Below, in pieces: positions 1 to 64,000 of a stretch of DNA of 64,000 nucleotides. The DNA comes from an uncultured Eubacteriales bacterium (GTDB lineage Bacteria; Bacillota; Clostridia; Peptostreptococcales; Anaerovoracaceae), in NCBI GenBank assembly GCA_902786815.1, contig CADADV010000004.1, forward strand, positions 58,852 to 122,851, given 5' to 3'. Position 1 is the first letter of the stretch. Every line of letters begins with the position of its first letter. The notes beneath the pieces were generated by a model that saw nothing but the letters and a program-made list of their open reading frames with translations, was not told the origin of the DNA and made no database searches. The position numbers and the translations under genes are program-made.

Positions 1-1
1 C

Positions 2-430
2 CCTGTCAACATGGAACTGTGCGAGGATCTGGGGCTTGATGAAGATATGTACTCTGTTTCGATTCCTCTCGGTGCCACCATCAATATGAGCGGTGCGGCA
101 GTCACTATCACAACATTTTCACTTTCGGCAGCCTATACGATGGATATTCCTGTCTCAGTCGGCATGGCCATCGTACTCAGCTTCGTGGGAGCATTCTCAG
201 CCTGCGGCGCATCCGGCGTTGCCGGCGGATCCCTTCTGCTGATTCCGCTTGGATGCTCGCTGTTCGGCGTATCACCGGATGTTGCCATGGCATTCGTCGG
301 TGTCGGATTCATCATCGGCGTGATCCAGGACTCCATGGAGACAGCGCTGAACTCCTCCGGAGATGCGATTTTCACCGCGACCGCCGAGTTCAGAGAATGG
401 AAAAAAGAGGGGCGTGCGCTCCCTCTCTGA
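2..430 (+). CDS. sstT: Sodium:serine/threonine symporter, C-terminal part (partial)
   Basis: Only the last ~143 residues are in the window; the frame is open back to base 2, so the gene begins outside. The visible part reads like the C-terminal half of SstT in the dicarboxylate/amino acid:cation symporter family: a PVN segment, a [12 protein letters not shown] loop typical of the substrate-binding region, and a small-residue-rich re-entrant hairpin ([11 protein letters not shown]) before the last helix. The family imports serine and threonine with Na+ across the cytoplasmic membrane. The TGA stop is followed by a clear intrinsic terminator at 461-493. Other members of the glutamate-symporter family cannot be excluded because the N-terminal half is missing. 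Confidence 0.8.
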
Positions 431-460
431 TAATGATCTGACATCTGATTGTTATTACAG

Positions 461-493
461 CCGGGAAAATCATTTGGTTTTCCCGGTTTTTTT
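461..493 (+). terminator. Intrinsic terminator of the sstT-like gene
   Basis: A 9-bp perfect stem, CCGGGAAAA (461-469) with TTTTCCCGG (478-486), has an 8-nt loop and is followed by seven T residues. It lies 30 bases after the symporter stop and just before the convergent PHP gene end. Confidence 0.9.
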
Positions 494-501
494 ATCCTGT
501 T

Positions 502-1374
502 TTACTTTCTTCTTTGTTTTTTCCCTTCTTTTGACTCTTTGAATTCCTTTTGTATTTCTTCCCACTTTATTTCAAACTTATGCGCCAGTTCGCCCCTGTG
601 GGTGAGTCTGTAATGGCCGAGTTTTCTATGGGCAGACCGAACCTTGCCAATGCCTCGGTTATAGAACTTGTATCCCAGGACGCCCGTCCAATGCTCCTTG
701 GCTTTGCCGCTCCTGGTCTCTTCCCTCTCCGTTCCGGAAGCATTGATTTTTGCTCCGCTGATTACTGCATTGATGAAGTCATTGTTGCATCTGATCTCCG
801 CGTCGATTTCCGTGCAGGCCATGCCCAGATACTCCGCTTTGTGTGCATCGGTCCCTGCAATGCCCGGCAGTTCGTATTTCGCCGCCAGTTCGCCCGCCAG
901 CTGATTGGATACGGGGGACTCGCAGGTGTTGAAGGTCTCAATAAAATCCAGCTCATCGATCAGATCGTAATTCATGATCGTAAATCCCATTGCTGAAGAT
1001 GACGCGGCCCCGAAAGGATGCGCCAGCCCCAGTACTCCGCCGCAGGAATGTACAACATGGATGAGTTTGCGCAGGCGCATTCCCCTGATGTGGAAGAGCC
1101 TGATATACATGTCGTCCGGCATGACGATCAGAACATGCCCGGCGTCCTTCGTGTCATATTCTATTCCCCGGATCACCGTAAAGTTCTCAAACTCTTCCTG
1201 CAGTTCCGGCATTGCACGGAGTTTATCAAAAGCTTTGCATCCCTTATATGAGTTGTGGTCGGAGATCATGAACCCGTCATAACCCAGTTTCCTGTATTCG
1301 CTGATGTATTTCAGTATGGATACTTTTGAATCCAGTGATCCCTCTCTTGTGTGACAATGTAAATCGAATTTCAT
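502..1374 (-). CDS. PHP-domain metal-dependent phosphoesterase
   Basis: A 290-residue protein with the PHP (polymerase and histidinol phosphatase) signature: metal-binding HxH at residues 6-8 (HCHT), SDH at 38-40, HPF near residue 119 and GTDAH at 174-178. These residues normally hold two or three metal ions that hydrolyse phosphoesters; the substrate of stand-alone members such as this is usually unknown, with 3',5'-nucleotide and RNase-AM-like activities known for relatives. The last ~20 residues are a lysine/glutamate-rich tail. It lies 16 bases after the CDF transporter gene on the same strand and may share its transcript. A GGGTG Shine-Dalgarno precedes the ATG. Confidence 0.85.
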   Translation of the reverse strand: MKFDLHCHTREGSLDSKVSILKYISEYRKLGYDGFMISDHNSYKGCKAFDKLRAMPELQEEFENFTVIRGIEYDTKDAGHVLIVMPDDMYIRLFHIRGMRLRKLIHVVHSCGGVLGLAHPFGAASSSAMGFTIMNYDLIDELDFIETFNTCESPVSNQLAGELAAKYELPGIAGTDAHKAEYLGMACTEIDAEIRCNNDFINAVISGAKINASGTEREETRSGKAKEHWTGVLGYKFYNRGIGKVRSAHRKLGHYRLTHRGELAHKFEIKWEEIQKEFKESKEGKKQRRK

Positions 1375-1390
1375 TTCATTTACACCCTTT

Positions 1391-2557
1391 CTATATGAAT
1401 GACTGATCGAAATTGATAACGATCTCGTACTGGCTGCCTTCTCTTTTGACGGCGTCCTCCAGCTGCTTGCGGATCTCTTCTCTTGATACCTTCATCCCCG
1501 GTGTGAGCACCAAATCAAATATGATGTTTGTATGGGTCGTTCCCGGCACAACACGCAGATCATGATAACTCTCAACGCCGTCGATGTCCATGATGGTCTG
1601 CGCGACCACTTCCTGCATTCTGATTCTCACAGGATCGTCAAGCACGATCGGGTCCATATGACATGCTGCGTTGATGTTCATTTTCTCGTCCAGTTCCCGC
1701 TCGATCCGATCGATCACATCGTGTATCTCCAGAATATCACCGCGCGAATCCACTTCCGCATGGAAAGACGCGAAAGTCCTTCCCGGTCCGTAGTTGTAGA
1801 TGACCAGATCATGTACGCCGATGACCTCAGGATGTGACATGATGATATTGTGCATCTCGTCAACGACTTCCCTGTCCGGCGGCTCCCCGAGCAGCGGATT
1901 GATGGTCTCTCGGATCAGACTGACGCCGGAATACAGGATGAACAGGGAAACGATGCATCCCATGTACCCGTCCAGATCATAACCTGTGAAGTGATGCACC
2001 AGCATGCCGATCACAATGATAATGCTGGTGATCACATCGTTCCGATTATCTGTTCCTGCCGCAATGACCGGCAGGGAATTGATATGTCTTCCGGTCGCAA
2101 TGGTGAACAGCGCCTGAGACCCCTTCAGCAGGATCGCAAACACCATAAAACCCACCATGAGCCACGAAAAGTCCGTAGGCTGAGGGTGGATGCATTTGTC
2201 GACAGAGTTCTTCAGAAGCTCGAATCCGACGATCAGAACGATCGCTGAGACCACAAGACTGCATAGGTATTCCACCCGGGCGTGCCCATAGGGGTGATTT
2301 TTGTCGGCAGGCTTTCTGGCGATCCGCGCGCCAATCAGCGTGATCAGCGCAGCAACTGAATCCGCCATATCGTGAGCACCGTCAGCGACCACTGCAATCG
2401 AATGGATCCCCAGGCCCAAAATGATCTTCACAACACAAAGAACACTGTTCACAACAATGCCCAGCGTTCCCGTCAGCTTCGTATACCGACCCCTTACCTC
2501 CGGATCCTTGTAATTCTCATAGTCCTTAACGAACTTCCTCCACAAAAACTCTTTCAT
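1391..2557 (-). CDS. Cation diffusion facilitator (CDF) family metal exporter
   Basis: 388 residues with about six hydrophobic helices and the CDF metal site in helix 2 (VADGAHDMADS, residues 57-67). The cytosolic C-terminal region carries the family CHMDP segment near residue 305 and is followed by a second domain-sized stretch to residue 388, so it is longer than the ~300-residue core family. CDF proteins export Zn, Mn, Fe or Co in exchange for protons; the metal cannot be told here. A TATAAT box (2566-2571, minus strand) ends only eight bases before the ATG, so the mRNA would have almost no leader unless it starts farther upstream. Confidence 0.88.
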   Translation of the reverse strand: MKEFLWRKFVKDYENYKDPEVRGRYTKLTGTLGIVVNSVLCVVKIILGLGIHSIAVVADGAHDMADSVAALITLIGARIARKPADKNHPYGHARVEYLCSLVVSAIVLIVGFELLKNSVDKCIHPQPTDFSWLMVGFMVFAILLKGSQALFTIATGRHINSLPVIAAGTDNRNDVITSIIIVIGMLVHHFTGYDLDGYMGCIVSLFILYSGVSLIRETINPLLGEPPDREVVDEMHNIIMSHPEVIGVHDLVIYNYGPGRTFASFHAEVDSRGDILEIHDVIDRIERELDEKMNINAACHMDPIVLDDPVRIRMQEVVAQTIMDIDGVESYHDLRVVPGTTHTNIIFDLVLTPGMKVSREEIRKQLEDAVKREGSQYEIVINFDQSFI

Positions 2558-2618
2558 ACGCCCCCATTATACCCCATCCCCGACCAAGTTGCATTCATTA
2601 AAGTCGCATTCATCATAT

Positions 2619-2902
2619 AAAAAGACCGATAGGCAGTGAACGAGGCGACTTCCGCAGGAGCATTTACAGCCAAAGGTGATACAGTAGCGTTCAAGTACTA
2701 AAAAAGACCGATAGGCAGTGAGCGAGGCGGCTTCCGCAAGAGCTGCTACGATCACAGGCAAAATGAACATAGAGAATAGTAAAATCCCGGACATGTTTGA
2801 GAGCGTTAGCTCGAGTTTGTCCGGGATTCTATTCTCTGTAAATGAGCCGTAGTGATCGTCAGCGATGAGGACTTAGCCTCGCTTACTTCCTATCGGCCTT
2901 TT
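2619..2902 (-). repeat. Large structured hairpin element, copy 1, with a duplicated half-unit
   Basis: The gap between the nfnB and CDF genes is filled by this element. Outer stem: 2703-2728 pairs with 2876-2901, 26 positions with about three mismatches or wobbles. A second stem joins 2741-2754 with 2853-2864, with a small bulge. An inner hairpin at 2761-2846 ends in a loop with its own mini-stem (GAGC/GCTC). The left arm and its TTCCGCAGGAG motif are duplicated at 2619-2661. On the minus strand both half-units end in CCTATCGGTC followed by T5-T6, so the element may also terminate nfnB transcripts. The inner hairpin and GAGGACTTAGCC are shared with copy 2 at 36478-36684. The strand given assumes it is read with the genes upstream. 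The small open frame at 2567-2794 inside it is not believed. Confidence 0.75.
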
Positions 2903-2916
2903 ATTGCTTTTGCATG

Positions 2917-4305
2917 CTACTTGCTCAGGTACTCATCCATGGACGCCGCGGCAACTTTGCCCGCACCCATCGCCTTGATAACAGTAGCTGCACCTGTTAC
3001 AGCGTCGCCGCCTGCGAAGATGCCGTCACGGTTTGTAGCAGCCGCATCATCCGTTCCGATGCCGCCTCTCTTGTTGGCTTCCAGCTGATCCGTTGTGTCG
3101 AGGATCAGTGTGTTCAGCTTAGTTCCGATGGACATGATGACCATGTCGACAGGAACTTCGAAGTTGGAGCCTTCGATCGGAATCGGTCTTCTTCTTCCGG
3201 AAGCATCCGGTTCGCCCAGTTCCATCTGAACGCATTCGATGGCCTTTACATTACCGTCCTCGTCTCCAAGGATCTGAACAGGATTGTGCAGCAATTTGAA
3301 GATGCATCCTTCCTCAATCGCGTGGTGAACTTCTTCTGCTCTTGCAGGCAGTTCTTCCATGCTTCTTCTGTAGATGACATATACTTCGCTTGCACCCATT
3401 CTCTTAGCACATCTGGCAGCGTCCATTGCAACGTTTCCGCCGCCGACAACTGCGATTCTGTCACCGTGCATGATCGGAGTATCGTATTCAGGCAGGTATG
3501 CCTTCATCAGGTTGATTCTTGTCAGATACTCGTTCGCTGAGCAAACGCCGATCAGGTTCTCGCCCGGGATGTTCATGAAGGAAGGAAGTCCTGCACCGGT
3601 TCCGATGAATACGGATTCGAATCCTTCTTCTTTCATGAGTTCATCGACTGTGATCGCTCTGCCGACAACTGCGTCTGTGACGAACTTGACGCCTTTGGCT
3701 TCCAGTTTGGATACTTCTGCAGCTACGATTTCCTTCGGAAGTCTGAACTGCGGGATTCCGTAAACCAGTACGCCTCCTGTCTTATGCAGTGCTTCGAATA
3801 CTGTAACTTCATAGCCTTTGTTGACCAGATCTCCGGCACAGGCCAGCCCTGCCGGACCGGCTCCGATGATTGCAACCTTGTGGCCGTTGGACTCTACAGG
3901 AGGAATCTCCTCGTCACCGTAGTGTGCCGCATGCCAGTCAGCAGCAAATCTTTCAAGTCTTCCGATGGCAACAGGCTCACCCTTTGCACAGCGTGTGCAG
4001 ACACCCTGGCACTGGTTCTCCTGCGGGCAGACTCTTCCGCAGATAGCAGGAAGTGAACTGTCTTCGGAAATGATCTGATATGCTTCTTCGAACTCGCCGA
4101 TTGCGATCTGTGCGATGAAGTCAGGAATCTTGATATTTACAGGGCATCCTGAAACGCAAGGCTTTTTGCGGCACTTGAGGCATCTCATGGCCTCTCTGAT
4201 CGCCATTTCTTCAGTATAGCCTTCTGCGACCTCCAGGAAGTTTTTGTTTCTAACGTCTGGTGCCTGTTCAGGCATCGGGTTCTGTTCTTTTACGAGATTA
4301 ATCAT
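2917..4305 (-). CDS. nfnB: NfnB: NADPH-binding subunit of electron-bifurcating NADH-dependent ferredoxin:NADP+ oxidoreductase
   Basis: 462 residues from an ATG at 4305 with a GGAGGTG Shine-Dalgarno; the upstream GTG at 4317 lies inside that site and is rejected. The N-terminus has the Cys cluster CLKCRKKPC-x3-C (about 41-53) and a second set (CGRVCP, CQGVC) for two [4Fe-4S] centres. FAD binding is shown by VAIIGAGPAGLACAG and NADPH binding by IAVVGGGNVAMDAARC. The family resembles the glutamate synthase small subunit; the paired NfnA gene just upstream (8-base overlap) makes NfnB the better call than GltD. With NfnA it couples NADPH, NAD+ and ferredoxin. Cytoplasmic. Confidence 0.88.
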   Translation of the reverse strand: MINLVKEQNPMPEQAPDVRNKNFLEVAEGYTEEMAIREAMRCLKCRKKPCVSGCPVNIKIPDFIAQIAIGEFEEAYQIISEDSSLPAICGRVCPQENQCQGVCTRCAKGEPVAIGRLERFAADWHAAHYGDEEIPPVESNGHKVAIIGAGPAGLACAGDLVNKGYEVTVFEALHKTGGVLVYGIPQFRLPKEIVAAEVSKLEAKGVKFVTDAVVGRAITVDELMKEEGFESVFIGTGAGLPSFMNIPGENLIGVCSANEYLTRINLMKAYLPEYDTPIMHGDRIAVVGGGNVAMDAARCAKRMGASEVYVIYRRSMEELPARAEEVHHAIEEGCIFKLLHNPVQILGDEDGNVKAIECVQMELGEPDASGRRRPIPIEGSNFEVPVDMVIMSIGTKLNTLILDTTDQLEANKRGGIGTDDAAATNRDGIFAGGDAVTGAATVIKAMGAGKVAAASMDEYLSK

Positions 4306-5146
4306 GGTAACGAACACCTCCTGTCAATCTGCATACATGTGCTCTGTCCTCAGCTTCCTGATCCTTGTAGTAGTTGGATCTCTTGATGAGGTCGTCCCAG
4401 TCTACCAGTGATCCGTCAAATTCAGGACCGTCAACACATACGAACTTGTCTTCTCCGCCGATCTTGCATCTGCAGCCGCCGCACATTCCTGTGCCGTCGA
4501 TCATATATGCTGTCAGGGATGCGATCGAGTGGATGCCGTAGTCAGCTGCCATCTTGCAGGTGAACTTCATCATCATCGGAGGTCCTACTGCAACGATTTC
4601 ATCATATTCTTTGCCGGATTCGATGAGCTCCTTCAGCTTATCTGTAGTGAATCCCTTTTCGCCGTATGTACCGTCGTCTGTCATCATGTAGAGGTTGTCG
4701 ACGCCGGCTCTGAATTCATCTTCCAGGATTACGAGGTCTTTGCTCTTGTATCCGCAGATCATGTCAACTTCCACACCGTGATCGTGCATGCCGCATGCGA
4801 GCGGATATGCCAGGGCGTTTCCAGTACCGCCGCCTACGACGCAGACCTTCTTGAGGCCGTCCATGTTGGTCGGCTTGCCGAGTGGTCCGACAACGTCCAG
4901 AAGGTATTCACCCTCCTGAAGCTGTGACATGAGCATTGTTGTTCTGCCTACTGCCGCGAAAATCAGGTCGATCGTTCCGGCTTCGGAATCGTGTCCCGCC
5001 ATGGTGAGCGGAATTCTTTCACCGTATTCATCGGTGATCAGGATAACGAACTGTCCCGGTTTTGCCTTGCGAGCTACGAGAGGAGCTTCAATTACAAGCC
5101 AGAACATGTTATCGTTCAACTGTCTTCTTTTTACTACTTTAAACAT
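4298..5146 (-). CDS. nfnA: NfnA: ferredoxin-NADP+ reductase-like subunit of the bifurcating transhydrogenase
   Basis: 282 residues, the usual size. The N-terminal half is an FAD-binding barrel of the ferredoxin reductase type (IPLTMAGHD, then the PLGKPTN stretch), followed by a nucleotide-binding GGGTGNALAYPLA segment near residue 105, and a C-terminal [2Fe-2S] cysteine group (MCGGCRCKIGG plus a later FVCVDGPEFD). This layout is that of NfnA and of dihydroorotate dehydrogenase electron-transfer subunits; the NfnB gene directly downstream decides for NfnA. It lies 17 bases after nifJ, so reduced ferredoxin from pyruvate oxidation and its consumer are made together. Confidence 0.87.
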   Translation of the reverse strand: MFKVVKRRQLNDNMFWLVIEAPLVARKAKPGQFVILITDEYGERIPLTMAGHDSEAGTIDLIFAAVGRTTMLMSQLQEGEYLLDVVGPLGKPTNMDGLKKVCVVGGGTGNALAYPLACGMHDHGVEVDMICGYKSKDLVILEDEFRAGVDNLYMMTDDGTYGEKGFTTDKLKELIESGKEYDEIVAVGPPMMMKFTCKMAADYGIHSIASLTAYMIDGTGMCGGCRCKIGGEDKFVCVDGPEFDGSLVDWDDLIKRSNYYKDQEAEDRAHVCRLTGGVRYHD

Positions 5147-5163
5147 TGAATCTACTCCTTTCT

Positions 5164-8100
5164 CTAGTTATTCTCAAGGCTCTTCTTCTGCTCAACCAGT
5201 TTCCTGTATCTATCCATAGCGAATCTCTCGGATTCTGTGAAGAGTTTTTCAGCTCTTTCCGGATTCTTGAGCTTCAGTGAGTTGTATCTTACTTCGCCCA
5301 TCAGGAAGTCTTCATAGTTGTCTGTTGGAGGAGCACTGTCGACGGACAGCGGATTCTTCTTCTCAGCAACAGCTGCCGGGTTGTATCTCAGCAGGTTCCA
5401 GTATCCGGCTCTGACCGCATCCTTCATCTCGAGCATTGCCTTGTTCATACCCTTCTTGACGCCGTGGTTGATACATGGAGCGTAGCAGATGATCAGGGAT
5501 GGACCATCGTATGCTTCTGCTTCCTTGATTGCCTTCAGTGTCTGTGCCGGGTTCGCACCCATCGCTACCTGAGCTACATATACGTAACCGTATGCGATCG
5601 CGATCTGTGCCAGATTCTTCTTTGTGACAGCCTTTCCTGCTGCTGCGAACTGTGCAACGGCTCCGATCGGAGTGGACTTGGAGGACTGTCCGCCGGTGTT
5701 GGAGTATACTTCTGTATCGAATACGAGCACGTTTACATTCTCGCCTGATGCCAGTACGTGGTCGAGTCCGCCGTAACCGATATCGTAAGCCCATCCGTCA
5801 CCGCCGAAGATCCACATGGACGGCTTCGGCAGCATATCCTTGTTCTCTACTACGTATACAGCGTCTTCGTCAGACTTGCCTTCACAAGCGGCTGCGAGTG
5901 CATCGCCCATCTTGCCTGCGCAGTCTGCACAGTCCATATTGTCGAGCCATGCCTTAGCCGGCTCAGCAAATTCAGGCTTCTCGGCCAGTCTTTCGACGAC
6001 GTGCTTCATTTCTTCTCTTCTGGTCTTGACTGCGATCGCCATGCCGTATCCGAACTCAGCGTTGTCTTCGAAGAGTGAGTTGCCCCATGCAGGACCCTTA
6101 CCCTCTGCGTTCACTGTGTATGGACAGGATGGTGCTGACAGACCCCAAATGGAGGAACATCCGGTTGCGTTCGCAATGAACATTCTCTCACCAAAGAGCT
6201 GTGTGACCAGCTTAGCGTACGGAGTTTCTCCGCATCCCGGGCATGCGCCTGAGAACTCAAGCAGCGGCTGCAGGAACTGTGACTTCTTGACATTTTCGTC
6301 GCTTCCCAGTTCCTTCTTCGTTCCAACTTCGTGGAAGAGGAAGTCGAAGTCTTTCTGTGCAGCATCCTGGTTGGTTTCTCCGTCGACCATTTCCAGAGCC
6401 TTGTTTCTGGCAGGACATACGTCTGCGCAGGAACCGCATCCGGTACAGTCAAGTGCACTGACGCCGATGGAGAAGAACTTGCTCTTGTCATCCTTGAACG
6501 GAACAGCGATGCCATCGAACTTCTCAGCTTCGTCTGCGTCCATTACGAACGGTCTGATGACTGCGTGCGGACATACATAGGAGCACCAGTTGCACTGCAT
6601 GCACTTGGTGGCATCCCACTTCGGAATATCGATAGCGATGCCTCTCTTCTCGAATGCAGCAGTTCCTGATGGAACAGCACCGTCAGCCAGATCCTTGAAG
6701 ACGGATACCGGAACATCATCTCCGTACATACCGTTTGTCGGCTTCAGTACCTTGTTGATGTAATCTGTGTGTTTCTGGTCTCTGCCTTCTGCCAGTACCT
6801 TCAGGATGTCGCCTTCTGCGTCAGCCCACTCTGCAGGAACTTCTACTTTGTGAACACTGTTTACGCCGGCGTCAACAGCAGCGCAGTTCATATCTACGAT
6901 GTTCTGGCCTTTGCGTCCGTATGTCTTCTTGATAGCGTCCTTCATGTATCCTACTGCATCATCGATCGGCAGGATGTTCGCCAGTTTGAAGAATGCAGCC
7001 TGCAGAACGGTATTGGTTCTGCTGCCGAGACCCAGATCCTTCGCGATCGTTACTGCGTCGCAGGTGTAGAAGTTGATATCATTCTGAGCGATGAATCTCT
7101 TGACGTTTCCAGGCAGTTTCTCTGAAAGCTCTTCATCGGACCATGGACAGTTGAGCAGGAATGTTCCGCCCTTCTTGACGTCCTCGACCATGTAGTATCT
7201 TTCAAGATACGCAGCCTTGTGACAGGCAACGAAATCAGCCTGCTTGACATAATATGTTGAACGTATAGGCTCGTCTCCGAATCTCAGATGTGAGATCGTA
7301 ACGCCGCCTGACTTCTTGGAGTCATACTGGAAGTATGCCTGTGCGTACTTATCCGTATTGTCGCCGATGATCTTGACGCTGTTCTTGTTGGCTCCTACGG
7401 TACCGTCAGCACCGAGTCCCCAGAACTTGCACGCTACTGTGCTGTGCGGAGCAACGTCAGGATTCTCGCTTCCCTGGATGGAGAGGTTCGTTACATCGTC
7501 TTCGATGGACAGTGTGAATTCCGGCTTCGGATCATCTGCCCAAAGGTTTTCATAAACGGCCAGTACATCACCTGGCTGTACGTCCTTGGAACCAAGTCCG
7601 TATCTTCCTCTTGCGACGAACTTGTCTTCGAATTCTGTTCCCTTGATTGCGGAAAGAACGTCCAGATACAGCGGCTCGCCGATTGCACCCGGCTCCTTTG
7701 TTCTGTCCAGAACGGCCAGTTTCTTCACTGTTGACGGAATCTCAGCAACGAAGTGTTTCGCGGAGAACGGTCTGTACAGTCTGACGGAGAGGAGTCCGAC
7801 CTTTTTGCCCTTAGCTGTCAGGTAATCAACAACTTCCTCTGCACAGTCACAGACGGAACCCATTGCGATAATGACTTCTTCTGCATCAGGTGCACCATAG
7901 TATTCATATGGCTTGTACGGTCTGTCTCTTTCGACTCTTTCGCTGACTCTGTTCATGCAGTCGATAATGACGTCGATCTGTTCTTCGTAATTCTGATTGC
8001 ATGCTTCTCTGTGCTGGAAGAATGTCTCAGGCTGTTCCGCTGATCCGATGGCGTGCGGGTGATTCGGGTTCAGAGCGTTTGCCTTGAATCTCTTGACCGC

Positions 8101-8691
8101 ATCCATGTCCAGCATATCCTTCAGCACATCATAGTCCCATGTGTAGATTTTCTGCTGCTCATGGGAAGTTCTGAATCCGTCGAAGAAGTGCAGTACAGGA
8201 ACCTTGCCTTCAATTGCGGAAAGATGTGCGACAGCAGCCAGGTCCATGACCTCCTGCGGGCTTCTGGAGCACAGCATCGCGAAACCGGTCTGTCTGCATG
8301 CCATGACGTCGGAGTGATCTCCGAAGATGTTCAGTGCGTGTGTTGAAATAGTTCTTGCTGCAACGTGGATGACCGTAGGTGTTTCCTCTGCAGCCAGTTT
8401 ATACATATTCGGGATCATCAGGAGCAGACCCTGTGATGCGGTGAATGTCGTTGTCAGCGCACCTGCAGCAACAGCACCGTGTACAGCACCTGCTGCGCCG
8501 CCTTCTGATTCCATTTCTACGACTTTGACTTCTTCGCCAAAGATGTTTTTCCTATTCACGGATGCCCATGCATCTACGTTTTCAGCCATGACAGATGATG
8601 GTGTGATAGGATAGATTGCTGCTACTTCTGAGAACGCATATGCAACATGTGCAGCTGCAGTGTTGCCGTCCATTGTTTTTCTAGCTCTCAT
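5164..8691 (-). CDS. nifJ: Pyruvate:ferredoxin (flavodoxin) oxidoreductase
   Basis: About 1175 residues in one chain, the normal length of homodimeric PFOR. It oxidises pyruvate with CoA to acetyl-CoA and CO2, passing electrons to ferredoxin. Seen in order: N-terminal domain I (AYAFSEVAAIYPITPSS), the transketolase-C-like domain, the linking EKR region, a two-cluster ferredoxin domain (CMQCNWCSYVCPH and CTGCGSCADVCPA), and the C-terminal thiamine diphosphate domain (GACPGCGETPY, GDGWAYDIGYGG, NTGGQSS). The open frame extends to 8796, but the start at 8691 has AAAGGAGAT eight bases ahead and begins at the family N-terminus (MRARKTMDGN). It is the second gene of the polyferredoxin-nifJ-nfnAB operon. 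Confidence 0.96.
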   Translation of the reverse strand: MRARKTMDGNTAAAHVAYAFSEVAAIYPITPSSVMAENVDAWASVNRKNIFGEEVKVVEMESEGGAAGAVHGAVAAGALTTTFTASQGLLLMIPNMYKLAAEETPTVIHVAARTISTHALNIFGDHSDVMACRQTGFAMLCSRSPQEVMDLAAVAHLSAIEGKVPVLHFFDGFRTSHEQQKIYTWDYDVLKDMLDMDAVKRFKANALNPNHPHAIGSAEQPETFFQHREACNQNYEEQIDVIIDCMNRVSERVERDRPYKPYEYYGAPDAEEVIIAMGSVCDCAEEVVDYLTAKGKKVGLLSVRLYRPFSAKHFVAEIPSTVKKLAVLDRTKEPGAIGEPLYLDVLSAIKGTEFEDKFVARGRYGLGSKDVQPGDVLAVYENLWADDPKPEFTLSIEDDVTNLSIQGSENPDVAPHSTVACKFWGLGADGTVGANKNSVKIIGDNTDKYAQAYFQYDSKKSGGVTISHLRFGDEPIRSTYYVKQADFVACHKAAYLERYYMVEDVKKGGTFLLNCPWSDEELSEKLPGNVKRFIAQNDINFYTCDAVTIAKDLGLGSRTNTVLQAAFFKLANILPIDDAVGYMKDAIKKTYGRKGQNIVDMNCAAVDAGVNSVHKVEVPAEWADAEGDILKVLAEGRDQKHTDYINKVLKPTNGMYGDDVPVSVFKDLADGAVPSGTAAFEKRGIAIDIPKWDATKCMQCNWCSYVCPHAVIRPFVMDADEAEKFDGIAVPFKDDKSKFFSIGVSALDCTGCGSCADVCPARNKALEMVDGETNQDAAQKDFDFLFHEVGTKKELGSDENVKKSQFLQPLLEFSGACPGCGETPYAKLVTQLFGERMFIANATGCSSIWGLSAPSCPYTVNAEGKGPAWGNSLFEDNAEFGYGMAIAVKTRREEMKHVVERLAEKPEFAEPAKAWLDNMDCADCAGKMGDALAAACEGKSDEDAVYVVENKDMLPKPSMWIFGGDGWAYDIGYGGLDHVLASGENVNVLVFDTEVYSNTGGQSSKSTPIGAVAQFAAAGKAVTKKNLAQIAIAYGYVYVAQVAMGANPAQTLKAIKEAEAYDGPSLIICYAPCINHGVKKGMNKAMLEMKDAVRAGYWNLLRYNPAAVAEKKNPLSVDSAPPTDNYEDFLMGEVRYNSLKLKNPERAEKLFTESERFAMDRYRKLVEQKKSLENN

Positions 8692-8710
8692 TCTGCTATC
8701 TCCTTTCATC

Positions 8711-10003
8711 TTAATTCTCTGCTGCCAGTGCTTCGCGCTGGACGTAGTTATACTCAGGTACCTGTCTTTCTGCGAGGAGTCCTCTGGAGCAGACATACTG
8801 GCATACGCCGCAGTTCACGCACTTGTCGTGATCGATTTCCGGATGTCCGTCGACCATTTCGATAGCACCCTGCGGGCAGTTGTCTGCGCAGTCTCCGCAG
8901 CCGATGCAGCCCTTGAAGCAGACTTCCATTCTTCTTTCCGGATCAGCTTCTGACTGGCATGCCGCCTGCTTGACGCCGATATACGGAACCATCTGGATCT
9001 TGCCCTTCGGGCATGCTCTGTAGCAGTCTCCGCATCCAACGCACTTGTCAGTGTCGACCTTCGCGATCCCGAATTCGACCTTGATTGCATCGTATCTGCA
9101 GACCTTGGTGCAGTCGCCGAATCCCAGGCATCCGTATTCGCATACGTCCATGCCGTCCAGATCGATCTTGGCATCAACGATTTCCGAGCAGCTCTCATAT
9201 CCGGCTTTCTCGAGTTTGTTGTGTCCAACGCCGCCGCCTGTGCATCTGACGAGGGCTACTGTTTCCTTCTCTTTTGTGAGATCGTGCAGTGTGTCGACGA
9301 TGATCTTCTTTCTGCACTTGACCGCGCAAGTCACGCATCCGTCGCACTTGCTGTAGTCGATGCGGGCAAATCTGCCGTCGATCTTATCGCCGTATACCAT
9401 CTCGATGGCATCCTTCGGGCATGCCAAAGCGCAGTCTCCACATCCGATACATCCGTATCCGCAGGCTGCGAGCGTTTCCTTTTCGTCTGCTTTTGATGAA
9501 CATGGGATGAAGTTTGTTGCGTCTGCAGGAATCATCTCGATGATTTCCTGGATACAACCGGAGATACATGCCTCGCATCCGGAGCATTTCTCTTTGTCGA
9601 TGATGATCTCACCATCTTCCAGAGACATAGCCTCGAACTTACATCTGTCGATGCAGGTTCCCAGACCAATGCATCCGTACTGGCATTCATCTTTCGCAAA
9701 GCCTGCTTTTTTAGCTGCATCACAGCTTTCACAAGCAGCCGCTGCGAAACGTTCCTTTCCTGCTGAGCATCCTGCACATTTGACGTGAGCGATCATCGGC
9801 TCAACTTCTACAGGCTCTACTCCCAGGATCTGGGCAATTCCCGCTACTGCCTCACTATCTGCTGCAGGACACAGCGTGATGTTTCCGCTCTCCGCAATCG
9901 CCTCGGCGCAAGCCTGGCAAGTCGGACAACCGCATCCGCCGAATCCGCCGCAATCCACGCCCGGCAGGAGCGCGAGAATCTGCTTAGCTGATTCCATTGT
10001 CAT
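8711..10003 (-). CDS. RnfB-like polyferredoxin, about eight to nine [4Fe-4S] motifs
   Basis: 430 residues with unusually many cysteines. The N-terminus (LLPGVDCGGFGGCGCPTC) resembles the [4Fe-4S] domain of RnfB. It is followed by a row of ferredoxin-type motifs, among them CSGCEACISGC, CGYGCIGCGDCALAC, CDGCVTCAVKC, CEYGCLGFGDC, CVGCGDCYRAC, CFKGCIGCGDCADNC and CVNCGVCQYVC. No membrane segment or signal peptide is visible, so it should be cytoplasmic. As first gene before nifJ and nfnAB, it is probably an electron wire between pyruvate oxidation and NfnAB or a membrane Rnf complex; this role is inference. The ATG at 10003 has GGAGG seven bases upstream. Confidence 0.8.
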   Translation of the reverse strand: MTMESAKQILALLPGVDCGGFGGCGCPTCQACAEAIAESGNITLCPAADSEAVAGIAQILGVEPVEVEPMIAHVKCAGCSAGKERFAAAACESCDAAKKAGFAKDECQYGCIGLGTCIDRCKFEAMSLEDGEIIIDKEKCSGCEACISGCIQEIIEMIPADATNFIPCSSKADEKETLAACGYGCIGCGDCALACPKDAIEMVYGDKIDGRFARIDYSKCDGCVTCAVKCRKKIIVDTLHDLTKEKETVALVRCTGGGVGHNKLEKAGYESCSEIVDAKIDLDGMDVCEYGCLGFGDCTKVCRYDAIKVEFGIAKVDTDKCVGCGDCYRACPKGKIQMVPYIGVKQAACQSEADPERRMEVCFKGCIGCGDCADNCPQGAIEMVDGHPEIDHDKCVNCGVCQYVCSRGLLAERQVPEYNYVQREALAAEN

Positions 10004-10074
10004 AGTTGTTATCCTCCACTTATTGATGATTTAACTTCTGATTGTATTTTGTATACATGTTAGAACAAAATATA

Positions 10075-10129
10075 AAGCGCTTTCGATAGTTCGTTAAATT
10101 TTTAACGCCTCTGAACTATTTCAGCGCTT
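10075..10129 (-). promoter_or_regulatory. Hairpin at the predicted 5' end of the redox operon mRNA
   Basis: Three nested inverted repeats: AAGCGCT/AGCGCTT (10075-10081 with 10123-10129), ATAGTTC/GAACTAT and an inner CGTTAAA/TTTAACG. Together they fold about 55 nt into one long stem with internal loops. It begins almost exactly at the predicted transcription start, as known 5' mRNA stabilisers do. It has no U-run, so it is not a normal terminator. Role inferred. Confidence 0.6.
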
Positions 10130-10134
10130 AGATT

Positions 10135-10162
10135 ATTTTACCACTTCAACCGTTGGAGTCAA
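10135..10162 (-). promoter_or_regulatory. Promoter of the polyferredoxin-nifJ-nfnAB operon
   Basis: On the minus strand, TTGACT (10162-10157), a 16-base spacer and TAAAAT (10140-10135) with an extended TGG just before it. Predicted transcription start is near 10128, giving a leader of about 125 nt that opens with the hairpin at 10075-10129. The promoter lies about 90 bases after the stop of the upstream antiporter gene. Confidence 0.75.
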
Positions 10163-10224
10163 GCCATTTAAGGCTATTTCTTTTGTTCTTTTTTTTGTCC
10201 AAAACCAGAAACTTTGTTAAGGAA

Positions 10225-12549
10225 TTAACGAGTCCTCTCTTTTCGTTTTTCATCCATCAGTCCGCTTCTGATGAGCTTGTTCAGCATGGTCGACCCGCCG
10301 ATTAACCACAGGATGTCATCCTTCGCCAAAATCGTGTCAATATCAGGACTCACGATCGGCAGCGCTCCCCTCTCGATTCCTACAATCGTAGCACCAAAGG
10401 CCTGTCTGAGGCCGCAGTTACGTATGGATTTCCGGGTGAATCTGGAGTTGCCGTCCAGTTGGATCGGCACACAGACCAGCTCGCCCTCCTCCGGGACGCC
10501 TTCAAACCGCTGACCGTACATAAAGTCCTTCAGAGTCTTTGTCTCTGACTCCGTATATTCGATGGCGTCGTCTTTCTCTAAAATCATTGTGCACGCATCC
10601 AGCTCATCCCTTGTGCCAAGCATCTGCAGTATGTCGCCGTACCGGATCGTTTCATCTGCCGACGGCATATTCACATACCCGTCTTTGCGGATGATACGGA
10701 TAATCGTCACGTTAAAGTCCCGCCGCTTTGTGAATTCAACGATGGTCTTGCTGAAATCCGGATCTATGATTTCAAATTCATCCACATACAGTGACTCGTT
10801 CAGCCACCGGTAGCTTTTGCTTCTCGTCCTGTCTTTCTTGGCCTTATCCAGCGTCCTTTCGGAGAAATTGGCGACGAAACGTTTCTCCATCGCGATGGTA
10901 ACGCCGTTCAGCCACGCGGACCGGATGATGAAGATAATCGGCACTGCAGCGATGATCACCAGGATCACGTACGGTATATGGAATATTTTACGCAAAACCA
11001 GAGCAATGAAGCATGCACCAATCAGTGCCCGCAGGGCTCTCATCGTAATCAGCGGAAGATGGTTTGAGCGGTGCTTGACCCAGAGTTTATAGAACAGCGT
11101 CGTATTCGAATCGAACATGACATTGATAACCGGCAGCATCGCCAGAATGATTACCGCAGCGGAAAGAACATTACCGGCAAAAACCGATCCGCTAATTCCT
11201 GCGATATATGGAATCAGGTGTCTTGTTCCCGCCCAGTAGAGCAGGAACAGAATCGAGGAACAGATCCCCGTCCTGATGCAGACTCGTTTGATGTACTGGT
11301 TCCAGTCGCTGTCCTGAGCGTCCCGCGTCTGATTCTCTGATGTGTTCCGCCGCAAAGCCATCCGCGCCTTCTTTGGGAGTCTTTTATCCAGGAACTTATA
11401 GGCTTTTTCGGCGTTCTTGATAAACAGAGGGGTCAGGAACGATGTGATCACGGACACGCAGACGATGATCGGATAAAGATAATGACTGATGACGCCGAAG
11501 CTCATGCCGAGCGTCGCAACGATAAATGAAAACTCACCAATCTGCACCATGCTGAAGCCTCCCCGGATGGCTGTGTGCAGCGACTGTCCTGACAGGAGTA
11601 TTCCGATGACGGAGAATGTCATCTGACCCAGGATCACCACGATCGTAACAATGATGATCGGAACGATGTATTCCAAAAGCAGACTCGGTATGATCATCAT
11701 CCCGACAGAAACGAAAAAAATCGCTCCGAAGAGATCCTTGACCGGCTTCACAAGGTACCGGATTCTGTCGGACTGCACGGTTCCGGCAAGGATCGATCCG
11801 GCAAGGAATGCGCCCAGGGCTGACGAAAACCCGATAAGATTGGCGATCACGACCATGAGAAGGCAAAGTCCCGCAGATACAATGAGCACAAGTTCATCGT
11901 TGAGCAGTCCCGTGATTTTTTTCAGAACGGAAGGAATTACATACACGCCAATGAGGATCCACGCCACCAGGTAGATCAACATGATGAAGACCTGCTGTGC
12001 AAGCGCAACACCGGAGACGTTACGCCCGATGGAAATGGTCGACAGGACGACCAGCATGAAAATACCGGCCACATCCTCAATGACAAGCGCCCCCAGAACC
12101 ATCTGTGCGAAGGGTTCCCTCTTCATATTGAATTCTTCATAGGACTTCATTATGATCATCGTCGAAGACATGGAAATCATGCCTCCAAGAAAGATGCAGT
12201 CCATCTTGCCCCATCCCAGCAGCGATCCCACGCCTGCGCCGACGAGCATCATCATTGCCATGACAGTCGTCGCTACCGTAAACGCGCTGCCGCCCACCTG
12301 AGCGAGTTTTTTGAAACTGAACTCCAGGCCGAGACCGAACATCAGGAAGATGACACCCAGATCCGCCCATGTGGAAATATCCTCCTGTTCAACGACTGTG
12401 GGCAGGTAATCGAAATGCGGGCTGATCAGAAAACCCGCGACAATAAACCCAAGTACAACGGGCTGCTTGAGTTTCCTGAATATGATTGTGACGATTGCGC
12501 TAGCCACGAGTATGAGCGCCAGATCGGCTACCAATGGTTCGAGATGCAA
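10225..12549 (-). CDS. CPA2-type K+(Na+)/H+ antiporter with two TrkA-C domains
   Basis: 774 residues. The first ~390 are a 12-13 helix Na+/H+ exchanger domain of the KefB/CPA2 type (GLGLEFSFKKL, the MISMSSTMI stretch, then IEDVAGIFML). A second membrane block follows (about 420-550), as in members with extra helices. The C-terminus carries two RCK_C/TrkA-C domains (about 590-680 and 690-765) and no TrkA-N Rossmann domain, so NAD control as in KefC is not expected. It starts with TTG at 12549 behind a strong GGAGG. A GTGGTACAAT extended -10 (12581-12590) sits in the end of the upstream gene. Ion preference cannot be told. Confidence 0.85.
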   Translation of the reverse strand: MHLEPLVADLALILVASAIVTIIFRKLKQPVVLGFIVAGFLISPHFDYLPTVVEQEDISTWADLGVIFLMFGLGLEFSFKKLAQVGGSAFTVATTVMAMMMLVGAGVGSLLGWGKMDCIFLGGMISMSSTMIIMKSYEEFNMKREPFAQMVLGALVIEDVAGIFMLVVLSTISIGRNVSGVALAQQVFIMLIYLVAWILIGVYVIPSVLKKITGLLNDELVLIVSAGLCLLMVVIANLIGFSSALGAFLAGSILAGTVQSDRIRYLVKPVKDLFGAIFFVSVGMMIIPSLLLEYIVPIIIVTIVVILGQMTFSVIGILLSGQSLHTAIRGGFSMVQIGEFSFIVATLGMSFGVISHYLYPIIVCVSVITSFLTPLFIKNAEKAYKFLDKRLPKKARMALRRNTSENQTRDAQDSDWNQYIKRVCIRTGICSSILFLLYWAGTRHLIPYIAGISGSVFAGNVLSAAVIILAMLPVINVMFDSNTTLFYKLWVKHRSNHLPLITMRALRALIGACFIALVLRKIFHIPYVILVIIAAVPIIFIIRSAWLNGVTIAMEKRFVANFSERTLDKAKKDRTRSKSYRWLNESLYVDEFEIIDPDFSKTIVEFTKRRDFNVTIIRIIRKDGYVNMPSADETIRYGDILQMLGTRDELDACTMILEKDDAIEYTESETKTLKDFMYGQRFEGVPEEGELVCVPIQLDGNSRFTRKSIRNCGLRQAFGATIVGIERGALPIVSPDIDTILAKDDILWLIGGSTMLNKLIRSGLMDEKRKERTR

Positions 12550-12578
12550 ATACTCCCCTCCTCAGTTGCTTTATTGTA

Positions 12579-13613
12579 TTATTGTACCACATCAAAGAGG
12601 CGCTCTGTCAGTTTACTTATCTGTTGTCCGAAATTTCCTTCCAGTGACGCGACCGGTGAAGGGAGTCGTTCCTCAACAGGCACCGTTCTCACGATCCTGT
12701 TTGCGATTTCATCCCCGCAGCTGCTTTCCAACTGGCGCAGATAATGCTTCTCACGCATCCCGGGTTCTTCTGCCTTCGCAATCAGGCAGATCAGGTCAGC
12801 CGCCCTGCAGACCGTCATTGCACCCTCACCCAGACTGGTTGAAAGATCAACGGCAACCACATCGAACGCCCCGCTGTCCATCAGCGATGCCAAAAGCCTC
12901 TGCATTTCCTCATCGGACAGCTCACGCATTGGATTCTTCCCGGCAGTCGGCGCGAAACTGCACACGCCAAAAGGATCTTTCATAAGATACGACTCCAAAA
13001 ACGGCACGGTGCTTTTTCCCAGAAGGCGGTACAGATATTCTCCTTCCGTTTTGATACTTCCGGATGCACCGCCCTCCTGCAAAGGCAGGAACTCTGCTGA
13101 TGATGTTACATCTTCAAGGCTGATATACATGACCCTCCGGCCGCGGAAACGCGCAAGTTCCTGGGTGACGGCACGGCAGATCGCAGTGCACCCTGCCCCT
13201 CCGCAGTACGATGCAAAAGCAATCAGCCTCACATCGTTTCTCTTCACCAGCAGCGCCTGCCTGCCGGTCAGATGCGCGTAAATATCATAAACAGCCGCTG
13301 CGATCGCATCTGCTCCGCTGTATTTATACAGTGCATAACGGCTGTTTCCGTGATCGATATTCACTTGTGATGCTCTGTCCGTCAGATAGACTACACGGCC
13401 GCCGTAAGAATCACTGACCTCGCTGCCTGCCCACAGAATCAAATCGTAGTGTTCATCATATGAACCATCATCACGATCTGTCCACTGCAGCACAAACTCT
13501 TTCGTAGTGTATGCTGTCACACTGATCTGTCTGCATGCATCGAGAAGTGACATACAAAAAACTCTGTTGAACGCCTCATCCGGCGAGACAACAGCAATAT
13601 TCAGATTCTCCAT
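12579..13613 (-). CDS. TadZ/MinD-like protein with a degenerate P-loop
   Basis: 344 residues. The first ~110 residues look like a receiver-like or atypical domain (NIAVVSPDEAFNRV) as in TadZ/CpaE proteins. The second part has the fold order of ParA/MinD ATPases: the P-loop position reads FASYCGGAGCTAICRAV (about 131-147), then MYISLEDV, then DVVAVDLSTSL for Walker B. Both P-loop lysines are replaced (by cysteine at the GK position), so ATP hydrolysis is doubtful. TadZ proteins localise pilus machines, but no tad or pilus gene lies nearby. Family placement is from pattern only. Confidence 0.55.
   Translation of the reverse strand: MENLNIAVVSPDEAFNRVFCMSLLDACRQISVTAYTTKEFVLQWTDRDDGSYDEHYDLILWAGSEVSDSYGGRVVYLTDRASQVNIDHGNSRYALYKYSGADAIAAAVYDIYAHLTGRQALLVKRNDVRLIAFASYCGGAGCTAICRAVTQELARFRGRRVMYISLEDVTSSAEFLPLQEGGASGSIKTEGEYLYRLLGKSTVPFLESYLMKDPFGVCSFAPTAGKNPMRELSDEEMQRLLASLMDSGAFDVVAVDLSTSLGEGAMTVCRAADLICLIAKAEEPGMREKHYLRQLESSCGDEIANRIVRTVPVEERLPSPVASLEGNFGQQISKLTERLFDVVQ
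12581..12590 (-). promoter_or_regulatory. Extended -10 promoter of the antiporter gene
   Basis: GTGGTACAAT on the minus strand, about 30 bases before the TTG start, overlapping the last codons of the upstream gene. The same GTGGTAnAAT form precedes several other genes here. No good -35 was found. Confidence 0.5.
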
Positions 13614-13713
13614 CTCTATTCCCTGCCCTAAGTATAGATATTGTAAATTATAGAATTTGTAAATTTATGTAATTATTGTATATTAATTACTGTTTTGTGT
13701 CAAGATTCGTTTC

Positions 13714-14865
13714 CTATCGTTCGTCTCTCATCTGTGCAGCCAGGCTCTCAGTATACGGATATCGGCAGATGCCCTTTTCCGTGATTATTCCGCTGATCAG
13801 CTCTGCCTCAGTGACGTCAAATGCCGGATTGAAACACTCCACACCTTCCGGAGCCATCGGCTTCTCATAATACTTGCTTTTGATTTCCTCCGGATCCCGT
13901 TCTTCAATGGGAATGTCTCTTCCGGAGGCGCACTCCAAATCGATCGAAGAAGATGGTCCCAGCACATAGAACGGGATGCCGAAGTGTTTTGCCAGGATCG
14001 CAACGCCGAAAGTTCCGATTTTGTTTGCCGTATCCCCGTTGGCTGCCACTCTGTCGCAGCCGACGAATACCGCCTGAACAGCGCCGGTCCTCATAACAGA
14101 TGCAGCCATGTTATCGCATATAAGCGTCACGTCAACACCCGCCTTCTGCAGTTCAAATGTAGTGAGACGCGCACCCTGCAGCAAAGGCCTCGTTTCATCT
14201 GCAAAGACTCGGAACTGCACGCCTTGCTCCGTGCCCAGCAGGATCGGCCCCAGTGCGGTCCCGTATTCGGACGTCGCCAGCGGGCCGGCATTACAGTGAG
14301 TCAGGATCCCGATCGGCCCTACGTGACCGGCTGCAGCACAGATGTTATGGACCTCTTCCAGCCCGTACTGCGCAATCGACCTGCACATTTGTATGTCTTC
14401 CTCGTGGATTGCTTTTGCTTCCCGTTCGGCTGCGTCTGACAGTCTGCGTGCTCCGGCGTTGGCGTTCAGCCTCAAAGAGTCTTCCTGCCGCGCGCGAAAC
14501 ATCTCCACACGGACTGCTTTGATGACACGGTCGACAGCCCAGGCAAGATTGACAGCAGTAGGTCGTGCTCCCTTCAAAGCTTCACCCTGGGCCTGGATCT
14601 CCTGCATGAAAATTTCATCGGAAGTACCGCTGGCACCGCAGCAGCTGCGGATGGGCTTCGGCCTGCATTGCTGCTTCGAGAGTGCAGCCAGCGCATATCC
14701 GGCAAATATTCCAATTGCAGGTGCACCCCGCACCTGCAGCTTTTGGATTGCCTCCACCATCTCTTCCAGGGTCTTCAGTTCTATGTATTTTTCCTCGCCC
14801 GGAAGCAGACTCTGATCCAATATGATCACGCTGGTTCCGGATTCGCTTAATCTGACATGGTCCAT
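13714..14865 (-). CDS. mtnA: S-methyl-5-thioribose-1-phosphate isomerase
   Basis: 383 residues, slightly longer than usual. MtnA converts methylthioribose-1-phosphate to the ribulose form in methionine salvage. Seen: RGAPAIGIFAGY near residue 45, the LTHCNAGPLAT catalytic-cysteine segment, AVFVGCDRVAANGDTANKIGT with the catalytic aspartate, and IPFYVLGPSSSID near the C-terminus. A serine/cysteine-rich insertion lies around residues 70-85. The start at 14865 (MDHVRLSESG) has AGGAGGG five bases ahead; the frame is open to 14916 but that part overlaps the promoter. No other salvage gene is adjacent, so it may also act on 5-deoxyribose-1-phosphate-type by-products, as some homologues do. Confidence 0.88.
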   Translation of the reverse strand: MDHVRLSESGTSVIILDQSLLPGEEKYIELKTLEEMVEAIQKLQVRGAPAIGIFAGYALAALSKQQCRPKPIRSCCGASGTSDEIFMQEIQAQGEALKGARPTAVNLAWAVDRVIKAVRVEMFRARQEDSLRLNANAGARRLSDAAEREAKAIHEEDIQMCRSIAQYGLEEVHNICAAAGHVGPIGILTHCNAGPLATSEYGTALGPILLGTEQGVQFRVFADETRPLLQGARLTTFELQKAGVDVTLICDNMAASVMRTGAVQAVFVGCDRVAANGDTANKIGTFGVAILAKHFGIPFYVLGPSSSIDLECASGRDIPIEERDPEEIKSKYYEKPMAPEGVECFNPAFDVTEAELISGIITEKGICRYPYTESLAAQMRDER

Positions 14866-14884
14866 GATATCCCTCCTTGCCCCA

Positions 14885-14893
14885 ATTATAACA
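14885..14893 (-). promoter_or_regulatory. Promoter of mtnA
   Basis: TGTTATAAT extended -10 on the minus strand, with the mtnA ATG 19 bases after the TATAAT and AGGAGGG between them. It directly follows the terminator hairpin at 14896-14927. Confidence 0.6.
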
Positions 14894-14895
14894 CA

Positions 14896-14927
14896 AGACC
14901 GGGCTGCGGTGGCCACCGGCCCGGTCT
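14896..14927 (-). terminator. Terminator hairpin downstream of the M28 peptidase gene
   Basis: AGACCGGGC (14896-14904) pairs perfectly with GCCCGGTCT (14919-14927), with further pairing inside. It is GC-rich, about 95 bases after the peptidase stop. The following sequence is only weakly T-rich, so termination may be partial. Confidence 0.55.
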
Positions 14928-15021
14928 GTGATCGATACTGTGTTTTCAGTCCTTGTTCTTACAAGTTCTGCTGCGTTTCAGATACGCGGCAGCTGCTCAT
15001 AATATAGACTGCTAATACAGC

Positions 15022-17277
15022 CTACTGGAGCGCATTGGCTACATCACCCATGTAGGTGATCTCTGCAGCAAGGGCTTTCCCCAGATAATCAATGAGCTCA
15101 CCTCTTGCTTTATTATATGCTTCCTTCGCAGCATCTACGTCAATATCCTCGACGGTTTCTGCACGCTGGATCTGAGCAGATACATCGCCGACATGCACGA
15201 CAGGATTCTGGTGGTGATATCCCCACTGTGCCTGATCCTTGCTGGAATAGTAAGCGTCGGTGTACATGTCGATGCCTCTTTCTGCAATGTCAGCGCTGAA
15301 GTTGCAGTAGTTATAGTCGTGGATGCAGTTGAGCTGATAAGCGTAGTCGGCGATTCCGTCACCGTTCTCGCCCCAGACGGCAGCGCCATTGTCGAGGCCT
15401 TCCAGAACGCCGTCAATGTATGACAGATTGTTGAATGTCTGCACCTGACCATAGTCTGCGGTGAAGTCGCTGTCATAGAAGAACTTGTCCTGTGTGAGCT
15501 GGAATGCTTCAAGCGCCCGCTTGTTCAGTTCCGCGCCCTGGGTTCTGAGTTCTGCTGCAGTTTCTTCTTCGCCTGCAGCAACTGCTTCCTCGTAAGATTT
15601 ATTGAGCGCGACAGCCGCGTCATAATGAGCCTTCGCTGCAGTCTTCAGTTCTTCAACGGCTGCGAGGTAGCCCTCTGTATCAACGCCGGCTTCCTTCGCA
15701 TATTCTTCATTGAATCCCTTCTTCAGATCGTTAGCGAGAGCTGCGGAATTCAGTTCCAGAGCAGGCTCTGTATCCATGTAGATCGCGAATGCGCCGTACC
15801 AGTCGATGTTATTCTGGAAGCACTCAGCGTCATAAGTCTCAGCGTTGTCTGCAATTGTATGATAACACTGGCTCATGAAGTCCGTTCCTTCGAATCCGTT
15901 CAGGAAGTAAGGAACGCCGTGGACTCTGTACGTAATACCGTCTTCCATCGTCGTCGCATCTGCCGGCTTGGTCACGTATGGTGTGTCACCGTTCGTGATC
16001 ACGAGACCTGAATCAAACATTGTCTTGGTCAGTGCTCTGAATTCAGGAACACAGACGATGTTCATCTTATCCATCTTGACTGCAGGCAGTTCGCAGTTGA
16101 TCAGGGCCAGTGCTCCGTCAGTCATGTCAGAGTGTTCTTCGCATACGCCCCATGCACCTGTAGTCCAGTCAAACTGGGAATCTGAAGCACCCCACTCTTC
16201 CGCGCCGTGCGCGATAAAGTAGATGTCATTTTCAGGTTCATACCCGGAATCGACCATAGCCTTCGCGATGGTCGCAACCAGTGCAATCGCGCAGCAGTCA
16301 TCCTGGAATCCATACCAGTACTTGTCATAGTGTCCTGCGATGATGATCTTCTGATCGTGATTCTTGCCCGGAATCATGCCGTAAACATTATACGTCGTTC
16401 CGCCGTTGTCGACCATTTCCGCATCTACGTTCAGGGTGCAGTCGGTGTGACCGTCCTTGATTGCCTGCTGGATCTTCTTCGCCTGATCTGCACTGACCGC
16501 TACGGTCGGCAGAAGGTCACCGGAACATACGTCCTGCACGTTTGTCGTGAACGTTCCGGCTTCACCGTAACCGCTGTCCGCCCATGTGACGATCGCAGCT
16601 GCTCCGGCCTTATGCGCCTGTTCCATGTAAACATCGATCCATGCTTCATTGGACTGGTCGACCTTGACGAAGGCAATCTTATCCTTTACGTCCTTACCGT
16701 CATAGTCTGCTTCGAAACCTGTTCCGCAGTCTACGATTTCCGCTTTCAGATCGCCATCGGTACCGTTGACCTGATAGGACGCAGGTCCGTTAGTTCCTGC
16801 TTCGACGGCTTTTGCATCATTTCCGTGGAAATCGACATCTGAATCGGCAATTTTCAAGGATGAACTGTTGAACTGGAACTTGTCGCACGTACTGCCCAGT
16901 TTGTCAACATTCTGCAGTCCGATTTCTTTCCATTCGTTCATCAGATAGTCAGCAGTTGCGTGCTCCGCGTCTGATCCGGCGGATCTCCAGCCGTTCGCTT
17001 CAGCCAGGTTTTCCCAGTCATACGCCAGCTCATAAGCCAGTTCATAACCGTAATCCATGTCCACCTTGTCATAGAACGCCTTGACTTCATCAGCCATTGA
17101 CAGATCCGACTTGACTTCAGGGTTCAGATAACCGTCCGGAGCTTCTTCAGCAGCTTCCGGTTCTTCCGCAGGTGCTTCCGCATCACCGCCGGACTCACCG
17201 CATGCAGACAGTGTCCATACGCACATTGCCAGAACAAGCAGCATCGCCAGCAGCATGCTCAGTTTGTTCTTTTTCAT
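15022..17277 (-). CDS. Secreted lipoprotein, M28-family zinc aminopeptidase
   Basis: 751 residues. A lipoprotein signal peptide is clear: KKNK, a hydrophobic run and the lipobox LSAC with cysteine near residue 26, followed by an acidic Ala/Glu-rich linker. A PA-type domain (about 170-290) precedes the M28 catalytic domain, where IIAGHYDKYW gives the zinc His/Asp, FQDDCCA the bridging Asp and FIAHGAEEWG the catalytic Glu pair (about 320-390). The last ~200 residues are helical and unassigned. The protein should be anchored outside the membrane and release N-terminal amino acids from peptides. Start ATG at 17277 has AAAGAGGTG; a TATAAT at 17328-17333 is its likely -10. Confidence 0.88.
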   Translation of the reverse strand: MKKNKLSMLLAMLLVLAMCVWTLSACGESGGDAEAPAEEPEAAEEAPDGYLNPEVKSDLSMADEVKAFYDKVDMDYGYELAYELAYDWENLAEANGWRSAGSDAEHATADYLMNEWKEIGLQNVDKLGSTCDKFQFNSSSLKIADSDVDFHGNDAKAVEAGTNGPASYQVNGTDGDLKAEIVDCGTGFEADYDGKDVKDKIAFVKVDQSNEAWIDVYMEQAHKAGAAAIVTWADSGYGEAGTFTTNVQDVCSGDLLPTVAVSADQAKKIQQAIKDGHTDCTLNVDAEMVDNGGTTYNVYGMIPGKNHDQKIIIAGHYDKYWYGFQDDCCAIALVATIAKAMVDSGYEPENDIYFIAHGAEEWGASDSQFDWTTGAWGVCEEHSDMTDGALALINCELPAVKMDKMNIVCVPEFRALTKTMFDSGLVITNGDTPYVTKPADATTMEDGITYRVHGVPYFLNGFEGTDFMSQCYHTIADNAETYDAECFQNNIDWYGAFAIYMDTEPALELNSAALANDLKKGFNEEYAKEAGVDTEGYLAAVEELKTAAKAHYDAAVALNKSYEEAVAAGEEETAAELRTQGAELNKRALEAFQLTQDKFFYDSDFTADYGQVQTFNNLSYIDGVLEGLDNGAAVWGENGDGIADYAYQLNCIHDYNYCNFSADIAERGIDMYTDAYYSSKDQAQWGYHHQNPVVHVGDVSAQIQRAETVEDIDVDAAKEAYNKARGELIDYLGKALAAEITYMGDVANALQ

Positions 17278-17327
17278 TCAGTCACCTCTTTCCTTTCTAA
17301 CGTTAAATCAATAATAATGCTGTTTTC

Positions 17328-17333
17328 ATTATA
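17328..17333 (-). promoter_or_regulatory. -10 box of the M28 peptidase gene
   Basis: TATAAT on the minus strand about 50 bases before the peptidase ATG; the best -35 is a poor TATTTG 17 bases upstream. It is back to back with the plus-strand promoter at 17377-17385. Confidence 0.5.
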
Positions 17334-17376
17334 CACCGAACCAGGATAAACAAATATGTTTTTTTGAGTTTTTCTA

Positions 17377-17385
17377 TGCTATAAT
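17377..17385 (+). promoter_or_regulatory. Extended -10 promoter of the small export protein gene
   Basis: TGCTATAAT on the plus strand, about 65 bases before the ATG at 17451. No convincing -35. The leader lacks a strong Shine-Dalgarno. Confidence 0.5.
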
Positions 17386-17450
17386 GAAAGCCACGTTTAC
17401 AAATATTAGTAGCTTTTATTGCGATCACCACGGGTGATCTGAAACACCGC

Positions 17451-17927
17451 ATGATTACTTGGTTAACGACTACATACGCTGGTAAAATACTGGTCACATT
17501 TCTGATTTCCATGGTGCCGATCATCGAGCTCCGCGGGGCGCTTCCTATCGGCGTCGGCATGGGGCTTCCCCCGCTCACCGCGCTGATCGTCAGCATCATC
17601 GGCAACATGGTCCCTGTACCGTTCATCATCATTTTCATCCGCCGCATCCTCGACTGGATGCACCGGTTTGAGAAGTTCGACCGTATCGCCACCAAAATGG
17701 AAGAAAAAGCAGCCCGCGGCGGCGAGAAACTCGTCAAGTACGAGATGTTTGGACTGTTCCTGCTGGTCGCGGTTCCGCTCCCCGGAACAGGCGCCTGGAC
17801 AGGATCGCTCGTCGCAGCGTTCTTTGATCTGCGCCTGCGCAATGCAGTCCCTGTTATCTTCGCCGGTGTCGTCGCAGCAGGCATCGTCGTATTCCTCATT
17901 ACGTACGGCGTTGTCGCTGTAGCGTAA
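17451..17927 (+). CDS. COG2426-type small membrane export protein
   Basis: 158 residues with about four hydrophobic helices. MVPIIELRGALPIGVGMGL (about 21-39) and the later VAVPLPGTGAWTGSL (about 106-120) are the two related half-motifs of the COG2426 'small multidrug export' family, which has the fold of DedA-like proteins with inverted repeats. Function in cells is not established; the family name rests on thin evidence. The gene is divergent from the peptidase and convergent with ppdK. Shine-Dalgarno is weak (GGGTGAT at a distance of 13), so the start is the least certain part; the frame is open upstream. Confidence 0.75.
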   Translation: MITWLTTTYAGKILVTFLISMVPIIELRGALPIGVGMGLPPLTALIVSIIGNMVPVPFIIIFIRRILDWMHRFEKFDRIATKMEEKAARGGEKLVKYEMFGLFLLVAVPLPGTGAWTGSLVAAFFDLRLRNAVPVIFAGVVAAGIVVFLITYGVVAVA

Positions 17928-18024
17928 TATCTCGCAGTCCCCTGGGAGCGAAGTCCCGCAGAATATTAACATTTCCTACTCAAAAACTGCGGCTTTATTG
18001 CTGTCAGCACTTCATGCAAAAGCA

Positions 18025-18069
18025 AAACCCACAGAAATCAATGCGTTTCGCACTGAAATCTGTGGGTTT
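18025..18069. terminator. Bidirectional terminator between the export protein gene and ppdK
   Basis: AAACCCACAGA (18025-18035) pairs perfectly with TCTGTGGGTTT (18059-18069). T-rich sequence follows on both strands (GATTTTTG on plus, TTTTGCTTTTG on minus). The rest of the 17928-18156 gap holds one GCAAAAGC octamer (18016) and nothing else recognised. Confidence 0.8.
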
Positions 18070-18156
18070 GATTTTTGTTTAGCGCTCTATCCGGCAAATT
18101 CCCACACATTTATACCTGTTTTCACCAGTTTTCTGCGGGAGTTCGCTCGTGGCCCA

Positions 18157-20778
18157 TTATTTATTTCTGATTGCTGCCTGTGCTGCGGACAGTCTTGCAA
18201 TCGGTACTCTGAACGGTGAGCAGGATACATACTGCAGACCGGTTCTGTGGCAGAAGTCGATGGACTTCGGATCGCCGCCGTGCTCGCCGCAGATTCCAAG
18301 GTGGATGTCAGGTCTTGTCTTCTTGCCGAGTTCAACAGCCATCTTGACCAGCTTGCCGATGCCGTTCTGGTCGAGGCTCTGGAACGGATCGTCCTCGAAG
18401 ATGCCCTTTTCTCTGTATTCCTTGATGATGTTGCCTGTGTCGTCTCTGGAGAAACCGAATCCCATCTGTGTCAGGTCGTTGGTTCCGAATGAGAAGAATT
18501 CAGCTTCTTCTGCGATCTCGTCTGCTGTCAGAGCAGCTCTCGGAATCTCGATCATGGTACCTACCAGATACGGGAATTCAACGCCTTCTCTTTCGAAGAC
18601 TCTGCTGATCGTATCGACAACAGTCTTCTTCACGTTGGTCAGCTCTGCCTTGCTTCCTACTAGCGGAACCATGATTTCAGGAACGATATCATAGCCCTTC
18701 TCTTTTCTCACTTCGATGGCAGCTGTGATGATTGCCTCAGCCTGCATCTCTGCGATTTCCGGATATGTGACAGCAAGTCTGCAGCCTCTGTGTCCGAGCA
18801 TCGGGTTGAACTCGTGGAGCTCTTCCGCCTTCTTAGCGACCTGCTCATACGGCTTGCCGATGAACTCTGCCAGTTCGTGCAGTTCTTCATCTGTGTGCGG
18901 GATGAACTCATGGAGCGGCGGGTCAAGGAGTCTGATCGTAACAGGTCTTTCTTCCATTGCTTCGTAGATGCCCTTGAAGTCGCCCTTCTGGTACGGGAGC
19001 AGGAAGCTCAGCGCTTCTCTTCTCTCTTCTTCTGAATCAGCCAGGATCATTCTTCTGATTGCCGGGATTCTCTCTTCCTCGAAGAACATGTGCTCAGTTC
19101 TGCAGAGGCCGATGCCCTGTGCTCCGAATTCGACTGCCTGCTTCGCGTCTCTCGGGTTATCAGCGTTTGTTCTTACCTTGAGTGTTCTGATGTCATCAGC
19201 CCAGTTCATGATCGTTCCGAAGTCGCCGGACAGTTCTGGCGGAACAGTCTTGACTTCGCCCTTGAGGACGTCGCCTGTGGTTCCGTTCAGGGAGATGAAG
19301 TCGCCTTCGCCGAAGGTGTACTCACCGATTCCCAGGGATTTGGCAGCTTCGTCGACCTTGATCTCGGAACATCCTGATACGCAGCATTTGCCCATGCCTC
19401 TGGCAACTACTGCAGCGTGGGATGTCATGCCGCCTCTTGCTGTCAGGATACCTTCAGCAGCAACCATGCCGGCCAGGTCTTCCGGTGATGTTTCCAGTCT
19501 GACGAGGATGACCTTCTTGCCTTCTGCTACAGCTGCTTCAGCGTCTGCTGCGTTGAAGTAGATCTGTCCGCATGCTGCGCCCGGTGATGCCGGAAGTCCC
19601 TTTGTCAGCTTCTCTGCTGCTTCCAGCTCACCCGCATCGAACATCGGGTGGAGCAGCTGATCGATCTGACCAGGCTCGATTCTCATGATAGCTTCTTCCT
19701 TGGTAATGAGACCTTCGTCTACCATATCGACAGCGATCTTTACTGCGGAAGGAGCAGTTCTCTTGCCGTTTCTTGTCTGGAGCATGAAGAGCTTGCCTCT
19801 TTCAACAGTGAACTCCATGTCCTGCATGTCTTTGTAGTGGTTCTCCAGTACATCGGCGATTCTCACGAAGTCACCGTATACTTCCGGGAACGCCTCTGCC
19901 ATCTCTGCGATCGGCTGCGGTGTTCTGATGCCGGCTACAACGTCTTCGCCCTGTGCGTTGACCAGGAATTCACCGAAGATCGCCTTCTCGCCGTTTACCG
20001 GGGATCTTGTGAAGGCTACGCCTGTACCGGACGTGTCACCCATGTTTCCGAATACCATGGACTGTACGTTTACAGCTGTACCGATGTCATCAGGAATCTC
20101 ATTGAGCTGTCTGTAGAGGATCGCTCTTTCTGTATTCCATGATCTGAATACAGCCTTGATAGCCTCCATCAGCTGTTCTTTTGGCTCCTGCGGGAAATCT
20201 GAACCGATTTCCTCTTTGTACATTGCCTTGTATCCGGCAATGATTTCCTTCAGGTCGTCTGTATCGAGGTCAACATCGAACATAACGCCCTTCTTGTCTT
20301 TCTGACCATCGAAGATCTCGTCGAACTTGCTCTTGCTGATGCCCATTACGACGTCACCGAACATCTGGATGAATCTTCTGTAGGAATCATATGCGAAACG
20401 AGGATTTCCTGTCAGTGCAGAAAGGCCTTCTACAGTCTCGTCATTCAATCCCAGATTCAGGATCGTGTCCATCATGCCCGGCATTGAGATCTTAGCTCCG
20501 GAACGAACAGATACGAGAAGCGGATTTGACGCATCGCCGAATTTCTTCTCTGTCACTGCTTCCAGATCTGCCAGCTTGACGTAGATATCATCAACGATGT
20601 CTTGACCGATGGTCTGGCCTTCCTGATAATATCTTGTGCAGGCTTCTGTTGTTACTGTGAAGCCAAACGGTACCGGCAGGCCGATCTTTGTCATTTCAGC
20701 CAGATTGGCACCCTTGCCGCCCAGCAGGTCTCTCATGTCCTTTGAGCCTTCATTGAATGAATAAACAAACTTTTCCAT
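18157..20778 (-). CDS. ppdK: Pyruvate, phosphate dikinase
   Basis: 873 residues, the usual length. PPDK interconverts ATP + pyruvate + phosphate and AMP + PEP + pyrophosphate. Seen in order: ATP-grasp domain (GGKGANLAEMTKIGLPVPFGF near residue 22), the swivelling phosphohistidine domain (GGMTSHAAVVARGMGK, about 454-469), and the C-terminal PEP-binding barrel (GIGLCRTEHMFF, then LGICGEHGGDP near residue 830). Fermenters use it in place of, or beside, pyruvate kinase; no pyruvate kinase gene is next to pfkA here. No gene for the usual PPDK regulatory protein is adjacent. GGAGAG precedes the ATG. Confidence 0.96.
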   Translation of the reverse strand: MEKFVYSFNEGSKDMRDLLGGKGANLAEMTKIGLPVPFGFTVTTEACTRYYQEGQTIGQDIVDDIYVKLADLEAVTEKKFGDASNPLLVSVRSGAKISMPGMMDTILNLGLNDETVEGLSALTGNPRFAYDSYRRFIQMFGDVVMGISKSKFDEIFDGQKDKKGVMFDVDLDTDDLKEIIAGYKAMYKEEIGSDFPQEPKEQLMEAIKAVFRSWNTERAILYRQLNEIPDDIGTAVNVQSMVFGNMGDTSGTGVAFTRSPVNGEKAIFGEFLVNAQGEDVVAGIRTPQPIAEMAEAFPEVYGDFVRIADVLENHYKDMQDMEFTVERGKLFMLQTRNGKRTAPSAVKIAVDMVDEGLITKEEAIMRIEPGQIDQLLHPMFDAGELEAAEKLTKGLPASPGAACGQIYFNAADAEAAVAEGKKVILVRLETSPEDLAGMVAAEGILTARGGMTSHAAVVARGMGKCCVSGCSEIKVDEAAKSLGIGEYTFGEGDFISLNGTTGDVLKGEVKTVPPELSGDFGTIMNWADDIRTLKVRTNADNPRDAKQAVEFGAQGIGLCRTEHMFFEEERIPAIRRMILADSEEERREALSFLLPYQKGDFKGIYEAMEERPVTIRLLDPPLHEFIPHTDEELHELAEFIGKPYEQVAKKAEELHEFNPMLGHRGCRLAVTYPEIAEMQAEAIITAAIEVRKEKGYDIVPEIMVPLVGSKAELTNVKKTVVDTISRVFEREGVEFPYLVGTMIEIPRAALTADEIAEEAEFFSFGTNDLTQMGFGFSRDDTGNIIKEYREKGIFEDDPFQSLDQNGIGKLVKMAVELGKKTRPDIHLGICGEHGGDPKSIDFCHRTGLQYVSCSPFRVPIARLSAAQAAIRNK

Positions 20779-20827
20779 CTTCTTTAACTCTCCTCATTTA
20801 TTATTTTGATTTTAATGAATGCCTTAA

Positions 20828-22243
20828 CTAAAACTCGAGTCTCTCCTCGATGTATGCCCTCACGTCCCCGATCGGGATCCTTACCTGTTCCATGGTGTCG
20901 CGGTCTCTGATGGTCACGCATCCATCCTCCGCTGTATCGAAGTCCACGCAGATGCAGAACGGGGTTCCGATCTCATCTTCACGGCGATACCGCTTGCCGA
21001 TGGATCCTGCAGTATCATAGTCTACCATGAAGTGCTTCTTGAGTTCGTGGTAAACCGGCTCTGCCACTTCGCCCAGTTTTTTGCTCAAAGGCAATACAGC
21101 TGCCTTGAACGGCGCGAGCGCAGGATGCAGATGCAGCACCTTGCGTACGTCCTCTTTGCCTTTGCTGTCAACCAGGACTTCTTCATCGTATGCATCGACC
21201 AGGAACGCCAGCAGCATTCTTTCGACACCGACGGAAGGCTCGATGCAGTAAGGCACGAACTTCTCGTTAGTCTCAGGATCAAGATACAGCATATCCTCGC
21301 CGGAATGGGTCTGATGGGCCATCAGGTCAAAGTCTGTTCTGGACGCAACTCCCCACAGTTCGCCCCAGCCAAACGGGAAGAGGAACTCAATATCTGTTGT
21401 CGCGTTACTGTAATGAGACAGTTCCTCAGGGTCGTGATCACGCAGACGCATGTGGTCTTCTTTGATGCCCAGATTTCTGAGGAAATCAGCGCAATAGTCT
21501 TTCCAATATGCGAACCAGTCAAGCTCCGTTCCCGGCTTGCAGAAGAATTCCAGTTCCATCTGCTCGAATTCTCTGGTACGGAAGATGAAGTTGCCCGGTG
21601 TGATCTCGTTTCGGAAGGACTTGCCGACCTGTGCGATACCAAACGGGAGCTTCTTCCTCGCCGTTCTCTGTACATTCTTGAAGTTGACGAAGATGCCCTG
21701 TGCTGTCTCCGGTCTGAGATAGATCTCGGCCTTGGAATCCTCGGTAACGCCCTGGAACGTCTTGAACATCAGATTGAACTGGCGGATACCTGTGAAATCA
21801 GACTTACCGCATTCCGGGCACTTGACGCCGTTTTCTGCGATGAACTGTTCCAGTTTCTCATTGGACCACCCGTCAACCTGAACATCCATCTGACCCTGCG
21901 CGTGGAGATGATCCTCAATAAGTTTATCCGCACGGAAACGAGCCTTGCATGCTTTGCAGTCGATGAGCGGATCGGCAAATCCGCCGACATGCCCTGATGC
22001 GACCCATGTCTCCGGGTTCATCAGAATCGCTGCGTCAAGGCCCACATTATATTCAGATTCACGAACAAACTTCCTGCGCCAGGCGTCTTTGATATTATTT
22101 TTGAGTTCTACACCCAGGGGACCGTAATCCCATGTATTTGCCAGCCCGCCGTAAATTTCAGAACCGGGGAAAATGAATCCCCTGTTCTTGGCCAGGGCTG
22201 TGATTTTTTCCATAGTTACTTCTGTTGAAACACCTTCTGTCAT
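20828..22243 (-). CDS. glyQS: Glycyl-tRNA synthetase (single-chain, class II)
   Basis: 471 residues, the alpha2 type. Charges tRNA-Gly. Seen: [18 protein letters not shown] (motif 1 region), a Zn ribbon-like Cys set (CKAC and CPECG), [13 protein letters not shown] (motif 2), and [14 protein letters not shown] (motif 3), then the anticodon-binding domain. The start at 22243 overlaps the stop of the upstream DUF4342 gene (TAATG), suggesting coupling; an in-frame ATG at 22213 nearer the family N-terminus ([12 protein letters not shown]) is an alternative. Position after recO is the conserved Firmicutes order. Confidence 0.94.
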
Positions 22244-23034
22244 TATTCTTCGTCGTCCTTTTCTGCTTCTTCTTCGTCGATCTCAGCATCAAACTCAGCA
22301 TTGGCGATTTCTTCTTCGACCTCTTCTTTGGTCTCTTCGATCACGTCCTCTGCCTCTTCTGCTTCCTTGCTGACTCTCTCTTTGATATCATCTCTGAGGT
22401 CCTCTGCCTTGTCTTTCAGGTCCATCGCAGCGTCCTTGGCCTTATCATAGAGGTCGCTTTCCTTTGCCTTATCGTAAATATCCTCTGCCTTATCCTTCAG
22501 ATCCTGTGCAGCGTCCTTAGCCTTATCGTAGATGTCGCTTTCTTTAGCCTTATCATAGAAGTCCATGCCTTTGCCTTTGAATGCTTCGAATTTATCGCTT
22601 CCGAACTCAGCTGCCTGTGATACCTTGTCAGCAACCGCATCACTTACATCGATGATTGTTCCGTCTGTCTTCACAACTTCGATCGTGCACTTGAAACCAA
22701 ATGCAGCAACGATTGCTACTACGGAAGCAAGCGGTGCGATGCAGATTCCCAGGATTCCGGCGTTCAAAGGAACGTTGAGAACGACATCCTCATCCTTCTT
22801 GACCAGGATCTTGGCAACATTTCCTTTCTTAACCAGGCTCTTGAGACTTGAGAACAGCGCTTCGCCCCTCTCTCCGAATGCTCTCTTCTTATCCCCTGAG
22901 TTGACGGTTTCCTCGATTGCGATGATTGCGTCTACGACACTGCCGTCTGCATCTTCAAGCGCTTTCTTAGCTTCTGCGTATGTCACGCCTGTTCTGTCCT
23001 TTACGAGTTCGATTTTTTCGAGTGTGATTTCCAT
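22243..23034 (-). CDS. DUF4342 protein with amphipathic helical repeats
   Basis: 263 residues. Residues 1-45 form the UBA/EF-Ts-like domain typical of DUF4342 ([33 protein letters not shown]). A basic segment and a DUF4342 core follow (to about 120), then a Gly/Ala-rich hydrophobic stretch. From about 150 a unit of about 25 residues repeats ([16 protein letters not shown], then QDLKDKAED, then [16 protein letters not shown]), like LEA/apolipoprotein helices. The end is almost all Glu/Asp. The gene sits between recO and glyQS. Function unknown; the repeats suggest surface binding to membrane or protein. Confidence 0.7.
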
Positions 23035-23049
23035 TGTGTTCCTCCCTCA

Positions 23050-23817
23050 TTACATCATACTTTCAATACTTTCACTTTTAAGGTTTGAGATGTCCAGATG
23101 ATACGCTGCGTACTCTCTGATAATCCTCTGCAGTTTTTTGCCTGTAGTCTCATTGAGTGCAATATTATCAAGCTTTTTCAGTGAATTATTGTTAAAATAT
23201 TTTAATGCATTGATTATATCAAAACTTGCAGGGTAAATCAATGCACTGCGGACTGAATTATCACTCTCTTCTTTCATGATTTTGCTTCTGCAGTCATCGC
23301 AGATCAGCCCGCCGTCTGCGACGCTGAACCACTCTCCCGGAGGCGCCCCGCATACAGCGCATCTGTCCAGGACCGGCGGGATACCCAGCATCCTGAAGAG
23401 CCGCGTCTGATAGGCAAGGACCAGAGTCCCGTATCCCTTATTCCTGGATTCCAGCATATCGAAGAAATCCAGGAGCATATCGAACGCCGCCGGCATGCGC
23501 GCCTCGGGATGCAGCGCTTTCGCCGTAAACTCCAGAACGTACGAACCCCTGAAAAACTTGTCCAGATCCTCGCTCAGCCCGTAAAAGCTCCTGATCACTT
23601 CCGCTCTGTCGATATTGTAATTGGTGCCGCTCATATGCACCTCATATCTGCCGAAGGTGAAATGCTGCAGGGCCAGGGTGCTTTTGCTTTTGCCCCGTTC
23701 GCTGATATTCGTGCCCGCACTGATCACGCCGTACTCTCTCGTGAAGAGCAAAAGCATTCTGCGCCCGTATGAAGTTTTCGTTTCTCTCAGGACGATGCCC
23801 AACGTGTCCGTCTTCAT
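23050..23817 (-). CDS. recO: DNA repair protein RecO
   Basis: 255 residues. RecO helps load RecA on SSB-coated single strands in the RecFOR pathway. The N-terminal OB-fold begins DTLGIVLRETKTSYGRRML; the zinc-finger region reads CAVCGAPP (about 157-164) with CDDC near residue 180. The start at 23817 follows the era stop by a few bases, a conserved pairing. Two overlapping GCAAAAGC octamers lie in its SKS codons (23680-23693) and a third at 23748. Confidence 0.92.
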   Translation of the reverse strand: MKTDTLGIVLRETKTSYGRRMLLLFTREYGVISAGTNISERGKSKSTLALQHFTFGRYEVHMSGTNYNIDRAEVIRSFYGLSEDLDKFFRGSYVLEFTAKALHPEARMPAAFDMLLDFFDMLESRNKGYGTLVLAYQTRLFRMLGIPPVLDRCAVCGAPPGEWFSVADGGLICDDCRSKIMKEESDNSVRSALIYPASFDIINALKYFNNNSLKKLDNIALNETTGKKLQRIIREYAAYHLDISNLKSESIESMM

Positions 23818-23821
23818 CCAA

Positions 23822-24721
23822 TCAATCCCTGTATCCGAAATTGGTCAGCGCGATATCGCTGTCGCGCCAGTTCTCTCTTACTTTGACCCATGTCTCCAGG
23901 AACACCTTGGTTCCCAGCAGCGCCTCGATCTCCTGCCGCGCGCTCTTGCCGATGCCTTTGAGCTTACGTCCGCCTTTGCCGATGATCATCCCCTTGTGGG
24001 ACTTCCGCTCGCAGTAAATGACCGCCCCGATCCTTGTGATGTCCTCTGCCTCTTCGTAAGTCTCGATTTCCACGGCAACGCCATGGGGCACCTCATCCTG
24101 CAGATAGAGCAGGATTTTCTCCCGGATGATCTCACTCACGATGAATCTAGCCGGGTCCTCTGTCACGATGTCATCCGGATAGTACATGGGACCTTCTTCC
24201 AGAAATCCCGCCGCCGCGCGGATGACCTCGTCCACATGGGTCCCGTCTTTAGCCGATGTCCCGAGAATCTCCGCAAACATCCCGGTTTCCTCATACTCCC
24301 GGTATATCTGTGCAAAAGCATCCGGTTCCATCTGATCGATTTTGTTGATCACGAGGATCTTCGGTGTGTCTGTTTCTTCCAGCAGTTTCAGGATATATTT
24401 GTCCCCCGGACCCTTGCTGAGCGCATCGTCCACGATAAAAATAATGGCGTCCACTTCACTGAAGGTGGCGATGGCCGAGTCGGTCATGTATTCGCCCAGC
24501 TTGTTTCGCGGCTTATGGATCCCCGGGGTATCAATAAAGACGATCTGCACATCGTCCTCGTCCTCCGTTTCAGCGTAGTGGGTATAGATGCCTCGGATCG
24601 TGTTCCTTGTGGTCTGCGGCTTCTCCGTCGTGATCGCGATCTTTTCTCCAAGCATCGCATTCAGCAGCGTCGATTTGCCGACATTCGGTCTGCCTATGAT
24701 TCCTACAAATCCTGATTTCAC
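23822..24721 (-). CDS. era: GTPase Era
   Basis: 299 residues. Era binds 16S rRNA near its 3' end and acts in 30S assembly. G1 GRPNVGKSTLLN (about 11-22), G3 DTPGIHKPRN, G4 NKID, a SAKDG G5 segment, and a C-terminal KH domain with GMIIGKGGRKLKGIG. The start is a GTG at 24721, two bases before the end of ybeY's stop region, giving tight coupling with ybeY. Confidence 0.96.
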   Translation of the reverse strand: MKSGFVGIIGRPNVGKSTLLNAMLGEKIAITTEKPQTTRNTIRGIYTHYAETEDEDDVQIVFIDTPGIHKPRNKLGEYMTDSAIATFSEVDAIIFIVDDALSKGPGDKYILKLLEETDTPKILVINKIDQMEPDAFAQIYREYEETGMFAEILGTSAKDGTHVDEVIRAAAGFLEEGPMYYPDDIVTEDPARFIVSEIIREKILLYLQDEVPHGVAVEIETYEEAEDITRIGAVIYCERKSHKGMIIGKGGRKLKGIGKSARQEIEALLGTKVFLETWVKVRENWRDSDIALTNFGYRD

Positions 24722-24722
24722 T

Positions 24723-25217
24723 TTACTCTGTCTCCTTCAAGTCTGATGCTGCGGTGTCTCTGCCTATGCCGAGCGTTTCCATGATTTCTTCTTCCCGCGC
24801 CCGCATGACGCGCTTGTCTTCTTCTGTCTCGTGATCATACCCGAGCAGATGGAGCACGCTGTGGGTGAACAGATAGACTGTTTCCCTCTCTGTGGAATGG
24901 CCAAATTCCTCAGCCTGTTCCTTGATCTTATCCATACAGATGACTACATCGCCGAGAGGGACCACCTGTCCGTCTTCCCCATCCTGCAGTGCGCACGCCT
25001 CTTCCAGTTCCTCGATGCTCCCAAACATGGGAAATGACAAAACGTCCGTCGGCCTGTCGACTTCGCGGTATTCCCTGTTCAGCGTATGGATCTCGTCCAG
25101 AGAAACAAAGGAAAGGCTGATTTCCACATCCAGCTGCGTGCATGCAGAAGCCGCCTTCCTGAGCATATCCATCGTCCGTTCGTCCAATATCCCTTCTTCG
25201 TTTACGATTATTTCCAT
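24723..25217 (-). CDS. ybeY: Endoribonuclease YbeY (rRNA maturation)
   Basis: 164 residues. YbeY is a Zn-dependent RNase for 16S rRNA 3' end processing and quality control. The metal site is THSVLHLLGYDHETEED (about 129-145), where the usual HGxLH glycine is a serine. NREYREVDRPTDVLSFP is the other family motif. AGGAG precedes the ATG. It lies between phoH and era, as is usual in Firmicutes; the diacylglycerol kinase and cytidine deaminase genes often found there are absent. Confidence 0.94.
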   Translation of the reverse strand: MEIIVNEEGILDERTMDMLRKAASACTQLDVEISLSFVSLDEIHTLNREYREVDRPTDVLSFPMFGSIEELEEACALQDGEDGQVVPLGDVVICMDKIKEQAEEFGHSTERETVYLFTHSVLHLLGYDHETEEDKRVMRAREEEIMETLGIGRDTAASDLKETE

Positions 25218-25267
25218 TAAGACTCCTCTTCTAAGACTCCTCTTCCTGCTTTCGGTTCCTGTCCTGC

Positions 25268-26293
25268 TTAGTCGTCCTCATCCTTAGGCGGATGGGCTTT
25301 GTAGTATTTATCGTATGCGCTGATGACCTTCTTGACCAGCTGGTGTCTCACGACGTCGACTTCCTTGAGGTAGCAGAAACCAATATCATCCACATCTCTG
25401 AGGACTTTGCGCGCTTCGATGAGACCGGATTTCTTCCCTCGCGGCAGGTCGATCTGTGTAATATCTCCGGTGACGACCACCTTGGAGCCGAATCCCATTC
25501 TGGTCAGGAACATCTTCATCTGCTCCGGCGTTGTGTTCTGCGCTTCGTCAAGAATGATAAAGGAATTATCCAGCGTCCTTCCTCTCATGTACGCCAGCGG
25601 AACGACCTCGATGATTTCTTTTTCCTTCAGCCTGAGCGCGCTCTCTCTGCCGAGCACATCGTACAGCGCATCGTAGAGCGGTCTGAGATACGGATCAACC
25701 TTTTCCTGCAGGTCACCCGGCAGGAATCCCAGTCGTTCCCCTGCTTCGACCGCAGGTCTGGCCAGAATGATCTTCTGCACATCTTTGTTTTTGAACGCCT
25801 GAACCGCCATCGCAACAGCGATGTAGGTTTTGCCTGTTCCCGCAGGTCCGATGCCGAACACGATGTCCTTGTTTCTTATGGTTTTGACGTAATCCCTCTG
25901 TCCGATCGTCTTCGGCCGGAGCGGCTTGCCGTCATGGGTGAAACAAATGATTTCTTTATCCAGCTTGCCGCCTTGGGTCTGGCTGCTGTATGAGATCCCG
26001 CTCTCCGTCAGATCCGTGATATATCCTACCTTCTGCTGATCCAATACTTCTCCCTTTCTGATCGTTTCAATCATTTCGTTCATTATTGCAGCCGCGTGCT
26101 GCACACCGTCAGTCTCGCCGGTTCCACCCGCGTCCTTGATCAGCAGGCCGTCGCCGCGCTGAATGGTGATCACTCCGAATCTGTCCTCAATGCTTCGGAG
26201 ATTCTGATCCATTCCACCAAAAAGCTCCCGCCTGTCGACACTGTCATCCAGGGGGATCATGATTGTTTTCTCATTGTTCCGACTTCTATCCAT
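25268..26293 (-). CDS. phoH: PhoH-like RNA helicase/ATPase
   Basis: 341 residues from 26293. Walker A GPAGTGKTYIA and Walker B FIILDEAQN with the adjacent sensor VVTGDITQIDLP define PhoH, an ATPase linked to RNA processing together with YbeY. The N-terminal domain (about 20-110) is the usual PhoH KH-like part. The open frame continues to a GTG at 26329, but that codon has no Shine-Dalgarno and the extra residues do not match the family. The ATG at 26293 is exactly six bases after TATAAT (26300-26305), so the message may be leaderless. Confidence 0.92.
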   Translation of the reverse strand: MDRSRNNEKTIMIPLDDSVDRRELFGGMDQNLRSIEDRFGVITIQRGDGLLIKDAGGTGETDGVQHAAAIMNEMIETIRKGEVLDQQKVGYITDLTESGISYSSQTQGGKLDKEIICFTHDGKPLRPKTIGQRDYVKTIRNKDIVFGIGPAGTGKTYIAVAMAVQAFKNKDVQKIILARPAVEAGERLGFLPGDLQEKVDPYLRPLYDALYDVLGRESALRLKEKEIIEVVPLAYMRGRTLDNSFIILDEAQNTTPEQMKMFLTRMGFGSKVVVTGDITQIDLPRGKKSGLIEARKVLRDVDDIGFCYLKEVDVVRHQLVKKVISAYDKYYKAHPPKDEDD

Positions 26294-26299
26294 AGTCTT

Positions 26300-26305
26300 A
26301 TTATA
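26300..26305 (-). promoter_or_regulatory. -10 box six bases before phoH ATG (possible leaderless promoter)
   Basis: TATAAT on the minus strand, then AAGACT, then ATG. Transcription normally begins six to seven bases after the box, which is the A of the ATG. The -35 region (TGGAAA at 17 bases) is weak. Confidence 0.55.
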
Positions 26306-26328
26306 CGGAACCTGACAGGTAATTTCCA

Positions 26329-27990
26329 CTAAATATTGTGTTTCGCGATGATCTGTTCCGCCGCTTTGATTCCGTCTACCGCCGCCGACATGATGCCGCC
26401 TGCATATCCCGGTCCCTCGCCTGCCGGTATGACCCCGCGGAATCCCGCTGCCTGCATCCTTTCATCCCGCAGCACGCGTACCGGTGAGGAGCTCCTCGAT
26501 TCCACTGCCGTCAGGCGCGCATCTTCACGGTCAAAACCTTTGATTCTCCTGCTGAACACGGGCATCGCCTCCAATATGGCTTCCGATGCAAAAGCAGGAA
26601 TGCTGTTTCTGACAGGATCCGTCTGTCCGTCTGCGGAGGCTGCACGAAACCGGCCGTATGCAGAACGCGCCATGCCTTCTGCAGTCCTGTTCTCCCAGGC
26701 AAGTCTCTCATACTTCTTCTGGAATTCGATTCCCGCCAGCGGATGATCGCCGGGGAAATCTGCCGTGCGCACATCCACCAGCAGACCGCTGTTGGCGTAT
26801 CCGCTGTCACGCCTGCTTTCGCTCATGCCGTTGGTGACCGATGTCCCAGCTTCCGTGGACGCATTGATGACCTGCCCTCCCGGGCACATGCAGAATGTAT
26901 AGACTCCGCGTCCGCGGGAGTCTTCTGTATCTTTGCCATCGCACCGGTAACTCAGTTTATAATCCGCCGGTCCGAGGATCTCCGCCAGAGAAGCGTCTCC
27001 GTACTGGCTCTCGTTGATCATCTTCTGCGGATGTTCGATCCGCACGCCGATGGAGAACGGTTTCTGTTCCATCTGAAAACCTTGCTCGTACATCATCCGG
27101 AACGTGTCGCGGGCGCTGTGGCCGATGGCCAGAATGACGCAGTCTGTCTCGATCATCTCCTCGCCGGATGGCAAGTTCACCCGAAGCCCTGTAAGTTGTC
27201 TTCCGGTTTCTCCCGACTCATCCGAGGCGCAGGCGGCAAACTCCAGGCCTGTAAGGCGTGTGCTGAAGCGCACCTCTCCGCCGAGGCTTTCGATCTTATG
27301 TCTGATTGCAGGAACGATCCGCCGCAGCTGATCTGTTCCTATGTGCGGCTTTTGCTTGTACAGGATTTCCGGACTCGCGCCTGCTTCCACGAATTCCTCC
27401 AGCACCTTCCGGATGCGGATATCCCTGATGCCGGTGGTCAGCTTCCCATCCGAAAATGTTCCCGCACCGCCTTCTCCGAACTGGACATTCGATTCCGGAT
27501 CAGGCTTCGCTTCTCCATCTGTCTTCGCAGCGGCCCAGAAGCGTTCCACGTCAGCCACGCGCTCCTCCACACACTTGCCGCGCTCGATCACGATCGGTCT
27601 GCACCCGGCCTCTGCCAGTATCAGCGCAGCGAAGATTCCGCATGGTCCGAACCCGACAATGACAGGCCGTTTGCCTTCGGCTCCTGCCGCAGGCTCTGCC
27701 TCCCAAGCCGGCACGGTGTAGCATTCGCGCCTTGCTTCATCGAGGGGGAGATTCTCTTTACAATCAAAATCCACCGTATAGACCAGCTTCACGTCAGGCT
27801 TTCTGCGCGCGTCGATCGATTCCCGGATGATTTCGAGATTGCTGATCTGTACACTGCCGCGCCGGAACCTGCGCCGGATCTCCTTGCGGACTGCCTGCTC
27901 CAGCAGCGCATTCAGAGTATGCGCTTCATCCTGTGATTTCACGTTCACCGCTCTCGGATCTATCTTCAGTTGTCCCAGTCTGTATCTCAC
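26329..27990 (-). CDS. FAD-dependent dehydrogenase of the COG2509 type
   Basis: About 553 residues from a GTG at 27990, which has GAGG nine bases ahead; the longer frame to 28062 would overlap the upstream gene. After an N-terminal RNA-binding-like or ferredoxin-like domain (about 1-105) comes the dinucleotide motif VIVGFGPCGIFAALILAEAG, then FGEGGAGTFSDGKLTTG and, near the end, GEGPGYAGGIMSAAVDG, all typical of this uncharacterised FAD protein family. A cysteine-bearing FCMCPGG motif is also conserved. The substrate is unknown. It lies between a second FAD protein and phoH in a presumed operon. Confidence 0.8.
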   Translation of the reverse strand: MRYRLGQLKIDPRAVNVKSQDEAHTLNALLEQAVRKEIRRRFRRGSVQISNLEIIRESIDARRKPDVKLVYTVDFDCKENLPLDEARRECYTVPAWEAEPAAGAEGKRPVIVGFGPCGIFAALILAEAGCRPIVIERGKCVEERVADVERFWAAAKTDGEAKPDPESNVQFGEGGAGTFSDGKLTTGIRDIRIRKVLEEFVEAGASPEILYKQKPHIGTDQLRRIVPAIRHKIESLGGEVRFSTRLTGLEFAACASDESGETGRQLTGLRVNLPSGEEMIETDCVILAIGHSARDTFRMMYEQGFQMEQKPFSIGVRIEHPQKMINESQYGDASLAEILGPADYKLSYRCDGKDTEDSRGRGVYTFCMCPGGQVINASTEAGTSVTNGMSESRRDSGYANSGLLVDVRTADFPGDHPLAGIEFQKKYERLAWENRTAEGMARSAYGRFRAASADGQTDPVRNSIPAFASEAILEAMPVFSRRIKGFDREDARLTAVESRSSSPVRVLRDERMQAAGFRGVIPAGEGPGYAGGIMSAAVDGIKAAEQIIAKHNI

Positions 27991-28010
27991 AGTTTGATAT
28001 CCTCTATAAC

Positions 28011-29213
28011 TCAGTCCAGTTTGCCGGCAATCGCGCGGGCTGCCTTGATACCTGTTTCCCATGCGTTCTGCAGGTTGAATCCGCCGCAGGGTCCCTGCGC
28101 GTCAATGATTTCCCCGGCGAAGTACAGGCCCGGCACCTGGCGTGACTCCATGGTGTCCATGTCGATCTCATCCAGTGCGACGCCGCCGAAGGTGGCCTGG
28201 GCATCACGCCAGCCTTTGATGCCGGTGATGGAGATGTCCCAATGCTTGATTCCTGCAGCGCCAGAACCTTCGTTCCACACTCCTGCCCCTGCCAGCGCTG
28301 CAGCAAGTTTCTCCGTCAGTATCCCGAACGCGCTCTGACGTGCGCTCAGCTGTTCCTCTGTGAAATCCGGCGCCAGATCGACTGTTATGGTATAGCGCTT
28401 TAGTGCGTCCGTGAAGTTTTCGCGCTTGTCTGATTTGATGTGCGGCGTCAGGTTGAACACGCAGATCCCGGAAATACCGTCTTCCGTAAACTGGATTTCC
28501 CCCGTGTCACGGACGATGGGTTTTCCGTCTTTGTTCAGAATGACCGTGCCCTTTGCACGCACTCCCTTCAGTGATGCAAAGTCAATACCCTCTGCCCGGC
28601 ATTCGATTCCTGTCAGAATCGGAAACACCCTTGTCACGGTGTGCCCCAAAGTCCTGGCAATGGTATAGCCGTCGCCGGTCGTCCCGTACTGGGGCCCGGC
28701 TTTGCCGCCCATGGCGAGCAGGATCCGGTTGGCGAAGATCATTTCCATTGTCGCAGACGCTTCTGATTGGTCAGCTTTTGCATCGGTCTTCTGCATTCCG
28801 GTGATCATGAAACAGCCCTCGCTGCCGTCATCCGGCTTGATGCGGGAAACGACCTTGACCGTGAATCCGCACTTCACATCGACGGGTTGCTCGTCAGATC
28901 CCCCCATCACAGCATCGGCCAGCGCTTTGGTCACATCCGACGCCTTGTTCGTGTAGGGGTAGTAACGTCCTTCGCTGTCCTCCCATGTCTCAATGCCGAG
29001 ACCGCGGAAGAAATCAAGTGTCATGTCCTTTTCGGGGCATGCCTTGTTGGTCAGGTTGCACCTGCCGCCGCCGGTCGCGTTTATTTTACGGCCGAGTATG
29101 CTGTTCTTCTCCAGAATGCACACACTGCCGTGTCCTGTTTCTTTAATAAAAGAAGCAGCTGCAGCCAATCCGGCTGCGCCGCCTCCTGCTATGACAAGGT
29201 CGTACGTCATCAT
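28011..29213 (-). CDS. HI0933-like (BaiN/YhiN) flavoprotein
   Basis: 400 residues. FAD motif DLVIAGGGAAGLAAAASFI (about 5-23), the family signature GRKINATGGGRCNLTN (about 41-56), and the C-terminal LYFAGEIIDAQGPCGGFNLQNAWETG region. Members are NAD(P)/FAD-dependent oxidoreductases of unknown substrate; one relative (BaiN) acts in bile acid reduction, but that cannot be transferred here. Two start ATGs are adjacent; the Shine-Dalgarno GGAG is 13 bases off. The stop is 20 bases before the next FAD gene start. Confidence 0.85.
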   Translation of the reverse strand: MMTYDLVIAGGGAAGLAAAASFIKETGHGSVCILEKNSILGRKINATGGGRCNLTNKACPEKDMTLDFFRGLGIETWEDSEGRYYPYTNKASDVTKALADAVMGGSDEQPVDVKCGFTVKVVSRIKPDDGSEGCFMITGMQKTDAKADQSEASATMEMIFANRILLAMGGKAGPQYGTTGDGYTIARTLGHTVTRVFPILTGIECRAEGIDFASLKGVRAKGTVILNKDGKPIVRDTGEIQFTEDGISGICVFNLTPHIKSDKRENFTDALKRYTITVDLAPDFTEEQLSARQSAFGILTEKLAAALAGAGVWNEGSGAAGIKHWDISITGIKGWRDAQATFGGVALDEIDMDTMESRQVPGLYFAGEIIDAQGPCGGFNLQNAWETGIKAARAIAGKLD

Positions 29214-29223
29214 CTTAATACAA

Positions 29224-29958
29224 CTACTCCTTCTTCAGATCCTGCACTGCCTTCTCGACCTCTTCCTTTGTGAGCCCGAAATTGCCCTCGCCGAACGCCA
29301 TGGTCATTTCTTTTTTCTGTTCGAATTCCTTCTGCGCCTGGATCCTTTCGGCGACAGCTTCATCGCTTTCGTTCTCATCATCGCCGATCTTCACAGGAGT
29401 ATGAGACGGCGCAAACACCACTGCGTCCTCCTTGACCTGGTGCGGCATGTTGATGCCGAGCTCGATGGAATTCGCGCCCTGTACAATAAGGAAAATTCCC
29501 AGAAGAACGATAACAGACACATAGGTCACCAACGGATTGATGAACCCGAACAAGCCGACCGCGATCGTCCCTAAGCCTGAAATAAACGCCGCCTTAAAGT
29601 TTTTCATCTTTTTCTGGCGGTTGATTCTTGTGGATGCTTCAAATCTGAGCAGACCTGAAACCAGGACCCACATGCCGAAGATCATCGGGATCGCGATATC
29701 GACAGTAAGTTGATTGCACAGAATCAGAATACCCAAGAGCAAAGTCAGGATCGCATCGATCAGGATCCATCCGTTGTTGTCGCCGATTCCGAAATTGCCT
29801 CTGGAAAGCACGAAACCAACTGCGTGGATCAATCCGTTGATGACCATGACAGCGCCGATCAGGAACGCCATCGTCATGAACGTCTGTCCCGGATTTATAA
29901 AACAGAAAGCTCCGGTGGCAATCATAAGAATGCCGCCGGCTATCGTAAGTACTCGCAT
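29224..29958 (-). CDS. DUF308 (HdeD-like) membrane protein
   Basis: 244 residues. Six hydrophobic helices in three hairpins (about residues 5-75, 75-125 and 135-175) with the glycine/small-residue pattern of DUF308 (GGILMIATGAFCFINPGQT). The last ~65 residues are charged and probably cytoplasmic. Function unknown; HdeD of Escherichia coli is linked to acid resistance, without proof that this protein does the same. AGGAG precedes the ATG. The 50-residue membrane protein gene lies just upstream, and the two FAD genes just downstream. Confidence 0.75.
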   Translation of the reverse strand: MRVLTIAGGILMIATGAFCFINPGQTFMTMAFLIGAVMVINGLIHAVGFVLSRGNFGIGDNNGWILIDAILTLLLGILILCNQLTVDIAIPMIFGMWVLVSGLLRFEASTRINRQKKMKNFKAAFISGLGTIAVGLFGFINPLVTYVSVIVLLGIFLIVQGANSIELGINMPHQVKEDAVVFAPSHTPVKIGDDENESDEAVAERIQAQKEFEQKKEMTMAFGEGNFGLTKEEVEKAVQDLKKE

Positions 29959-29973
29959 TCAATACTCCTCTAT

Positions 29974-30126
29974 CTACCAAATATCATCAAACTCTTCGTT
30001 GTCGAAGCCTTCCTTGTGATCCTTGTGATCCTGAAGCACCTTTTTAGGCAAAAGCCCCGTGAGCAGGTAAAAAGCTCCGAACACAACAAAGAGCGCTCTC
30101 AAAAAGCTGTTTAATTTCTTGATCAT
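29974..30126 (-). CDS. Small single-span membrane protein (50 residues)
   Basis: Reads MIKKLNSFLRALFVVFG then AFYLLTGLLPKK and a polar tail with a repeated DHK (QDHKDHKEGFDNEEFDDIW). One helix at about 8-26, positive residues before it, acidic tail after it. AAGGAG lies about 11 bases before the ATG; the stop is 15 bases before the DUF308 start. A GTGGTAAAAT promoter lies upstream (30188-30196). Too short for family assignment; conserved spacing and the clear Shine-Dalgarno argue it is real. It may partner the DUF308 protein. Confidence 0.65.
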   Translation of the reverse strand: MIKKLNSFLRALFVVFGAFYLLTGLLPKKVLQDHKDHKEGFDNEEFDDIW

Positions 30127-30187
30127 TTCCGTCCATTCTCCTTATCCGGTGCGTTAGGGAAAATGTACAATAACTAAAGTCTTTGTA

Positions 30188-30196
30188 ATTTTACCA
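30188..30196 (-). promoter_or_regulatory. Extended -10 promoter for the DUF308 operon
   Basis: TGGTAAAAT on the minus strand, just after the pfkA stop and about 60 bases before the 50-residue protein. No good -35. The form matches the pyc and redox operon -10 boxes. Confidence 0.5.
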
Positions 30197-30199
30197 CAA

Positions 30200-31168
30200 T
30201 TATCTGCCTTTGCCCAGTACATTGGAAAGTTCATACAGATCCCTGTTGAACTCACCTTTGACTTCGAGCGCTTCCTGCAGATCCAGTGCGACAACCTTAC
30301 CGTTGAAAACACCGATTGCCTTGCTGTCTTCGTCGTCATACAGCAGATCGACTGCTTTCGCCGCGGTCGTTGTCGCTATAAGTCTGTCTTTTTCGGTCGG
30401 GCTGCCGCCTCTCTGAATGTATCCCGGAACCACTGTACGCGCTTCGCGTCCGGTCATTTCTTCCAGGGTTTTGGCAAGCTCGGAAGAATCCATGTCAAAG
30501 CCTTCCGCCATAACGATCAGGCTGTGTCCTTTGCCTGTCGCCTGCCCTTCGAGAACTCTGCGGCAGATTTCATTGATATCACATTCCACCTCCGGGACCA
30601 GGATCACGTCAGCACCGCCGGAAATACCGGAGTGAAGCGCCAGGTCTCCGCAATGTCTGCCCATGACTTCGATGATCGTTGAACGCTCATGGGACGAGGA
30701 TGTGTCTCTGATGTTCGTGATCAGTCCGAGGATGGTATTCACAGCCGTGTCGAAACCGATCGTGTAATCTGTATAGCCAAGGTCATTGTCGATGGTGCCC
30801 GGAACGCCCATCACTGTAATACCTCTCTTCGCCAGTTCCACGCCGCCGCGGAAAGAACCGTCGCCGCCGATGACAACCACTCCTTCGATACCAAACGCAC
30901 CCAGAATACGTGCACCGTGATCAATCCAGTTGTCCTCGTGGAATCTGGGGCTGCGGGCCGTCCTGAGGATCGTTCCTCCCCTCTGCAGGATATCACCTAC
31001 AGAATGCCATTCCATCTTCGTGATCTCACCGTCAAGGAGACCTTCATAACCTCTCTTGATGCCGTACACTTCCATACCCTTGTCGATACCGCATCTGACT
31101 GCGGCTCTGACAGCTGCGTTCATTCCCGGCGCGTCTCCGCCACTTGTAAGTACACCAATTTTTTTCAT
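30200..31168 (-). CDS. pfkA: ATP-dependent 6-phosphofructokinase
   Basis: 322 residues, bacterial length. Converts fructose-6-phosphate to the 1,6-bisphosphate. ATP site GVLTSGGDAPGMNAAV, GDGSFRGG, catalytic GTIDNDLGYTDYTIGFDTA (residues ~124-142) and MGRHCGDLAL. The glycine at the GDGS site fits ATP rather than pyrophosphate as donor. The ATG overlaps the dnaE stop as ATGA, so the two are translationally coupled, an order seen in other Clostridia. Confidence 0.95.
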   Translation of the reverse strand: MKKIGVLTSGGDAPGMNAAVRAAVRCGIDKGMEVYGIKRGYEGLLDGEITKMEWHSVGDILQRGGTILRTARSPRFHEDNWIDHGARILGAFGIEGVVVIGGDGSFRGGVELAKRGITVMGVPGTIDNDLGYTDYTIGFDTAVNTILGLITNIRDTSSSHERSTIIEVMGRHCGDLALHSGISGGADVILVPEVECDINEICRRVLEGQATGKGHSLIVMAEGFDMDSSELAKTLEEMTGREARTVVPGYIQRGGSPTEKDRLIATTTAAKAVDLLYDDEDSKAIGVFNGKVVALDLQEALEVKGEFNRDLYELSNVLGKGR

Positions 31169-34100
31169 GATTTATAATTGTCCTTTCCTACTATTTCCTC
31201 TATCTCTCTCGCAAAAGCATCACATGGCGTTACCCACAATCCTTCGCCGGTTCTCCGGCTGCCTCCCTGCGGGTAGTAAATGATTGCCTGATACTTTCCC
31301 GGATATTTCTTCATGACGCGGCTCACGGCATCCAGATTCCGCTCGTTCTGCGCGTCGATATTGTGGACCCCGTCGCCCTCAGGCAGGCGGATCTTGACCA
31401 GACCCTCCGGCTGCGCCTGCGATGGCTGCTGATGATGCGGCGGCTGCGGATCTGCGGTCTGCTGCGGCGCCTGCTGCGCGGCATCCCGTATGTCGATGAT
31501 GCCGTCAGCCAACAGCTTTGGCATCTCGCCCTCTTTGAAATTGATCTTGCCGCTGACGGCGACGATCTTATCTTCTTCGATCAGGGAACTGCAGAGCTCA
31601 TATACATTGGGGAACACAACGACCTCTACAGCACCGAGCATATCCTCCATATCCACAAAGGCCATCATCTTGCCGTTTTTTGTGATCAGGGTTTTCTTGC
31701 CGGTGATGATACCGGCCATCACGGCTTTCATCCCATCCGTGATGCTCCCGGTATAGCCTTCTTCTTCATTGGCGAGCACCTCAGCCAGATCACCGCTCGT
31801 AACGGTTACGCTTCGCTCGATCACATCCGTATACTCATCCAGCGGGTGGGCCGTCAGATAGACGCCGAGGACTTCCTTCTCCTGCGCCAGTAGTTCATCC
31901 GGCGGGAAATTCTTCACATCGGGAAGTCTTTTGCTCACAGATTTATCCAGTGTTTCCGCATTCGTCTGGAACAGCGTCAGCTGCCCGTCAATGTTGTTCT
32001 TTGCCGCGCGCTGCGCTGCATCGATCAGCGACTCATAGATCCCGAAATGCGCAGCTCTGTTCGGGCTCAGGCAGTCCAGTGCGCCCGATTTGATCAGGCT
32101 TTCTACCGCCTTCTTGTTGATGCGGTGGATATCCAGGTTCTCGATGAACCGGAAGATATCGTTCGGCTTGCCCTTCTGCTCCCGTGCTTCTATGATGGCT
32201 TCTGACGGGCCTTCGCCCATGTTCTTGATACCCAGAAGACCGAACCGGATGCTCCCGTGCTCCCTCTTCGTGTCCGCAGGATCATAGACCACCGTGAACT
32301 TCTTGCCGCTTTCGTTGATATCGGGCGGCAGAACATCGATTCCCATATCCTTGCAGTTTCTGATATACAGGGACATGGATTTGGTATCGCCCATGACTGA
32401 GGTCATCAGGGCAGCCATGAATTCCACAGGATAGTGGGTCTTCAGGTATGCAGTCTCGTAAGCCAGCACGGCGTAAGCCGCCGCATGGGATTTGTTAAAA
32501 GCGTACTCAGCGAAGGAGATCATCTGATTGAAGATCTCTTCTGCTGCCTGCCGCGGAACACCGTTCCGCACGCAGCCGGCGATCTCGATGTTTCCTGCAT
32601 CGTCGGTCTTGCCGTTGATGAAGTATTCTTTCTCCTGGAGCATGACGTCCATTTTCTTCTTGGACATGGCGCGCCGCACCAGGTCAGATCGTCCGTAGGA
32701 ATAGCCGCCCAGATCCCGTACGATCTGCATGACCTGTTCCTGGTAGACCATGCATCCGTAGGTGACGCCGAGGATCGGCTGCAGGGACTCGTGCACATAC
32801 TGCACATGCCCCGGGTTCCTCTTATTGTCGATATATGTTGGAATCGAAGCCATCGGGCCCGGTCTGTACAGCGCGATGCCCGCCACGATATCTTCGAAGC
32901 AGTCAGGCTTCAGATTTTTCATAAAGGATGTCATCCCGCCGCTTTCCAGCTGGAAGATGCCCTGGGTGTTGCCCTTCGAAATGGTCTCATACACTGCCGG
33001 ATCATCGTATTCCATGGACGCGAAATCGATTTCAACGCCGTGGTTTTCCTTGATCATCTCCAGGGCGTCCCGGATGATGGTCAGATTCCGCAGCCCCAGA
33101 AAGTCCATCTTCAGAAGTCCCAGCTCCTCGATGGTGGTCATGTTGAACTGGGTCGAAAGGCCTTTGTCCGTCCGGTACAGCGGCACATACTCGTCCAGCG
33201 GCAGTCTGGAGATCACCACTCCTGCGGCGTGGGTGGAAGCGTGACGCGGCATGCCTTCAATGGCTCTTGCCATATCCACCACCTGGTGGGTCGTCTCATC
33301 CTCGTCGTACATCTTCTTGAAATCCGGGCTGGTCTGCAGCGCTTTATCGATCGTCATCTTCAATGCGAACGGGATTGCCTTTGCAATGGCATCCGTATCC
33401 TGGTAGCTGACATTGAGCACGCGGCCGACATCCCGGACTGCCTGCTTAGCCTTCATCGTACCGAAGGTTATGATCTGGGATACGTTGTCTTTGCCGTATT
33501 TCTCTGTGACGTAATCGATGACCTCCCCGCGCCGTTCGTAGCAGAAGTCAATGTCGATATCCGGCATGCTGACGCGCTCCGGATTCAGGAACCGCTCGAA
33601 AATCAGTCCGTACTTAAGTGGGTCTACGTCAGTGATCCGCAGCGTGTAAGCTACGATGGATCCTGCCGCCGAGCCTCTGCCCGGACCGACTACGATGCCC
33701 TGGCTTTTGGCGTAATTGATGAAATCCCATACGATCAGGAAGTACTCCACGTACCCCATATTCTCGATAGTATCCAGCTCATAGTCCAGGCGTTCCTGGT
33801 GGGTCTGCCAGTCCTGCGGATACCGCTCTTCCAGTCCCTTCTGGCAGAGCATCCGCAGATACGTTTTATTATCCAACCCGTCCGGCGCCGTGAACTCAGG
33901 CAGATGCAGCTCGCCAAAAGTGAACTCCACGTTGCAGCGCTCTGCGATCTTCGCCGTGTTGTCAATGGCCTCCGGTGTATTGGAAAAAATCTTGCGCATT
34001 TCATCCTCAGACTTCAGATAAAACTGGTCGTTGGCAAAACGCATTCTGTTTTCTTCGTCTATAGTAGTCGCCGTCTGGATGCACATTAGCACGTCCTGTG

Positions 34101-34746
34101 CCTGCGCGTCCTCCCGGTTCACGTAATGTACGTCGTTGGTCGCGATGAACGGAATGCCTGTCTCCTCATGGAGCCGTTTCATATCAGGCAAAATCCTCGC
34201 TTCCTCTTCGAGTCCCTGGTCCTGCAGTTCCAGGAAGTAGTTCCCCTCGCCGAAGATCTCCAGCATTTCCAGAGCCTCTTGTTTGGCGCTTGCGTAGTCA
34301 CCATTGAGCAGATTCCGCTGTACTGCTCCGGCGAGACAAGCGGATGTCGCTATGATACCCTCACTGTGCTGACGCAAAACCTCCTTGTCGATCCTGGGCT
34401 TATAATAGAACCCGTTTCGGAAACCTTCCGATACGATCTTCATGAGATTCTTGTATCCGGTGTTGTTCTCGGCAAGCAGAATCAGATGGCTCATGACCTT
34501 GTCCTTCTCGGGATCCTTGTCAAATCTGGTCCTGGCCGCAGCGTAGACCTCGCAGCCGATGATCGGCTTGATTCCCTCCGCCTTGCATGCGCGGTAGAAA
34601 TCGATCACGCCAAACATGACCCCGTGGTCCGTGATGGCCAGGGAGTCCATGCCGAGTTCCTTTGCCCGAGCAACCAGCGTATTGATCCTGGATGCGCCGT
34701 CGAGCAGGCTGTATTCAGTGTGTACATGCAAATGAGTAAAAGCCAT
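31165..34746 (-). CDS. dnaE: DNA polymerase III alpha subunit (DnaE type)
   Basis: 1193 residues from the ATG at 34746. N-terminal PHP domain (FTHLHVHTEYSLLDGA), polymerase core with YCERR-like PDIDIDFCYERRGEVI catalytic segment (about residue 390-405), GPGRGSAAGS, helix-hairpin-helix region, and a C-terminal OB domain (GAVEVVVFPNVYE). A proline/glutamine-rich linker precedes the last ~60 residues. The frame extends to a GTG at 34770 with a possible AAGGA; but the family starts at MAF, and TATAAT (34753-34758) lies exactly six bases before that ATG with an extended TGG, pointing to a leaderless message. Confidence 0.94.
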   Translation of the reverse strand: MAFTHLHVHTEYSLLDGASRINTLVARAKELGMDSLAITDHGVMFGVIDFYRACKAEGIKPIIGCEVYAAARTRFDKDPEKDKVMSHLILLAENNTGYKNLMKIVSEGFRNGFYYKPRIDKEVLRQHSEGIIATSACLAGAVQRNLLNGDYASAKQEALEMLEIFGEGNYFLELQDQGLEEEARILPDMKRLHEETGIPFIATNDVHYVNREDAQAQDVLMCIQTATTIDEENRMRFANDQFYLKSEDEMRKIFSNTPEAIDNTAKIAERCNVEFTFGELHLPEFTAPDGLDNKTYLRMLCQKGLEERYPQDWQTHQERLDYELDTIENMGYVEYFLIVWDFINYAKSQGIVVGPGRGSAAGSIVAYTLRITDVDPLKYGLIFERFLNPERVSMPDIDIDFCYERRGEVIDYVTEKYGKDNVSQIITFGTMKAKQAVRDVGRVLNVSYQDTDAIAKAIPFALKMTIDKALQTSPDFKKMYDEDETTHQVVDMARAIEGMPRHASTHAAGVVISRLPLDEYVPLYRTDKGLSTQFNMTTIEELGLLKMDFLGLRNLTIIRDALEMIKENHGVEIDFASMEYDDPAVYETISKGNTQGIFQLESGGMTSFMKNLKPDCFEDIVAGIALYRPGPMASIPTYIDNKRNPGHVQYVHESLQPILGVTYGCMVYQEQVMQIVRDLGGYSYGRSDLVRRAMSKKKMDVMLQEKEYFINGKTDDAGNIEIAGCVRNGVPRQAAEEIFNQMISFAEYAFNKSHAAAYAVLAYETAYLKTHYPVEFMAALMTSVMGDTKSMSLYIRNCKDMGIDVLPPDINESGKKFTVVYDPADTKREHGSIRFGLLGIKNMGEGPSEAIIEAREQKGKPNDIFRFIENLDIHRINKKAVESLIKSGALDCLSPNRAAHFGIYESLIDAAQRAAKNNIDGQLTLFQTNAETLDKSVSKRLPDVKNFPPDELLAQEKEVLGVYLTAHPLDEYTDVIERSVTVTSGDLAEVLANEEEGYTGSITDGMKAVMAGIITGKKTLITKNGKMMAFVDMEDMLGAVEVVVFPNVYELCSSLIEEDKIVAVSGKINFKEGEMPKLLADGIIDIRDAAQQAPQQTADPQPPHHQQPSQAQPEGLVKIRLPEGDGVHNIDAQNERNLDAVSRVMKKYPGKYQAIIYYPQGGSRRTGEGLWVTPCDAFAREIEEIVGKDNYKS

Positions 34747-34752
34747 GGGGAA

Positions 34753-34761
34753 ATTATACCA
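34753..34761 (-). promoter_or_regulatory. Extended -10 box six bases before dnaE ATG
   Basis: TGGTATAAT on the minus strand, then TTCCCC, then ATG. If used, the transcript would begin at the start codon. Confidence 0.55.
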
Positions 34762-34818
34762 CATTTTCACTTTATTTTTCCTTCGGATTGAAATATACTG
34801 TATTTATTGTGAGCAAGC

Positions 34819-34877
34819 ATGCAACCTGTTGTTGCATCATCAGATATATCACCGAACACTAATATCACCGGACACTA
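34819..34877. repeat. Hairpin and 16-bp direct repeat in the dnaE / L,D-transpeptidase divergent region
   Basis: ATGCAAC (34819-34825) pairs with GTTGCAT (34831-34837). Next to it ATATCACCG(A/G)ACACTA occurs twice head to tail at 34846-34861 and 34862-34877. They lie 60-120 bases before the transpeptidase start and may be operator sites. No clear -10 was found for the plus-strand gene. Confidence 0.5.
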
Positions 34878-34938
34878 TCGGGACAGATGTGGGATAGATA
34901 CGGGATTAATAATAGCTAGAAAGAATTTTTTGAAATAG

Positions 34939-36354
34939 ATGATTATGAAAAGAGTATTGATTATTATCGCTGCTGCTCTGGTATTCCTATTTGCAGCAGC
35001 CAGCGTTGCCACAGCGGCATACACACATTCTGAAGACAGCTCAGCCGACAGACTGCCGGACAACATTTCGATCAACGGAGTGGATGTTTCCGGTATGAGT
35101 TATGAAGAGGCAGCCAAAGTTCTTACAGAGGCGCAGAATGCGAAACATCTGCAGGTCGTAGGTAAACTCGGCGAGACGCTGGCCGACTATACGGATTTCG
35201 GCTGCACTTATGATATTGAAGATCAACTGAAGAATCTTAAAAAGGATCATAGGATCGCGTCGGCTCTCGGACACTACCTTCACATTCCTATCAATGCGCA
35301 GATTGCCATGAATATCAAAGACTGCGGCGACGACTTTGCTGACCGTGTGAAGAATTCCAAGTTCCTTGACCACGGCACGATCGTAGAAACCCAGGACGCC
35401 TATGTCGATATGGACGATCCGACCTTCCCGATCATTCCTGAGGTTTACGGAAACAAAACCGATGGAGATGCTTATCTTGCAGACATACTCCATGCGATCA
35501 CTATGAACATGTCGAGATTCGAGTTCGATGAAAACGCCTACAGGTCCATGCCTAAGGTCAAGAGCGATGATCCGAAGCTTCTCAGATACCAGAAATTCTG
35601 CCGCGCTTACCTGAACCAGAAAATCACCTACGAACTTGGCAAAGACACCTTTACCCTCTCGGTCAAGGAACTGCTTGGTCTCATGAAAGACGACCTCTCC
35701 GGAGAAGCCGATTCAGACAAGGTTAAAAAATATGTCAAGAAACTGAAAAAAGAATATGATATCGTCGGCGGCGAGCACAAGTTCACTTCCCTGACCGGAA
35801 AGACTTTCACAGTCAACGGCGGAAGCTACGGATGGATCATCGATGAGGAAGGCGAAGCGAAAAAACTTAAGAAAAATATCAATTCGCACGAAGATGTGAG
35901 TCGTTCGCCGGTCTTCTCCCAGAAAGGAAACGGAGAATACTCCAAGACCCTCGATCTTGGAAACACATATATCGACGTAGACCTGTCGAAACAACATGTC
36001 GTCTACTTCGAAAACGGCAAGAAGAAATTCGAAAGCGACTGTGTATCCGGCTGCGTAGCAGCAGGTCACAGCACGCCGACCGGCATCTTCTCCATCAACA
36101 ACAAAGCCAGAAACATCAAGCTTGTAGGAGGCGGCCCGAAGAAGAGCAAGACCCACTATGAAAGCTTCGTCAGCTACTGGATGTGTTTCCTCGGTTACGG
36201 ATACGGACTCCACGACGCCACCTGGAGATCCAACTTCGGCGGCGACATCTACAAGTACAGCGGCAGCCACGGATGCGTAAACCTGCCGCCAGCCAAAGCC
36301 GGTGAACTCTACGACCTCATCAGCGTCGGAACCATCGTCATCGTCCACAACTAA
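34939..36354 (+). CDS. L,D-transpeptidase (YkuD) with putative peptidoglycan-binding domains
   Basis: 471 residues. An N-terminal membrane anchor or signal (about 4-28) is followed by INGVDVSGMSYEEAAKVL, the start of a PG_binding_4-type domain, then a long linker region, and a C-terminal YkuD domain (about 345-470). The catalytic motif HGCVNLP with SGSHGC is present near residue 445, giving the catalytic cysteine, with GYGLHDATW as the conserved upstream His part. It should form 3-3 cross-links in the wall from outside the membrane. The first ATG has weak Shine-Dalgarno; a second ATG lies two codons on. A hairpin directly after the stop can terminate it. Confidence 0.9.
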   Translation: MIMKRVLIIIAAALVFLFAAASVATAAYTHSEDSSADRLPDNISINGVDVSGMSYEEAAKVLTEAQNAKHLQVVGKLGETLADYTDFGCTYDIEDQLKNLKKDHRIASALGHYLHIPINAQIAMNIKDCGDDFADRVKNSKFLDHGTIVETQDAYVDMDDPTFPIIPEVYGNKTDGDAYLADILHAITMNMSRFEFDENAYRSMPKVKSDDPKLLRYQKFCRAYLNQKITYELGKDTFTLSVKELLGLMKDDLSGEADSDKVKKYVKKLKKEYDIVGGEHKFTSLTGKTFTVNGGSYGWIIDEEGEAKKLKKNINSHEDVSRSPVFSQKGNGEYSKTLDLGNTYIDVDLSKQHVVYFENGKKKFESDCVSGCVAAGHSTPTGIFSINNKARNIKLVGGGPKKSKTHYESFVSYWMCFLGYGYGLHDATWRSNFGGDIYKYSGSHGCVNLPPAKAGELYDLISVGTIVIVHN

Positions 36355-36355
36355 A

Positions 36356-36389
36356 AATGTGTCAAAAGGGACGGTTCTTTTGACACATT
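36356..36389. repeat. REP-like perfect palindrome, also terminator of the transpeptidase gene
   Basis: AATGTGTCAAAAG (36356-36368) pairs over 13 bp with CTTTTGACACATT (36377-36389), loop GGACGGTT. It begins one base after the TAA stop. From memory, palindromes of this exact type (GTGTCAAAAG / GGACGGTT) are dispersed repeats in many genomes and are linked to RAYT transposases; this is recollection, not a search. The following T-run is weak. Confidence 0.65.
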
Positions 36390-36390
36390 C

Positions 36391-36684
36391 GGCGAAACCA
36401 GAAGACGCCTGGATATTCGGGCGGCGAGACCGGAGGACGGCGTGCGGGCGATTCCGCAGGAGTAGGATCACTATCGACCGGCGGAAACAGCGGATAGTGA
36501 CCGTGCGGTTTCCGCAGGAGCAGGCACAACCATATGCGAAATGAACATAGAGAATAGTAAAATCCCAGGCACTGTCTGAGCTGCACCGCAGCGAGTTTGC
36601 CTGGGATTCTATTCTCTGTGAATGAGCATGCATGGTTGTCTGCGACGAGGACTTAGCCAGGTCACTATTCGCTGTTTTCACCGG
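36391..36684 (-). repeat. Large structured hairpin element, copy 2, with repeated left part
   Basis: Main fold: 36478-36502 pairs with 36660-36684 (25 positions, three mismatches or wobbles), enclosing an inner hairpin at 36539-36626. The 28 bases at 36539-36566 are identical to 2761-2788 of copy 1, 36603-36626 differ from 2823-2846 at one base, and GAGGACTTAGCC recurs (36647-36658). The outer stem has no sequence likeness to that of copy 1. To its left are a second TTCCGCAGGAG (36452) and a degenerate ~32-bp tandem repeat (36391 and 36423, GGCGARACCRGARGACG). TCACTATC at 36468-36475 can pair with GATAGTGA in the left arm and so competes with the main stem. The strand assumes reading with the genes upstream on minus. 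Confidence 0.72.
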
Positions 36685-36693
36685 TCAGCGATT

Positions 36694-36939
36694 TTACCGG
36701 CGTTTCTTCCCGCCCTTCTTCGCAGCCTTCGCCTGCATCGCCGCCCACTCCTGCTCCTCGCGGCGCCGAGCGGCCAGTGATCGGCCTAACGTCCAGACGA
36801 TGAAAACGAGGGCAGCTGCAACCAGAATGATGATCGTCGTCTTCGTATCGTCCATAAATCCGAAAAGCTTTCCGAAAATGATGACGCCGATCATAAAGGC
36901 CCAGAAATATATGATTTTGCCTATGATTCCTCCATCCAT
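36694..36939 (-). CDS. Small two-helix membrane protein, unknown
   Basis: 81 residues. Hydrophobic helices at about 7-27 and 34-52 with a short DDTKT loop, then a basic C-terminal tail (RRREEQEW, KKGGKKRR). GGAGG is placed correctly before the ATG; it follows the pyc stop by 15 bases and is probably the last gene of the pyc transcript. No family is recognised. The inside-positive tail suggests a cytoplasmic C-terminus, possibly contacting nucleic acid or ribosome. Confidence 0.7.
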   Translation of the reverse strand: MDGGIIGKIIYFWAFMIGVIIFGKLFGFMDDTKTTIIILVAAALVFIVWTLGRSLAARRREEQEWAAMQAKAAKKGGKKRR

Positions 36940-36954
36940 GGGGAATGTGCCTCC

Positions 36955-39900
36955 TTATTCTTCTTCTGTTTCTTCTCTCAGTCTTGCAATCAATTCGCCT
37001 GCTTCGACCTGCTGGCCCTGGCTGACGAAAATCTTGTCAATGACGCCGCCGGTGGTCGCGAGAATATTCGTCTCCATCTTCATGGCTTCGATGACTGCGA
37101 TCGGCTGTTTCTCTTCGACGGTTTCTCCTTCAGAGACAAGCAGCTTCACGATACTGCCCGGAATGTTGGCGCCGACTTCCATCGGATCATCCGGATCGGC
37201 GAAGACCACATGCGTGCTGGCGGAAGCGTAATCAGCCGCCGCCTTGTCTTTGATCTTGACGAAGCTTCTGTTGCCGTTGACTTCGAATATAACATTACGG
37301 AAGCCCTCAGCATCCGGCTCGCGGATATCGACCAGTCTGATGACAAGCTCTCTTCCTTCACGTACCTTGACCTCGCAGGTCTCGTCCTCAGACAGTCCGT
37401 GGAAGAAGATATCCGAACCCATATACCGGAAGTAACCTTCATCCCGCATGCTCTTGCGGAAGTCGTCGTATACTTTCGGATACAGCGCATAGGCCAGGCA
37501 CTGCTGCTCGTCCGCATCGATGTCATATGTCTCGTCAAGGTATTTCTTGATAGCGTCAAAGTCTTCATCCGGCAGGAGTTCGCCAGGTCTGCAGGTAATC
37601 GGTTCTCTTCCGTGGAGAACGAGCTTCTGCAGTTTTTCCGGGAATCCGCCTTCCGGCTGTCCCATCATACCTTCGAAGAAGGATACGATCGAGTCAGGGA
37701 AGTCCATATTAGCTGCCTTCTCATAAATGTTTTCAGGCGTCAGGTCGTTCTGCACCATGAAGATCGCCATGTCGCCGACTGCCTTTGAGGAAGGCGTTAC
37801 CTTGACGATATCTCCCAGCATCTCGTTGACCGTCTTGTACATTTCCTTGACTTCCTTGAACTTGTGTCCAAGTCCGAAGGATTCCACCTGGGACTTCAGG
37901 TTCGAATACTGGCCTCCCGGCATCTCATACTTGTAGATTTCCGCAGAGCCCGTCATCATATCAGACTCGAACTGCTTATATACAGGACGTACTGCTGCCC
38001 AGTAATCTGAGATTTCCTGAATGCCGTCCAGATCCAGTCCTGTATCCCTCTGCGCGCCTTCCAGCGCTGCAGCGATGGAATTCAGAGCCGGCTGTGAGGT
38101 CAGTCCTGACATGCTGTTGAACGCAGCGTCTACGATATCGCATCCGGCGTTTGCCGCCATCATCAGGCTGGCGACGCCGTTTCCGGAAGTATCGTGGGTA
38201 TGCAGATGGATCGGAATGCTGATTTCGTTCTTCAGCGCCTCGATCAGAACCTTGGCGGCCATCGGCTTCAGCAGTCCTGACATGTCCTTGATACCCAGGA
38301 TGTGCGTGCCGCGGCGTTCTAGTTCCTTCGCCATCTTCACATAGTAATCAAGATTGTATTTCGTTCTGGATTTGTCCAGAATATCGCCTGTATAGCAGAT
38401 GCAAGCTTCTGCGACCTTTCCCTGATTGAGTGTTTCATCCAGCGCCACTTCCATGCCCTGGATCCAGTTCAGGGAGTCAAAGATCCTGAACACATCGATA
38501 CCGGAACGTGCGCTCTCCTTGACGAAACGCCGGATGACGTTGTCCGGATAGTTTTTGTATCCGACTGCGTTGGCGCCGCGGATGAGCATCTGGAACATGA
38601 TGTTCGGAATCAGTTCCCGCAGCGTTGACAGTCTCTCCCATGGAGATTCCTTCAGGAACCGGTACGCGGTATCGAATGTCGCGCCGCCCCACATCTCAAT
38701 GGAGAACAGATCCTTGCCGTACTTGGCGACGGCAGGAGCGATTTTCTCCATGTCGACAGTACGTACGCGCGTTGCCATCAGCGACTGCTGCGCGTCACGC
38801 ATGGATGTATCGGTCAGCAGCAGCTTGTTCTGCGATTTGACCCATTCTACGACGCCTTCCGGGCCCTTCTCATCCAGCAGCTGCTTCGTACCGCGAAGGA
38901 TCGCCACATCCCCTGCCTTGATGTCCGGAATGACCGGCTTATCGAAATTCGGCTTGATGCCTTTGTTGCCGTTGACATATTTCTCTCCCAAGAATCTGAG
39001 GACCTTCGTTTCGGACTCAGCACGCGGCTTGCTGTGCAGAAGCTGCGGATTGTCTGCTATAAATCCGGTATCGCACTCTCCTGCCCGGAAAATCGGGTGG
39101 TTCAGTACGTTCATGAGGAAGTTCCGGTTCGTCTTGACGCCCTGGACTTTCAGCTCACGGAGCGCTCTTCTGGCTTTGTTGGCCGCATCGTCCCATGTTC
39201 TTGACCATGCGGTGACCTTGACCAGCAGGCTGTCATAGTACGGCGAGATCACAGCCCCCGCCTGGGCGTTGCCCGCGTCGAGTCGGATGCCGTAGCCGCC
39301 AGGTGAAATATACCGGGTGATCTGCCCCGTATCCGGCGCGAATCCGTTCTCCGGATCTTCTGTCGTCACACGGCACTGGATCGCGTATCCGGTAGGTTTG
39401 ATCTGGCTTTGCTTGATATTGACTTCCTTAGAGTCAAGTTTATAGCCTTCCGCAATGAGGATCTGTGCCTGCACGATATCGATGCCCGTTGTCATTTCAG
39501 TGACAGTGTGCTCTACCTGGATCCTCGGGTTCATCTCGATGAAATAATGGTTTCCGTCTTTGTCGATGAGGAATTCCACTGTTCCTGCGCTCTTGTAGTT
39601 GACAGCTTTTGCGATCTTGATCGCGTCTGCACAGAGTTTCTTGCGAAGCTCGTCGGAAATGCTCAGCGCCGGCGTAAATTCGATGACCTTCTGATGACGT
39701 CTCTGGATCGAGCAGTCACGTTCACCGAGATGCACGATGTTGCCATAGTTGTCACCAAGGATCTGCACCTCAATGTGCTTCGGCCGTTCAATGTATTTCT
39801 CAATGAAGATATCTTCTGATCCAAAAGCTTTCAACGCCTCTGATCTGGCGCTCTCGAACTGGGACGGGAGCTCCTCTGCGCTGCGCACGATACGCATGCC

Positions 39901-40416
39901 GCGTCCGCCGCCGCCTGCTGCCGCCTTGAGCATGACAGGATAGCCGCACTCCTCCGCGAACTCCAGCGCGGTCTTTACGTCGGGGATCTTCTCCGCAATG
40001 CCCGGAATCGTCGGTACACCGACAGACTTGGCGACGATCTTCGACTGGACTTTATCGCCCAGCTGATCCATCATGTCACCGGACGGACCGATGAACACGA
40101 TGCCGTTCGCCTCGCAGGCACGGGCAAAATCCGAATTCTCTGCCAGGAATCCGTATCCCGGATGGATGGCGTCAATACCCTTGGTCTTCGCCAGTTCAAT
40201 GATTTCATCTATTCCCAGATAAGCGTCAACAGGCGCTTTGCCCTGGCCTATCTGATAGGATCGGTCGGACTTTGTTCTGAACAGCGTTTCCTTGTCTTCT
40301 TCTGAATAGATCGCGATGCTCCGGATATCCAGTTCCTTGCAGGCTCTGAATATTCTGATGGCGATCTCTCCGCGGTTAGCAACTAGTACACGCTTGAATT
40401 TTTTCTGTTCTGCCAT
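36955..40416 (-). CDS. pyc: Pyruvate carboxylase
   Basis: 1153 residues, the full single-chain form. Makes oxaloacetate from pyruvate, bicarbonate and ATP. Domains in order: biotin carboxylase (about 5-455; KAAAGGGGRGMRIV, EMNPRIQVEHTVTE), carboxyltransferase barrel of the HMGL type (about 530-800; RDAQQSLMATRVR with metal ligand Asp, and HLHTHDTSG), allosteric/PYC-OADA region, and the biotinyl domain with EAMKMETNI near residue 1120. A clear AGAGG precedes the ATG. An 11-bp palindrome sits between its promoter and start (40440-40467). Confidence 0.96.
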   Translation of the reverse strand: MAEQKKFKRVLVANRGEIAIRIFRACKELDIRSIAIYSEEDKETLFRTKSDRSYQIGQGKAPVDAYLGIDEIIELAKTKGIDAIHPGYGFLAENSDFARACEANGIVFIGPSGDMMDQLGDKVQSKIVAKSVGVPTIPGIAEKIPDVKTALEFAEECGYPVMLKAAAGGGGRGMRIVRSAEELPSQFESARSEALKAFGSEDIFIEKYIERPKHIEVQILGDNYGNIVHLGERDCSIQRRHQKVIEFTPALSISDELRKKLCADAIKIAKAVNYKSAGTVEFLIDKDGNHYFIEMNPRIQVEHTVTEMTTGIDIVQAQILIAEGYKLDSKEVNIKQSQIKPTGYAIQCRVTTEDPENGFAPDTGQITRYISPGGYGIRLDAGNAQAGAVISPYYDSLLVKVTAWSRTWDDAANKARRALRELKVQGVKTNRNFLMNVLNHPIFRAGECDTGFIADNPQLLHSKPRAESETKVLRFLGEKYVNGNKGIKPNFDKPVIPDIKAGDVAILRGTKQLLDEKGPEGVVEWVKSQNKLLLTDTSMRDAQQSLMATRVRTVDMEKIAPAVAKYGKDLFSIEMWGGATFDTAYRFLKESPWERLSTLRELIPNIMFQMLIRGANAVGYKNYPDNVIRRFVKESARSGIDVFRIFDSLNWIQGMEVALDETLNQGKVAEACICYTGDILDKSRTKYNLDYYVKMAKELERRGTHILGIKDMSGLLKPMAAKVLIEALKNEISIPIHLHTHDTSGNGVASLMMAANAGCDIVDAAFNSMSGLTSQPALNSIAAALEGAQRDTGLDLDGIQEISDYWAAVRPVYKQFESDMMTGSAEIYKYEMPGGQYSNLKSQVESFGLGHKFKEVKEMYKTVNEMLGDIVKVTPSSKAVGDMAIFMVQNDLTPENIYEKAANMDFPDSIVSFFEGMMGQPEGGFPEKLQKLVLHGREPITCRPGELLPDEDFDAIKKYLDETYDIDADEQQCLAYALYPKVYDDFRKSMRDEGYFRYMGSDIFFHGLSEDETCEVKVREGRELVIRLVDIREPDAEGFRNVIFEVNGNRSFVKIKDKAAADYASASTHVVFADPDDPMEVGANIPGSIVKLLVSEGETVEEKQPIAVIEAMKMETNILATTGGVIDKIFVSQGQQVEAGELIARLREETEEE

Positions 40417-40439
40417 AATGTAATACCTCTTTCAAAAAA

Positions 40440-40467
40440 ACTATGTATATCAAAAAATATACATAGT
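40440..40467. promoter_or_regulatory. 11-bp inverted repeat at the pyc transcription start region
   Basis: ACTATGTATAT (40440-40450) and ATATACATAGT (40457-40467) with a 6-base spacer, perfect. On the minus strand it is followed by seven T residues, so it can act as a terminator for the upstream mscS gene. It also covers the predicted +1 of a TGGTAAAAT promoter (40469-40477), as a repressor site would. The two readings cannot be separated from sequence. Confidence 0.6.
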
Positions 40468-40468
40468 A

Positions 40469-40477
40469 ATTTTACCA
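40469..40477 (-). promoter_or_regulatory. Extended -10 promoter of pyc
   Basis: TGGTAAAAT on the minus strand, about 50 bases before the pyc ATG. No convincing -35. Confidence 0.5.
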
Positions 40478-40529
40478 CATATCGACTTGATTTACCACAC
40501 TAAAGTTGGCGAATTCTGCCTTCGGCCGG

Positions 40530-41345
40530 TTACGCTTCCGGCTCTCCTCCGCGCACTGTAACATCCATGTGCGGATACGGGATCTCGATGCCTGCTTCTG
40601 CAAAAGCATCCTTGACTCTTTTGCCCAGATCATAGCCGGCATTCCAGTAGTCTTCCACCTTGCAGTACGCCAGGCAGTCGATATTGATGCCGCTTTCTTC
40701 ATACTTGCCTGCCCCGATGATCGGCGCCGGATCGGAAATGATGAATTCGGAATCCTCACAGACCTTCTTCAGTACTTCTATGGCCTTTGGAATATCCGCT
40801 TCATAGGAGATGCTGTAAGTACGGTCCACTCTCCGGATCTCCCGGTTGCTTTCGTTGAACACGACGGAGGTGTTGATGATGCCGTTCGGGATGGTCACCG
40901 TCCTGCGGTCAAAGGTACGCAGTTTGGTGAGGAACAGATCGATGGATTCCACGTATCCTCTCGTTTCGCCCACGCTGATCAGATCGCCCGCCCCGAACGG
41001 ATGGGTAATGATGATCATGATCCCGCCGGCTACGTTGGCAAGGGAATCCTTCAGAGCCAGAGCGATCGCCGCTCCCGCAGCTCCCAGCACTGCTACGATT
41101 GTCGTCATGCTGACCCCGAACAGCTGCAGGACGATCGTGACGATGATGACGATGCAGATGACTTTGACCGCGTTGACAATGAACGTTATGATCGCATTAT
41201 CGATTTTCTCGCTTTTACGGAGGACTTTGCGCAGCGCCTTCACGATTATGGCTGTAACGATAAAGCCTCCCAATATAACGCATGCCAGATTGATGATAAA
41301 CACCCATCCGGGTCCTAGACTGGAGATTGGTTCAAATATGCCCAT
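40530..41345 (-). CDS. mscS: Small-conductance mechanosensitive channel (MscS family)
   Basis: 271 residues, near the MscS core length. Three N-terminal helices; the pore helix carries the GAAGAAIALALKDSLANVAGG pattern of small residues (about 91-111), then the beta domain (GDLISVGETRGYVESI, TIPNGIINTSVV) and the mixed C-terminal domain. It opens under membrane tension to release solutes. AAGGAAAT precedes the ATG. It lies between typA and pyc. Confidence 0.92.
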   Translation of the reverse strand: MGIFEPISSLGPGWVFIINLACVILGGFIVTAIIVKALRKVLRKSEKIDNAIITFIVNAVKVICIVIIVTIVLQLFGVSMTTIVAVLGAAGAAIALALKDSLANVAGGIMIIITHPFGAGDLISVGETRGYVESIDLFLTKLRTFDRRTVTIPNGIINTSVVFNESNREIRRVDRTYSISYEADIPKAIEVLKKVCEDSEFIISDPAPIIGAGKYEESGINIDCLAYCKVEDYWNAGYDLGKRVKDAFAEAGIEIPYPHMDVTVRGGEPEA

Positions 41346-41359
41346 AGTGATTTCCTTTC

Positions 41360-43282
41360 CTACTCATACCGCTCTCTGCGCGCGTTCCTGCGCCGGTCCA
41401 GTTCGCTCAGGATCTTTTTCCTGAGACGGATATCCCCCGGCACGATCTCCACCAGCTCATCGTCGTCGATGAATTCCAGGGCTTCTTCCAGGGTGAACAC
41501 TCTCGGCGGCGTGAGGCGCACATTATCGTCACTGCCTGCCGCCCGCATATTCGTCTGCTTCTTTTCCTTGCACGGGTTCACCACCATATCGTCTGAGCGG
41601 GCGTTCATGCCGACGATCATTCCCTCGTAGACCTTCACCTGCGGTCCGACGAACATCTGCACTCTCTCCTGTATATTGAAGATCGCATAGGGCGTTGTGA
41701 CGCCGGCTTCCTGGGCGATGGCGACGCCGTTGATCCTCTGCGGGATCTCTCCGGTGAATTCATCAAAGCGGTCGAACCGCCGGACCATAGTTCCCTCACC
41801 GTGGGTGTCGTTGATGAACTCGCTCCGGTATCCCAGCAGTCCTCTGGTCGGCACCAGGTATTCCAGCCTTGTGTATCCGTTCTCGCTCTTCATCTGCTGC
41901 ATGAGGCCTTTGCGCACGTTGAGTTTGCTGATCACAGAACCGGAGTAGATGTCCGGCACGCTCAGCACGACCTCTTCAAAAGGCTCCAGGGTCCGTCCGC
42001 GCTCGTCCTTGCGCATGATGACTTCAGGCTTTGATACGGCCAGTTCGTACCCTTCCCGCCGCATGTTCTCGATCAGAATCGACAGGTGCAGCTCGCCTCT
42101 GCCGCTGACCTTGAAGCTGTCAGTGGAATCCGTCTCCTCGACCTTCAGCCCTACATTGACTTCCAGTTCCTTATTCAGACGCTCCCGGATATGGCGGGAG
42201 GTGACATATTTGCCTGCTTTGCCTGCGAACGGCGACTTGTTGACCATGAAGTACATGGACAAAGTCGGCTCTTCGATGGAAATCATCGGCATCGGGTCTT
42301 CCTTGCCTTCCTCGCAGATGGTCTCCCCGATGGAGATGTCCGGAATACCCGACAGCACCACGATATCGCCGGCAACGGCTTCATCTACCGGGACTCTCTT
42401 CAGTCCTCTGTAGACGAAGACCTGATTGATTTTGCGCTGTTCTACTGCACCGCCTTCTCTGCATACAGAGACAGTCGATGCTTCGCGGACTTTGCCCTTG
42501 GTGACGCGTCCGATGCCCAGGCGGCCGATGTAATCGTCATAAGCCAGCGCCGAGATCTGCAGCTGCAGCGGTTCCTCTGCAAGCTCTGCCGGATAAGGGT
42601 CGCAGTGCTCTACGATCGTCTCGAACAAAGGCTTGATATCCAGTCCGTTCATGCCTTTGGCTGACTTCTTCAGTTTCATGGGCTTGCCTTCATTGTCGGT
42701 ATATCCGCCGGCCATTTCCACGGAAAGACCTTCCACTTCCGCCGGATCCCGCACGACGATGCCCTGACGTGCGATTCCGTAGAGAATCGGGAAGTCCAGC
42801 TGCGCATCGCTTGCCTCCAGATCCATGAACAGTTCATAGACCTCGTCGACGACTTCATCGATTCGGGCGTCCTTCTTATCGATCTTGTTGATCAGCAGGA
42901 TCGGCACGATGCCCTGCTCCAGGGATTTCTTGAGCACGAACCTTGTCTGGGGCATGGGCCCTTCACTGGAATCCACGAGCAAAATCACCGTATCCACGGT
43001 GCGCATGATGCGTTCGACCTCCGAGCTGAAATCTGCGTGTCCCGGCGTGTCGACGATGTTGATTTTCGTGTTCCCGTACATGACGGAGCAGTTCTTCGAG
43101 TAGATGGTGATGCCCCGCTCCCGTTCTATGTCATCGCTGTCCATGACGCAGTCCACCACCTGCTGGTTTTCCCGGAACACCCCGCTCTGATTGAGGAATG
43201 CGTCCACCAGGGTGGATTTGCCCGCGTCGACATGGGCGATCACTGCGATATTGATGATGTTCTGTCCTTGTTTGTCTGTCAC
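41360..43282 (-). CDS. typA: Ribosome-binding GTPase TypA/BipA
   Basis: 640 residues, slightly above the usual ~610 because of a C-terminal tail rich in Arg and a small loop insertion. G1 AHVDAGKSTLVD, G2/G3 ERGITIYSKN and DTPGHADFSSEVER, G4 NKIDKKDARID, then the EF-G-like domains III and V and the TypA-specific C-terminal domain (GTMVRRFDRFDEF-type region, KKQTNMRAAGSDD). TypA acts in ribosome assembly and stress. The start is GTG at 43282 behind AGAGGG. Confidence 0.95.
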   Translation of the reverse strand: MTDKQGQNIINIAVIAHVDAGKSTLVDAFLNQSGVFRENQQVVDCVMDSDDIERERGITIYSKNCSVMYGNTKINIVDTPGHADFSSEVERIMRTVDTVILLVDSSEGPMPQTRFVLKKSLEQGIVPILLINKIDKKDARIDEVVDEVYELFMDLEASDAQLDFPILYGIARQGIVVRDPAEVEGLSVEMAGGYTDNEGKPMKLKKSAKGMNGLDIKPLFETIVEHCDPYPAELAEEPLQLQISALAYDDYIGRLGIGRVTKGKVREASTVSVCREGGAVEQRKINQVFVYRGLKRVPVDEAVAGDIVVLSGIPDISIGETICEEGKEDPMPMISIEEPTLSMYFMVNKSPFAGKAGKYVTSRHIRERLNKELEVNVGLKVEETDSTDSFKVSGRGELHLSILIENMRREGYELAVSKPEVIMRKDERGRTLEPFEEVVLSVPDIYSGSVISKLNVRKGLMQQMKSENGYTRLEYLVPTRGLLGYRSEFINDTHGEGTMVRRFDRFDEFTGEIPQRINGVAIAQEAGVTTPYAIFNIQERVQMFVGPQVKVYEGMIVGMNARSDDMVVNPCKEKKQTNMRAAGSDDNVRLTPPRVFTLEEALEFIDDDELVEIVPGDIRLRKKILSELDRRRNARRERYE

Positions 43283-43312
43283 TTTATGCCCTCTTTTCTT
43301 ATTAATATTATT

Positions 43313-44347
43313 CTAAACTCCCATAATGAGCGGTACGCCCAGGGATGTTACGATACACATGATAACGCCTGTTGCAAAAGCATACACGACGAGGTTGGGT
43401 CCGCACGACCGTTCCACAATCGGCAGACACACGTCCATGGCTGCGATTCCCGGCACCCCGGTGGATTCCAGATAGCCGATCTTCTTTGCCACAAGCGGGA
43501 TGAAAATGATGCCCGTCACTTCCCGGATGACGTTGTGCATGAAGGAAATGGCGCTGGCGATCATATACTGCTGACCGGCGCTGGCGATCACGATCGGCGC
43601 GTAGGAATACCAGCCGAATCCGACGCAGATGGCGGAACCCTCTTTCAACGTGAGCCCCATAAGCAGGCACACTGCGACGCCGGCGACCATAGTCCCGATC
43701 ATCGTTGCGAAGGGGAACACCAATACGCGGAATCCTGCCCGCCGGATGCTCCGGATCACTTCCTCTGATCCGCCGAGATCCAGTCCCACAAAGAACATGA
43801 GGATGCAAAGCAGAACAATCAGGGCGTCATTGGATGCCACGTCGAACAGCTGCAGGACCTCAGGCGTTTGCCGCAGTATGAAGAATGCCCCGATGAGCAT
43901 GCCTGCGGCAACGATTCCCAGGATCATGAACGTGCTCTTCAGATCCATGCTGCCCTGCTCTTCTGCCTGGTTCGGCTGTCCCGTTCCTTCTGAATCCGTT
44001 CCGCCTGCCAAAGTTCCGCCTCCTGCCTTTGCTTCTGCCGCAGCCAGATCGGCAATGAAACGGCCTTTCCGGTCCATGCCGAAAATCTTCCGCGTCAAGA
44101 AGATCGCTCCGAGACTGCCGGCGATGCAGCAGATTGTGATCACAAGGGACATGAGACCGATCGTCCCCAGGTTCTCGATAACCTGCTCATTGGCTCCCAT
44201 CCGAAGGCCCATGATCAGGCAAAGCCCGTACACGGTCACCATCATGGCCTTCGCAAGACCCGGGAAGGTCTTTCCCTTTTTTGCCGATCTCCAGGCAATG
44301 ATATACCCTATGATCAAAAAACTCCAGTATAGCGCAAGCAGTTTCAT
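43313..44347 (-). CDS. lysO: LysO-family (DUF340) lysine exporter
   Basis: 344 residues, about eight to ten helices in two halves. The N-terminal half has MVTVYGLCLIMGLRMGANEQV and the C-terminal half GVDLGGSEEV-like FVGLDLGGSEEVI, then GFGWYSYAPIVI and FMHNVIREVTGI, the pattern of YbjE/LysO proteins, which export lysine. A hydrophilic Gly/Glu-rich loop (about 95-130) joins the halves. The ATG overlaps the ung stop (TAATG); GGAGG is ten bases ahead within ung. Co-transcribed with ung. Confidence 0.85.
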   Translation of the reverse strand: MKLLALYWSFLIIGYIIAWRSAKKGKTFPGLAKAMMVTVYGLCLIMGLRMGANEQVIENLGTIGLMSLVITICCIAGSLGAIFLTRKIFGMDRKGRFIADLAAAEAKAGGGTLAGGTDSEGTGQPNQAEEQGSMDLKSTFMILGIVAAGMLIGAFFILRQTPEVLQLFDVASNDALIVLLCILMFFVGLDLGGSEEVIRSIRRAGFRVLVFPFATMIGTMVAGVAVCLLMGLTLKEGSAICVGFGWYSYAPIVIASAGQQYMIASAISFMHNVIREVTGIIFIPLVAKKIGYLESTGVPGIAAMDVCLPIVERSCGPNLVVYAFATGVIMCIVTSLGVPLIMGV

Positions 44348-45018
44348 TAGACGGGGATCCTCCAGTTGATCGGCTCGTACCCCCGCTCCTCCAGAAACTC
44401 GTTGGCCCTGGAAAAGTACTTTCCGCCCCAGAATCCGTTGTGGGCGGACAGCGGGCTCGGATGCGCCCCTGTGAGGATGCAGTGCCGGTCATTCGTGATC
44501 AGGGATGCTTTTGCTTTCGCGTTGGCGCCCCAGAGAATGAACACAACAGGATCTTCTCTGTCATTGAGCAGGCTGATGACCCGGTCCGTAAACTGCTCCC
44601 AGCCTTTGTTCTTATGGGAATTGGCCTCATGCTCGCGCACCGTGAGCACAGCGTTGAGCAGAAGCACGCCCTGATGCGCCCAGGTCAGAAGGTTCCCGTG
44701 GGACGGCGGCCTGACGCCCAGATCCGCTTGCATCTCCTTGAAGATATTCACCAGCGACGGCGGCTGTTTAACCCCTTCAGGCACAGAAAAACAAAGCCCT
44801 TGGGCCTGCCCCGGCTCGTGATATGGGTCCTGCCCGAGGATCACCGCTTTGACTTTGTCATAAGGTGTCTCCTTCAGCGCTCGGAAGATGTGTTCCATGG
44901 GCGGATACACTTGATGGGTGCCGTACTCGGACTTCAGAAACTCCCGGAGTTTCAGATAGTATTCTTTTTCAAATTCTCCTGCCAGGACATCGTCCCAGCT
45001 GTTGCCTAGTTTGACCAT
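44347..45018 (-). CDS. ung: Uracil-DNA glycosylase
   Basis: 223 residues, family-1 length. Removes uracil from DNA. VILGQDPYHEPGQAQGL gives the catalytic Asp, with PPSLVNIFKE, and the late motif GAHPSPLSAHNGF provides the His/Leu loop. VFILWGANAKAK is also conserved. The ATG at 45018 has no Shine-Dalgarno but sits exactly six bases after an extended -10 (TGCTATACT), so the mRNA is likely leaderless. Divergent from the gene at 45074, which has the same feature. Confidence 0.95.
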   Translation of the reverse strand: MVKLGNSWDDVLAGEFEKEYYLKLREFLKSEYGTHQVYPPMEHIFRALKETPYDKVKAVILGQDPYHEPGQAQGLCFSVPEGVKQPPSLVNIFKEMQADLGVRPPSHGNLLTWAHQGVLLLNAVLTVREHEANSHKNKGWEQFTDRVISLLNDREDPVVFILWGANAKAKASLITNDRHCILTGAHPSPLSAHNGFWGGKYFSRANEFLEERGYEPINWRIPV

Positions 45019-45024
45019 GGAAAC

Positions 45025-45033
45025 AGTATAGCA
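45025..45033 (-). promoter_or_regulatory. Leaderless-type promoter of ung
   Basis: TGCTATACT on the minus strand, then GTTTCC, then ATG. The extended TG replaces a -35, which is poor. Confidence 0.6.
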
Positions 45034-45038
45034 CAGAT

Positions 45039-45067
45039 TTGCAAAGGCCGCCCGATGAATCTATAAT
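45039..45067 (+). promoter_or_regulatory. Leaderless-type promoter of the DUF6873-like gene
   Basis: TTGCAA (45039-45044), a spacer of exactly 17, and TATAAT (45062-45067), then six bases and the ATG at 45074. This is the best -35/-10 pair among the four leaderless candidates. Confidence 0.7.
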
Positions 45068-45073
45068 ATATGC

Positions 45074-45883
45074 ATGAAGAAAGTATATGTATCTCGCCTT
45101 GCCGGGCGCTCCATGGTCACGTTTCTGATGGAGCAAGGCTACGAAATCAATACCGTCACGGAATTCGGGGTCATCAACGAGCATACGTCGGATATCAATG
45201 AGGCGCTGGGACTCGCCCGCGGCGAGGACGGGCGTCTGCACCCGACGCGGCAAACCCATGTGGACCCGCGGATCGCGACACATCCGGATCTTTATATGTG
45301 CCAGCTGGGGCTTTGGAGCGAAGCGGGCATCTTTTTTGGCGACCCCGAAAAGCTTGGGCCTGAATACCCGCAGGATATCATCTACAACGCCGTCTGCACC
45401 CGAAACTATGTAGTGCATCTGGCGGATCAAACGGATCCCGAACTGCGCGACGCCATCGTGATGTGGCACCGGACTCTGCGCAGGCTGCCTGGAGAAGGCG
45501 ATCACCGGGATATCAAGGTCCTCGGCGTGCGCCAGGGCTACACGAGATGCATGTGCCTGCCGGTTGACGATAATTCTTTTATTGTATCTGACGAATCCAT
45601 TGCAAGACCCTTGGAAGCACAGGGGGCCAGCGTGCTCCGGATCCGGGAAGGCAGCATCAAACTGAACGGTTTCAAGCACGGTTTCATCGGCGGTACTGCC
45701 GGGAGCATCTACGTCAATGTTGATGAAATGATCGACCAGCGAGCGATCGTCTTCAACGGTGATCTCACCGTCCATCCGGATTTTGCAGCGATCACAGAAT
45801 TCATCAGAAGCCGTAACATCCTGCCTGTGTGGTTTGAGGACTACGCCCTGGAGGATATCGGCAGCATCCTGGCTGTAGAGTAG
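45074..45883 (+). CDS. DUF6873-like protein of the guanidine-modifying-enzyme (GME) fold
   Basis: 269 residues. KKVYVSRLAGRSMVTFL at the start, TRCMCLPVDDNSFIVSDESIA near residue 160 and GFKHGFIGGTAGSIYVN near residue 200 match, from memory, the clostridial DUF6873 family, predicted to have the fivefold pseudo-symmetric fold of arginine deiminases. Whether catalytic residues are kept was not established; no substrate is known. No Shine-Dalgarno; the ATG is six bases after TATAAT. The radical SAM gene follows after 19 bases and has its own GGAG, so the two form an operon. Confidence 0.55.
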   Translation: MKKVYVSRLAGRSMVTFLMEQGYEINTVTEFGVINEHTSDINEALGLARGEDGRLHPTRQTHVDPRIATHPDLYMCQLGLWSEAGIFFGDPEKLGPEYPQDIIYNAVCTRNYVVHLADQTDPELRDAIVMWHRTLRRLPGEGDHRDIKVLGVRQGYTRCMCLPVDDNSFIVSDESIARPLEAQGASVLRIREGSIKLNGFKHGFIGGTAGSIYVNVDEMIDQRAIVFNGDLTVHPDFAAITEFIRSRNILPVWFEDYALEDIGSILAVE

Positions 45884-45902
45884 AGTCTGCGGAGCATTAT
45901 TT

Positions 45903-47027
45903 ATGAAGAAACACGCGATCATCCCCATCTTCATACCCCACCGCGGCTGTCCCAATGACTGCGTCTTCTGTAATCAGAAAGCCATCACTGCCCGCCAGCC
46001 GGACGTGACGCCCTCTGATGTGCGCGACGTCATTGAGACATACCTGCCCACCCTGACCGGACGCGGCCTCGAGACCATCGAAGTCGCCTTCTTCGGCGGC
46101 AGTTTCACCGGACTTCCCATGGACGAGCAGTCCGCGTTCCTCGACGTTGCCGCAGAATACAAACGCAAAGGCCTCATCGACAAGATCCATATGTCTACAA
46201 GACCTGACTATATCGATACTGCCATTCTGGACAATCTCCGTTCCTACGGTGCGGATACCATCGAACTGGGCGTCCAGAGCTTTGATGACGGTGTCCTTGC
46301 TGCCGCCGGGCGCGGCCACACGGCTTCCGCAGTGTACGAGGCCTGTTCTATGATTCACTCGTACGGCTTCGAGCTGGGGATCCAGCTCATGATCGGGCTG
46401 CCCGGAGATTCCCTGGAGAAATGTCTGTACTCTGCCCGGGAGACCGTCCGGATGCGGCCTTCCATTGCACGCCTCTATCCGACCATCGTCCTGCAGGATA
46501 CCGCACTCTATGACATGGCCCAGGCAGGTCTCTACCATCCCCTGACGACACCGGAAGCTGTCGCCATCACCAAAGAAATGTACCGGATCCTCGCCGGCGC
46601 CGGCATCAACATCATCCGCGTCGGTCTCAAATCCACCGATTTGATCAGCGGCTCCGGACAGGATTCAGACAAGACCTGGGGGCACACCTATCACCCTGCC
46701 TTCCGCCATCTCGTCGAAGGCGAGATCGCGCGGGAGGACATCGAAGCGCAGATGCAGTCGCTGCAGGCTGATCCGCATGCTGCAGGGTTCTCCGTACCGG
46801 TCGACGATTCCCGCGTGGCTGACGATCTGCACGTTCCCGGCGACCGCCCTGCCGCAACGAAAAAACGCCGTATCACTGTTTCCAGCAACGGCGTTTCCTT
46901 TTCTAATATGATCGGCAACCGCGCCTGCAACCGCAGGTACTTCGAATCTGCCTATCCGGACCTGTCCATCCGTTTCACAGTCGATGACAGTCTTCCGGAC
47001 ATGACCTTCCGGGTCAGTGAGCAGTAG
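45903..47027 (+). CDS. Radical SAM protein, Elp3/TsrE-like
   Basis: 374 residues. HRGCPNDCVFCNQKAI (about 14-29) gives the three cysteines (C-x3-C-x2-C) that bind the radical SAM [4Fe-4S] cluster. FFGGSFTGLP, MSTRPDYID, ELGVQSFDDGVL and LMIGLPGDS are the following barrel motifs, shared with the N-terminal part of Elp3. The Elp3 acetyltransferase domain is not present. The last ~80 residues form a Gly-poor domain (NACNRRYFESAYPDL) typical of these clostridial homologues. RNA modification is plausible but unproved. Confidence 0.82.
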   Translation: MKKHAIIPIFIPHRGCPNDCVFCNQKAITARQPDVTPSDVRDVIETYLPTLTGRGLETIEVAFFGGSFTGLPMDEQSAFLDVAAEYKRKGLIDKIHMSTRPDYIDTAILDNLRSYGADTIELGVQSFDDGVLAAAGRGHTASAVYEACSMIHSYGFELGIQLMIGLPGDSLEKCLYSARETVRMRPSIARLYPTIVLQDTALYDMAQAGLYHPLTTPEAVAITKEMYRILAGAGINIIRVGLKSTDLISGSGQDSDKTWGHTYHPAFRHLVEGEIAREDIEAQMQSLQADPHAAGFSVPVDDSRVADDLHVPGDRPAATKKRRITVSSNGVSFSNMIGNRACNRRYFESAYPDLSIRFTVDDSLPDMTFRVSEQ

Positions 47028-47055
47028 GCACTCCGATTTTCAGGTCCTGCAGGTT

Positions 47056-47601
47056 TTACAGTTCCCCGCAGGTTCCGACCGGGCAAGCTCCTCCGACCGC
47101 TTCGATAACCAGTTCAGTCTTCGCCTTATCGAACCAGCTGCACAGTTCAACATCATGCACGCCTTCATCCGCCAGTTTTTTCGCTGCGGCGTTTGCCTGC
47201 TCCTGATCCTTGACGAAGATCACCTTCGTATAAAGCTCCGGTTTGTCAATGACGACTTCCGTCGGTTCTTCGACGCCGCGCATGACGATCACGATACCGT
47301 ACTTGGTGAATTCCGGCAGCGCCTCGACAGCTGCCAGCTGTTCCGGCAGATAGTCCGCATGCCTGATTTTCACATCCGGTCCAGCGATCTCGCACATCGC
47401 AGCCGTGACTTCATCATCGAAATCCCCGCACAGGTTCAGCAGCGTGAACCCGTCCGCAGCGAGCTTTCCGACATATTCCTTCGCCATCTCCATGTTGTCC
47501 GTTCCGGCGATCACATTGTAGCTCTCGCTGTTTTCATAAACTCCGCAGTACCCTTCCGGTGTCTGTCCCGGCACATTGATCAGAAAAGCATACTTCAGCA
47601 T
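47056..47601 (-). CDS. Conserved protein of unknown function (DUF6506-like)
   Basis: 181 residues from 47601, with GGGAGG before the ATG; the frame to 47646 is not used. An N-terminal alpha/beta domain (LKYAFLINVPGQTPEGY) contains GDFDDEVTAAM and VKIRHADYL, the second part KVIFVKDQEQANAAAKKLADEGVHDVELC looks like another half of the same fold, and the end GGACPVGTCGEL is cysteine-bearing. It resembles, from memory, the DUF6506 group. No membrane or signal segment. Convergent with the radical SAM gene. Confidence 0.55.
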   Translation of the reverse strand: MLKYAFLINVPGQTPEGYCGVYENSESYNVIAGTDNMEMAKEYVGKLAADGFTLLNLCGDFDDEVTAAMCEIAGPDVKIRHADYLPEQLAAVEALPEFTKYGIVIVMRGVEEPTEVVIDKPELYTKVIFVKDQEQANAAAKKLADEGVHDVELCSWFDKAKTELVIEAVGGACPVGTCGEL

Positions 47602-47726
47602 TCTGTTTCCTCCCTTATATTCATTGTTCTTAACACATTCCGGCATTCCTGCCTTTGCCGTTATCCCGGCATTCCTGCCTTTGCTTTATCCTATCACTAT
47701 GTACGCTTTAGCGCAATGAAATCATT

Positions 47727-48173
47727 TCAGCCGTTCGCCCGTATCGCGTCCATGAATACTCCGGCGCACTCCGCCTGATCCTTCAGCCGCGTGATTCCCC
47801 TCGTCTTCGGAATGATAAGCATTACTTCCTCGTTTTCTGTCTTCAGCCGGATCTTATTATGAAAAGCCCCTTCACTGACCACTTCCAGCTCCGTCTCGCT
47901 GCGCGGGATCGTGACACGCTTCCGCACAAGTTCCGGATTGTAGGAATTCAGGATACAGAAATGCAGATTCTCTTCCGTGAGGCACAGGTAGAAGTTCGAT
48001 TCGTTCATCCCTGCCGTCGCATCATCCGTGACGGACCAGAGCTTCGGACCCCCACTCACCAGCTTCAGAAGCGGCTTTTGCGCGGGGATGTTCCCTCCCA
48101 CCGTCGTGATGATTTCTTCCTCGACCTCCTTGAAGGCACCCCACTTGTCTTTCGTGTTCATGTCGCTGTGCAT
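47727..48173 (-). CDS. Hypothetical protein, unknown
   Basis: 148 residues from the second ATG at 48173, which has AAAGGAG at eight bases; the first ATG at 48179 is too near it. Mostly polar, alpha/beta, with no signal or helix. KLVSGGPKLWSVTDD and ENLHFCILNSYNPE look like a pleckstrin-type or bacterial PH-like sheet domain, but this is only an impression. Alone between two other unknown genes and the repeat region. Confidence 0.55.
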   Translation of the reverse strand: MHSDMNTKDKWGAFKEVEEEIITTVGGNIPAQKPLLKLVSGGPKLWSVTDDATAGMNESNFYLCLTEENLHFCILNSYNPELVRKRVTIPRSETELEVVSEGAFHNKIRLKTENEEVMLIIPKTRGITRLKDQAECAGVFMDAIRANG

Positions 48174-48322
48174 AGTCATTCTCCTTTCGTTGCTTCTGCA
48201 TCATTATAGCATGAGTTTGTGCCGGATGTCTGCAGATTCGGAGTTGCAGGGGTGTTTCCGCTGTCGGAGTTATAGGGGTGCACACTGGCATTTGTCCAGT
48301 GCAACAAGGCAGAGATTGCCAT

Positions 48323-48452
48323 AGTACAAATAGTCAGCGCCAGAACCGTTGCAACCTCGTAGATCATTTGTACTTTTGCGCTGGCGAGTTCGGCAAAGTA
48401 CAAAAGCCAAGCGCCGGGAACGTTGATGTGTCATAGATTATTTGTACTTTTG
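48323..48452. repeat. Two tandem 56-bp hairpin repeats bounded by AGTACAAA / TTTGTACT
   Basis: Unit A is 48323-48378 and unit B 48397-48452, both 56 bp. Each begins AGTACAAA and ends TTTGTACTTTTG, so the ends pair. Between them the units agree at positions such as AGCGCC, AACG/ACCG and TAGAT-ATTTGTACT and differ elsewhere. A shared 18-bp spacer separates them. Within 48180-48322 only a short degenerate repeat (CGGAGTT-AGGGGTG at 48239 and 48265) was seen. Confidence 0.7.
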
Positions 48453-48530
48453 ACTAAGACGGGCGAAATAAGGAACCAGAAGTCTTTCTTGAGTTGCAAT
48501 TGGTCCACATCTTCGAGCATCGGCCACCGG

Positions 48531-48823
48531 CCTAACACAGTATCAAGGGTTCCAGGAGGCGACCAATGGTTGTGACAGCCATTGTCGAGCGACCTAACCA
48601 CTGGCTCAACGCAGTATCAAGGGTTCCAGGAGGCGATCAGTGGTTGTGACAGCCATTGTCGAGCGAGTTGTGACAGCCATTGTCGAGCGACCTAACCACT
48701 GGCTCAACGCAGTATCAAGGGTTTCAGGAGGTGACCAGTGGTTATGACAGCCATTGTCAAGCGACCTAACCACTGGCTCAACGCAGTATCAAGGGTTTCA
48801 GCCATCCACTAGTGGTTGCGAAG
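48531..48823. repeat. Tandem repeat array, 74-bp unit, about four copies
   Basis: CAGTATCAAGGGTT starts at 48538, 48612, 48710 and 48784, giving periods of 74, 98 and 74. The long second unit holds an internal 24-bp duplication (GTTGTGACAGCCATTGTCGAGCGA type). Each full unit contains AACCACTGG and later CCAGTGGTT, which pair over about nine bases. The last copy breaks off after GGGTTTCAG. No reading frame is maintained. Between 48453 and 48530 nothing else is seen. Confidence 0.8.
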
Positions 48824-48890
48824 AGAACGATGAGGGCCGCATACCCCAGGGACACACCTTGCTCTTCATCGAATCATTCCCCGAAACCAT

Positions 48891-48918
48891 TTGACGTTTC
48901 TGAAATCGGTGGTATAAT
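48891..48918 (+). promoter_or_regulatory. Promoter of the T-box / CoA ligase transcript
   Basis: TTGACG (48891-48896), 16-base spacer ending in TGG, TATAAT (48913-48918). One of the clearest promoters in the window; start near 48925, giving a leader of about 350 nt. Confidence 0.85.
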
Positions 48919-48924
48919 ACTGCT

Positions 48925-49250
48925 TGTGGTTTAAGCAAAAGCAAAAGCCACAGATACGAAGCCAACTGAATACGAAAAGGCTGTGACCGGAAAGAAGTAG
49001 ATCCGCAGGTAACCGCGCAGAGAAATGCCGGGTGGTGCGAGGCAAAGGCGAAAGCAGATTGAATACATTCCGCGAGCCGCACACTGAAAAGGTGTGACGG
49101 GTGCGCCCGTGACAGCGCGAAGGTATAAGCAAGTATGCCGTACCTGATGAGGCTGCTGCTGTGAGGCAGTATGCGAAGTAGAGGTGGTACCGCGAAGAAT
49201 CGCCCTCTATCCTATGAGGACAGGATCCGATAGGGACAGAGGGCTTTTAT
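48925..49250 (+). promoter_or_regulatory. T-box leader, probable tyrosine (UAC) specifier
   Basis: Stem I begins near 48981 with AAGTAG on the 5' side (loop E type AGTA) and GAATACATTCC on the 3' side (49061-49071), placing UAC in the specifier position. Distal stem I has GGTGGTGCGAGGC. The T-box itself is GAGGTGGTACCGCG (49181-49194), whose TGGT bulge pairs with NCCA where N is A; tRNA-Tyr carries A there. A terminator follows: GCCCTCT (49202-49208) pairs with AGAGGGC (49238-49244), then TTTTATT. Alternative frames would give other codons, so the tyrosine reading is moderate; the T-box call itself is strong. Confidence 0.88.
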
Positions 49251-49274
49251 TATTGAAGAAAGGAATCTAGCAAC

Positions 49275-50924
49275 ATGCCAATTACTGAATTACTGGAACG
49301 AAATGCGAGGGAATTCCCATTTGACGTCAGTCTTGTGGAATTGAATCCGGAGATCATCGAACGCGACAGGAGAACGTGGAAAGATTATGAACTCATCGAG
49401 TCCAATCCCCACGAGGCCGGCCGCCGGGAGATGACCTGGAAACAGTTCGATGACCGGGCGAACAAGACCGCCAATCTGCTCCTTACGAGAGGCGTCAAGA
49501 AAGGCGATAAGATCGCGATTCTGATGATGAACTGCCTGGAGTGGCTGCCGGTGTACTTCGGAATACTCAGGACAGGTGCTCTGGCCGTTCCGCTCAACTT
49601 CAGATATACTGCAGACGAGATCAAGTACTGCCTGAAGAAGGCAGACTGTTCCGGTCTGGTTTTCGGCTCCGAGTTTGTCGGAAGAATGGAAAACATCTGC
49701 GACTCCATTCCTAAGGTGCGTACACTCCTGTATGTGGGAGATGACTGCCCGTCCTTTGCGGACAGCTATGACCAGTACATTGAATACTGTTCTGACAAGA
49801 AACCGGACATCAAGATCACCGATAATGATTATGGTGCGATCTATTTCTCATCCGGAACGACTGGCTTCCCGAAAGCCATCCTCCACAAACACCGCTCCCT
49901 TTCCCACTCTGCCAGATGTGAGCAGAACCACCATGGGCAGACGAAGAGCGACGTGTTCCTCTGCATTCCGCCGTTCTATCACACAGGCGCCAAGATGCAC
50001 TGGTTCGGCAGCCTGTTCTCCGGCAGCAAGGCCGTGGTTCTCAAAGGCACCAAACCGGAGTTCATCCTGAAGGCTGTTTCAGAGGAACGCTGCACCATCG
50101 TTTGGCTTCTTGTTCCGTGGGCACAGGATATCCTGGACGCCATCGAGAGCGGTGAGGTCAACCTTTCGGAATATGAACTGGATCAGTGGAGACTGATGCA
50201 CATCGGCGCGCAGCCGGTACCGCCCAGCCTGATCAAGCGCTGGAAGGAAGTCTTCCCTCACCACGACTATGATACAAACTACGGTCTGTCCGAATCCATC
50301 GGACCGGGCTGCGTCCACCTGGGCGTAGAGAACATCCATAAGGTCGGTGCCATCGGCAAGGCCGGTTACGGATGGCATACCCGCATCGTCGGTCCTGACA
50401 GAGAAGATGTACCGCAGGGAACTGTCGGAGAGCTTGCGGTCGCAGGCCCGGGCGTCATGGAATGCTATTACAACGATCCGGAGGCGACAGCCGAAGTGCT
50501 GGATGACCAGGGCTGGCTCTACACGGGCGACATGGCTGAGATGGACGAAGACGGATTCATCTATCTGGTCGACAGAAAAAAGGACGTCATCATTTCCGGC
50601 GGCGAGAACATCTACCCTGTACAGATCGAGGACTTCCTCCGTACCAACGAAGACATCAAGGACGTTGCCGTCATCGGGCTGCCTGATCCGCGTCTCGGCG
50701 AGATTGCCGCAGCCATCATCGAACTCAAGGAAGGCCATGACGTTTACGAAGAGGCCATTGAAGACTTCTGCGTGGAACTGCCTCGTTACAAGCGCCCCCG
50801 CAAGATCATCTTCGCCGAAGTTCCCCGTAACCCGACAGGCAAAATCGAGAAACCCCTCCTGCGCAAAATGTACAACGCGGAAGGCATCGTAGCCAGAGAA
50901 AACGAAATCGAAAAAGAAGATTGA
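49275..50924 (+). CDS. Acyl- or aryl-CoA ligase (AMP-forming), T-box controlled
   Basis: 549 residues of the adenylate-forming family: A3-type FSSGTTGFPKAI (about 195-206), A5 GLSESIG, A7 YTGDMAEMDEDG, A8 DRKKDVIISGGENIYP and the A10 lysine region NPTGKIEKPLL. It activates a carboxylic acid with ATP and joins it to CoA. The acid cannot be told; the tyrosine-type T-box in the leader hints at an aromatic acid linked to tyrosine breakdown. AGAAAGGAA precedes the ATG by about ten bases. The terminator at 50948-50988 ends it, so the unit is monocistronic. Confidence 0.87.
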   Translation: MPITELLERNAREFPFDVSLVELNPEIIERDRRTWKDYELIESNPHEAGRREMTWKQFDDRANKTANLLLTRGVKKGDKIAILMMNCLEWLPVYFGILRTGALAVPLNFRYTADEIKYCLKKADCSGLVFGSEFVGRMENICDSIPKVRTLLYVGDDCPSFADSYDQYIEYCSDKKPDIKITDNDYGAIYFSSGTTGFPKAILHKHRSLSHSARCEQNHHGQTKSDVFLCIPPFYHTGAKMHWFGSLFSGSKAVVLKGTKPEFILKAVSEERCTIVWLLVPWAQDILDAIESGEVNLSEYELDQWRLMHIGAQPVPPSLIKRWKEVFPHHDYDTNYGLSESIGPGCVHLGVENIHKVGAIGKAGYGWHTRIVGPDREDVPQGTVGELAVAGPGVMECYYNDPEATAEVLDDQGWLYTGDMAEMDEDGFIYLVDRKKDVIISGGENIYPVQIEDFLRTNEDIKDVAVIGLPDPRLGEIAAAIIELKEGHDVYEEAIEDFCVELPRYKRPRKIIFAEVPRNPTGKIEKPLLRKMYNAEGIVARENEIEKED

Positions 50925-50947
50925 TGTAAATTACAAAGCAAAAGCAA

Positions 50948-50988
50948 AAAACCGGAGAAACGCCATCAAGCGGGTGTTCTCCGGTTTT
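50948..50988. terminator. Bidirectional terminator between the CoA ligase and pta genes
   Basis: AAAACCGGAGAA (50948-50959) pairs with TTCTCCGGTTTT (50977-50988) over 12 bp. T-rich on plus (CTTTTATC) and on minus (TTTTTGCTTTTGC). A GCAAAAGC octamer abuts it at 50938. Confidence 0.9.
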
Positions 50989-51026
50989 CTTTTATCTTTG
51001 GTTCAGGATTTGGGTCTATACCTGTC

Positions 51027-52004
51027 TTATGCCAGTGCTGCTGTGATGATTGCCATGGTGTAGACTTCTTCAGCGTTGCAGCCTCTGGAGAGGTCGTTGA
51101 TCGGCGCGTTCAGTCCCTGAAGGATCGGGCCGTAAGCATCGAATCCGCCCAGTCTCTGTGCGATCTTGTATCCAATGTTTCCTGCGTTGATGTCCGGGAA
51201 GATGAATACGTTAGCCTGACCGGCAACCTTGGAGTCCTTGCACTTGGTCTGTGCTACGACCGGTGATACGGAAGCGTCGAACTGCAGCTCGCCGTCGATG
51301 TCCAGTTCCGGAGCAGCTTCCTGCGCCAGCTTGGTTGCTTCAACCATCTTGTCGACGTCTTCGCCGGCACCGGATCCCTTTGTGGAGTATGACAGCAGCG
51401 CTACCTTAGGATCTACGCCAAAAATCTTCGCTGTTCTTGCGGATTCGACCGCGCACTCTGCGATTTCCTCTACGGACGGCTTGATGTTGATCGCGCAGTC
51501 GCCCATGCCCAGGATCTCAGGAGCACTTCCGTCTTCGTGCTCTCTGACCATAATAAATACGGAAGATACGCTCTTGTTGCCAGGTTTTGTCTTGATCAGC
51601 TGCAGAGCCGGTCTGACTGTGTCAGCTGTGGAATAGGTTGCGCCGCCCAGAAGAGCGTCAGCATATCCCATCTTGACCAGCATGGTTCCGAAGTAGTTGC
51701 CCTTTGAAAGAGCTGCTCTGCACTGCTCTTCGTCCATCTTGCCTTTTCTCAGCTCGACCATCTTGGCTACCATAGCATCCATATCTTCATATGTCGCAGG
51801 ATCGAGGATCTCCAGCCCTTCGATATCGAAGCCGCCAGCCTTTGCAGCTGCCTGTACTTCTTCAACGTTACCAATCAGGACCGGTGTCAGGAATCCGCCC
51901 TTCTTCAGTCTGTCAGCGGCTTCCAGGATTCTTGCATCCGGACCCTCTGTAAACACGATTTTTCTTGGGTTTGCTTTTAAGATCTCAATCAAGTTTTCAA
52001 ACAT
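51027..52004 (-). CDS. pta: Phosphate acetyltransferase
   Basis: 325 residues, the short form without the N-terminal regulatory domain. Exchanges acetyl-CoA and acetyl phosphate. Motifs: KIVFTEGPDARILEAADRL, GGATYSTADTVRPALQLI, ALLSYSTKGSGAG, FIFPDINAGNIGYKIAQRLGG, and GLNAPINDLSRGC near the end. No ackA gene is adjacent in this window. The ATG has AAGGAA about twelve bases ahead. The leader of about 110 nt is A-rich and includes a short direct repeat (AGAAGTGAAAACAC twice). Confidence 0.94.
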   Translation of the reverse strand: MFENLIEILKANPRKIVFTEGPDARILEAADRLKKGGFLTPVLIGNVEEVQAAAKAGGFDIEGLEILDPATYEDMDAMVAKMVELRKGKMDEEQCRAALSKGNYFGTMLVKMGYADALLGGATYSTADTVRPALQLIKTKPGNKSVSSVFIMVREHEDGSAPEILGMGDCAINIKPSVEEIAECAVESARTAKIFGVDPKVALLSYSTKGSGAGEDVDKMVEATKLAQEAAPELDIDGELQFDASVSPVVAQTKCKDSKVAGQANVFIFPDINAGNIGYKIAQRLGGFDAYGPILQGLNAPINDLSRGCNAEEVYTMAIITAALA

Positions 52005-52121
52005 TTTTCATTCGTTCCTTTCCATTGTTTTTTTCTGTTGTGTTTTCTGTTGTATTTTCCGTGTTTTCACTTCTGCAGTGTTTTCACTTCTTGTCCTTTT
52101 GAAAATGGACCATACACATTT

Positions 52122-52127
52122 ATTATA
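52122..52127 (-). promoter_or_regulatory. -10 box of pta
   Basis: TATAAT on the minus strand; the best -35, TTGCTC at 16 bases, lies inside the preceding terminator stem, so the two are back to back. Confidence 0.55.
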
Positions 52128-52139
52128 CCCCTGTCACAA

Positions 52140-52168
52140 AAAAGAGCAAGTCTTGAACTTGCTCTTTT
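52140..52168 (-). terminator. Terminator of ArsB/NhaD transporter 1
   Basis: AAAAGAGCAAGT and ACTTGCTCTTTT, 12 bp perfect, loop of five, with more T on the minus side. It lies 25 bases after the transporter stop. Confidence 0.9.
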
Positions 52169-52192
52169 CGATGCAAAAGCCATAGTTTCTGT

Positions 52193-53473
52193 CTATCCCC
52201 AGTATCCGCCGAAACGAATGAGCAGATAGATCGTCGCCAGAATGATGGACATGATCATCATCGGTCCGCCGATTTTCAGGAAGTCGATGAAGGTGATCGG
52301 ATATCCTCTTCTGCCGGCGATACCGGTCAGAACAACGTTAGCAGATGCGCCGATGATCGTTCCGTTTCCGCCGAAGCATGCGCCGATGGATACGGCCCAC
52401 CAGAGCGGCCATACGTCGATGCCCTCGGAAGCCATTGTCTGAATCAGCGGGATCAGCGTTGCAACGAATGGGATGTTATCGAGTACTGCGGAGCAAATCG
52501 CGGATACCCACAGGATGACGATCATCAGGATCACATAGTGGGATCCTGTCGCGTTGATCATGCCTTCCGCCATCATGTGGATGATGCCGACCTTCTCAAG
52601 TCCGCCGACAACGATGAACAGGAAGGCGAAGAATACGATCGTCGGCCATTCCACGTCGTGGACGGTCTCTTCTACGTCCTGTCCGCCGATCATAATCATA
52701 AGTGCTGCGCAGGACAGTGCGATGACGCTTGTCTTCAGTCCGAGATTGTCGTGCAGGATGAACGCCAGAGCTACCAGGCAGATCATGACGATGCTCTTGT
52801 AGAACAGCACCTGATCCCTGATTTCCTTCTTTTCATCCATCTGCATGATCAGTTCCATCTTCTCCGGCGTAACGGTCAGTCCCTTATGATAGAGAAGCCG
52901 AAAACCCAGGATGGTCGCGATCATGACGATCGCAACGATCGGTCCGTCATAGAGAATGAACTGCAGGAATGTGATATCGGCCGCGCTTCCCAGCATGATG
53001 TTCGGTGGGTCGCCGATCAGGGTCGCCGTGCCGCCCACGTTCGAGGAGATGATCTGCGTCATCAGGAACGGGATCGGATTCAGTTCCAGCGTCTTGCAGA
53101 TGCTGAACGTCATCGGGCCGATCAGAAGTACGGTCGTGACGTTGTCCAGAAATGCTGAAAGTACAGCTGTGATGATCATGAAATACACCATGATCCTCCA
53201 GGGGTTGCCCTTCGCGACTCTCGCAGCTTTCACGGCCAGGTATTCGAATATGCCGGAATTCTTGACGACTGCGACGAACATCATCATGCCGATGAGTACG
53301 CCGATGGTGTTGAAGTCTATGAATCCGAGTGCCTCTTTCGGTTCCAGTATCCCAATCAAAATGAGCAGCATCGCGCCGATAAGAGCGCAGGCTGCCCTGT
53401 GCAGTTTTTCGGATACTATGACCCCGATCACGGCTACGAAAATAGCAAGTGCGATAATTTGTGATGCGGTCAT
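52193..53473 (-). CDS. ArsB/NhaD-type ion transporter 1 (tandem paralogue)
   Basis: 426 residues from 53473, where GGAGG is well placed; the frame to 53515 is not needed. About eleven to twelve helices in two repeats, with ATLIGDPPNIMLGSAADI and GGNGTIIGASANVVLTGIA as the two matching ion-site hairpins of the ion-transporter superfamily (Asp/Asn-Pro-Pro). Members carry Na+/H+ exchange, arsenite or dicarboxylates; no ArsA or ArsR gene is near, so arsenic is unlikely. Most residues are the same as in transporter 2 just upstream. Its own promoter (TATAAT at 53567) follows the terminator between the two genes. Confidence 0.85.
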   Translation of the reverse strand: MTASQIIALAIFVAVIGVIVSEKLHRAACALIGAMLLILIGILEPKEALGFIDFNTIGVLIGMMMFVAVVKNSGIFEYLAVKAARVAKGNPWRIMVYFMIITAVLSAFLDNVTTVLLIGPMTFSICKTLELNPIPFLMTQIISSNVGGTATLIGDPPNIMLGSAADITFLQFILYDGPIVAIVMIATILGFRLLYHKGLTVTPEKMELIMQMDEKKEIRDQVLFYKSIVMICLVALAFILHDNLGLKTSVIALSCAALMIMIGGQDVEETVHDVEWPTIVFFAFLFIVVGGLEKVGIIHMMAEGMINATGSHYVILMIVILWVSAICSAVLDNIPFVATLIPLIQTMASEGIDVWPLWWAVSIGACFGGNGTIIGASANVVLTGIAGRRGYPITFIDFLKIGGPMMIMSIILATIYLLIRFGGYWG

Positions 53474-53566
53474 TTGTTTGCCTCCATATATGATAATATC
53501 ACTATTTTTTATCACGTGATGTCACCGCCGATACGTTGTGTATACAGTGTGCACCACACAAGAACA

Positions 53567-53572
53567 ATTATA
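53567..53572 (-). promoter_or_regulatory. -10 box of transporter 1
   Basis: TATAAT on the minus strand, ten bases after the terminator T-run. About 90 bases of leader include a small hairpin with ATCAC/GTGAT arms. Confidence 0.5.
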
Positions 53573-53581
53573 CTCCGCAGC

Positions 53582-53616
53582 AAAAAAAGAACAAGTCGAA
53601 GACCTGTTCTTTTTTT
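53582..53616 (-). terminator. Terminator of ArsB/NhaD transporter 2
   Basis: AAAAAAAGAACA and TGTTCTTTTTTT pair, with GTC/GAC inside. It resembles the terminator of transporter 1 in design (AAGAGCAAGT against AAGAACAAGT) and may be part of the same duplication. Confidence 0.9.
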
Positions 53617-53662
53617 GAATAATTATGTATTTTTGCAATGTCCGAATTGCCTTTGCGGCAGG

Positions 53663-54943
53663 TTACTTCCAATATCCTCCGAAGAGTACCAGCAGATAGA
53701 CGGTTGCCAGAATGATCGAAAGGAACATCATTGGCGCGCCGATCTTCAGGAAGTCGATAAATGTGATCGGATACCCTCTCCTGTTGGCGATACCTGTCAG
53801 AACGACGTTGGCGGATGCGCCGATGATCGTTCCGTTTCCGCCGAAGCAAGCGCCGATGGAGACAGCCCACCAGAGCGGCCATACATCCAGTCCTGCTTCC
53901 TGCATCTGCTGGATCAGCGGGATCAGGGTCGCAACGAACGGAATGTTGTCCAGTACAGCGGAGCAGATCGCGGATACCCACAGAAGCACGATCATGAGAA
54001 CCACGTAGTGTGTTCCCGTTGCGTCCATGAGCGAAACAGCCAGCATGTGGATCAGGCCTACCTTCTCCAATCCGCCGACAACGATGAACAGGAAGGCGAA
54101 GAATACGATCGTCGGCCATTCTACATCGTGTACAGTTTCTTCCACATCCTGCTTGCCGATGAGGATCATCAGTGCGGCGCAGGACAGCGCGATCACGCTT
54201 GTCTTCAGTTCCAGCGTATCGTGAAGGATGAATGCCAGCGCGACCAGGCAGATCATGATGATGCTCTTGTAGAAGAGCACCTGGTCTCTGATCTCCGCTT
54301 TTTCATCCATTTTCATGATCAGTTCCATCTTTTCAGGCGCTACCGACAGCCCCTTCTTATAGATGAACTTGAACGCCATGATCGTAGCTACCATGGTGAT
54401 GACAACGATCGGTCCGTCATAGATGATGAATGAAATGAACGGGATGTCCGCAGCGCTGCCGATCATGATGTTCGGTGGGTCTCCGATCAGTGTGCCGGTT
54501 CCTCCAACGTTGGATGCGATGATCTGCGTCATCAGGAACGGGATCGGATTCAGTTCCAGCGTCTTGCAGATGCTGAATGTCATCGGTCCGATGAGCAATA
54601 CAGTTGTTACATTATCCAGGAATGCTGAGAGTACAGCGGTGATGATCATGAAATAGACCATGATCTTCCATGGATTTCCCTTCGCGATCTTCGCCGATTT
54701 GACGGCCAGATACTCGAATATTCCGGAATTTTTAACGACCGCGACGAACATCATCATACCGATGAGTACGCCGATGGTGTTAAAGTCGATAAAGCCGAGG
54801 GCTTCGTGCGGTTCCAGTATCCCGATGAGAATCAGAAGCACAGCACCAATCAGGGCGCAGGCTGCTCTGTGCAGTTTCTCGGACACGATTACCGCAATTA
54901 CGGCCACAAAAATAGCCAGTGCAATGATTTGCGTTGCAGTCAT
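53663..54943 (-). CDS. ArsB/NhaD-type ion transporter 2 (tandem paralogue)
   Basis: 426 residues, the same length as transporter 1 and alike at most positions across the whole length (for example VNSGIF-type VVKNSGIFEYLAVK and IGDPPNIMIGSAADI). Differences gather in the ITFLQF/IPFISF loop and in the helix after it (residues ~185-210), which could alter ion choice. GGAGG lies before the ATG. The promoter at 55014-55042 carries an inverted repeat over its -10 box and is probably regulated. Function beyond ion transport is not known. Confidence 0.85.
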   Translation of the reverse strand: MTATQIIALAIFVAVIAVIVSEKLHRAACALIGAVLLILIGILEPHEALGFIDFNTIGVLIGMMMFVAVVKNSGIFEYLAVKSAKIAKGNPWKIMVYFMIITAVLSAFLDNVTTVLLIGPMTFSICKTLELNPIPFLMTQIIASNVGGTGTLIGDPPNIMIGSAADIPFISFIIYDGPIVVITMVATIMAFKFIYKKGLSVAPEKMELIMKMDEKAEIRDQVLFYKSIIMICLVALAFILHDTLELKTSVIALSCAALMILIGKQDVEETVHDVEWPTIVFFAFLFIVVGGLEKVGLIHMLAVSLMDATGTHYVVLMIVLLWVSAICSAVLDNIPFVATLIPLIQQMQEAGLDVWPLWWAVSIGACFGGNGTIIGASANVVLTGIANRRGYPITFIDFLKIGAPMMFLSIILATVYLLVLFGGYWK

Positions 54944-55013
54944 AAGAAAAGTCCTCCTCTAAATAACAGTAGCCATGCACACTAAAAATCTGACAATTGC
55001 GTGCATTTGGATA

Positions 55014-55042
55014 AGTATCTCATACTTACCCGTTTTCGTCAA
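55014..55042 (-). promoter_or_regulatory. Promoter of transporter 2 with an operator over the -10
   Basis: TTGACG (55042-55037), 17-base spacer, GATACT (55019-55014). TAAGTAT (55012-55018) and ATACTTA (55022-55028) form a perfect inverted repeat with three bases between, overlapping the -10. The -35 lies in the last codons of dapB. A repressor or activator site is likely. Confidence 0.7.
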
Positions 55043-55821
55043 CCTATCACGTCGAACATCGTGTAGGAACCGGGCTCCCCTGCCGACTTGCGCGCGCCCA
55101 GATACAGGATCGCGTCGCAGGCGCCGATGGCGTAGCAGCGCCAGTCGTAAGCGTCGTGGGTGATCTGGAACATCTCCCCCTGGCATCCGAAGAGCACGTG
55201 GTGGCTGCTCGGTGTGTTTCCGGCGCGCACGGAATGGAATGTGATATCCTCATATCCGCCCTCTTTCATGCCGGTGGCCATTTCCTCTGCCATTTCGATT
55301 GCCGTGCCGCTGGGCGCATCCAGTTTCGTATCCGAGTGCAGTTCGATGATCTCCATGCCTGCTTTGCCTTCGAGCAGTTCCGCCGCCTCACGCAGGAGTT
55401 TCTTCATAACGGTTACTACATACGAAGTGTTCGCCGTCTGCATCAGCGCGATGGAATCGGATGCTTTTGCAAAAGCTTCAAGCTGTTCTTCCGAAAATCC
55501 TGTCGTACCGCAGAGGTAAGCCTTGCCGTGGGCAACGCACTTATCCAGCACGTCCATGCTGACCTCGATGCGGGAGTAGTCGACGACGACATCGCACAGG
55601 TCGATGAGAATTCCTTTGTCGGTCTTTGCTTCGAGATCATCGTAGACAAGGGCGCCGATATCCTGCCCCAGGCCGCAGACCTGGCCTGCGTCCTTGCCGA
55701 TATAGTCCGCGCCCGGCGTGCCTACGCACCCGACGACCTCGATATTGTCATTTTTGAATGCTTCCTGGACGATCAGACTGTCCATCGCGCCGCGGGGCGC
55801 TGTGATCACAACTTTAACCAT
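55039..55821 (-). CDS. dapB: 4-hydroxy-tetrahydrodipicolinate reductase-like protein (DapB)
   Basis: 260 residues. DapB reduces hydroxytetrahydrodipicolinate with NAD(P)H in lysine and diaminopimelate synthesis. The N-terminal ITAPRGAMDSLIV is a divergent form of the usual GAxGRMG dinucleotide loop. CGTTGFS and KLDAPSGTA are well kept. The active-site pair normally written HH reads HS here (ELHSDTKLDAPSG), with the first His and the Lys kept. No other dap gene is near. AAGGAGG precedes the ATG; it is 12 bases after mfd. A redirected paralogue cannot be ruled out. Confidence 0.72.
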   Translation of the reverse strand: MVKVVITAPRGAMDSLIVQEAFKNDNIEVVGCVGTPGADYIGKDAGQVCGLGQDIGALVYDDLEAKTDKGILIDLCDVVVDYSRIEVSMDVLDKCVAHGKAYLCGTTGFSEEQLEAFAKASDSIALMQTANTSYVVTVMKKLLREAAELLEGKAGMEIIELHSDTKLDAPSGTAIEMAEEMATGMKEGGYEDITFHSVRAGNTPSSHHVLFGCQGEMFQITHDAYDWRCYAIGACDAILYLGARKSAGEPGSYTMFDVIG

Positions 55822-55833
55822 GCAAATGCCTCC

Positions 55834-58800
55834 TTATTTTCCTCTTGCAACTTTGAAAAACTGTTCAAGTTCTTTCAGTATCTTTTGTGTATAATCTCCT
55901 GACGGCGGTTTACCTTCTCCGCTTGCGCGGACGCCCGCAGTCAGTCTGATAAACGGCTTCGCGCCGCCGTTGAACCGGATGCGCTCTCCGTATTCCGCGA
56001 CCAGATTCGGGATCACGTCCGGTCCGAAGCGCACATCGGGGATCAGTGAAAACTTGAGTTTGAATCCGTCCTGTGAGATCTCGGTCACGCCGAGGGTTCT
56101 TGCTTTTGCCCGGATCACGGCGAGCCGTATGAGATTCTGCGTCTGCATCGGAGGATCGCCGAACCGGTCGATGAATTCATCGATCAGATCCGACGCGTCT
56201 TCGTCCGTCTCGATCATCGCGATTTTCTTGTACATCTGCAGTTTCAGCACTTCGTCATCGATATATCTGGCCGGAATGATTGCCTGCACGGGGATGTTGA
56301 CGGCGGTGTTTTCAGCCTGCGGTCCGTCCGCAGCCGCACTTCCTGCTGCGGCGCCCGGCCCCGCCGCGTCGCCTTCTCCGTCTGCTGCGCCGGCTCTCCG
56401 CATGGCGTCATCCAGCAGCTTGCAGTAGAGTTCGTAGCCGATGTCGAGCATATGCCCGGACTGCTCCCTGCCCAGGATATTTCCGGCGCCGCGCAGTTCA
56501 AGATCCCGCATGGCGATCTTGAACCCCGATCCGAACTCCGTGAAATCGCGGATGGCTTTGAGACGCTTCTCGGCGATCTCGGTGAGCACCTTGTCCTTGT
56601 GGTACATCAGGTAGGTGTACGCGATGCGGCCTGCCCGGCCCACGCGCCCGCGCAGCTGGTACAGCTGTGCCAGACCGAACCGGTCCGCATCCAGAACGAT
56701 CATCGTATTGACGTTGGGGATATCCGTTCCGGATTCGATGATCGTCGTTGACACGAGGATATCATACTCTCCCGCTGCGAAATCCATGATGATGTTCTCC
56801 AGCTCCGCTTCCTTCATCTGTCCGTGGCCAACGGCGACGCTCGCATGCGGAACCAGATCCTGAATGGTCTGCGCGACCGTATTGATGGATTTGACACGGT
56901 TGCTGAGCACATAGACCTGCCCGCCTCTGGCCAGTTCCTTCTCGATGGCCTCCCGAATCAGGAAGGAGTCTTCCTCCATAACGTAGGTCTGGACCGGATA
57001 CCGCCCTTCCGGCGGCTCTTCAATGGTGCTCATATCCTTCATACCCGACAGTGACATGTGCAAAGTTCTCGGGATCGGTGTCGCAGACAGCGTGAGCACG
57101 TCCACATTTTCCCTGAGCTGCTTGATCCGCTCCTTGTGGCGCACGCCGAACCGCTGCTCCTCATCGATGACGAGCAGTCCCAGGTCATGGAATTTCATAT
57201 CCTTTGAAAGCAGCCGGTGTGTCCCGATCACCAGGTCCACATCGCCCTTTCCGATGTCTTTGATGATCTTTTTCTGCTGGGTGGGTGTGCGGAAACGGGA
57301 CAGCATCTCCACCCGCACAGGGAACTTCTCGAATCGTTCTTTCAATGTATAGTAATGCTGGTTGGCCAGGAGCGTCGTCGGAACGAGGACCGCAGCCTGT
57401 TTTCCCTCGATGACGCATTTGAACAGGGCTCTGGCTGCGACTTCCGTCTTGCCGAATCCTACATCGCCGCACAGCAGCCGATCCATAGGATAGGGCTTTT
57501 CCATATCTTCCTTGATTTCACTGACACAGCGCAGCTGATCGTCCGTCTCAGTATACGGGAAGCTGTCTTCGAATTCCTTTTGCCAGGGAGTATCTTCTGC
57601 AAAAGCATACCCGCCCCGGTTGCGCCTGACATTGGCGACCCGGATCAGTTCTTCCGCCAGATCCGAGACTGCTGCCTGGGCGCGAGCCTTGGTGGCCTTC
57701 CACTCAGTTCCGGACAGTTTGTTGAGACGCGGCGTGATCCCGTCTCCGCCGATGTATTTCTGCAGACTGTCCAACTGGTCCACAGGAATGTACAGCATGT
57801 CCGTTCCGGCGTATTCCACCTTGAGGAAATCCTGTTTCATGCCCTGCACGATAAGCTGCTGGATGCCGGTGAACTTGCCGATACCGTGACTTTCGTGGAC
57901 GACATAATCCCCTTTCTGTACATCAGCGAAGCTTTTGATCGGATTGCCGCCCCGCGCGGATCTGGACTTCTTCCGGCGTCTCTTGCTGCCGCCGAAAATA
58001 TCTCCTTCCCATATGTAACAGAGTTTCCGGTCGGTCAGTTCCATGCCGGCAGTGATCACGCCTTCCGTAACCTGCACATGGCCTGCTTCATATCTGCCCG
58101 GGAGCACCCGTTCATTGAATGTCTCATGCTGGACGAATTCCAGCATGTTCTTTCTTCTCTCTTCTGTGCTGCAGACGATATGGACATCAAAACCGCGTGC
58201 GATGTAACCCTCCAGATCAGCGCGAAGCTGGTCCATATGTCCGTCGTACTGCGGCATCTGCCTGGTCTGCACCTGGCGCAGCTCATGCAGGAACGGACCT
58301 TCCGCCGAGTCTTTGCCACCTTTGACCGTCATGACAAAAGGCGTGAAGATCGTACAGTCGATTCCTTTCTCTGCTGCCATCCTGTAGATGCCGAAGAAAT
58401 CCTCCTGGTCGGATAAAGCCGCAAAATCCTCACGGATCCCTCTGCCGCTCTCCAGGATGCCCACGATTTCGCTGTGACGCTCCGCCGCATTCGCTTCGAT
58501 CGTCTCCAGGATCCTGGATGGATCATCGATCATGATCTGCAGATCCGTCATATAATCCCAGATATACGTTGTCTCATCATAAAAGTAACTGAGAAACCGC
58601 TCCAGGTACTGAAGGTTTGTCATCGTAGACGCGAACTCCAGCAGCTGATCTCTGCGTTTCGACAGTTCCTTTCCCAGATCCGGGCTTTCTTCATTCTTTT
58701 GCGCTCGTTTTATGGCCCTGTCATAGGCGCGGCGGATGCGTCCTGACGCTTTCTCAAAAAGCGCGGGATCCCGCGGCAACTGGGAACAAGGATAGATCGT

Positions 58801-59391
58801 CAGACTGTTCAGCGTCTCAACGGAACGCTGTGTCTCGAGATCGAACGCTCTGATGGAATCGATTTCCGTGTCGAACAGCTCGATGCGGTAAGGGTCCTCC
58901 CCTTCCGGCGTGTAGATATCGATGATGCCGCCCCGGATGCTGTACTCACCCCGCGCTTCCACCATGGAAGCCCGGTCGTAGCCCAGAAGCGACAGACGGC
59001 TGCGAAGCTGCCCCAGATCCAGGTCCTGCCCCAGTTCCAGTTCGATCGTGTTTTCGGTAAAAATCTCCTTCGGCGGCATCTTCCGGATGGCGCCCGTGAC
59101 CGGTGCGATGACGGTGCACTGTTCGTCCCCAGTCAGAGCCTTCAGCACGCGTATACGTTCCAGAAGCGCGTCATTGCTCTTGGCTTCGTAGGCGATGGTG
59201 CTGTCCTCATCCGGCGGAAGTACGTAGACCGGCTCGCCACCATTAAAAAAAGAGAGGTCAGTCTGAAGCCGCTGCGCCCTGCTCAAAGTGGGCACAACGA
59301 TCAGACACTGACCGTGATTCTCCTGTCTTTTTTCAGCTATGAACGGCGCGACGCGTCCTTCTGACGCACCGGCGATGTTAATCGTCGTCAT
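55834..59391 (-). CDS. mfd: Transcription-repair coupling factor
   Basis: 1185 residues. Removes RNA polymerase stalled at lesions and recruits UvrA. N-terminal UvrB-like domains (PPDEDSTIAYEAKSND), RNA polymerase interaction domain (YVVHESHGIGKFTGI), RecG-like translocase with Walker A DVGFGKTEVAARA, DEEQRFGVRHKE, SATPIPRTLHMSL and the GRVGRAGR motif VI, then TRCF C-terminal domain. An Ala/Gly-rich insertion (about residues 1000-1030) is unusual. The start overlaps the pth stop by 14 bases, within pth's lysine-rich tail. Confidence 0.95.
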   Translation of the reverse strand: MTTINIAGASEGRVAPFIAEKRQENHGQCLIVVPTLSRAQRLQTDLSFFNGGEPVYVLPPDEDSTIAYEAKSNDALLERIRVLKALTGDEQCTVIAPVTGAIRKMPPKEIFTENTIELELGQDLDLGQLRSRLSLLGYDRASMVEARGEYSIRGGIIDIYTPEGEDPYRIELFDTEIDSIRAFDLETQRSVETLNSLTIYPCSQLPRDPALFEKASGRIRRAYDRAIKRAQKNEESPDLGKELSKRRDQLLEFASTMTNLQYLERFLSYFYDETTYIWDYMTDLQIMIDDPSRILETIEANAAERHSEIVGILESGRGIREDFAALSDQEDFFGIYRMAAEKGIDCTIFTPFVMTVKGGKDSAEGPFLHELRQVQTRQMPQYDGHMDQLRADLEGYIARGFDVHIVCSTEERRKNMLEFVQHETFNERVLPGRYEAGHVQVTEGVITAGMELTDRKLCYIWEGDIFGGSKRRRKKSRSARGGNPIKSFADVQKGDYVVHESHGIGKFTGIQQLIVQGMKQDFLKVEYAGTDMLYIPVDQLDSLQKYIGGDGITPRLNKLSGTEWKATKARAQAAVSDLAEELIRVANVRRNRGGYAFAEDTPWQKEFEDSFPYTETDDQLRCVSEIKEDMEKPYPMDRLLCGDVGFGKTEVAARALFKCVIEGKQAAVLVPTTLLANQHYYTLKERFEKFPVRVEMLSRFRTPTQQKKIIKDIGKGDVDLVIGTHRLLSKDMKFHDLGLLVIDEEQRFGVRHKERIKQLRENVDVLTLSATPIPRTLHMSLSGMKDMSTIEEPPEGRYPVQTYVMEEDSFLIREAIEKELARGGQVYVLSNRVKSINTVAQTIQDLVPHASVAVGHGQMKEAELENIIMDFAAGEYDILVSTTIIESGTDIPNVNTMIVLDADRFGLAQLYQLRGRVGRAGRIAYTYLMYHKDKVLTEIAEKRLKAIRDFTEFGSGFKIAMRDLELRGAGNILGREQSGHMLDIGYELYCKLLDDAMRRAGAADGEGDAAGPGAAAGSAAADGPQAENTAVNIPVQAIIPARYIDDEVLKLQMYKKIAMIETDEDASDLIDEFIDRFGDPPMQTQNLIRLAVIRAKARTLGVTEISQDGFKLKFSLIPDVRFGPDVIPNLVAEYGERIRFNGGAKPFIRLTAGVRASGEGKPPSGDYTQKILKELEQFFKVARGK

Positions 59392-59998
59392 GCTTTTCTT
59401 CTTGTTTTTCTTCTTTCTTTTCTTCTTTTTCTTTTTTCTTACTTGTATTGAACCGGTTCATGGCGATATCGATCCCATCGGTGATGATGCAGTCGATCGC
59501 AGCAGCCGCCTGCCGGATCGCTTCGGCCAGCACCGGCGCTTCCTTTTCAGTGACCTGCCCTGTGACATAGTCTTTCCATTCATCGCCTGCGGTGCCGCCA
59601 ATACCGATGCGGATACGCGGGAACGCATCATCCTGGAGCTGGTAAATGACCGACTTCATCCCGTTATGGCTCCCGGCGCTACCCTTCTTCCGGATGCGCA
59701 GGGTCCCCGCTGCCAGATCCATATCGTCATAGATGACGATCAGATTCTCAATGGGGACGTCATAATACCGCATGACCTCGCGCAGGGACTCCCCGCTCAG
59801 GTTCATATAGGTTTGCGGTTTCACAAGCAAAACCTTCTCCCCCGCGATCCTTCCCTCGCCGATGAGCGCCTTGTGCTTGATCCTGCGCACGTCGATCCCA
59901 TGGGCTGCCGCGAATTCATCCACGGTCAGAAATCCCATGTTGTGACGTGTTCTTTCATATTGTCTGCCCGGATTTCCCAGACCTGCGATAACGTACAT
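59378..59998 (-). CDS. pth: Peptidyl-tRNA hydrolase with charged C-terminal tail
   Basis: 206 residues; the catalytic part is normal (VIAGLGNPGRQYERTRHNMGF with the catalytic His and Asn, LVKPQTYMNLSGES, IVIYDDMDLAAG). It frees peptides from tRNA that dropped off the ribosome. The last ~22 residues are a run of K and E ending in DDD, an extension not needed for the fold. Shine-Dalgarno (AGGAAG) lies in the prs stop region. Conserved order prs-pth-mfd. Confidence 0.95.
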   Translation of the reverse strand: MYVIAGLGNPGRQYERTRHNMGFLTVDEFAAAHGIDVRRIKHKALIGEGRIAGEKVLLVKPQTYMNLSGESLREVMRYYDVPIENLIVIYDDMDLAAGTLRIRKKGSAGSHNGMKSVIYQLQDDAFPRIRIGIGGTAGDEWKDYVTGQVTEKEAPVLAEAIRQAAAAIDCIITDGIDIAMNRFNTSKKKEKEEKKEEKQEEKHDDD

Positions 59999-60016
59999 AC
60001 CGGAATCTGCTTCCTG

Positions 60017-60979
60017 CTAGAATCTGTTTCCTACAAACAGTTTGCTGATGGATTCGTTATTGTGGATTCTCACCAGCGACTCTGCGAACATCGGGCCAAC
60101 AGACAGCATCTTGATCTTGTCGATCTTCTTCTCTTCCGGAATCGGCATGGTGTTCAGGAGCACCAGTTCCTCAATAGCCGAATCCTGTATCCTCTGGATG
60201 GCAGGTCCGGAAAGCACTGCGTGTGTCGCGCATGCTCTGACGCTCTTTGCGCCCAGGTCTTTCAGCGCATTGGCAGCGTTGGTGATCGTGCCGGCTGTAT
60301 CGATCATGTCGTCAAGAAGTACGCAGTTTTTGCCCTCGATGTCGCCGATGATGTTCATGATCTCGCTGACGTTCGGTTTCGGACGTCTCTTGTCGACGAT
60401 GGCGATCGGGCAGTTGAGCGGTTCCGCCATGTTCCTGGCTCTCGGCACACTTCCGTGATCCGGGGAAACGATGACAAGATCATCGATATTCTGTTTTCCG
60501 TAATATTCGGTAAGAAGAGGCTGTCCGATCAGATGATCCACAGGAATCGTGAAGAAGCCCATGATCTGGGCAGCATGGAGGTCCATGGTAATAACTCTAT
60601 CAGCTCCGGCGGCAACGATCATGTCCGCTACCAGCTTGGCTGTGATCGGATCTCTTGCTTTTGCCTTACGATCCTGGCGCGCATATCCGTAATACGGCAT
60701 TACTGCGGTGATTCTCCCGGCTGATGCCCGCTTCATCGCATCGATCGTGATGAGCAGTTCCATAAGGTTGTCGTTGACCGGCTTTGATGTTGATTGGATC
60801 ACGAAACAGTCAACGCCTCTGACGGATTCTCCCAGATTCACGCAAATCTCTCCGTCGCTGAACTGTTTTACCTCGAGATCTCCCAAAGGCTTGCCCATGA
60901 TTGCGGCGATTTCCTCTGCCAGTTCAGGATGCGAGTTGCATGCAAATACCTTGTAGCCTGAGAATAAGCTCTTCTTCAT
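60017..60979 (-). CDS. prs: Ribose-phosphate pyrophosphokinase
   Basis: 320 residues. Makes PRPP from ribose-5-phosphate and [23 protein letters not shown] (about 98-117) is the flexible loop and [19 protein letters not shown] (about 216-234) the PRPP loop; [15 protein letters not shown] lies near the N-terminus. Starts at the ATG at 60979 with GGAGAAGG, 15 bases after murC. Confidence 0.96.
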
Positions 60980-60994
60980 CTGACCTTCTCCTTC

Positions 60995-62434
60995 CTAGTC
61001 CTCGATCTTCTTGTACTCTCTTTCCTTTGTCTTTCTTATTAACTCGATTCTGGCTGCGTCCATATCCAGAATCATTTTTCCGACTTTGTTGATATCTCCT
61101 GCTCCCATGGTGAGCACCAGGTCCCCGGCGCCCGCCCGTTCATATACGAAACTGGCGATGTCCTCGAAGTCCTCGATATAGAAGACGTGCTTGGACGGGT
61201 CGTGTTCGTGGATCTTCTCCATGATCGACCGGGAACTGATTTTGTATATATTCGTCTCTCTCGCTGCGTAGATCTCAGCGAGGATGATCTCGTCCGCGTT
61301 ATCGAACGCTGCGCCGAAATCATCCAGAAGCGCCATGGTCCTCGTGTATGTGTGGGGCTGGAATAGGCACCACAGTGTCCTGTGCTTCATGTTCCGGATT
61401 GCCTTAAGCGTCGCCTTGATCTCGGTCGGATGATGTGCGTAATCGTCGATGATCTTCACGTCCGTGCTTGTCCTGCCCAGATAATCGAATCTCCGGTGCG
61501 TGCCGTGATAGTTTTCAAGCGTATTGACGATGTCGCTGATCTCCACCCCGAGGATATGGCTGCATGCAAAGGCAGCCAGAGCGTTGAGAATATTATGCTC
61601 GCCCGGGATCTTGAGCTTGATCGTGCAAAGGCATTCTCCACCGTGGTTCACATTGAAATACGGCATGCCTTCTGTATCGAACCCGATGTTGCTGGCGTAG
61701 TAATCACAGCCCCTTGATATACCGAACGTAACGACATTGGGAAGACCTTCCGTGGCGCTGCTGACATACGCGTTCGCATCGTAAGCGATCACGACGCCGT
61801 CCTCCGGCACGAGACGGGCAAACCTCTGGAACGATCTGGCGATATGTCCTACGTCCTTGAAATAATCCAGGTGGTCGGAATCGATGTTCAGTATGATTTC
61901 GATATTCGGCCGCAGTTCCAGGAAGCTGTCTCTGTACTCGCAGGCTTCCGTTACGAAATAATTGCTGTCGCCCACATAACAGTTTCCGCCGATCTCCTCC
62001 AGATTGCCTCCTACCAGGATCGTCGGTTCCTTGTTCGCGTTTTTCAGGATGAGTGAAACCATGGATGTGGTCGTCGTCTTGCCGTGGGTGCCGGAGATGG
62101 CAATACTCTTCTCATACTCCCCCATCAGCGCGCCCAGTGCCTGGGCTCTCGTGACAGTCGGAATGCCCAATTCTCTGGCTCTCACCAGTTCCGGGTTATC
62201 GTTTCCGACAGCAACGGTGTATACGACGAGATCAGCAGATTCTACGTTCTTGGCTCTGTGCCCGAGGAAGATCTTCGCACCCTGTTTCATGAGTTTTTCC
62301 GTGATATCGCTCTCGCGCATATCCGAACCGGATACTTCAAAACCTCTGGACATGAAAACTTCGGCAACGGCGGATAAACCTATGCCTCCGATGCCTATGC
62401 AATGCACTTTTTTATATTCAGATAAATTGATCAT
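60995..62434 (-). CDS. murC: UDP-N-acetylmuramate--L-alanine ligase
   Basis: 479 residues. Adds L-alanine to UDP-MurNAc, the first step of the wall stem peptide; cytoplasmic. CIGIGGIGLSAVAEV (about 12-26) is the dinucleotide motif, SGTHGKTTTTSMVSLI (about 115-130) the ATP loop, then DYAHHPTEIKATL and LFQPHTYTRT. The ATG has AGGGGG. Promoter TGGTATACT lies at 62461-62469 on the minus strand. First gene of murC-prs-pth-mfd-dapB. Confidence 0.96.
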   Translation of the reverse strand: MINLSEYKKVHCIGIGGIGLSAVAEVFMSRGFEVSGSDMRESDITEKLMKQGAKIFLGHRAKNVESADLVVYTVAVGNDNPELVRARELGIPTVTRAQALGALMGEYEKSIAISGTHGKTTTTSMVSLILKNANKEPTILVGGNLEEIGGNCYVGDSNYFVTEACEYRDSFLELRPNIEIILNIDSDHLDYFKDVGHIARSFQRFARLVPEDGVVIAYDANAYVSSATEGLPNVVTFGISRGCDYYASNIGFDTEGMPYFNVNHGGECLCTIKLKIPGEHNILNALAAFACSHILGVEISDIVNTLENYHGTHRRFDYLGRTSTDVKIIDDYAHHPTEIKATLKAIRNMKHRTLWCLFQPHTYTRTMALLDDFGAAFDNADEIILAEIYAARETNIYKISSRSIMEKIHEHDPSKHVFYIEDFEDIASFVYERAGAGDLVLTMGAGDINKVGKMILDMDAARIELIRKTKEREYKKIED

Positions 62435-62460
62435 TTATTTCCCCCTGTTGATGCATGACT

Positions 62461-62469
62461 AGTATACCA
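62461..62469 (-). promoter_or_regulatory. Extended -10 promoter of murC
   Basis: TGGTATACT on the minus strand, 27 bases before the murC ATG. No good -35. Confidence 0.55.
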
Positions 62470-62543
62470 TAAAACATCAAGCAAGACGAAAAAAAATCGA
62501 GTAGTAAATTTGTCAGATTTTTTGCATAATTCATCATAATTAC

Positions 62544-62572
62544 TTGAATTTTTGAAATAATATGTGTATACT
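62544..62572 (+). promoter_or_regulatory. Promoter of spoVG
   Basis: TTGAAT (62544-62549), 17-base spacer, TATACT (62567-62572). Start near 62579 leaves the AGGAG at 62586 in the leader. A second TATAAT at 62578 has no -35. Confidence 0.65.
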
Positions 62573-62596
62573 CACTTTATAATGCAGGAGAGGGGT

Positions 62597-62896
62597 ATGA
62601 AAGGCGGTACTAAGATGAATATTACAGATGTTCGAATCCGCAAGGTCAGCGATGAAGGCAAGATGAAAGCCGTAGTATCCATTACCTTTGATGACGAATT
62701 CGTAGTACACGACATCAAGATCATCGAAGGACAGAACGGTCTCTTTATCGCAATGCCAAGCAGGAAAATGGGAGAAGGCGATTTCAGAGATATCGCTCAC
62801 CCGCTGGTATCTGAGACCAGGAACAAAATCAGAGACGCCATCTTTGAGGAGTATGACAAAGTGCTTGCTGAAAAAGCTGCCGAAGAAGCAGAATAA
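62597..62896 (+). CDS. spoVG: Septation protein / RNA-binding regulator SpoVG
   Basis: 99 residues from an ATG with AGGAG at six bases; a second in-frame ATG at 62615 gives the more common N-terminus [10 protein letters not shown] and also has a weak AAGGCGG. The core [29 protein letters not shown] and [16 protein letters not shown] is the full SpoVG domain. It binds RNA or DNA and affects sporulation, division and virulence traits in other Firmicutes. Followed by a terminator at 62950. Divergent from murC. Confidence 0.94.
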
Positions 62897-62949
62897 TCAG
62901 CGAAGGCCTCACGTTAGGCTGATATATAATTCAATTATGGTAAGTAAAA

Positions 62950-62977
62950 AAAAAGAAACCGAGAGGTTTCTTTTTTC
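62950..62977. terminator. Bidirectional terminator between spoVG and the lipoprotein gene
   Basis: AAAAAAGAAACC (62950-62961) pairs with GGTTTCTTTTTT (62966-62977), loop GAGA. A- and T-runs make it work on both strands. Confidence 0.88.
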
Positions 62978-62998
62978 GTGGTATAATTTGCAGCGTTG

Positions 62999-63505
62999 CT
63001 ACTGTCTGTCGAAATATCGTTTGCCGCCGTCCGGCAGGAAGTACGTCCGGATGTATCCATCCGTTGAAAGCACAACGAACTCGTTGGTGGCTTCCACATA
63101 GAACACTGTATCCCCGTCCTCCTTCTCCGTCTTGGTCAGGGCGTCGGGATTGGCGATCACAGCGTTTGCCGCAGCCAGATACTCTTCCGGCGAGTCGAAT
63201 CCCATGTCGATGCCGTGCTTGTAGTAGTGGCTCTCCAGCATGCTGTACTTGCGGAACTGGTAGTCGGCCCGCGGCGTCTGCGCGGCCGTTGTCGTCCATG
63301 TTGTCTCCTGCGTTGTGGTTGTCTGTGTTGTAGTTGTGGTCTGCTGCGTTTCGGCTGCTTCTGTCGGAAGTGATGCCGTGGTCTCCTCCTGTGCATCGGA
63401 GGATTTCTTGCCGCATCCGGACAGAACCGGCATCACAGCCAGCATCAGGCTCAGCACTATGATCAGCAGTGTCCGGACTGTTTTTGCATTATTTCTCATC
63501 ATCAT
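62999..63505 (-). CDS. Lipoprotein with Thr-rich linker and a toxin-like C-terminal domain
   Basis: 168 residues from 63505 (three ATGs in a row; AAGG ahead). Signal peptide with lipobox LSGC, then a linker almost wholly T/Q (about 40-80). The C-terminal ~85 residues (FRKYSMLESHYYKHG, MGFDSPEEYLAAANAVIANPDAL, then EATNEFVVLSTDGYIRTYFLP) resemble, from memory, domains found at the ends of phage and polymorphic toxin proteins of the Barnase-EndoU-ColicinE5-RelE group. Here it would be displayed outside the membrane. The start overlaps the stop of the flavodoxin gene. Function unproved. Confidence 0.6.
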   Translation of the reverse strand: MMMRNNAKTVRTLLIIVLSLMLAVMPVLSGCGKKSSDAQEETTASLPTEAAETQQTTTTTQTTTTQETTWTTTAAQTPRADYQFRKYSMLESHYYKHGIDMGFDSPEEYLAAANAVIANPDALTKTEKEDGDTVFYVEATNEFVVLSTDGYIRTYFLPDGGKRYFDRQ

Positions 63506-64000
63506 GATAGTACCTTCTTGCTTCATTCAGGCTGAGTGTGTTTGCGCCGCCTGCGAAATCCGGATTGCGCCTCTGGTAAGGATCGTCCTCCCAGCCGCAG
63601 ACAGGACAGATCTCATAAGCTCCCTTCTCTTCGAACGCATACTTGCCGCAGCACGGGCAGAGGAGCTCCGGATCGCATGCGGCCTCGCCGTCCCCGCCGC
63701 ACAGTTTCTCTGCAAAAGCAACCGCCTGCTGCTTTTTCTCTTCGTCCATGAAATCCTGTGTATATCCCGTATGGCGTCCCCACAACATGCCTTCATACTG
63801 CAGTTTTGAGTGCCTGCAGTAGCGTTTGATGCCTTCCTCCAGCAGATCAGGACCCTTCTCGGCAGGATATCCGCTGGTGGTGATGAGCGCGACGCGTTTG
63901 CCTTCCCACAGGGACGGACCGCGTTCTTCGCTGTCTCCGTAATACATGTTCATTGCATAGACCAGCCGGTCCAGCATGGCCACGGTGCACTGTTCCGGAT
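63489..64000 (-). CDS. Flavodoxin/FMN reductase-like protein fused to a CPCC zinc domain (partial)
   Basis: The frame is open at the end of the window, so the N-terminal part is missing; 170 residues are seen. The upstream part (EQCTVAMLDRLVYAMN, VALITTSGYPAEKG) fits the C-terminal half of NADPH-dependent FMN reductases or iron-sulfur flavoproteins. From about 55 residues before the end it is a CPCC domain: CPCCGKYAF, YEICPVCGWEDDPYQ, NPDFAGGANTLSL. CPCC domains bind metal through the two Cys pairs; a joined flavodoxin-CPCC protein is uncommon. The substrate is unknown. Confidence 0.7.
   Translation of the reverse strand, partial: PEQCTVAMLDRLVYAMNMYYGDSEERGPSLWEGKRVALITTSGYPAEKGPDLLEEGIKRYCRHSKLQYEGMLWGRHTGYTQDFMDEEKKQQAVAFAEKLCGGDGEAACDPELLCPCCGKYAFEEKGAYEICPVCGWEDDPYQRRNPDFAGGANTLSLNEARRYYHDDEK

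Follow-up and report, generated by a model that had tools for sequence, protein, structure and literature searches.

Mobile or repeat sequence candidates (MRSCs) were defined in a survey of 50 genomes, with 250 in the category (PMC11109978). One of them, MRSC-65-2, is described as a single long stem with strong covariation, often present in dozens of copies per genome, with a conserved UYCCGG repeat and an occurrence in diverse phyla; its authors thought it selfish and considered that the fold may matter as DNA (PMC11109978). REPINs are inverted doublets of REP sequences (20–40 bp; PMC3733652) that are extragenic and non-autonomous, form a hairpin in single-stranded DNA or mRNA and are linked to RAYT (PMC3116915). 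In the Bacillus cereus group, bcr1 and further repeats are dispersed, 100–400 bp long and have features of mobile elements, and a TTTAT motif is reported for the bcr repeats (PMC6542083).

Here we describe an intergenic element of related gut bacteria with two copies in the window, by which we mean the whole 64,000-nucleotide stretch of DNA that was analysed. Like MRSC-65-2, it consists of one long stem, covaries strongly and occurs many times in a genome; unlike MRSC-65-2, it has conserved GA-rich loop modules and changing stems, and is found in one family with variants in two others. It has the multiple copies (12 in its own genome, up to 35 in others) and the covariation-supported structure that mark the MRSC category; as to the association of that category with genes for transposases, integrases, nucleases or helicases, Y1_Tnp was the one family searched and showed none, and the four large neighbours in the window are of other kinds. 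Like REPINs, it forms inverted doublets between genes (26 of 76 copies), whereas its unit is a rod of ~200 nt and it does not co-occur with Y1. It differs from a MITE in that terminal inverted repeats are not common to most copies, being similar in six of 14 copies in one genome (G017). It differs from bcr1 in its host group; bcr1 reportedly has a conserved RNA fold with compensatory changes. MRSCs and REPINs are the closest published kinds. The loop modules and the freedom of the stems are particular to this element as far as the comparison went, which among the 250 MRSCs took in MRSC-65-2. A literature search on the loop sequences and on similar repeats, with most subscription journals outside its reach, found no description of the element among the papers listed.

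On balance, we favour reading the element as a non-autonomous dispersed hairpin repeat, a rod of ~200–210 bp that is spreading or once spread through genomes of the family, mostly between the 3' ends of genes.

The two copies in the window

A sequence-only reading of this DNA had proposed a two-copy element, and the element is real: the 28 nt of AAATGAACATAGAGAATAGTAAAATCCC, starting at 2761 in copy 1, are identical in copy 2, the right arm GGGATTCTATTCTCTGTRAATGAGC differs between the copies by a single base, and TTCCGCARGAG and GAGGACTTAGCC are found in both. The outer arms pair within each copy and have no sequence relation between copies. The start that had been given, 2619, is not in the rod, which begins at about 2702; positions 2619–2664 hold a truncated extra left arm outside it. 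The features are as follows.

2702..2903, + strand: copy 1, whole rod and outer stem, with the TTCCGCARGAG side on the left
2702..2729, + strand: copy 1, left arm of the outer stem, an A tract and then GACCGATAGG, paired with ~2876–2903 in the predicted fold
2732..2743, + strand: copy 1, left side of the basal loop, TTCCGCAAGAGC
2761..2845, + strand: copy 1, middle and apical part, with conserved loops and a long apical hairpin
2862..2872, + strand: copy 1, right side of the basal loop, GCGATGAGGAC, the GAGGAC columns being invariant in 35 copies
2876..2903, + strand: copy 1, right arm of the outer stem (from the fold), ending in a T tract
2619..2664, + strand: relic, a truncated extra left arm and TTCCGCAGGAGC, absent from the sister genome G071
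36476..36686, + strand: copy 2, whole rod and outer stem, from sequence and fold
36452..36462, + strand: extra TTCCGCAGGAG located 5' of copy 2, from a motif match
2917..4317, - strand: oxidoreductase with Fer4_20 and Pyr_redox_2 domains, right neighbour of copy 1, its 3' end abutting the copy
34939..36354, + strand: gene with a YkuD L,D-transpeptidase domain, left neighbour of copy 2

The covariance model described below recognizes a core at 2720–2886 in copy 1 (167.5 bits) and at 36498–36666 in copy 2 (180.5 bits). The motif TTCCGCAGGAG is also present in the relic at 2619–2664, outside the rod of copy 1, and the extra occurrence at 36452–36462 is possibly the relic of an older copy. Among 94 copies, an extra left motif lies within 150 nt upstream on the same strand in four and on the opposite strand in nine; downstream there is none on either strand. 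The next-best matches of the model in the window score 19.5 and 18.9 bits, at 50939–51002. We rejected this site as a third copy because the hairpin is followed by a T run and looks like an ordinary terminator.

The gene at 2917..4317 is one that we take to be glutamate-synthase small-subunit-like. The large neighbours of the two copies encode cation-efflux, Fer4_20/Pyr_redox_2, YkuD and pyruvate-carboxylase-type domains and have no common theme. A palindrome, TGTGTCAAAAGGGACGGTTCTTTTGACACA, lies at 36358–36387 just 5' of copy 2. Similar palindromes stand beside sites in G071 (L309) and G017 (L242), which suggests a further palindromic repeat of the dispersed type.

Distribution

Using copy 1 as the query, blastn matched 16 of 61 genomes. 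Its own is one of them, and all 16 belong to the 37 genomes of that genus. The covariance-model search that had been suggested in the sequence-only reading reached further: within the genus, 34 of 49 genomes had matches, 235 in all. G029, the richest, has 35 matches, G017 has 24 and the genome of the window (G000) has 12. In the family scan 44 of 247 genomes had a match, representing 21 of the 92 genera sampled, and in the class scan (E 1e-6) nine of 391 genomes did, seven of them outside the family (six in family f17 and one in f42). These family and class counts are lower bounds because a deeper scan scores a smaller number of candidates in each genome; G000 yields 12, 10 and 7 matches in the genus, family and class scans, respectively. 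Variant copies were read in G430 (f17) and G565 (f42), and the five other f17 genomes have one match each of 38–49 bits, by model score alone. Named carriers include Eubacterium minutum ATCC 700079, with three loci of 101–104 bits in the covariance model, a MAG of Mogibacterium at 87 bits, and a number of MAGs under the titles Clostridiales or Bacillota.

A pattern scan of genome contigs gave at least 117 stretches, and 40 of these loci were submitted to the model. Loci L039, L040, L043, L045, L080 and L081 were set aside as chance-like by host and without a model match, and L047, L086, L087, L095 and L111 did not match the model. With copy 1 as the query, a distant blastn search of plasmid and phage collections gave no match, and none of nine viral contigs carrying the pattern matched the model at E 0.1. 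The sequence-only reading had recognized no named RNA family, and a search of the window against Rfam 15 agrees, with zero matches at the gathering score. A permissive search of five loci returned four sub-threshold matches (E 0.2–2.8) to Xanthomonas, Pseudomonas, microRNA and lncRNA families, none of them relevant. We note a divergent subtype at L059 and L063 (RGIG3020), in which the middle module GAGCAGCTAAGA replaces GAGAATAG.

Fold, conserved loops and covariation

Folded as RNA, copy 1 (2697–2906) has a predicted energy of -105.8 kcal/mol (z -11.1) and copy 2 (36478–36684) one of -113.3 kcal/mol (z -12.3), and for neither copy did any of 200 shuffles fold as well. The outer stems are as strong, and as unrelated to each other, as had been claimed. 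Relatives follow suit: all 99 copies with sufficient flank have a predicted outer stem, of at least 18 pairs in 97 of them (a count without a shuffled control), and the stem sequence differs among most copies.

The covariance model was built from 35 copies in a MAFFT alignment. In this alignment 94.2% of 1708 cells are paired, compared with 74.8% on shuffling and 30.9–45.7% for slid structures. Changes on both sides occur at 44 of 49 pairs (shuffled mean 29.5), a level reached in none of 500 shuffles; the covariation score of 0.582 compares with 0.212 for shuffled alignments and 0.07–0.12 for slid structures. Controls of this kind are inflated by related rows, and the structure came from the same alignment, but the margin is still large. 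The earlier interpretation is upheld as regards the conserved fold with rebuilt stems, and the covariation is strong; selection specifically on an RNA structure does not gain support. The element also shows that covariation by itself does not tell RNA genes apart from mobile DNA repeats that fold.

What is kept in the 35 copies is the sequence of the loops, CCGCARGAGC/GCGAYGAGGAC, GCGAAAYGAAC/GTGARTGAGC and TGTYTGAG/CGAGTTT, and many of the 21 invariant columns lie in or beside them. The basal loop resembles a kink-turn by eye. The 235 matches in the genus are thus an extensive natural set of sequences that preserve fold and loops but not stems, and with which structure-guided recognition by a mobility factor or an RNA-binding factor is directly testable.

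Modularity

The element is modular. All seven copies in G430 have the basal and middle motifs without the apical one, and all four in G565 have the apical and middle motifs without the basal one (one or two mismatches allowed). Orthologous copies likewise keep one module and replace another: copy 1 and its G071 orthologue share the outer stem and have swapped the inner hairpin, and copy 2 differs from its orthologues in G007, G064 and G013 in the outer stem too. The simplest account, we infer, is that copies trade contiguous inner segments, joined within the conserved loops, and so mix their modules.

Such swaps would also be expected if there were no selection on structure at all, the arms being kept complementary by arm-to-arm correction of a quasi-palindrome together with module exchange by recombination. 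That the apical stem has few intermediates, with 7 G-U and 3 A-C in 1076 cells, fits this explanation, as does an orthologue at site S272 that is inverted within its flanks and truncated. Correction acting alone would, however, erase mismatched internal loops, and these stay conserved on both sides, as the 21 invariant columns testify. We regard the explanation as improbable.

The same modularity could be read more boldly, as a hairpin built of stacked modules, in each of which a conserved GA-rich internal loop is set between paired stems of any sequence. An undescribed recombinase or reverse transcriptase would recognize these modules on the folded strand by shape and not by sequence, and all stems would be free to turn over. 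We rate this as unlikely and put it forward tentatively.

Genomic setting and terminators

The setting was counted by a simple open-reading-frame rule for 76 copies with both neighbours, 26 of 102 having been skipped for short flanks or missing neighbours. Convergent genes surround 43 copies and divergent genes two, while 14 and 17 are in the two co-directional settings. A second copy lies within 900 bp of 26 of the 76, in every case head-to-head. Exceptions outside the 76 are same-strand neighbours at L068 and a weak tail-to-tail pair at L074, and same-strand neighbouring copies also occur in G140, G285 and G076, which belong to other genera. The observation that the copies lie downstream of minus-strand genes is correct for both copies in the window and fails as a strict rule for the family, because single copies in co-directional settings are oriented 13 to 9 with respect to the genes. 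A strict rule that the right end faces a gene 3' end was likewise weakened, as the right neighbour is on the opposite strand in 60 of 76 copies and the left neighbour faces the element in 57.

A position mostly at gene 3' ends is what a long intrinsic terminator would show; copy 1 ends in a T tract, and related loci without the element after the copy 1 gene often have a terminator by eye. The composition of the flanks runs against this. At 20–25 nt beyond the core of 98 copies the left side is T-rich (33–46%) and the right side A-rich (31–47%), the reverse of what termination by the rod would need. Runs of at least five T start within 35 nt to the right of the core in four copies, and runs of at least five A in 21; a hairpin followed by a U tract is thus not the pattern of the 98 copies, copy 1 being an exception. 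Moreover, separate terminators stand beside the rod and point inwards, on the right in 13 of 96 copies (shuffled 0.4), with the T tract starting 25–28 nt from the core in nine of the 13, and on the left in nine of 96. That the rod is itself a terminator therefore seems very unlikely.

RNA or single-stranded DNA

In 91 of 102 copies the RNA of the + strand is more stable than that of the opposite strand, the mean difference being -9.35 kcal/mol. Single G-A or A-G mismatches on the + strand outnumber C-T or T-C by 43 to 7, and G-U exceeds A-C by 54 to 37 in folds that forbid G-U, by 118 to 52 in a model-fitted alignment of 102 copies and by 77 to 25 after thinning to 62 copies of less than 75% identity. 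These biases, and the conservation of several sites between species, are what one would expect of a functional structured RNA, part of a 3' UTR or a transcript of its own, in which the rod binds a protein through tandem G-A loops and the covariation reflects selection on RNA. Weighing against it, the 4845 pair cells contain just 2.4% G-U and 1.1% A-C, whereas in a small control of nine tRNAs from the same loci 12 of 191 pairs are G-U and none A-C. Copy number ranges from 0 to 35, and the 13 to 9 split of co-directional single copies gives no orientation rule. Sheared G-A pairs, furthermore, form in DNA as well. We consider the structured RNA possible, though on the unlikely side.

Because the pairs are almost purely Watson–Crick and the G-U excess is modest, the covariation can be explained equally by single-stranded DNA that folds or by correction of one arm to the other. 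We lean towards a folded single DNA strand as the acting form on account of the evidence for mobility that follows.

Site comparison and mobility

The Fer4_20/Pyr_redox_2 gene beside copy 1 is matched in 49 of 49 genomes of the genus, yet of 30 loci with this gene or its nearest relative only two, in G000 and G071, carry the element. Twenty of the loci were read downstream, only 157 nt being available at L236; 18 are empty, many with an intrinsic terminator by eye. The site of copy 2 is occupied by the element in G007, G064 and G013 also, with other stems.

Eight further sites were compared between genomes, of which S265 is the one clean case of presence and absence. Here G064 and G013 have the element and G007 lacks it (flanks 94% and 90% identical); in G007 two convergent stop codons, by our reading, are 12 nt apart. 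The element is absent from this site in G035 and G000 too. The insert is flanked by CTGCAG and CTACAG and the empty site has CTACAG, which may represent an imperfect 6-bp target duplication at this one site, although loss rather than gain of the element could also account for the difference. At S198 the element is present in G000 and other hairpins occupy the site in G071, with flanks 96% identical. S272 apart, the remaining sites have the element on both sides, or flanks too changed for an empty site to be read. Several sites are common to genomes with flanks that are ~80% identical, and therefore turnover of the element is slow. Capture of a pre-existing terminator stem on insertion was looked for at the orthologous sites as a source of the outer stems and was not seen.

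Recent spread is seen outside the family, in G430, where each of seven contigs carries one of seven copies that are 91–98.5% identical. Next to these rods the flanks have palindromic ends in common but are otherwise different, which leaves the spreading unit in G430 without sharp boundaries. The outer arms are similar in six of the 14 copies in G017, the left arm being up to 79% identical. It had been argued from the conserved fold with changed sequence that the element differs from MITEs. We cannot agree that this sets it apart from mobile repeats, given that sites and copy numbers vary, S265 is found both occupied and empty, arms are similar in G017 and the G430 copies are nearly identical.

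Because copy numbers and sites differ between species, S265 is clean and the G430 copies are so alike, we prefer to regard the element as a dispersed repeat that is probably mobile. The outer stems count against this, since they are mostly unrelated, in eight of the 14 G017 copies too, which is unlike an ordinary transposon. A trans-acting enzyme might recognize the element as a folded single strand, in all likelihood of DNA, with the conserved GA-rich internal loops as its main contacts; the stems could then take any sequence that pairs. A settled copy may be tolerated, or may serve as a hairpin at a gene 3' end; copy 1 may do so, to judge from the A and T tracts at the ends of its outer stem.

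If the enzyme were a RAYT (Y1) transposase the element would be a REP or REPIN, which are also palindromic, intergenic and arranged in inverted doublets. However, Y1_Tnp (PF01797), the only mobility family tested, is present in 13 of 49 genomes of the genus and does not track copy number: it is missing from the richest genome, G029, and present in G030, G066 and G062, which have no match. The element is, besides, ~200 nt long with conserved internal loops and not a short palindrome, and we attach hardly any credence to this assignment.

A reading frame for a Y1 (IS200-type) transposase is found just past the terminator at L250 in G016, a site orthologous to that of copy 1. The hairpins at S198 in G071 (L314) form a different cluster, with repeats around GTATCA and its complement. 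In G430, palindromic ends of the form GCGGCAATCTC and GAGATTGCCGC near several of the rods (L345–L351) represent a second type of repeat.
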